This document shows, piece by piece, positions 1 to 22,863 of a stretch of DNA of 22,863 nt. The notes beneath the pieces were generated by a model. That model ran no database searches and was not told the origin of the DNA. It saw only the letters and a list, made by a program, of their open reading frames with translations. The first letter of the stretch is position 1, and each line of letters opens with the position of its first letter. The translations under genes were made by a program, and so were the position numbers. The DNA is from a virus: IMG/VR virus record IMGVR_UViG_3300013115_000139, positions 1 through 22,863 of that record; one strand, given 5' to 3'.

Positions 1-560
1 GCACACCGAAGATTGCACACCCTTGCGAATGCATACAGGCTCCCCGTCCAATACCATTCTGTCATCATGCTCAACGGCAATATCATTCTTGCTTGTTCGG
101 CACAAACTCCGGCAGCGAGTAGTTCATTATATAGTCCCAACGATCTTTTGTAATACTGCTCGACTGCAAATGATGGAGTTTTTTCATTGACCAATAACCA
201 GTCCACCGTTTCGGTTTCAGAAGACCCCTGCTTCTTATTCTCTGGGTTCGCTCTCCATGATCCAGGCATAAAAAACTCAGGCTCATCATCCACATACCTT
301 CGGGACACTTCATTCCATGTCAAGCCGATTTGATGCTTTACCAACTGTCTTGCAACAAATATGGGTGCCTTGATTCGGAACTGTGCCGTACAATGCCCGA
401 AGGGAGTCCAATGATTATGCTCGGCAAGAAACTTTATTAGATTGGCATCTCCTTTTCTAAACTCTTCCGTATTTTTATTGAAGCTCACTCGGGCGGCATT
501 CACGACAGTCAAATCAGACCCCATGTGGTCAACCAATTCGACGTTCATATCATCAATCAT
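1..560 (-). CDS. thyX: Flavin-dependent thymidylate synthase ThyX (3' end cut by window edge)
   Basis: ThyX methylates dUMP to dTMP using methylene-tetrahydrofolate, FAD and NADPH, supplying dTTP for phage replication. About 186 residues are in the window and the C-terminus lies beyond base 1. The protein starts MIDDMNVELVDH. It has a HWTPFGHC segment typical of the ThyX N-terminal region. The signature motif reads KHQIGLTWNEVSRRY, where classical ThyX has RHR-x7-S. A later WTGSLYAFARVCNLR segment is also typical of the family. The ATG overlaps the TGA of the primase gene (ATGA), indicating translational coupling. KHQ in place of RHR, with one extra residue before the Ser, is a form I associate with phage ThyX from memory. 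The family assignment is secure; the missing 3' end means integrity cannot be judged. Confidence 0.93.
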   Translation of the reverse strand, partial: MIDDMNVELVDHMGSDLTVVNAARVSFNKNTEEFRKGDANLIKFLAEHNHWTPFGHCTAQFRIKAPIFVARQLVKHQIGLTWNEVSRRYVDDEPEFFMPGSWRANPENKKQGSSETETVDWLLVNEKTPSFAVEQYYKRSLGLYNELLAAGVCAEQARMILPLSMMTEWYWTGSLYAFARVCNLRC

Positions 561-1612
561 ATTTTACACCGTTTCCATTTATTCAAAGTTGCCGTTGCCG
601 CAAGACCCGAATGCGTATTCGTATTTATGGTCTTGACAATCTCATCCTGAGACTTTCCGGCAAGAATCATGTCATTAATATCTTTTTCTTTTACTGTCTC
701 TGGCCAAATGCAAATCTTGTATCCGGCATCAATCATCTTTGCCATGCGCTTGACAATTTCCTTGTTTCTAGGCTCATTGTCAAACACCAAAATACACTTA
801 TCCGTTCGGACGGCATCTTCCAGCTTGGCGAAATCGGCACCAGCCACGGCAATACAATTGGGCAGGAACAGAGAATCAATTGGGCCCTCTACCACAAGAA
901 TGGGTTCCCTTGAATTTCTCTTGAGATGCTCCAGTCCAAAAATCATTGGAACGGTTTCGTCCAAGCGAAATGCAAGATACCTAATGGTTGCGGCGGGATT
1001 GATTGCCCTTGCAGCCAATCCGACAGGCTTTCCTTTCCGGTCAAAGAAAGGAAGAATCAGTCTGGCTTGATTCCCGCGAATCCTGCCGTGATATTTCTTG
1101 TCCACCTTCTCAAGATTCTTATCATCATGGACAAAATATAATCGGTCATTGGCAGACTTCGGGATTCTGCGCTTGTTGGTAAACAAGAAAACATTATGGT
1201 TCGCCGGAATCCTGTCGAGCCTCTGGGCACCCAGAACATCCTCGAAGTAATCTCCGTTCGTGATAGTTTCGACGGGCTTCTTGTTGTTCTTCTTTTTCTT
1301 TCTGGGCTTCCCCTTGACTACAAAACGGTCATCACCTTTTTTGAAACCTTCAAGTAAATATCTCTTATATAATTCGTTATCAACATGATTAATAAGATTA
1401 CCCAGAGAACGAGAATCCCCACAATTATGGCACTTGTAAATGTAACCCGATTTATCAGGAGTCGGATACAGGTATCCTCTAGCCTTGTAACTATTTTGCT
1501 CAGAGTCTCCACAAATCGGGCACCTAAAATTATAAAGGGAACTTGACTTCTTTTTAAATTGGCTTAGTCGAGGTGACAGTATGCCAATATACTTTTCGTC
1601 CACATAACTCAT
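557..1612 (-). CDS. 61: DNA primase (T4 gp61-like)
   Basis: Primase lays down RNA primers for lagging-strand synthesis and works with the gp41-type helicase found upstream in this window. The 351-residue protein has an N-terminal zinc-binding domain with CPIC at residues 31-34 and CHNC at 61-64. A Toprim catalytic domain follows, with VVEGPIDS (conserved Glu near 242) and VFDNEPRNKE (Asp near 278). T4 gp61 is of similar length. A GGAG lies about 10 bases before the ATG. The 3' end overlaps the thyX start by 4 bases. The C-terminal 20 residues or so (TNTHSGLAATATLNKW) look unstructured and may not be conserved. Identification rests on the zinc finger, the Toprim motifs and the T4-like context. 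Confidence 0.93.
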   Translation of the reverse strand: MSYVDEKYIGILSPRLSQFKKKSSSLYNFRCPICGDSEQNSYKARGYLYPTPDKSGYIYKCHNCGDSRSLGNLINHVDNELYKRYLLEGFKKGDDRFVVKGKPRKKKKNNKKPVETITNGDYFEDVLGAQRLDRIPANHNVFLFTNKRRIPKSANDRLYFVHDDKNLEKVDKKYHGRIRGNQARLILPFFDRKGKPVGLAARAINPAATIRYLAFRLDETVPMIFGLEHLKRNSREPILVVEGPIDSLFLPNCIAVAGADFAKLEDAVRTDKCILVFDNEPRNKEIVKRMAKMIDAGYKICIWPETVKEKDINDMILAGKSQDEIVKTINTNTHSGLAATATLNKWKRCKI

Positions 1613-1639
1613 AACAACATAACTCCATATTATATTTCT

Positions 1640-1924
1640 TTACCAAACTTCCAATGCCTCGCAATGCTGTTCCTGTCTTCCGATGGCATGAATTAGATTG
1701 TAAAATTGCTCTTGCGTAATTAACTGTTGCAGTTCTATGATTGCCTCCTGGCTCCACTCGGGGCACTTGGGCGGTGCGGCAATAATTTTAGTCTTCTTCC
1801 CGCACGTTGCCGATCCCAGAACGGCGCTTAATAGAATCAATAAGCCGCTGACCTGTAGGAATCGCTTTCCGTAAAATAATATTCGTTGCCCGTGTCCTTT
1901 TCTCTGCGTCTTCATGTATTTCAT
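1640..1924 (-). CDS. Small secreted/lipoprotein-like ORF nested in the upstream gene; possible o-spanin
   Basis: This 94-residue ORF begins inside the membrane-protein gene at 1788-2033 in another frame and runs past its end. The start is set by a near-perfect Shine-Dalgarno (AGGAGGT) 5 bases before the ATG at 1924. The in-frame ATG at 1960 lacks such a site. The N-terminus is basic (KYMKTQRKGHGQR), followed by a hydrophobic run (VSGLLILLSAVLG) and SATC at residues 38-41, which resembles a signal sequence with an imperfect lipobox (Thr at -1). The remainder contains PP and CPEW and no further membrane segment. An overlapping pair of this kind recalls Rz/Rz1 spanins, which disrupt the outer membrane at lysis. 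That is inference from architecture; no spanin family was recognised. Confidence 0.6.
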   Translation of the reverse strand: MKYMKTQRKGHGQRILFYGKRFLQVSGLLILLSAVLGSATCGKKTKIIAAPPKCPEWSQEAIIELQQLITQEQFYNLIHAIGRQEQHCEALEVW

Positions 1925-2033
1925 TCTCAACCTCCTGTCTTCCCATTTTCTTATATGCATTCATCATATAGGTAATTATCCCAATAACAATTCCCACAAC
2001 GACAGAAATAATAATTCCAAATGTCCATCCCAT
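1788..2033 (-). CDS. Small single-pass membrane protein, unknown (possible partner of nested ORF)
   Basis: The 81-residue protein has an N-terminal hydrophobic segment (about residues 4-24, rich in Ile and Val) and then a charged, mostly helical tail of about 55 residues containing RQEVENEIHEDAEKR. An AAGGGA lies about 10 bases before the ATG. Its sequence hosts the start and ribosome-binding site of the next gene in a second frame. The architecture (one N-terminal anchor, hydrophilic tail, overlapping lipoprotein-like gene) would fit an i-spanin. However, the positive charges (AYKK) follow the membrane segment, so the positive-inside rule predicts a cytoplasmic tail, which argues against that role. 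No family was recognised. Confidence 0.7.
   Translation of the reverse strand: MGWTFGIIISVVVGIVIGIITYMMNAYKKMGRQEVENEIHEDAEKRTRATNIILRKAIPTGQRLIDSIKRRSGIGNVREED
1930..1936 (-). promoter_or_regulatory. Strong internal ribosome binding site (AGGAGGT)
   Basis: AGGAGGT on the minus strand, 5 bases before the ATG at 1924, lies inside the coding sequence of the membrane-protein gene, where it encodes part of RQEVENE. It decides the start of the nested gene and is the main evidence that the nested gene is translated. Confidence 0.75.
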
Positions 2034-2040
2034 ATATATA

Positions 2041-2322
2041 TTATCCCTTCTTTCGGTTTTTAATCATATTAAAGAGCTTGGACACATTAACGCTAAATCC
2101 CTTATAATCATCTGGTCGCAAATCCTTAATCGAATTTATTCCATGAACATCAGACATTAAATCCTCTAATTCTTTTACAGATAATACATCCGAATCTTCA
2201 ATTTCCTGAGTTTTAAACTTTTCTATATATTCAATGGAAATATCATCAGTTGGATTATTGTCTGGAATATCTAACAACTCATCCAAGGATAACGTCAATT
2301 CTAAATATTCCTTTTTGGCCAC
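2041..2322 (-). CDS. Small acidic protein, unknown
   Basis: The 93-residue protein is acidic through most of its length (DIPDNNPTDDISIEYIEKF) with a basic C-terminus (MIKNRKKG). The start codon is GTG, one base after the TAA of the upstream gene, so translation is probably coupled. A GGAAA just before it can serve as ribosome-binding site. No motif, signal peptide or membrane segment is visible. It is the third of a tightly packed run of small genes (3074 to 2041) that I take to be in the late transcription unit. No function can be assigned. Confidence 0.72.
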   Translation of the reverse strand: MAKKEYLELTLSLDELLDIPDNNPTDDISIEYIEKFKTQEIEDSDVLSVKELEDLMSDVHGINSIKDLRPDDYKGFSVNVSKLFNMIKNRKKG

Positions 2323-2323
2323 T

Positions 2324-2683
2324 TTATTTCCGGCGCTTTCGTAATGTCATCATAGTTCCATATTTAGAATCTTTAATAATAATACCTTTACCTGGATTCT
2401 TTAATCCATATTCACGGATTTCCAATCCAACAGGATCATTTCCAACACTCTTAACATAACGATCATATCTTCCCTTTTCTCCCTTACATTTCATAAAAAC
2501 ATCAGAAGAAACCTCGAAAACATTATCTCCAGCAAAAATTTCATATTTCTTTTTCTTTTTCTTTTTAAGAATTCTCGGGCCAGGCGGCTCACCAACCATT
2601 CCTCCCTTGACATGGCCAACGGTGGTCAAAGGAGCCTCGCTTTCTTCTATATCATCTATTAAATTTTGATATGTTTTTGGCAT
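2324..2683 (-). CDS. Small basic protein with poly-Lys stretch, unknown
   Basis: The 119-residue protein has an acidic, Thr/Gly/Pro-containing N-terminal third and a run of seven lysines (KKKKKKK, near residue 43). A compact basic C-terminal part includes GKGIIIKDSKYG and ends in LRKRRK. AAGGAAA precedes the ATG by about 9 bases, and the gene starts one base after the stop of the upstream gene. The long A-rich codon run is a potential slippage site, but the frame is intact here. No known family was recognised. The Lys-rich composition would suit DNA or capsid interior contact, which is speculation. Confidence 0.72.
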   Translation of the reverse strand: MPKTYQNLIDDIEESEAPLTTVGHVKGGMVGEPPGPRILKKKKKKKYEIFAGDNVFEVSSDVFMKCKGEKGRYDRYVKSVGNDPVGLEIREYGLKNPGKGIIIKDSKYGTMMTLRKRRK

Positions 2684-2684
2684 T

Positions 2685-3074
2685 TTAAATTTTCCTTAAT
2701 ATGTCCACTACATCCTGCACAACAGGTATATCTGAATTTAATATATTCTTTCCTCTTATCAACTCTACAACATCGGGCATTACATTAAGATATACTAAAA
2801 AAGTTTTTAGAACAGGATAATCTTCTTTATCTAATTTTAAAAATAAAATTCTAGTTGCAGCATCAGTATTAAATACATTATAAAATGAAATAAGATGATT
2901 CAATAATAAACGAGCTTTTAAATCTCCACTATTTAAGTACCTATTAATTAGCCTCTTAATATACTTAGGAATTTTTATATCATCCTCAAACTCCTCCAAA
3001 TCAATACATTGGGGGTTATCATATGACATAATCATATATGCAATAACATTTTTATCGTTCAAATCCTCAAGCAT
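2685..3074 (-). CDS. Conserved T4-like phage protein of unknown function (DUF7207-like)
   Basis: The 129-residue protein is largely helical, with a central segment LKARLLLNHLISFYNVFNTD, then ATRILFLKL and LKTFLVYLNVMP. From memory this pattern is shared by a family found in many T4-like marine phages (DUF7207 as I recall it), whose function is not known to me. There is no signal peptide or clear membrane segment; the hydrophobic stretches are interrupted by charged residues. It is packed against the following gene with one base between them. The ribosome-binding site is weak. Confidence 0.75.
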   Translation of the reverse strand: MLEDLNDKNVIAYMIMSYDNPQCIDLEEFEDDIKIPKYIKRLINRYLNSGDLKARLLLNHLISFYNVFNTDAATRILFLKLDKEDYPVLKTFLVYLNVMPDVVELIRGKNILNSDIPVVQDVVDILRKI

Positions 3075-3098
3075 ATTACTTTCATTACTTATTTCTTA

Positions 3099-3845
3099 TT
3101 AATGCTTCACTTGATGTTTTGGATCATGTATTCTTCCAACTTCTTGACCTTGCTGTTGAGAACTTGCAGTAGGATCGCCTGCGCGGGTTCCTACTTCATT
3201 ATAATTTCCTCCCGAAAGAGATGCATTTGCAATACAAGCAGAAAGATACCTCTGTGCGGCCTGTTGGGGAGTTAGTCCCTCAATATACAAAACTTTACTT
3301 TGAAGCGGATCAATATACGCATGAGGATCTTTTCCCGAAACCAAAGCACCAAACTCATTCATCCATTGGTCACGAAATGATTCTTCTTCCTTATTGCTAT
3401 ATTGAAAAACAGAATCAAAAGAAGCCTCTAAAGTTTCACGGAGAGTTTCTCTCTGCTCTTTAATAGAAGGATTGACTTTAACCTTTTCCGTCTTATTTGA
3501 TAGCTTAATCTTCTTAGATTCAGCAGAAGTCTTACGAACCGCCTTTGCAATCGCCTTCCTCTTCTTATGAAGAAACTTATCAGAACCGTCAACATCTCCG
3601 TCATTGTCAATGTCCTTGTCCTTGCGATTGGCAAACTTCTTTTTATTTGCCTTTGGATTTACCGGGTCCAAGGTTTTTTCTTCATCATCCTCTGGAAGTT
3701 CCTGAGCAACCTTTTTAATAGGCTCTCCTTTGCCCTTGCCCTTTAGCTTGCTATTTTGCATTGCCTTTTGGTCTGTATAATCTTTCAGCACATTGCTTAC
3801 TGCATCAGAAAGACTTTTAGACACTTGCTTATGCCATGTTGACAT
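3099..3845 (-). CDS. EF-hand/dockerin-type calcium-loop protein, probable virion-associated protein
   Basis: The 248-residue protein carries one excellent calcium-binding loop near residues 78-89 (DIDNDGDVDGSD), with Asp at loop positions 1, 3, 5, 7, 9 and 12, as in dockerin-type EF hands. Lys/Arg-rich helices (KKRKAIAKAVRK) come right after it. The N-terminal 70 residues are low complexity and charged. The C-terminal half contains a helical segment (ETLRETLEASFDSVF) and a Gln/Gly-rich tail ending HQVKH. From memory, the loop followed by LHKKRKAI recurs in structural proteins of marine T4-like phages, so a virion or assembly role is likely but unproven. AAGGAG precedes the ATG. Confidence 0.8.
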   Translation of the reverse strand: MSTWHKQVSKSLSDAVSNVLKDYTDQKAMQNSKLKGKGKGEPIKKVAQELPEDDEEKTLDPVNPKANKKKFANRKDKDIDNDGDVDGSDKFLHKKRKAIAKAVRKTSAESKKIKLSNKTEKVKVNPSIKEQRETLRETLEASFDSVFQYSNKEEESFRDQWMNEFGALVSGKDPHAYIDPLQSKVLYIEGLTPQQAAQRYLSACIANASLSGGNYNEVGTRAGDPTASSQQQGQEVGRIHDPKHQVKH

Positions 3846-3859
3846 TTTACTTCTCCTTT

Positions 3860-5206
3860 TTAATTATCCCGTTTCCCATAAACTTTCCATGCAGTCGCAT
3901 AAAGAACCTTCTCCCAATTATCTCCATACCGTTTCTTAAATTTTTCTTTACTATTTTTAATAAAATCTTCAGAATCTTTTCCTGGGGGAGCTACTTCTTT
4001 GATTTCATCATTCCAAGAAATAAGAGACTTAATCTTTTTAGTATCGTCCGGCTGGCCGGGCGTTTCTTTGCAATATCTATCTGCAAGATCTTTTGTTCCC
4101 CATTCTCCAGGGGATTCTGAAATTTCTTTAAATGTTCTCACATCCATGCTCCTATTTGTAGTAGTATTTAGTGTATTTTGAATGTGAGACTCCCAAATAT
4201 CTGAATCCATAGTCTTTTGAGATGCTCCCCCTGAGATAAAAGAGTTTACTCGGTCAAATGCATATTGTTGTGGTGTTTTTTCTCCATGAATAGGAGAACA
4301 TACCAATCCTCGAAGAAATACTTCCAAAAGAGTTCCATACTCAATTCCATGTTTTTGTGCCTTTTTTAACAACGAATCACGATGTTCCTCTTTCATTAAA
4401 AATTTATTATGTAAAAGAAGCAACATTCTACGATATAACAAATCATCATTCATTACATATTCCAAAACTTTATCCGTAACATCAAAAATATGTTTTCTTA
4501 ATTCTGGATTCGGTGCCGCCTGTTTTATATCTTTAAAGGCTCTCTGAGTTATTGGAATATACTTCGTGGGAACAAGACCAAATCGAAGCATTTGATTAAA
4601 TCGACTTCCCTTTACAGAACGATTGTCATGAATACTTTCTATTAAGTTATATACTTCTTCATTAATTTTCATACCACTTCTAATGGCATTATATAATGCT
4701 CTGGGGTTCTTCATAGGAGAACCCTTTCGGAAAGAAGTATAATCCCCAGCGGCGGCAGCTTTTCTCATCTTAGATGCAGACATTCCAGACACATCTTCTG
4801 CATCTGGGTCGCGTTCTCCTGCCGAAATTATTTCTATATTTTCAAAATCGTATTCTCTTCCATTATAATGATTCAATAATTTCTTCAAATCCGCAGCACG
4901 GTCAGAACCAACAACCAACGAAACCTCTGTATATTTCTTCTCCAGAAATTTCATTACGTCTACTATGGTTCTTAATTTAGGGCTTCCATTGATATTTTTT
5001 GAATGCTTTGGAAATGACTGTCTGAGAAACTTTACCTTTGTTCGGAAAGTAAGAGGATTCTTCTTAGGATCATTTGACTTGGATGCAAAAATGGCATAGT
5101 CGGCCGAACGGGCTCTTGCTTCTTTTGCGACCCGTTTCATGACTACGCCATGCCCTATAGTTGGAGGATTAAATCTCCCCCATGCAAATACTACTTTTTT
5201 TCCCAT
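3860..5206 (-). CDS. Cytidylyltransferase/NMN adenylyltransferase-like protein with long C-terminal extension
   Basis: The N-terminal ~165 residues form a nucleotidyltransferase of the HxGH superfamily. GRFNPPTIGH (residues 10-19) is the nucleotide-binding signature and SGMSASKMR (140-148) corresponds to the C-terminal ISSTxxR-type motif. Members make NAD from NMN or activate CTP/ATP conjugates; the substrate here is not decided by sequence. A helical region follows (about 175-330), with segments such as LRFGLVPTKYIPITQRAF. A final module around 395-448 contains KFKKRYGDNWEKVLYATAW, a tail I recall from several marine T4-like phage proteins. At 448 residues it is far longer than a lone NadM. 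Its position among late genes suggests a virion-associated or late role rather than early metabolism. Confidence 0.82.
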   Translation of the reverse strand: MGKKVVFAWGRFNPPTIGHGVVMKRVAKEARARSADYAIFASKSNDPKKNPLTFRTKVKFLRQSFPKHSKNINGSPKLRTIVDVMKFLEKKYTEVSLVVGSDRAADLKKLLNHYNGREYDFENIEIISAGERDPDAEDVSGMSASKMRKAAAAGDYTSFRKGSPMKNPRALYNAIRSGMKINEEVYNLIESIHDNRSVKGSRFNQMLRFGLVPTKYIPITQRAFKDIKQAAPNPELRKHIFDVTDKVLEYVMNDDLLYRRMLLLLHNKFLMKEEHRDSLLKKAQKHGIEYGTLLEVFLRGLVCSPIHGEKTPQQYAFDRVNSFISGGASQKTMDSDIWESHIQNTLNTTTNRSMDVRTFKEISESPGEWGTKDLADRYCKETPGQPDDTKKIKSLISWNDEIKEVAPPGKDSEDFIKNSKEKFKKRYGDNWEKVLYATAWKVYGKRDN

Positions 5207-5241
5207 AATAGCAGGTTTCCCTTGGCCTAACTGCTGTTAAT

Positions 5242-5604
5242 TTATCCTGGTTTTTTTGCAGGATCAACATTTCCCTGCTTCATTTGTTTTAGTCGCTCTG
5301 CTTCAGCTTTTTTCATTTTTGGTAAAAATTTAACTGCCAATTTATCAATTTTAGATTTATACTTATCCAATTTTTTTTCTATCGCAATAACTTGTTGTTT
5401 GGATGCAATCTCACCCTTCGATTTTCCTTTTGACAGTCTTTTAAAAATAAGATCCCTGGCGGCTCGCTGGGCGCGCTTCTTCAACGCTTGAGGATCTGCA
5501 AAACGATTCAACTTTCGTTTTCTGGCGCGGGCAATGACCTTGGCCTTGCGCTTCATCCTCTGACCTTGCTTGCGCTTTCTTTGTATTGTCCATGCTTCGT
5601 TCAT
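5242..5604 (-). CDS. Very basic helical protein, probable virion/DNA-associated
   Basis: From the chosen start the protein has 120 residues and is extremely rich in Lys and Arg in its first half (RKRKQGQRMKRKAKVIARAR), with further helical charged segments such as RAARDLIFKRLSKGKSKGE. The start MNEAWTIQRK at 5604 is preferred because GGAG lies 9 bases before it. An alternative ATG five codons upstream (5619) has no clear ribosome-binding site. I recall similar basic proteins in marine T4-like genomes next to structural genes. Nucleic-acid binding or packing inside the capsid is plausible; no domain is recognised. Confidence 0.75.
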   Translation of the reverse strand: MNEAWTIQRKRKQGQRMKRKAKVIARARKRKLNRFADPQALKKRAQRAARDLIFKRLSKGKSKGEIASKQQVIAIEKKLDKYKSKIDKLAVKFLPKMKKAEAERLKQMKQGNVDPAKKPG

Positions 5605-5628
5605 CGGCAGATTCTCCATATATAGTAT

Positions 5629-6873
5629 TTAGGAATCCCAGTTCTTTATTGCCGTAAAATTCTGATGAGAAAACTCAAGACGGTCTACCAGTTTGACAGT
5701 TTTTCCTAACTTATCTACTGCCACAAATCCTTCATCTCCAGTAACTTTCAACCCTGTATTTGTTTTGACAAATGTTCTGTATTTGTTTGCTCCACTTCCC
5801 AACTTGTCTACGATAATGTTCTTTGAATACACAATATTAGACTGACACTCAATCACGGCAATTAGAGTATTCTTCGTCTTCCGAATAACTTTAAGCTGCT
5901 CCTTCTTTACCTTCTCTTTGGCACTCTTTGCCTTCGGGGTCTTTACAGAAGCAATATGTGTATCCCACCAAGATTCAAAGTATTTGATATATTCATGAAC
6001 GTGTGCCCTTGGATTTTTAATAGCTTCTCCTGCTCGGACCTTTGTATTATTAAAAGTTTTCAAAGAAGACCCAATTCCTACAGAGGGAATCATATCCTGC
6101 ATTCTGAGAAACAACTTCAAATCCTTTGAATTAATCTTACGAAATGCCTTGCCTGCTCGCGAAAGATGGCGATCTATTCCGGTGACCTCCTTCGGCGTAA
6201 ACAGAATGTTTCCAGAGACATCGTGATAGTTTGCGTTGTCATACCAGACACTCTTGACATTCTTGAATCCTGCAATGTTCACTCCAATGGATGCCGACAT
6301 CTCTGGAAGAGAGTCGCCCGTATATGTCGTGTGCCAGACAACTCCCATCTTTGCTGCCTTTATTTTCTTGGCCATTTCAGAATTCACAGGAACCGCATAG
6401 ACAATTGTATTTGGCTGAAAGGTAATATAGGATTCCCCATCAATCTTCTGGGTGTCCAAATCATCCTTGGTGAACATCATGTCACCCTGAATAACTCCAT
6501 TGATTCCTATCTTTGGTAATTCTTTTAGGGCAACCTTTAGTTTATCTGCAAGGCCGCCTGAATATCCATACTTCTTTATGTCGGCATTAGACTTGACTAA
6601 TTTTGCATTCTTGGCAAAGACGCCTTTTGTTCCTACAAAAAACTTTCCATCGGCAGGGTCTGTTCCTGCAAATACAGCCGGGGCGCCATCCCACTTAACA
6701 TGAAGGTCTACCTTTTTATTCGTATTCCCAGAGAGCATGTCGCGAATAGACTGAATAAAATTAATACCAGAACGAACACCATCAATACCATACAAGAACA
6801 CAAGGTCTTCAAGATGTTCAAGATGAAGATTCTTTGTTGCGTCTTCTGTCAGAAATTGATTAAATGATTGCAT
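5629..6873 (-). CDS. Nucleotidyltransferase/ligase-like protein with capsid-targeting-like N-terminus (DUF6267-like)
   Basis: The 414-residue protein contains HVKWDGAPAVFAG (residues 58-70), where KWDG matches motif I (KxDG) of the DNA/RNA ligase and capping-enzyme superfamily; K60 would be the adenylated lysine. FVGTKGVFAK (79-88) and GVIQGDMMF (126-134) sit where motifs III/IIIa are expected, though QGD replaces the usual EGE. I recall this arrangement as the phage family DUF6267, but the name is from memory. The N-terminus MQSFNQFLTEDA closely resembles the T4 capsid-targeting sequence (MKTYQEFIAEA), with a gp21-type cleavage site (LxE) after residue 10. This suggests packaging in the head and injection with the DNA. 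The gene follows the PD-(D/E)XK-like gene by two bases. Confidence 0.78.
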   Translation of the reverse strand: MQSFNQFLTEDATKNLHLEHLEDLVFLYGIDGVRSGINFIQSIRDMLSGNTNKKVDLHVKWDGAPAVFAGTDPADGKFFVGTKGVFAKNAKLVKSNADIKKYGYSGGLADKLKVALKELPKIGINGVIQGDMMFTKDDLDTQKIDGESYITFQPNTIVYAVPVNSEMAKKIKAAKMGVVWHTTYTGDSLPEMSASIGVNIAGFKNVKSVWYDNANYHDVSGNILFTPKEVTGIDRHLSRAGKAFRKINSKDLKLFLRMQDMIPSVGIGSSLKTFNNTKVRAGEAIKNPRAHVHEYIKYFESWWDTHIASVKTPKAKSAKEKVKKEQLKVIRKTKNTLIAVIECQSNIVYSKNIIVDKLGSGANKYRTFVKTNTGLKVTGDEGFVAVDKLGKTVKLVDRLEFSHQNFTAIKNWDS

Positions 6874-6875
6874 AG

Positions 6876-7937
6876 TTATTCAGCTATTAACTGCGTTGTC
6901 GCAGAACCCTTTTCCACATAATTCCTCACAGTTAATGGAAGCCTTTTTCCCTTTGAACTAACCCGATTCCCTTCAAGTTTTAATCTCACTATAAGAAGAA
7001 CATCTCCGGTAGAATCTAACGTAAACTCAATTTTTGGAATTTTACTCCCACCCTTATACCCTCCGCCAGATAATTTATCCGTAATCCCAGTAGTTAGCTC
7101 TACATTAACTTTATGTCCTGTTAATTTTGTTCCTAAAACACCAAAATCATAAAGTTTAGATTCGCCTTTATTTAACTGAACCAATACTACATCCTTTTCC
7201 CCCCGCGTAGCATGGTAATCCATAAAATTTGAGATATTTTTAATAAGAGTCTTTTGTCGCCTTCTTGATATTTGTTTAACCGCCTCAGAATATGCAAGTG
7301 TTAATGCCGGAGATATTTTTTTCTGCGACAGCAGCTTAATGTATTTATTTTTTGTTGCAGAATTAAACTTAACCCCAAAGGGAGAAAACAATTCTACCAT
7401 ACTTTCTACCCTAGATCCACCAACCTGGCCAAACTGTTTAACATCTCCATATTTTAATGATATTCCAACACCAGCCTGAATTCCATCAATATGAACCTTC
7501 AAATCAACCTTCGTTCCAGTTTGATCTAATAATCCTTCCGACAAAACCTCTATAATATTTTTTTGATTATTATTATACATCATATCAGCCCACTCCATAA
7601 TAGAGTTGCCGTTAGCAAACTTAACAGCGGCTGTGACAATTTCCTTTATTTCTTTATTTCTATATATTCCCCGACTAAGAAACGCCTTCATATTAACTTC
7701 TGCTAGGTTAACTTTACACTTCACAATATCAATAACTTTAGGCTGGGCATTCGGAGAACGAAATTCTGTGAGGGAAGTAGCTCCCTTAGATCCCCCCTTC
7801 GGAGCTTTATTTAATTTATTAATTACTTTAATAACATCAGAATCTGAAATTCTTTTTGTTTTTGATAAAAATCTTGCAGTAATAGCAGCAGCTAATATGC
7901 CCTCTGAAACATCTCCTTTATTAAACTTGGCTGCCAT
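6876..7937 (-). CDS. PD-(D/E)XK nuclease-like protein, first gene of a late unit
   Basis: This 353-residue protein is of uncertain function. Around residues 128-175 it reads as a plausible restriction-endonuclease fold: a Glu-containing helix (NIIEVLSEG), GTKVDLKVHIDG with D145 and D151, then GISLKYGDVKQFGQVGG with S160-L-K162 where an ExK or SxK pair is expected. From memory, SLKxGxVKQFGQVGG-type motifs recur in T4-like marine phages. A basic segment (KQISRRRQKTL) and a Gly/Lys-rich region (SGGGYKGGSK) follow. AAGGAG precedes the ATG by 7 bases, and a perfect late promoter lies 28 bases upstream. It is coupled to the ligase-like gene. The nuclease assignment is inference from the motif pattern only. 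Confidence 0.75.
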   Translation of the reverse strand: MAAKFNKGDVSEGILAAAITARFLSKTKRISDSDVIKVINKLNKAPKGGSKGATSLTEFRSPNAQPKVIDIVKCKVNLAEVNMKAFLSRGIYRNKEIKEIVTAAVKFANGNSIMEWADMMYNNNQKNIIEVLSEGLLDQTGTKVDLKVHIDGIQAGVGISLKYGDVKQFGQVGGSRVESMVELFSPFGVKFNSATKNKYIKLLSQKKISPALTLAYSEAVKQISRRRQKTLIKNISNFMDYHATRGEKDVVLVQLNKGESKLYDFGVLGTKLTGHKVNVELTTGITDKLSGGGYKGGSKIPKIEFTLDSTGDVLLIVRLKLEGNRVSSKGKRLPLTVRNYVEKGSATTQLIAE

Positions 7938-7965
7938 TATAATTCTCCTTAAAATAATACAATAT

Positions 7966-7973
7966 TATTTATA
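7966..7973 (-). promoter_or_regulatory. T4-type late promoter (TATAAATA)
   Basis: TATAAATA on the minus strand is the exact T4 late promoter consensus, recognised in T4 by the gp55 sigma factor with the gp45 clamp. It ends 28 bases before the ATG at 7937, leaving room for a short leader with an AAGGAG site. It overlaps the stop codon of the deaminase gene. It marks the switch from replication genes to the late cluster on its left. Confidence 0.7.
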
Positions 7974-8394
7974 AGAGAGAATAGTTGCCAATTCCTTCTT
8001 CTGAAAAAATCACATTCTGAATCCCAAAGGTCGCAATGGCTCGCTGACAGCCCACGCAAGGTTTAGAAAGCCCCCATGTAATCTTCTTGGTCTTCCTGTT
8101 TCCAGAATCAAACTTGACTCGGCAAACATAGAGGGTGGCCTTAGAAAGTTCATCCTCTGATATTCTCTTCAAAGCATTCTTGATGGCATCTGTCTCTGCA
8201 TGGAGAAAGATGGCACCTTCGCGCTCCGAGAATTGAGAATGAAACGGGTGGGACTTATTCTGGTTCACTCCATATGCAATGATTTGATTCTTGTAATGGA
8301 GTGCAGACGCAAGTCTGGCACCAGAGCGATTTATATTCTTATCAAGATCCTCTGCAATTTTTGCAAGGGACTCCATAATTTTCAAGTGTTCCAT
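7969..8394 (-). CDS. dCMP/cytidine deaminase-family protein
   Basis: Zinc-dependent deaminases of this family convert dCMP to dUMP, the substrate of thymidylate synthase. The 141-residue protein has the two zinc motifs: HAE at residues 65-67 (His ligand, catalytic Glu) and PCVGC at 112-116 (two Cys ligands). The segment KSHPFHSQF just before the HAE motif is common in phage members, as I recall. The presence of thyX and dUTPase in the same window supports a role in dUMP supply, but the substrate is not proven by sequence. No strong ribosome-binding site is seen. A second ATG at residue 7 is an alternative start. Confidence 0.85.
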   Translation of the reverse strand: MEHLKIMESLAKIAEDLDKNINRSGARLASALHYKNQIIAYGVNQNKSHPFHSQFSEREGAIFLHAETDAIKNALKRISEDELSKATLYVCRVKFDSGNRKTKKITWGLSKPCVGCQRAIATFGIQNVIFSEEGIGNYSLL

Positions 8395-8411
8395 AATGTT
8401 TGTATAGGGAA

Positions 8412-8588
8412 TTAGCCGTTCTTTGCCTTCCCTACGTTTCCACCAAGAGCGTTGACAATATTCAAGATAAAATCAACAGCCTTGTTATCACTTGAGTTGG
8501 GAGTGAGTGCAGCCACAACGGCAGCAATGCCCACGACCTTGAATGCAATATCCAAAATACTTCCCCAGTTTGCTGTAAGCCAGTCCAT
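8412..8588 (-). CDS. Small membrane protein, holin-like
   Basis: The 58-residue protein begins MDWLTANWGSILDIAFKVVG and has a single hydrophobic segment (about residues 11-29). A short loop with TPNSSDNKA and a C-terminal amphipathic segment ending GNVGKAKNG follow. An AAGGAG-type site (AAGGAGATACAATT) precedes the ATG at 8588. The pattern TANW, one membrane helix, ALTP, NxGKAK is one I recall from small membrane proteins of many marine phages, sometimes annotated as holins. A holin would release the amidase encoded near 15 kb, which has no signal peptide. Function is inferred from size and topology only. Confidence 0.7.
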   Translation of the reverse strand: MDWLTANWGSILDIAFKVVGIAAVVAALTPNSSDNKAVDFILNIVNALGGNVGKAKNG

Positions 8589-8631
8589 AATTGTATCTCC
8601 TTATAATAAAATAATGTTAGAACAGTAGTAT

Positions 8632-9996
8632 TTAGTCAACAATAAAATCTGAGAAGTCCCTTTTAGGAACACCCCCCAAGGAATCGTCATCCATCAGGTC
8701 TTCTTGTGCTTCTTCTTCACAATCAAACAGACGCATCTTTGTTCTGTCTACACCAACGACAAAGCGTCGGTTCTGCGTCATATCTGCATACCGATTCTTC
8801 AGTTGCTTGACCATCATCTGGCCCAATTCATCAAGTTCGTCCGTCCGAATCAACGCCAAAAACAAGTCAGCCGTTGCAGGAAGTCCAAAACTTTCCGCGA
8901 CATTTTCCATCGAAACGTCCGAACTCGCAGCACCAGACCTGTTAATTTGAGTTGCAGTAATGATCGGAACCACCAGTTCGACAGCCAACCCACGCAACTC
9001 TTCCGCAATACTCTTAATTTTCTCATAGCTCGAAACATTGGCACCCCGATACACCATTGATTGACACAAGTTAATATAATCAATGAAGACAACATCTGAC
9101 TTGAAGTTGCGCTTCATCTCCAACTCTTTTATCAAATGCCTAAAGTGTCCTGCCCCTGCCTGAACCGTGGGATACTCTTTTACAATCAGTTTCCCTACAG
9201 TCTTCTTTTGAATATCCTCAATCTTCTTGTCATATATCTTCTTTCCCATTGATTCAATATCTGCCATTGCAACGTTCATTAGGTTGGCATCAATTCTCTC
9301 TGAGATTCTTTCCTCCGACATCTCCAATGTAATATATAGGACATTCAATCCGGCAGTCATGTATCCTGCTGCCATGTGACACATTGCGAGTGTCTTACCT
9401 GCACCCGGAGATGCCATCAAGACATTCAGAGTCTTGCTCGTCAGTCCTCCACCAGTAATCTTATTGAGCATATCCAAATCAAAAGGAATGCGAGTTTCCT
9501 TCTTTGTGTAAAATGCATATCGGTCATCTGCATCCTCGATATAATCGTGCCCAATATGAGAATCAAACGAAACCGAAAGTGCCTCTGTCAACAACGTCGG
9601 AATTGCTCCCTTGTCCTTCTTCGTCTTGCCATCAAGAATTTCAATCGACTCCATGATTGAATTATAGATTGCCTTATCCTGACAGAACTTCTCTGCATTG
9701 TCCGTCAACCACTTGGAATCCAAATCATCAATGGATGTCGCATCAATCTCTTCAAACACTTCTACTACAGATTCATATTCCTTTCCGAGATTATCATTTT
9801 CAGTCAATTCAATGAGCAATGCATCCTTTGTCGGATTCGACTGATACTTGTTTACATAATCTACGATTGAATCGAATACAATCCTCTCCGACCTCTCATG
9901 GAAATACTCACTCCTCAAGAACGGGAGTGCTGTTTTCATAAAAGACTCGTCTTTCAAAAGACTCGTCAATATCACCTTCTCTATTCGTGTCGTCAT
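8632..9996 (-). CDS. 41: Replicative DNA helicase (DnaB family, T4 gp41-like)
   Basis: This ring helicase unwinds DNA 5' to 3' at the fork and pairs with the gp61-type primase encoded downstream. The 454-residue protein has an N-terminal helical domain (SEYFHERSERIVFDSI), a linker, and a RecA-like C-terminal domain. Walker A is SPGAGKT (196-202). A DnaB-like ITLEMSEER segment follows (about 222-230). Walker B is DVVFIDYINL with D306. The C-terminal part has the ATQINRSG segment typical of DnaB motif 3. The start at 9996 has AAGGG upstream and lies 89 bases inside the preceding gene, an unusually long overlap. T4 gp41 is 475 residues. Confidence 0.95.
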   Translation of the reverse strand: MTTRIEKVILTSLLKDESFMKTALPFLRSEYFHERSERIVFDSIVDYVNKYQSNPTKDALLIELTENDNLGKEYESVVEVFEEIDATSIDDLDSKWLTDNAEKFCQDKAIYNSIMESIEILDGKTKKDKGAIPTLLTEALSVSFDSHIGHDYIEDADDRYAFYTKKETRIPFDLDMLNKITGGGLTSKTLNVLMASPGAGKTLAMCHMAAGYMTAGLNVLYITLEMSEERISERIDANLMNVAMADIESMGKKIYDKKIEDIQKKTVGKLIVKEYPTVQAGAGHFRHLIKELEMKRNFKSDVVFIDYINLCQSMVYRGANVSSYEKIKSIAEELRGLAVELVVPIITATQINRSGAASSDVSMENVAESFGLPATADLFLALIRTDELDELGQMMVKQLKNRYADMTQNRRFVVGVDRTKMRLFDCEEEAQEDLMDDDSLGGVPKRDFSDFIVD

Positions 9997-10324
9997 AATC
10001 TACCCTTACATTTTTTTCTGTGTGTTTCTTCACCAAATCAAAAAGAATACTCATCAACAATCTATCAAAACTTTCTTTCATTTCATCTGGGTATTGAATA
10101 TTTTGAATTTCATCCGGCACATGAATAACATCAAATTCATATTCAACATCCAAAGAACTATTTTCTACCTCAGAGCTTGGTTTAATAAATTTAAATTCTC
10201 CATATTGATACTTCATACCCGTAAATGGCCCAAGAATTATTTCAACAATAACATCCTTTGGTTCTTTATCTTCTGCATCTACTGTATAATAATCTTCAAT
10301 ATTAATATTATCATTATCCCACAT
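9908..10324 (-). CDS. Conserved acidic protein between uvsX and helicase, unknown
   Basis: The 138-residue protein is acidic and predicted mostly beta in its first half (KDVIVEIILGPFTGMKYQYG, then EYEFDVIHVPDE), with a helix DEMKESFDRLLMSILFDLVK. The start at 10324 overlaps the uvsX stop region and has GAGGAGGAG about 7 bases upstream; an ATG at 10342 is less well placed. Its last 28 codons overlap the helicase start in another frame. From memory, a small protein with a similar beta-strand pattern sits next to uvsX in cyanophages and related phages, but its function is not known to me. There is no signal peptide or membrane segment. Confidence 0.78.
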   Translation of the reverse strand: MWDNDNINIEDYYTVDAEDKEPKDVIVEIILGPFTGMKYQYGEFKFIKPSSEVENSSLDVEYEFDVIHVPDEIQNIQYPDEMKESFDRLLMSILFDLVKKHTEKNVRVDYDDTNREGDIDESFERRVFYENSTPVLEE

Positions 10325-11339
10325 CTTCAGACTCCTCCTCATTCATTCCATATAAATATTCTTTCCTTGCTGCTGCATCCAATTGGTCTAAAATTTCTTT
10401 TGTGAAATACTTCTCTGGGTCTTCATTGATATGCTTTGCAAAGTTCTTGGAGCCATCAGGAAATTCAATTCTATTTGAAACGCTCTTGAAAATCCCATGC
10501 AACAATCCAAGTTCAATCAAACCATAATACCTATTTAGACCAGTATCATAACGAAGAAGAACATCAACCAATTTATTTTCTACAGTCAAACGAGATTTAT
10601 AGTTACGACAATGAACTATATTTCCTACAACATCCTTTCCATCCTTTTCCTTTCGCTTTGAAAGAAATACAATAGAGTCGGCAGAATATTTTAAGCCGCT
10701 ACCTCCTGCCAATTCCTTTTCTGGATATAGGCTACCAATCTTGTCATAGGTATGGTTTGTGACCACCATAGGGATTCCGAGTTTGCCCAATTGAATTGTC
10801 AGAACACGAAATGCTCCCTTTATCATGGGTGCGCGGGTCATGTCTCGCTTTTCACTTCCCGTTGTCACATCCTCTACTTCTTTAGAAGTGGACAATTGGC
10901 CCAGGCTATCCAGACAAAACAAAAGAGGCATTCTCTTTCCTTCTGGAAGTTCTTCTACCCTTTTCAATATGGTCATTGCCTGTGTTCGGAATTGCTCTAC
11001 TGTTGCCACAGGATACATTTGAATCCTATTAGTATCAATCCCACGCTGATTCAACATGGACTCACTAATTGCAGATTCACTTTCAAAGAAAATAATCCCA
11101 CCATCTTTGTGGTCTTCAATAAACTGTCTCATCATGCCCAAAAGAAAATAAGTTTTCCCTGTTGCAGATTCTCCAGCCAATGCCGTCACTTTATTTCCCG
11201 GCAATCCTCCATAAATAGACCCCGAAAGTAACGCATTGAAAATATACGACCCGGTATCAATATACTTATCCACATCTGCATACTGATTCACATACGGATT
11301 TATTTTTTTCACATCTCCAAGAAAATCGAATGTTCCCAT
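10314..11339 (-). CDS. uvsX: UvsX recombinase (RecA-like)
   Basis: UvsX forms filaments on single-stranded DNA and drives strand exchange for recombination-dependent replication and repair. The 341-residue protein has Walker A GESATGKT (56-63) and FFESESA (84-90), where T4 UvsX and RecA carry the catalytic Glu region. Walker B is PLLFCLDSLG (D144), and GGSGLKYSADSI near 215-225 is the segment for DNA-binding loop 2. The length is slightly below T4 UvsX (391). The gene follows clpP by one base, with AGGAAA about 10 bases before the ATG. The C-terminus is acidic (NEEESEDVG), as in many RecA-family proteins. Confidence 0.95.
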   Translation of the reverse strand: MGTFDFLGDVKKINPYVNQYADVDKYIDTGSYIFNALLSGSIYGGLPGNKVTALAGESATGKTYFLLGMMRQFIEDHKDGGIIFFESESAISESMLNQRGIDTNRIQMYPVATVEQFRTQAMTILKRVEELPEGKRMPLLFCLDSLGQLSTSKEVEDVTTGSEKRDMTRAPMIKGAFRVLTIQLGKLGIPMVVTNHTYDKIGSLYPEKELAGGSGLKYSADSIVFLSKRKEKDGKDVVGNIVHCRNYKSRLTVENKLVDVLLRYDTGLNRYYGLIELGLLHGIFKSVSNRIEFPDGSKNFAKHINEDPEKYFTKEILDQLDAAARKEYLYGMNEEESEDVG

Positions 11340-11340
11340 A

Positions 11341-11967
11341 TTAATACATTTCCTTTACTTTATCACATAGCCCATACTTCTTTGCTTCCTTTGCATTCAG
11401 CCATACATCCTGCGGAGGCAAAAGAACCTCTCGAATCTTCTTTTCGGTAAGCCCTGTGCATTTCATATAATGAGACAATATCATTTCGGAAGTCAAGTCG
11501 ATTGCGCGAGATGAATTGACCAACTCATGCTCCTTTCCCCACCTTCCCCATGAATATTGGTGAGAAAGAACTGACGAATTCGGAGTCATTACCCGTTCTC
11601 CCTTGTGCCCTGCCATGAATATCATCAATGCGGCACTTGAGATTTCCCCCAGGCCAATCGTATGCACAGGAATCGCAGAACCCTTCATGGTGTCAATCAA
11701 TGCAAACGCATCGCCCACACTTCCGCCACCGGAATTGATAATCAAAGTTAAATTTTGAACTGGGGATTGTGTGATATTATTTTTAAGTATCCATTCAATC
11801 ACGGGCTTTACTGATTCACTATTAATGTCACTCATTAATAAATATACACCCAACTTTTCCAGACTGGGTTCTGCATCCGCAGACAGAATGGCACTCAATG
11901 ACACATCTGCCTGCGGACCCTTATCTACATTATTCCCCTTCTTTTTCATTTTCTTCTTTGCTGTCAT
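11341..11967 (-). CDS. clpP: ClpP-like serine protease
   Basis: The 208-residue protein matches the ClpP fold: NSGGGSVGDAFALIDTM (oxyanion-side glycines, about 78-94), GEISSAAL with the nucleophile Ser at about 111, and SVLSHQYSWG with His136. The usual Asp region reads LLPPQDVWLNAKEAKKYGL. The position equivalent to E. coli Asp171 appears to be Leu, and Asp187 two residues before the Trp may replace it. The N-terminal ~20 residues are Lys-rich, in place of a ClpP propeptide. ATGA overlap with the polymerase gene shows coupling. ClpP homologues are known in marine T4-like phages. Whether it works with host ClpX/ClpA or alone cannot be told. Confidence 0.9.
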   Translation of the reverse strand: MTAKKKMKKKGNNVDKGPQADVSLSAILSADAEPSLEKLGVYLLMSDINSESVKPVIEWILKNNITQSPVQNLTLIINSGGGSVGDAFALIDTMKGSAIPVHTIGLGEISSAALMIFMAGHKGERVMTPNSSVLSHQYSWGRWGKEHELVNSSRAIDLTSEMILSHYMKCTGLTEKKIREVLLPPQDVWLNAKEAKKYGLCDKVKEMY

Positions 11968-14543
11968 ACAAAAAACCTTTCTAGTGAACTCGTCTCTTCA
12001 GAATTCCAGCCCACCGATTTTAGTATTCCCTCGACAGGATCGAGGAAAGCCTTCACAAATTGTTTGTCATAATCAATATACTCTCTCAATCCAAATTCAG
12101 AAGGAAGGTTATTGACAATTGAAATCACAGAATCCTTTACAGGGTTTGGTGATTTCAAATACAGGAATTTAATTTTATCTCCGTCTGCAATCCTTTCATA
12201 GTCATTTTGGAGTCCATTCTCCGCAATCAGCCTATTATAAATGATTGACCCCTTTACATGAATGGGGGTATGTTTTATATAGGTCACACCGTCTGGTGCA
12301 TACTTTCTTATTCCATTTACTCCTCTCGGAAACGCAACCTCTTCAGGAGGAAGGGATTTAAACTCCTCCTTGAAGTCATCAATAAACTTTTGCGTATCCT
12401 TTTCGGTTCCGCTCATGATTACCTTGAGTGCATCTTTAATTTTCTCTCGACACACTTCTGGAGTCGAAGACTTGACGGCCTCCATTCCCATGATTTTCAA
12501 CTTGGGTTCTGCATATCGCACACCTTCGTTGTCATAGACATTGAGGGCATACCGCTTCTTTGCAGTCCAGATCCCTCTGGATGCAATTGCTTCCCTCTTC
12601 ATGAACATCTTCTGGTCAAACGCATTCATATAATCGGCAAGGTCATTATAACACTTGTCGATATAGGGTTCAATTCGTTCGGAAGATGCCTTGTCAAGAA
12701 AATCAACAACTCTTTCGTCTGTGACTGGCTCGTCCCCATATACCATCTGAATCACTTCATCGAAGCGAACGTAAATGGAATCTGTGTCCGAAGCAATTAC
12801 AAAATCTCCTCCTTCTGTTTCCAGAGCATCATTCATGTATTCATTCATTCTCTCCTCAATCCAACGAATGGACAACTGGCCTGCCTTGGTAACTGCCTCG
12901 GCAATGCGAACATCAAAGAACCTGAACCACTTATTTCCCAATGCGCCATAGGCACTATTCAACTGCACCTTTCGAGCAAGCTGATCGTTGTTGTGCTTGG
13001 CAACCTGATTTAGATGTCTGCGCTTCTCCACTCCCGAAGATTTCTCGGCAAGTTTCTGAAACTCAATCATCTTCTTCTTTGATTCAGTTCGCTTTCGATA
13101 CAAGTCTTCAAGAATCTCAGGAAGAAATCCCTGTGAATCTGTCCTAAAGAATTGGCCATTGGGCGCGGCAGTCAACGCATACTTGTCCAGAAGAGAAGTA
13201 TCAAAAGTCTTTTCAATAACCTTAGACACATCATCCATGCCAGACAAGGAACCACGAAGGTCTTCGGGAACCCTGTCAATAGGGACCAGTTTTTCGGGAC
13301 TCAAGTTATACTGCATCATCAAATGAGGATACAGAGAATTCAAGTCAAAAGAAACCACCCAGTCATGGGCACCCACTTGCGGTGCCTTGACATATGCTCC
13401 CTCATACCGAAAGTCCTTGTCGGCACTTCTCCTAGGAGGCACCACAATGTTCTTGGGGCGAAGGTGATGATAACAAATGCTATCCCACATCTTCACCTGG
13501 GAGAACACATCATCAAAGTTCACCTTTGCCGAATACGCGAGCGCAACTGCCATCTCAATGAATTTCATTTTATCATCAAGGCGGCTGACGAGTTCCACAT
13601 CCTTTACATTATACTCAATGAATTTATGATAATCCCTTTTATACAATGTATGCAAGGTTCCGAATTCGTCATAGGACAACTTGCCCTCTCCGAGTTCCAC
13701 ATGAGAAATATAGTCCAGACGATAACTCTCTTGGTTTGCATATGTAAACTTCTTATACATCTCAAGATAGTCGAGGGTGGCAACCCCGGCAATGTCAACC
13801 ACCATCTGTTCCTTGCCGTATGCTGCCGTGAACGTTCGCGTCTTGACAAACTTCCACGGTGATAGTTCCGACACTTTTTTCTCGCCCAGCACCTTTACGA
13901 TTCTGTTGTGCAGATACGGAATATCAAATCCAGACACATTCCACCCGGTCACAATGTCCGGGCCATGCTGATTCCAACACGCAAGAAAACTTCCGAGAAG
14001 ATCGGCTTCATCCTTACAGGAAACATATTTAATATGCTGCCTGCTCAGAGTTTCCTCAATCTCACAATCCTCGGGTTCGTTGAAACCAAATACATAGAAA
14101 TCTTCATGGTTAAATTTAATTGCAATTGAAATAACAGGAGATGCCGCAGTCTCGGGATAAGGAAACCCATCATCAGATGCGACCTCAATATCAATATTGG
14201 CAACCACAATATCCTTTATATCATATTCAATATCCTCGGGATAGGTATCACCAACAAAAGAAAACGCAAAATTCTCGTTTCCATAGATAGTAAAACTGTC
14301 CAAATCTTTATATCTGTCATAAAAATCTCGCATCTCTTTGATGGACTTCTTGTAAATGGGCTTTAAATTTTTACCACCAAGGGTCTTGTACTTGCCATCT
14401 TCTATGCCATTATTGATCTGGCTCGCTGCCACAAAGGCAGTCGGACCATAATTCACCTTCTTCTTTTTGGGTGCCCCATCTTCATCAATGTATCGCAGAT
14501 AAACTTGGTTACCTACGACACGCACGTTCGTATAATATTCCAT
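11964..14543 (-). CDS. 43: DNA polymerase, family B (T4 gp43-like)
   Basis: The replicative polymerase has 3'-5' proofreading. From the start MEYYTNVRVVGN, which aligns with the N-terminus of T4 gp43, the protein has 859 residues (T4: 898). Exonuclease motifs are NIDIE with D118 and E120 (Exo I), GWNVSGFDIPY with D207 (Exo II) and YNVKDVEL with D315 (Exo III). Polymerase motifs are FDLNSLYP (A, D400), KVQLNSAYGALGN (B, about 525-537) and SDTDS (C, D586 and D588). All catalytic residues are intact. A longer reading from 14597 exists, but its extra 18 residues overlap the amidase end and are not gp43-like. Its C-terminus (SLERFFV) resembles a clamp-interaction peptide. RegA, encoded upstream, would be expected to regulate early mRNAs such as this. 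Confidence 0.97.
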   Translation of the reverse strand: MEYYTNVRVVGNQVYLRYIDEDGAPKKKKVNYGPTAFVAASQINNGIEDGKYKTLGGKNLKPIYKKSIKEMRDFYDRYKDLDSFTIYGNENFAFSFVGDTYPEDIEYDIKDIVVANIDIEVASDDGFPYPETAASPVISIAIKFNHEDFYVFGFNEPEDCEIEETLSRQHIKYVSCKDEADLLGSFLACWNQHGPDIVTGWNVSGFDIPYLHNRIVKVLGEKKVSELSPWKFVKTRTFTAAYGKEQMVVDIAGVATLDYLEMYKKFTYANQESYRLDYISHVELGEGKLSYDEFGTLHTLYKRDYHKFIEYNVKDVELVSRLDDKMKFIEMAVALAYSAKVNFDDVFSQVKMWDSICYHHLRPKNIVVPPRRSADKDFRYEGAYVKAPQVGAHDWVVSFDLNSLYPHLMMQYNLSPEKLVPIDRVPEDLRGSLSGMDDVSKVIEKTFDTSLLDKYALTAAPNGQFFRTDSQGFLPEILEDLYRKRTESKKKMIEFQKLAEKSSGVEKRRHLNQVAKHNNDQLARKVQLNSAYGALGNKWFRFFDVRIAEAVTKAGQLSIRWIEERMNEYMNDALETEGGDFVIASDTDSIYVRFDEVIQMVYGDEPVTDERVVDFLDKASSERIEPYIDKCYNDLADYMNAFDQKMFMKREAIASRGIWTAKKRYALNVYDNEGVRYAEPKLKIMGMEAVKSSTPEVCREKIKDALKVIMSGTEKDTQKFIDDFKEEFKSLPPEEVAFPRGVNGIRKYAPDGVTYIKHTPIHVKGSIIYNRLIAENGLQNDYERIADGDKIKFLYLKSPNPVKDSVISIVNNLPSEFGLREYIDYDKQFVKAFLDPVEGILKSVGWNSEETSSLERFFV

Positions 14544-14562
14544 AATATATGCCTCAGTTTTT

Positions 14563-15312
14563 TTAGTTTCTTTTTTCTGGATTATCCAGAGATTCAATAA
14601 ATTCGTTCAATTTTTTCTGTGTGACTGGTCCGAGTATTCCATCGGTGTATAAATTATTTTTTCTTTGAAATCGAGTGACCACCAATGCCGTTGACGGACC
14701 ATAGAATCCATCAACAAATAGATAGTCTCTGATAGACCCTTTCGGTGTGGCTTCTGAAATCCAAGTATTTAATTTAAGTTGAATTCCTCGCACATCATCC
14801 CCGGTCGCAAACACATCGTAAACGTGTGCGCTGCTCTTCTTGGATGATGGATGATAATTTGCTCCTGCATTAAACTTTCCATATTCATTGAGATTCAAAA
14901 TTCGTTTATAATCAAACACCGGACAAAGTTTACTCGAAACTTCTCGGTGCCCGCGAAAGGTAAGTTTCAAATCCCCATAGGCATCATTGATTTGCTTACA
15001 TAAAAGAATCAATGCTTTATATTGGTCTTCTGTAAAATCTTCTTCATTCAGACCATGCAGACAAATTGCAATCGACCCGCGATTATATCCCTTCTGGGCG
15101 GCTGGAACCTTTTCTAAATCTCTACCCGATTGAATGGTTCCGTCCGTGCGAATGAAATAATGATACCCAATGTCGGACCATCCCTTTTCGGTATGCCATC
15201 GTCGAATTACTTGAACATGGTCATGGAACGGGCTATTACTCGCAGAGCAATGTAAGAAAACTGTGTTCACATATCTTTCTGGCATGACAAACTTAAAATG
15301 GTCATTTGCCAT
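14563..15312 (-). CDS. Endolysin: N-acetylmuramoyl-L-alanine amidase with peptidoglycan-binding domain
   Basis: The enzyme cuts the amide bond between muramic acid and L-Ala in peptidoglycan to lyse the host. The 249-residue protein has an N-terminal Amidase_2 domain with FLHCSAS (zinc His21), DIGYHYFI (Tyr50), GHRE (His122) and SSKLCP (Lys128, Cys130). These are the zinc and catalytic residues known from T7 lysozyme. A C-terminal peptidoglycan-binding module follows (about 170-245, VDGFYGPSTALVVTRFQ and TDGILGPVTQKKL). The start at 15312 is chosen for AAAGGA five bases upstream and overlap with the small gene before it. A longer frame to 15420 lacks support. No signal peptide is visible, so release should depend on a holin. 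Confidence 0.93.
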   Translation of the reverse strand: MANDHFKFVMPERYVNTVFLHCSASNSPFHDHVQVIRRWHTEKGWSDIGYHYFIRTDGTIQSGRDLEKVPAAQKGYNRGSIAICLHGLNEEDFTEDQYKALILLCKQINDAYGDLKLTFRGHREVSSKLCPVFDYKRILNLNEYGKFNAGANYHPSSKKSSAHVYDVFATGDDVRGIQLKLNTWISEATPKGSIRDYLFVDGFYGPSTALVVTRFQRKNNLYTDGILGPVTQKKLNEFIESLDNPEKRN

Positions 15313-15475
15313 TCGTATTCCTTTCGAGTTCTTTTCTATCGGAGCATTCTGAACAAGCGTATAATGCTTCGGCCAAAACACGGTCATACCCAACATCGAG
15401 AGCAATTCTTTTAACTTCATCTACATCCTCTTCACAAAAATCACAAACAAATCGACGTTCGTTAACTTCTTTCAT
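15302..15475 (-). CDS. Small CxxC...CxxC (zinc-ribbon-like) protein
   Basis: The 57-residue protein has FVCDFCEEDV near the start and ACSECSDRKE near the end, i.e. two CxxC pairs about 26 residues apart, which suggests a single zinc site. AGGGGAA lies a few bases before the ATG at 15475. The 3' end overlaps the amidase start by 11 bases, so the two are probably co-translated. It is the first gene after the strong terminator at 15499-15518. No named family was recognised; candidates include a small regulator or a host-protein binder, but nothing in the sequence decides. Confidence 0.68.
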   Translation of the reverse strand: MKEVNERRFVCDFCEEDVDEVKRIALDVGYDRVLAEALYACSECSDRKELERNTNGK

Positions 15476-15490
15476 ACATTCCCCTGATGC

Positions 15491-15518
15491 ACAAAAACGG
15501 GGGAGGTTTCCCTCCCCC
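15491..15518 (-). terminator. Rho-independent terminator after hsp20
   Basis: On the minus strand an 8-bp perfect stem (GGGGGAGG with CCTCCCCC) closes a GAAA tetraloop and is followed by GTTTTTG. It lies 17 bases after the hsp20 stop and just before the small zinc-ribbon-like gene. The GC-rich stem, GNRA loop and T-run make this the clearest terminator in the window. Confidence 0.9.
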
Positions 15519-15535
15519 TTGTGGGTTCTTGCTAT

Positions 15536-16015
15536 TTATTCATTCAACGGCTGGGGATCGCTCGTATACCCATTGTTGATATGAATCTGTCTCGGTTGCT
15601 TCTCCTTCGGGATTTCATTCACCAAATTAACAATAAGAAGCCCATTTACAAAAGAGGCTTCTGTTACCTTAATTGTTGGACTGAGTGTCCATGAACGCTT
15701 GAAATTGCGGGCTGCAATTCCTTGGTGAACATACACAGCAGAATCGGCGCTATGATCCTTCAAGGATTCGACAGTAAGAACGTCTTCCTTCACCGTAACC
15801 TCAATTTCCTCTTCTCCAAACCCAGCCAAGGCAATTTCAATAGCAAAGTTATTGGAATCGCCACTCCTTACAATATTGTATGGGGGATATGAAGTTGCCT
15901 GTGCCGTTCCTGCTCCCGACGAAACTAGACGATCAAAAAGTTGATCGAATCCCAAAAGAAATGGGTCGCTCCGTAGTTGGTCGAATAGTGCGGGTGTCCT
16001 TGTTGATACTACCAT
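15536..16015 (-). CDS. hsp20: Small heat shock protein (Hsp20/IbpA family)
   Basis: This is an ATP-independent chaperone that binds unfolding proteins. The 159-residue protein has the IbpA-like N-terminus (DPFLLGFDQLFDRL, then YPPYNIVRSGD). The alpha-crystallin domain follows, with FAIEIALAGFGEEEIEVTV, a GIAARNFKRSWTL segment and the FVNGLLIVNLVNEIP strand before the C-terminal extension. The C-terminal extension has QPRQIHIN where an IxI-type motif is expected. Hsp20 genes are common in T4-like marine phages and are thought to aid capsid assembly or host stress control. AAGGAG precedes the ATG. It has its own downstream terminator, and 76 bases without a gene lie upstream, so it may be its own transcription unit. 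Confidence 0.94.
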   Translation of the reverse strand: MVVSTRTPALFDQLRSDPFLLGFDQLFDRLVSSGAGTAQATSYPPYNIVRSGDSNNFAIEIALAGFGEEEIEVTVKEDVLTVESLKDHSADSAVYVHQGIAARNFKRSWTLSPTIKVTEASFVNGLLIVNLVNEIPKEKQPRQIHINNGYTSDPQPLNE

Positions 16016-16050
16016 ATTAATTTCTCCTTAATTATAAGCAAGATTGCTTT

Positions 16051-16058
16051 TATTTAAA
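16051..16058 (-). promoter_or_regulatory. Possible late promoter of hsp20 (TTTAAATA)
   Basis: TTTAAATA on the minus strand differs from the T4 late consensus TATAAATA at one position and lies 35 bases before the hsp20 ATG in a short non-coding gap. A small inverted repeat (AAGCAA-TC-TTGCTT) and the ribosome-binding site AAGGAG follow. Spacing fits a late promoter, but one mismatch in an AT-rich region is weak evidence. Confidence 0.35.
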
Positions 16059-16091
16059 CTGGCCCGACCATCGGCACCAATCTAAAACTTT

Positions 16092-16529
16092 TTATTTCTT
16101 ATTTCCAATATTATACTTGGCAACGAGTTCCCAATCAGACTTGTCTTTGTGGGCAATTATTTTAATCTGCCCCAAAGGAACAACAGGCTCGGCTGTCTTC
16201 TTTGCGTCTACCAATGTTAATAATCCCCATTCGGCTAATAGATTTACAATTGCATTTCTTCGACCCAAATCATTATCGCTAAAGTTTGTCGGTTTCCCAT
16301 CCAGGGCAAACAACTCTTTGAAATGCACAATGTAATACTTGCTTCGCTTGTGAAGAATGTGACATGATTGATATAGGGTGCGGTCCTTGCGACTCGCGAT
16401 ACCAATCCGAGTGAGTGTTTCTCGTATCTTCAAGAAATCTTCATCATCATTCAATTCAATCTCTGCAAGACTATCCAAATCTACTGGAACTACTTTACGC
16501 TGGTCTGTTTCCTCGCTTTGATTTGCCAT
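16092..16529 (-). CDS. regA: RegA translational repressor
   Basis: RegA binds the initiation region of early T4 mRNAs (including 44, 45 and its own) and blocks their translation. The 145-residue protein closely follows T4 RegA: EDFLKIRETLTRIGIASRKD, then TLYQSCHILHKRSKYYIVHF, then LLAEWGLLTLV and the C-terminal WELVAKYNIGNKK. It carries about 20 extra N-terminal residues compared with T4 (122). GAGGTGG lies about 8 bases before the ATG. The start lies 35 bases inside the gp62 gene, keeping the T4 order 62-regA-43 with hsp20 and the lysis genes inserted before 43. Confidence 0.95.
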   Translation of the reverse strand: MANQSEETDQRKVVPVDLDSLAEIELNDDEDFLKIRETLTRIGIASRKDRTLYQSCHILHKRSKYYIVHFKELFALDGKPTNFSDNDLGRRNAIVNLLAEWGLLTLVDAKKTAEPVVPLGQIKIIAHKDKSDWELVAKYNIGNKK

Positions 16530-16911
16530 GTGTCAATCCACCTCTTTCCAATCGTTTATGAATAAGAGATAGTTGGTCACCTGTAAGAACTTTTACAATT
16601 TCATTGGCTTTGCTATAGCTACAATTGTAATACTCTTTTATTGCATCAATGTCCTCATTCTTCTCAGGCTTCAACCATCTCGAAAAGCGTTTCTTGGCTC
16701 GTACACTATTTATAAGATATTCAAATTGAAGTCGGTGGTCTGCGTGTCCCCGCAGGTTAATTTCATTTGCGTGCAATACCGTATCTGGAAAATATGAAAG
16801 AGTTCGATTGACAACGAACGGAACATATTCCCGTTCGGCCATCGAATCCTCTTCCATTATATTTTCCTTTGTAATATTAATCGCTCTCAGATAATCACTT
16901 AAATTTGCCAT
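16495..16911 (-). CDS. 62: Clamp loader small subunit (T4 gp62-like)
   Basis: gp62 forms the clamp-loader complex with the gp44 ATPase and loads the gp45 clamp. The 138-residue protein has a conserved N-terminal block REYVPFVVNRTLSYFPDT and the central LQFEYLINSVRAKKRFSRW. The helical C-terminal block is AIKEYYNCSYSKANEIVKVL. It is shorter than T4 gp62 (187) but similar, as I recall, to the versions in cyanophages. AAGGAAA precedes the ATG. Location directly before regA and after the 44 region supports the call. The 3' end overlaps regA by 35 bases. Confidence 0.9.
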   Translation of the reverse strand: MANLSDYLRAINITKENIMEEDSMAEREYVPFVVNRTLSYFPDTVLHANEINLRGHADHRLQFEYLINSVRAKKRFSRWLKPEKNEDIDAIKEYYNCSYSKANEIVKVLTGDQLSLIHKRLERGGLTHGKSKRGNRPA

Positions 16912-16914
16912 ATA

Positions 16915-17304
16915 CTATTTCCTTACAATCACATGAGTAGAAACAACTTTACCGGCAAAAAACTCTTTTGCAAATTGAATTGCCTTATACTGGTCAAAGT
17001 CCTTACAAGTAAAGATGTTCAGATAGACTGCTTTCAAATCTGTGAGTGTATGAATAGTGAAATTGGATGTGCTAATAAACTGCACCGCCGAGATTCCATT
17101 CAGATGTGGAATGTCCTTCCACTCTGGAGGACACTCGTCCATCGTCCACCAATAACGTTTGCACAATTCCATATCTGTAAGGTCGGCCAATTCAACAAAA
17201 AACTTATCCAGAGAAAACTTATTGAATTTCTCTACATCGCAATTATGCAAATCAAGGATTAGTTCTTTTCCGTAAGGCTTATCATTCGTCAATGTCTTCG
17301 TCAT
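16915..17304 (-). CDS. speD: S-adenosylmethionine decarboxylase proenzyme (SpeD-like)
   Basis: The enzyme makes decarboxylated AdoMet, the aminopropyl donor for spermidine, using a pyruvoyl group formed by self-cleavage. The 129-residue protein has an N-terminal YGKELILDLHNCD strand, then ISTSNFTIHTL with Ser80 (pyruvoyl-forming position) and His85, and NIFTCKDFDQYKA with Cys100. These match the Ser, His and Cys of bacterial class 1b SpeD. The residue before the Ser is Thr rather than the usual Glu, which could affect processing. Phage speD genes are known in cyanophages. It sits between gp62 and a membrane-protein gene, overlapping the latter by 23 bases. GGGAG lies 9 bases before the ATG. 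Confidence 0.87.
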   Translation of the reverse strand: MTKTLTNDKPYGKELILDLHNCDVEKFNKFSLDKFFVELADLTDMELCKRYWWTMDECPPEWKDIPHLNGISAVQFISTSNFTIHTLTDLKAVYLNIFTCKDFDQYKAIQFAKEFFAGKVVSTHVIVRK

Positions 17305-17563
17305 ATTCTGATACTCCCATTATTTTATTTACTTTTTCTTCTGCCTCTTTCATGTTAAGCCGGGCCGCCTGCATATTTGCAATCATGGATTCTATCTCTT
17401 TCCGTTTCAGTTGAAAAGAAATAAAATCCGCATCTTGTTTTTCAATGCGTTCGTCTACATTGTCATGTGGTAGCCTGTCAAGTGCCAACTTGACAAGCAC
17501 GGTAAGAACAAACGCACCAATCGTCCACACGACTATTCCAATTATGATTGTTGTCCACGGCAT
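17282..17563 (-). CDS. Membrane-anchored coiled-coil protein, unknown
   Basis: The 93-residue protein has an N-terminal membrane segment (about residues 5-27, TTIIIGIVVWTIGAFVLTVL). A charged helical region follows with heptad-like spacing (RKEIESMIANMQAARLNMKE), and the tail is acidic (YDEDIDE). GAGGAAAGAG precedes the ATG, and the gene starts one base after the stop of the DUF4406-like gene. The shape (one anchor plus coiled coil) resembles i-spanins and other small phage membrane proteins, but no overlapping lipoprotein gene is seen; the downstream neighbour is speD. No family was recognised. Confidence 0.78.
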   Translation of the reverse strand: MPWTTIIIGIVVWTIGAFVLTVLVKLALDRLPHDNVDERIEKQDADFISFQLKRKEIESMIANMQAARLNMKEAEEKVNKIMGVSEYDEDIDE

Positions 17564-17920
17564 TTACTCTTTCCTCGGCGGAACTTCTGTCAGAATTTCT
17601 ATTCCGTTCTTTGCTGCAAACGTATGCTCGACTATTGTTCCCTTTCCTTTTTGCCATCCGGGGCAAAAGAAAATTGCATCACATCTTTCGATGATTGCCA
17701 AATCGGAATCAAGGGTATCCTGATATGTAATAATACCATCTTCGTAGGCCCATTCGTCGTTCTCAATCGGACAAATGACTGCATACCCTCGCTTCATAAA
17801 TTTAATGGCATAATATCGCATGACATTGCGATTCTTCCACTTCTCTTCTTCGCTTAGTGTGTTTCCATCACTAAACCGTCCTGCAATATATATAACAGGC
17901 TTTAGGTTATTCTTTCCCAT
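17564..17920 (-). CDS. DUF4406-like (nucleoside deoxyribosyltransferase-like) protein
   Basis: The 118-residue protein begins MGKNNLKPVIYIAGRFSDG, with the YIAGR signature near its N-terminus. GYAVICPIEND follows, and then a C-terminal half with DLAIIERCDAIFFCPGW, GKGT and a conserved Glu (IVEHTFAAKNGI). This matches the Rossmann-like fold shared by DUF4406 and nucleoside 2-deoxyribosyltransferases, where the Glu is the nucleophile. A role in nucleotide or base metabolism is plausible but the substrate is unknown. The start at 17920 lies inside the end of the preceding gene, with GGAG 12 bases upstream. A longer frame to 18037 only adds out-of-frame translation of that neighbour. Confidence 0.8.
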   Translation of the reverse strand: MGKNNLKPVIYIAGRFSDGNTLSEEEKWKNRNVMRYYAIKFMKRGYAVICPIENDEWAYEDGIITYQDTLDSDLAIIERCDAIFFCPGWQKGKGTIVEHTFAAKNGIEILTEVPPRKE

Positions 17921-18251
17921 CTTGATACACATCTCCATTCTGTTCACATTTCTCATCTTCATACGGAGCAATCTGCCTCCGATAAAGTTCTTGCTTGGCG
18001 CATTCCAGCACACCAATGGCAGAATTGTATTTTTCATAATTTGGGTTCTCTCCCAAATACCAAACCACCATCCTTGTAATAATATAATTTAACGTGCCCG
18101 GTTTGCATGGCCAGTCTTCTTTTCCTACACAGAAACTCTCGCATAGATTGTCCAACTTATTGAAAAAGTCATCCAGACCACTATAGTAATACTGGCCATC
18201 CGTCCCACTACCGTCAATCAGTTCTCTGTCTTCCTTTTTAATATACGGCAT
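17907..18251 (-). CDS. DUF6899-like conserved phage protein
   Basis: The 114-residue protein has the pattern MPYIKKEDRELID, then GTLNYIITRMVVWYL, and a C-terminal block AIGVLECAKQELYRRQIAPYEDEK followed by NGDV. I recall this set of blocks as a widespread phage family (DUF6899) of unknown function. The central and C-terminal parts are helical. The last 14 bases overlap the DUF4406-like gene, and it starts one base after the gp44 stop. GGAG lies 10 bases before the ATG. There is no membrane segment. It is often a neighbour of nucleotide-metabolism genes in phages, which agrees with its position here. Confidence 0.85.
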   Translation of the reverse strand: MPYIKKEDRELIDGSGTDGQYYYSGLDDFFNKLDNLCESFCVGKEDWPCKPGTLNYIITRMVVWYLGENPNYEKYNSAIGVLECAKQELYRRQIAPYEDEKCEQNGDVYQDGKE

Positions 18252-18252
18252 T

Positions 18253-19203
18253 TTACTTGTACTCCAATTCTACCATCAGTTCCGCAAGACACGCAACCAA
18301 GTTCAATTCCAAGTCGGCAACAAACGCAGACTTGTATTGATAATCTGCAATCTTGATTGCTGCCTCTGGAATGCTTTGCGGTTTCACATGACCATACAAC
18401 CCATCAAAAATCATACGATAGATACGCGCAGGGTCATCATCCAGATTCTCTACCACCCACTTTCTCATGCCCTTGAAGTCCTTTGTCTTCAAATGCCCCA
18501 TGAGCTTCTTTACCGACTGCTCGGTGATAGTCGTGAGAATCCCGGCATCAATCTCACCCGAAACTGAATACCTTTGCAGTTCATTGAGAACTCTTCGGAA
18601 GTCAGGAAAGTATTTTTGAATCAGTTCGACAATAACCTTTTCATTATACTTTACGTTTTCCTTTTCGAGAATTTCAATAACTCGCTTCATCAGGCCCATT
18701 GCCAACTTCGGGCTTTCCTTCTTTGCAAACCGAAAATCAATTACACTACACCGAGAATGAATCGGTTCGATAATACGATTTCTGAAATTGCAAGTGAAGA
18801 TGAATCCACAGTTCTTTGAGAATTCTTCGATGAACCCACGAAGGGCCGGCTGCGTTGATTGGGGATTGAGATAGTCAGCTTCGTCAAGGATGACGATCTT
18901 GCGTTTTCCAGTAGAAGTTATGGAAACGGCTGACGCGAACGAACGAATGTCGTTTCGCAGAGTGTCGATGTTTCCACTCTCACTTCCATTGATTAGAATA
19001 TAATCAACACCCATCTGCTCACAGAGGGCCCGGGCAACCGTGGTTTTTCCCACACCAGCAGTTCCGCACAGAAGTAGATTAGGAACATCACCTTGCTTGA
19101 CGAAATCAAGAAAGGTTTCTTTCAAGTTCTTTGGGAGAATGCATTCTTCAATTGTATGCGGTCGATACAACTGACTCCAAATAAAATCATCACGAAGTTT
19201 CAT
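18253..19203 (-). CDS. 44: Clamp loader large subunit, AAA+ ATPase (T4 gp44-like)
   Basis: gp44 hydrolyses ATP to open and load the gp45 sliding clamp. The 316-residue protein has WSQLYRPHTIEECILP at the N-terminus and Walker A GTAGVGKT (47-54). Walker B is VILDEADYL (DEAD at 107-110), and IHSRCSVIDF carries the SRC arginine finger (150-152). A helical collar domain follows. The length equals T4 gp44 (319) closely. GAGG lies about 10 bases before the ATG. The gene is preceded by a 179-base non-coding leader with a strong hairpin and a late-promoter-like box, then by the porin gene rather than gp45, its usual direct neighbour. Confidence 0.95.
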   Translation of the reverse strand: MKLRDDFIWSQLYRPHTIEECILPKNLKETFLDFVKQGDVPNLLLCGTAGVGKTTVARALCEQMGVDYILINGSESGNIDTLRNDIRSFASAVSITSTGKRKIVILDEADYLNPQSTQPALRGFIEEFSKNCGFIFTCNFRNRIIEPIHSRCSVIDFRFAKKESPKLAMGLMKRVIEILEKENVKYNEKVIVELIQKYFPDFRRVLNELQRYSVSGEIDAGILTTITEQSVKKLMGHLKTKDFKGMRKWVVENLDDDPARIYRMIFDGLYGHVKPQSIPEAAIKIADYQYKSAFVADLELNLVACLAELMVELEYK

Positions 19204-19237
19204 TTTATATTTGCCTCATTATCATTATGTATATGCC

Positions 19238-19292
19238 GAACCTCATCGACCCACCGTGCCACAAAGGACAGCGATGGGTCGAGAGGGGGTTC
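19238..19292 (-). ncRNA. Long hairpin in the gp44 leader
   Basis: In the gap between porin and gp44 the minus-strand RNA can form about 15 base pairs. CGACCCA and TGGGTCG form the core of an uninterrupted 8-bp inner stem, then four pairs past one bulged base, then GAAC/GTTC-type closing pairs across a three-base bulge, with a 21-base loop. No T-run follows the stem, so it does not look like a terminator. It ends 34 bases before the gp44 ATG, where it could control translation or mRNA stability. It is seen directly; the function is unknown. Confidence 0.5.
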
Positions 19293-19322
19293 AGCGTCGT
19301 TTTCACCACATTACTATAAAAC

Positions 19323-19330
19323 TATTTATA
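19323..19330 (-). promoter_or_regulatory. Possible late promoter upstream of gp44 (TATAAATA)
   Basis: A second exact TATAAATA on the minus strand lies in the non-coding gap after the porin gene, 119 bases before the gp44 ATG. Transcription from it would include the hairpin leader at 19238-19292. In T4 the clamp and clamp-loader genes are read from early, middle and late promoters, so late expression is credible. The rest of this 179-base gap holds a T-rich stretch near the porin stop and no small ORF that I can support. Confidence 0.5.
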
Positions 19331-19382
19331 ACGCTTTTCCTACTTTCCCGAAGGATTTTTTTCAGTCACACTAACTTTTTCA

Positions 19383-20414
19383 TTAAAACACTACTTGAAC
19401 TCCCACAATTGCACCATCATTGCTTGGCCCACGCGCAGCATCTTCGTTGAAATACTGAACGGTAACCTTTGAACCTGCAAAATCAGCCAAGTTGAAGTTT
19501 GCACCCACATCAAACCGCTCGGTATCACCCGAACGATATTCATCATAATCAAAACTCTGATAAAGGAAGAAGGGTTCAAATCCAACATTCAATGATGCAA
19601 CCTTATGGACGTTTGCCAATGCAATTGAAGCACCTGCCGAAAAACCAGTTCCGGCATTGCGTCCAGAACCTTGATAATAACGGGCACCATCAAGGTCATA
19701 GTCTGCAAACGAAGCAGTAAGAGAAACTGTTCCAGGGTCAACTGTAGTGGTATAGAGTGCATCAACCCCAACCCCGAAAAAGTCCTTGTTGCCACGAAAG
19801 GCATCGTTCTGGGATTGAATGTTAATTCCCAAAGCCAAGCCTTCCAATGCTGCGATTGCAAGATCCACTCGCGCAGCAACCAGAGCATCGCCCCGTCCAC
19901 CGTCGAACAGTCCTACGTTGTATGCAATGCCGACACCTTCGGCTGCATCTGTGGAACCAGAGAGTGCAACTCCGTCACCACGACCGAAGTCCTCTGGGGA
20001 TGCCCACTTGGAAACCACGTTCGTTCCATCCCAAGTAGTCAGACCATAGAGGTTCTCCGATGCATTTCGGTCGGCAGGAATTAGAAACCGTCCAACCTTA
20101 ACGTCTGCAAGATTCTTGTGTAATGAAGTACCAAGTGATGCATCAAGAATGTTCAAATCTGAACCATCATACTGAACAGACGCAAACGCATCAAAACCAC
20201 CCTTCGATGCTGTTGCATTTAGACGAACATTCTCAAGGTCAAAATTGTTTCCATTGTCATCAAAAATTCCTGCGGCGCGTGACTCTGCACCCAATGCCAC
20301 AGCGGTATCTCCGCTGGCGGCTGCTGCATCTTCGGCCGAAACGCTAACTGCGCTCAGACAAAATGCAAGTAATGTAACAAACAAACACTTACTAACGCTG
20401 CTAATACTACTCAT
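19383..20414 (-). CDS. Outer-membrane porin (OprO/OprP-like beta barrel)
   Basis: The 343-residue protein starts with a classical Sec signal peptide: a short n-region ending in Lys, a hydrophobic core CLFVTLLAFCLSAV, and predicted cleavage after SVSA near residue 27. The rest alternates short amphipathic strands and Gly/Asp-rich turns. It includes KVGRFLIPADR, the FGRGDGVALSG segment and YNVGLFDGGRGD, a pattern typical of the phosphate-selective porin O/P group. The C-terminus is VGVQVVF, ending in the aromatic residue needed for BAM-dependent assembly. The frame is intact and AAGGAGAG precedes the ATG by 7 bases. The region appears more GC-rich than the neighbouring genes by eye. Likely roles are nutrient uptake, or altering the cell surface to block superinfection; both are inference. 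Confidence 0.87.
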   Translation of the reverse strand: MSSISSVSKCLFVTLLAFCLSAVSVSAEDAAAASGDTAVALGAESRAAGIFDDNGNNFDLENVRLNATASKGGFDAFASVQYDGSDLNILDASLGTSLHKNLADVKVGRFLIPADRNASENLYGLTTWDGTNVVSKWASPEDFGRGDGVALSGSTDAAEGVGIAYNVGLFDGGRGDALVAARVDLAIAALEGLALGINIQSQNDAFRGNKDFFGVGVDALYTTTVDPGTVSLTASFADYDLDGARYYQGSGRNAGTGFSAGASIALANVHKVASLNVGFEPFFLYQSFDYDEYRSGDTERFDVGANFNLADFAGSKVTVQYFNEDAARGPSNDGAIVGVQVVF

Positions 20415-20435
20415 CTTGTTTCTCTCCTTATACCC

Positions 20436-20470
20436 AATGGGAAGCCCTGGAACTTCCGAGGCTTCCCATT
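20436..20470 (-). repeat. Perfect 11-bp inverted repeat in the porin leader
   Basis: AATGGGAAGCC and GGCTTCCCATT form a perfect 11-bp stem with a 13-base loop in the short gap between clamp and porin. It sits directly before the porin ribosome-binding site (AAGGAGAG) and no T-run follows on either strand. It may uncouple porin translation from the clamp gene, act as an RNA processing or stability element, or be a protein-binding site on DNA. Confidence 0.65.
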
Positions 20471-20493
20471 AGGTCAGATTAAAGGTTATTTAG

Positions 20494-21246
20494 TCATTCT
20501 GAAATGGTAGAAAGTTTGTGTTCTGCGGAAATCCAATATTCCACATCAACTTCCTTGTTTACAAAATGCCCAATTCCCTTGTTGGAAATCTTTACATCAT
20601 AGTCTCCAGGGAAGAGAATAATATTGTCAACCTTGAAGGTCATGCAATATTTTTCAAAATTATCCCAGTTTTCCACCGACGAAGAGAACTCTTCAGAAAA
20701 GGAAACAGCCTTTCCATCCAATTCCAACTCAAATGCATTGGATGCCTTTGGGTTTTCCTTGTCCGTCACGGCAAGAATAAGTCCACTCGCATCAGTTGTA
20801 TGAATACAAATGTGCGGCAGCTTCATTGCCCCGGATGCCTTCAAGAGTGTCTTCAAATCATCCTTCTTAATTTCAAATTGAATATCCCCATCTTCTGGAA
20901 AATCAACCTTGCCTCCATTCGGAGGTTGAGTCACCAAGGTCGGGTCGGTGTATCCATAATTCACAGTATGTCGCGAATTACCTGCCTTGATCTTGACCGA
21001 GCTTTCATTGAACGTAAACTGAGGGTCTTCGAGCAAACTAATTGCACTCAGAAATTCATTCAACTGGTAAATTGCAAAATCACATGGGAACTTCTCATCC
21101 ACCGATGCCCGGGCCAAGATGTTCTTGCCTTCGGAAATCGTAGAAAACTCAGACCCCTGTTTAATTGCAATCCCTTGATTGATTACAGAAAGGTTACTCA
21201 AAATCGAAAGTGTCTCTTCCGAAATACTCAATGACGAAGATGCCAT
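20494..21246 (-). CDS. 45: Sliding clamp (T4 gp45-like)
   Basis: The clamp is a trimeric ring that tethers the polymerase and, in T4, also activates late transcription. The 250-residue protein starts MASSSLSISEETLSILSNLS and continues VINQGIAIKQGSEFSTISEG, as in gp45 N-termini. Later segments include FAIYQLNEFLSAISLLEDP and the C-terminal half with DYDVKISNKGIGHF and VEYWISAEHKL, matching gp45 strands. T4 gp45 has 228 residues. The start at 21246 is chosen because AAGGAGA lies 8 bases upstream; a longer frame to 21270 would include that site. The gene begins one base after the stop of the DUF3310-like gene. The TATAAATA boxes in this window need this clamp if late transcription follows T4. 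Confidence 0.94.
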   Translation of the reverse strand: MASSSLSISEETLSILSNLSVINQGIAIKQGSEFSTISEGKNILARASVDEKFPCDFAIYQLNEFLSAISLLEDPQFTFNESSVKIKAGNSRHTVNYGYTDPTLVTQPPNGGKVDFPEDGDIQFEIKKDDLKTLLKASGAMKLPHICIHTTDASGLILAVTDKENPKASNAFELELDGKAVSFSEEFSSSVENWDNFEKYCMTFKVDNIILFPGDYDVKISNKGIGHFVNKEVDVEYWISAEHKLSTISE

Positions 21247-21247
21247 A

Positions 21248-21520
21248 TCACTTGTCTCCTTGTTTTCCATTACTAAAGTACATCATTAAAATAATATAGT
21301 GTGCAGCCTTCAATAAATCTTTTCTATTGAAGCCTTCTTTCTTTCCCAAACGAGCCAGATACTTCATTGCACTTGCCTGACAAAACGGCACGGCAATATC
21401 AATAGAGTGGAGAAGGTCTTGAATCTGAAATTCATTCTTGCCAACATAATGCTGACCATATGTAGATTCAATATACTCTTCTATCTCCTTCAAACTTTCT
21501 TTCTCATTATATTTCATCAT
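21248..21520 (-). CDS. DUF3310-like small protein
   Basis: The 90-residue helical protein contains EEYIESTYGQHYVGKNEFQ, then DIAVPFCQASAMKYLARLGKK and NRKDLLKAAHYIILMM. The FCxxxxxKYxxRxGKKxGxNRKDLxKAxHY pattern is that of DUF3310 (SaV-like) phage proteins, sometimes annotated as nucleotide kinases without good basis. It is soluble, with no membrane segment. Two adjacent ATG codons (21520 and 21517) could start it, and neither has a strong Shine-Dalgarno. It lies directly before the clamp gene, so the pair is likely co-transcribed. Confidence 0.82.
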   Translation of the reverse strand: MMKYNEKESLKEIEEYIESTYGQHYVGKNEFQIQDLLHSIDIAVPFCQASAMKYLARLGKKEGFNRKDLLKAAHYIILMMYFSNGKQGDK

Positions 21521-21523
21521 GTG

Positions 21524-22561
21524 TTATTTCGCCTTTGCTTTTTTCTTCTTAGATTCCTTTCGTTTCTTTCTACGCTCTTCGGCTTCTGCTCTTCGTCGTT
21601 CTGCGCGAGATGCCAACTGGCCAGAGTCTGCCTTTGGAAACGGAATCACCGGGGCAGGTGGTTTTGGGGGCTGAACCTGTAGCGGCGATCCAGTTCCTCC
21701 AGCCCCAGACATTTTCGCCACAGGCCTGTCAACCACCCCACCATGCGATGCATTTGGTAATTGGGAAATTGCAGGAAGATTTCCTGCAAATACATACGAC
21801 CCGATATGCTGAAGCATCATCCACGGGCACATCCATACTTTGAAACCAATTTTTCGCGACCATTGGCAGAACATATAATCTTCCGAAAGATACCGTTTAG
21901 AATCCTCGTCGATGATAGTGTCGAAGAATGCAGTAATCTCTCGCGTCCCGTCGAAGTGTTCCGAACGATTATGATCGGGAAGATAGCTGGCAATATCCTT
22001 ATATTCCTCGGCATACTTTACCAAGACATCCCGCTGAATACACATAAATCCTGTGCCACCTTCTAATACTTCGACAGGTTCTCCAATTGCCATACGAGCA
22101 GCGCCACCAACAGGATTAAAAACAAAATCTCCAACATACTGTTCAAGGTCGGCTGGATTTCCATTCGGAGGAATTCCGTTTTCTACTGCCGACACAATCC
22201 TTTCCCATGCAATACACTTCTTTGGATACGGACCACACACAATGTCTCTGTCAGACTCTTCGTCTGCGAGAGCAACAAGTGCGAGCGCATCATGTGGATT
22301 AAATCCAATATCACTATCCAAAAAAAGTAGGTGAGTGAACCCGGAACGCAAAAACTCGTCTGCAATATAATTCCGCGCCCGAGTGATTAGACTTTCGTTA
22401 AAAAGGAAAAAGAATCGAAGTTCAATTCCCATGTTGGCACACATTGCAGCAAGGTCACAGCAAGCCTTTGTATACATCCCGTGACATTGACCACCATACA
22501 TTGGTGTCCCAACAAATATCTTTCGCTTTCGCATTTCTTCAATAGAGACTTCTAGCTTCAA
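21524..22561 (-). CDS. Glycosyltransferase-like protein (GT-A fold) with Pro-rich linker and Lys/Arg tail
   Basis: The 345-residue protein begins a Rossmann-type domain at KIFVGTPMYGGQCHG. It has FFLFNESLITRARN and then HLLFLDSDIGF, where DSD (82-84) is the metal-binding DxD of GT-A glycosyltransferases. GGTGFMCIQRDVL and YLSEDYMFCQW match the acceptor side. After about residue 275 comes a Gly/Pro-rich linker (QPPKPPAPVIPFP) and a strongly basic tail (RRAEAEERRKKRKESKKKKA). The start codon appears to be TTG at 22561, with AAGGAG 7 bases upstream; an ATG at codon 10 has no such site. Donor and acceptor are unknown; phage DNA, virion proteins or host surface sugars are possible. Similar proteins are common in marine T4-like phages. 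Confidence 0.8.
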   Translation of the reverse strand: MKLEVSIEEMRKRKIFVGTPMYGGQCHGMYTKACCDLAAMCANMGIELRFFFLFNESLITRARNYIADEFLRSGFTHLLFLDSDIGFNPHDALALVALADEESDRDIVCGPYPKKCIAWERIVSAVENGIPPNGNPADLEQYVGDFVFNPVGGAARMAIGEPVEVLEGGTGFMCIQRDVLVKYAEEYKDIASYLPDHNRSEHFDGTREITAFFDTIIDEDSKRYLSEDYMFCQWSRKIGFKVWMCPWMMLQHIGSYVFAGNLPAISQLPNASHGGVVDRPVAKMSGAGGTGSPLQVQPPKPPAPVIPFPKADSGQLASRAERRRAEAEERRKKRKESKKKKAKAK

Positions 22562-22583
22562 TTCAATTCTCCTTTATAATGAT

Positions 22584-22751
22584 TTAATCATCGTCTTGTT
22601 TTATCGGTCCTTTGTATTCATGCCATGCCGGGTCACATCCCAACATGAATTCCTCCCATGCAGCATCTCCGCGAGCGGCGGCACGATACTTATCCCTCTC
22701 TTCTTTGATTTTATTTAGTTCATCCTGTTCCGGTCGATCCGAATCCGCCAT
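22584..22751 (-). CDS. Small ORF downstream of dUTPase, unknown
   Basis: The 55-residue protein begins MADSDRPEQDELNKIKEERD, a charged helix. It continues with AAARGDAAWEEFMLGCDPAW and ends HEYKGPIKQDDD. The ATG at 22751 lies 29 bases inside the dUTPase gene, with AAAGGA about 9 bases before it. Its stop lies 22 bases before the glycosyltransferase start. No family or motif was recognised. Reality is supported by the ribosome-binding site and by filling the gap between two known genes. Confidence 0.62.
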   Translation of the reverse strand: MADSDRPEQDELNKIKEERDKYRAAARGDAAWEEFMLGCDPAWHEYKGPIKQDDD

Positions 22752-22863
22752 CGCGAGAAGTCCTTTCTGGTCGTATATGCGTTTCTCTAATCATATAATA
22801 ATTGGTTTTAATTAATTCTGCCTGGGCGATTCGTTCGCCATGCTCAATCTGAATTACATTTTG
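22720..22863 (-). CDS. dut: dUTPase, C-terminal end (5' part beyond window)
   Basis: dUTPase hydrolyses dUTP to dUMP, keeping uracil out of DNA and feeding thymidylate synthase. Only the last 47 residues are inside the window. They contain GERIAQAELI (motif IV region of trimeric dUTPases) and the C-terminal RDGGFGSTGTG, the glycine-rich motif V that closes over the active site. The protein ends right after this motif, as is usual. The 3' end overlaps the following small gene by 32 bases. The identification is secure from motif V alone. Confidence 0.92.
   Translation of the reverse strand, partial: QNVIQIEHGERIAQAELIKTNYYMIRETHIRPERTSRDGGFGSTGTG

Follow-up and report, generated by a model that had tools for sequence, protein, structure and literature searches.

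Overlapping genes upstream of the primase in marine T4-like phages and their possible function as a two-component spanin

Organization and genomic setting of the gene pair

Two small genes, P1 and P2, overlap on the minus strand of a 22,863-nt stretch of viral DNA (IMG/VR record IMGVR_UViG_3300013115_000139, positions 1 to 22,863), which is referred to below as the window. P1 (2033-1788) is an open reading frame of 81 codons plus stop with homologues in 16 other distinct loci. It encodes a predicted small membrane protein, the candidate inner-membrane subunit (i-spanin) of a spanin, whose predicted transmembrane helix (residues 5-23, positions 1965-2021) lacks charged residues and has a mean Kyte-Doolittle hydropathy of 2.58. 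P2 (1924-1640), delineated by its reading frame, conservation and selection, comprises 94 codons plus stop and codes for a putative lipoprotein precursor, the candidate outer-membrane subunit (o-spanin). Relative to P1 (frame 0), P2 is read in frame +1. The overlap (1924-1788) spans 137 of the 246 nt of P1, that is 56%, and P2 extends 148 nt past the P1 stop codon. The Shine-Dalgarno site of P2, AGGAGGT (1936-1930), lies within P1 and ends 5 nt ahead of the P2 ATG at position 1924. This ATG aligns in all 17 distinct loci, whereas an alternative in-frame ATG upstream at 1960, which would yield a protein of 106 aa, is kept only in one relative (L001). Further landmarks of P2 are the non-canonical lipobox SATC (residues 38-41, positions 1802-1813), whose Cys is invariant, and two motifs evident from the alignment: PPKCPEW (residues 51-57, positions 1754-1774) with the invariant residues Cys54 and Trp57, and HCEAL with the invariant Cys88 (1661-1663). 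An earlier note on this DNA had already placed AGGAGGT at 1930-1936 inside the gene of an 81-residue membrane protein as the start signal of a 94-residue protein in another frame, and had put the overlap at more than half of the first gene. These positions and the extent of the overlap are right; the strand had been left unstated.

The window covers part of the genome of a T4-like myovirus. Its DNA polymerase shares 48.8% identity with the enzyme of a Synechococcus phage, and its primase 39.7% with the counterpart in Pelagibacter phage Mosig (Kyanoviridae). Read along the minus strand, the genes encode a DUF7207 protein, a 119-aa protein, a 93-aa protein, P1, P2, the primase (1612-557) and the thymidylate synthase ThyX (560-3), the latter two assigned by Pfam/PHROG searches. 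The pair sits among replication genes. It does not adjoin the candidate endolysin detected by the same searches, an Amidase_2 plus PG_binding_1 protein (14563-15420, minus), which is ~12.5 kb away. The late-promoter motif ATAAATA occurs nine times in the window versus 6.2 occurrences expected, none of them just upstream of P1, and scans for sigma-70 promoters and terminators gave results close to chance level. A separate minus-strand gene at 17282-17563 encodes a 93-aa protein of no clear family, whose N-terminal part contains a hydrophobic helix and whose charged tail is probably coiled; its product is a possible holin or unlinked i-spanin.

Distribution of the pair among related phages

P1, P2 and the adjacent primase each served as anchor for scans of IMG/VR. 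The 20 contigs obtained and the window represent, after dropping four contigs with identical P1/P2, at least 17 distinct loci (the window and 16 from IMG/VR), a lower bound from an uneven sampling. Thus, the overlap that the earlier note had proposed to look for in related phages recurs in 16 further distinct loci. Since some scans were anchored on P2, an intact P2 is in these cases partly built in; fair tests of its integrity are the P1-anchored scans (2, 10 and 11 loci), in which every contig carried an intact P2, and the primase-anchored set. The latter comprises 84 loci (80 of 547 confirmed loci plus 4 named phage loci): the pair is present in three of them (L006-L008), and in the other 81 neither P1 nor P2 was found alone at E<0.01. 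A broken P2 beside an intact P1, which the earlier note had named as the refuting observation, was looked for and occurs in none of the 17 distinct loci.

A tblastn comparison with 50,697 named phage records gave no match for P1 or P2 of the window, none for P1 of the distant locus L097 and one chance-level match (E=5) for its P2. P2 is also missing from Mosig, Melnitz, S-WAM2 and S-CRM01, the four named relatives that were inspected, and none of 24 pattern matches in bacterial and archaeal genome contigs was confirmed. P1/P2-like reading frames upstream of the primase in five further contigs (L044, L057, L067, L069 and L071; E 0.017-0.9) were rejected as relatives, because the membrane segment of the P1-like frames is C-terminal and a lipobox is missing from the P2-like frames of L044, L057 and L069.

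Both overlapping frames are conserved as genes

In all 17 distinct loci both frames are open, P2 is in frame +1 relative to P1, the overlap measures 119-143 nt, and the P2 start falls at a fraction of 0.44-0.51 along P1. By eye, 14 of the loci have AGGAGG or GAGG ~6 nt ahead of the P2 ATG; the site is weak in L093, L006 and L008. When the overlapping part of the window P1 was recoded synonymously at random, 645 of 5,000 sequences kept the +1 frame open, and only 10 of these also reached the hydrophobicity of the real frame. Across the 17 loci, the +1 frame stayed open in 7.5-37% of the recodings and was both open and equally hydrophobic in at most 49 of 5,000.

Silent divergence of P2 amounts to 3.5/31.2 sites in the overlap versus 19/28.0 in the single-coding part between the window and L002, and to 2.5/31.7 versus 21/27.5 between L001 and L002. 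Fisher's test, computed on rounded counts and applied to six contrasts that all have less change in the overlap, gave p values of 1.6e-5 and 1.7e-7 for these two pairs; contrasts running the opposite way (L094-L095, P1 of window-L001, and L007-L097) were left out of it. For P1 the contrast is weaker, with 0.15 in the overlap versus 0.44 outside between the window and L002 (p 0.018). It is absent between the window and L001 (0.17 versus 0.13) and reversed between L007 and L097 (0.61 versus 0.44), where the signal part of P2 is free to change. The P2 contrast is in turn weak or absent in the L092/L093/L096/L100 group (0.21 versus 0.24 for L092-L093; 0.23 versus 0.21 for L093-L100), and L094 differs from L095 only within the overlap. 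For the full set of 13 locus pairs, which consists of hand-picked close relatives and is not a set of independent comparisons, the silent divergence of P2 is 0.12 inside and 0.38 outside the overlap; the corresponding values for P1 are 0.20 and 0.35. Beyond the overlap, pN of P2 is 0.034 versus a pS of 0.58 (window-L001) and 0.084 versus 0.78 (L097-L104), which clearly indicates purifying selection.

It might be argued that only P1 is a gene and that P2 is a by-product of its codon bias, as chance overlapping reading frames are common and the signal part of P2 evolves fast in the L007/L097/L104 group (pN 0.13-0.20). However, P2 is open in every locus, its start, its lipobox Cys and the motifs PPxCPxW and HCEAL are conserved, and both the recoding test and the low pN beyond the overlap speak against this explanation, which is hardly conceivable and is refuted as far as sequence can refute it. 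Open frames, depletion of silent changes, recoding and pN below pS together establish P2 as a gene. Judged by these comparisons, P1 and P2 are both real, conserved genes, and their overlap is not a product of chance.

P2 has the features of a lipoprotein precursor

All 17 P2 proteins combine a basic N-terminus with a hydrophobic stretch and the invariant lipobox Cys. As measured by the strict consensus [LVI][ASTVI][GAS]C, the lipobox is canonical in five loci (LSGC twice, LSSC, VTSC, LISC) and deviates only at position -3 in nine, whereas the SATC of the remaining three (window, L001, L002) is off consensus at both -3 and -1 and ranks among the poorest. The earlier note had rightly called the lipobox imperfect; the doubt that it attached to this is weakened by the relatives with a canonical one. 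Some o-spanins depart from the lipobox consensus in the account of Kongari et al. 2018 (PMC6139136). The residue at +2 after the Cys is never Asp in the 17 loci. By a relaxed rule for lipoproteins, neither the 22.9-kb window nor an 84-kb relative contains, other than P2, a lipoprotein-like reading frame preceded by a Shine-Dalgarno site; this rule is not generous, as it misses P2 itself in three of seven shorter loci (L127, L132 and L126).

The predicted mature part of P2 keeps PPxCPxW (with one Pro replaced in L105) and HC[EQ]AL, contains three to four Pro residues and has two invariant Cys plus at most one more, whereas P1 is free of Cys in all 17 loci. A combination of no Cys in the i-spanin and two in the o-spanin is the commonest one among the 528 two-component spanins surveyed by Kongari et al. 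(PMC6139136). The survey lists at least one periplasmic Cys for 507 of the 528 pairs, and the same holds for P1/P2 in 17 of 17 loci.

P2 of the window has no family match above noise in PHROGs or Pfam, and a Pfam search of all 17 proteins returned no family. Weak profile matches to Rz-like spanin families were obtained for L094 (phrog_3198, 0.023) and L097 (phrog_1275, 0.1). The structure model is of low confidence (pLDDT 59.5), and a fold search with it in BFVD gave 27 matches at E<=10, none of them at E<=0.001. By its sequence, P2 carries a lipoprotein-type signal, and its assignment as a lipoprotein is much firmer than that of P1 as its inner-membrane partner.

P1 is a predicted small membrane protein with an equivocal family signal

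The 19-residue helix of the window P1 has no charge ahead of it and three positive plus three negative residues among the next 15. The earlier note had taken the positive charges behind the helix as a sign of a cytoplasmic tail. Of the proven i-spanins used as controls, T4 PseT.3 has identical flanks (0/0 at the N-terminal and 3/3 at the C-terminal side), and values of 1/0 and 3/1 were obtained for lambda Rz and of 0/0 and 2/2 for T7 18.5. Because the functional PseT.3 shares its flanks, the charges do not discriminate in the case of the window P1. The argument is more forceful for the distant P1 proteins. The helix is clear in the window, L001 and L002 (Kyte-Doolittle 2.55-2.58) and weaker in the other loci; it holds a Lys in 13 of the 17 loci, often together with an Asp, the tail reaches a net charge of up to +11, and octanol-scale sums of the helix are negative in five loci (L094, L095, L096, L097 and L006). 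If the P1 tail is periplasmic, the combined periplasmic length of the window pair is ~58 + 54 residues, which lies inside the 62-300 residues given in the survey (PMC6139136).

Family searches with P1 are equivocal. The best, albeit weak, matches of the window P1 are holin families (phrog_1350, 2e-5; phrog_20, 2.7e-5). With the Pfam P21 holin family (PF04971) it reaches 3.1e-4 and 21.1 bits, which is under the cut-off of 26, and in none of the holin families of Pfam does P1 score above the curated cut-off. P1 indeed resembles P21-type pinholins and single-helix holins in being small, with one glycine-rich helix and a charged tail; however, the matches rest largely on the helix, and the nested +1 lipoprotein gene points to an i-spanin. 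Weak matches to Rz-like spanin families were found for P1 of L088 (phrog_1026, 3.4e-5) and L008 (phrog_2466, 5.9e-4), of which phrog_1026 is unspecific, matching 12 of 14 cellular control genomes. The structure model of P1 consists of one long helix, with a low confidence (pLDDT 64.0).

A third small protein in a subset of the loci

In 13 of the 17 loci, P2 is followed by a gene for a third small protein, P3, located before the primase (L006 1013-1279, L007 3713-3976, L008 3722-3982 and ten more). P3 measures 86-97 aa and consists of a single hydrophobic helix near the N-terminus plus a coiled tail. In the remaining four loci (window, L001, L002 and L099) P2 is followed by the primase, and the P3 profile found nothing significant in the sequence stretches of these four that were examined. 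The P1 helix is free of charge in exactly these four loci and holds a Lys in all 13 with P3; as the 17 loci are related, this association is weak evidence and may reflect one or two events. P3 matches phrog_739, the family of the T4 i-spanin, weakly in L008 (0.014) and L104 (0.056), and the P3 profile matches the candidate i-spanin of Methylophilales phage Melnitz at 0.0011; phrog_739 itself matches 14 of 14 control genomes.

Such a distribution looks as if P1 acted as a free-standing i-spanin when alone and paired its helix with P3 when the latter is present. A three-part cassette for outer membrane disruption, made of the nested P1/P2 and the separate anchor P3 in phages classed as spanin-less, is quite unlikely on present evidence; if true, it would represent a spanin with its inner-membrane subunit split in two. 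Near the place taken by P1-P3 here, other marine T4-like contigs carry just upstream of the primase a protein of ~141-151 aa that combines a coiled region with a membrane segment at its C-terminus (L044 3519-3941, L057 1282-1734, L067 68-505, L069 2079-2516).

Comparison with known spanins

The T4 pair PseT.3/PseT.2 shares several traits with P1/P2: an inner-membrane partner without Cys and two Cys outside the lipobox of the lipoprotein, both of which are required for lysis in the case of PseT.2, as well as genes unlinked to holin and endolysin (PMC6139136). PseT.2 is in addition a lipoprotein with a predicted C-terminal helix, like P2. In contrast, the T4 genes form a separated pair with an overlap of 4 nt as compared to more than 100 nt for P1/P2, PseT.3 has 117 aa instead of the 81 aa of P1, and there is no significant sequence homology. 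In the window and five relative records, the phrog_812 profile matched nothing and phrog_739 gave a single weak match, the P3 of L008; the T4 proteins themselves, used as control, match phrog_739 and phrog_812 at 1.3e-37 and 5e-42. Profile comparisons of P1 and P2 with the spanins of T4 and of roseophage EE36phi1 were likewise not significant. By these profile searches, P1/P2 is outside the T4 families.

In lambda Rz/Rz1 and T7 18.5/18.7, the lipoprotein gene also starts inside the inner-membrane gene in frame +1 (PMC6139136). Those pairs are embedded, whereas P2 runs beyond P1, that is, the pair is overlapped, and unlike Rz1 and 18.7, P2 is not proline-rich. EE36phi1 orf68/orf67 is a marine pair with a short i-spanin (64 aa), but its genes do not overlap; we find them 17 nt apart, the spacing given by Kongari et al. 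(PMC6139136). Family phrog_1026 matches orf68 (2e-4) as well as P1 of L088 and L008, a link that is only suggestive because most of the cellular controls match too. In another marine phage, DFL12phi1, the spanin genes overlap by 116 bp (PMC6139136). Our literature search on spanins in marine, T4-like and Pelagibacter phages found no report of the P1/P2 pair.

A parallel in genomic position is provided by Melnitz (L137, MZ577097.1), also of the Kyanoviridae, whose gp34 (1660-2052) and gp35 (1988-2395) are annotated as hypothetical. They match phrog_739 (5.3e-17) and phrog_812 (4.6e-15), respectively, overlap by 65 nt in frame +1 and lie ~1.1 kb upstream of the primase; gp35 has an LSSC lipobox. 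They look like a T4-type spanin pair. Thus, an overlap of a membrane protein gene and a lipoprotein gene in +1, upstream of the primase, is common to Melnitz and the loci studied here, although gp34/gp35 belong to the T4 families and P1/P2 do not. The text available from the Melnitz report proposes a curli-type pore as lysis factor and mentions spanins only for lambda (PMC9004378).

P1/P2 as a candidate overlapped two-component spanin

We consider it reasonably probable, at roughly 0.6, that P1 and P2 constitute an overlapped two-component spanin with P1 as i-spanin and P2 as o-spanin, forming a new family in Kyanoviridae-related marine phages without significant sequence similarity to known families. 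This reading is favoured because layout, frame, Cys pattern, lipoprotein signal and lengths fit the overlapped two-component spanins described by Kongari et al. (PMC6139136). The o-spanin-type arrangement, with a start inside P1, another frame and an end beyond P1, is seen in 17 of 17 loci, provided that P1 is the i-spanin. The resemblance to the Rz/Rz1 layout, to which the earlier note had drawn attention, therefore holds, with a nested +1 lipoprotein start in every locus. The note had left the choice between a new spanin type and an unrelated membrane pair. Comparison favours the former half, but 'new type' overstates the case, as the pair would be a new family of known architecture.

A somewhat doubtful alternative retains P2 as o-spanin and gives P1 a cytoplasmic tail and the role of a small holin or of an accessory membrane protein, the i-spanin being P3 or an unlinked gene such as 17282-17563. 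The positive tail of P1, its lack of N-terminal charge and the holin matches of the window P1 would agree with this, as would the place of P3 after P2 in most loci, the weak similarities of P3 to T4-type i-spanins, and the helix and charged tail encoded at 17282-17563. On the other hand, the proven i-spanins of T4, lambda and T7 share these charge traits, with at most a few charges N-terminal of the helix and positive residues behind it, and in the survey, overlapped o-spanins overlap i-spanins (PMC6139136). Moreover, P3 was found neither after P2 nor in the stretches examined in four of the loci, including the window, and the unspecific phrog_739 lends it little weight.

The pair might also act in the envelope without any relation to lysis, e.g. 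as a superinfection-blocking lipoprotein with a membrane partner. Such a role would suit its place among replication genes far from the endolysin, the missing late-promoter-like motif just upstream and the lack of strong homology to a known spanin. However, a distance to holin and endolysin is also seen for the T4 spanin genes, the Melnitz T4-type spanins occupy the same neighbourhood close upstream of the primase, and a nested +1 lipoprotein start together with the 0/2 Cys pattern is common in spanins. We therefore regard an envelope function unrelated to lysis as unlikely.

If P1/P2 is a spanin, the basic and hydrophobic signal of P2 would direct its export, Cys41 would be lipidated and the protein, having no Asp at +2, would be sorted to the outer membrane. 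It would be disulfide-linked via Cys54 and Cys88, like PseT.2 of T4 via its two Cys. The N-terminal helix of P1 would hold this protein in the inner membrane, with the helical tail of ~58 residues in the periplasm, and P1 and P2 would make contact through their C-terminal parts. Once the endolysin, presumably the candidate amidase, has removed the peptidoglycan, the pair could draw the membranes together and thereby disrupt the outer membrane. We infer lipidation, topology, interaction and role in lysis from the sequences.

The pair is of interest mainly because these phages have been described as spanin-less. For many T4-like cyanophages from the sea, Kongari et al. 2018 (PMC6139136) could identify no spanin and suggested that it may be dispensable in their hosts, and a 2025 survey reports a single-component endolysin as the predominant arrangement in Kyanoviridae (PMC12596118). 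The candidate P1/P2 spanin and the unrecognised T4-type pair of Melnitz suggest that some of the reported absences are annotation gaps, which arise because the lipoprotein gene hides within another gene.

A minus-strand gene of the window (19383-20414) encodes a 343-aa protein with a signal peptide and the C-terminal sequence ...VGVQVVF, an ending that resembles an outer-membrane beta-barrel motif; the protein has no match in Pfam, PHROG or PDB sequences. Furthermore, P1 and P2 of L002 are 84% and 87% identical to those of the window, yet its primase is only 48% identical to that of the window. Conversely, L002 and L099 share 89% identity in the primase but only 32% in P2. Near-identical primases beside very different pairs, and the reverse, point to mosaic exchange, in which the pair is passed between phages independently of its neighbour. 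P1 and P2 travel as a unit, as is expected of cooperating products, although the overlap alone would also hold them together.
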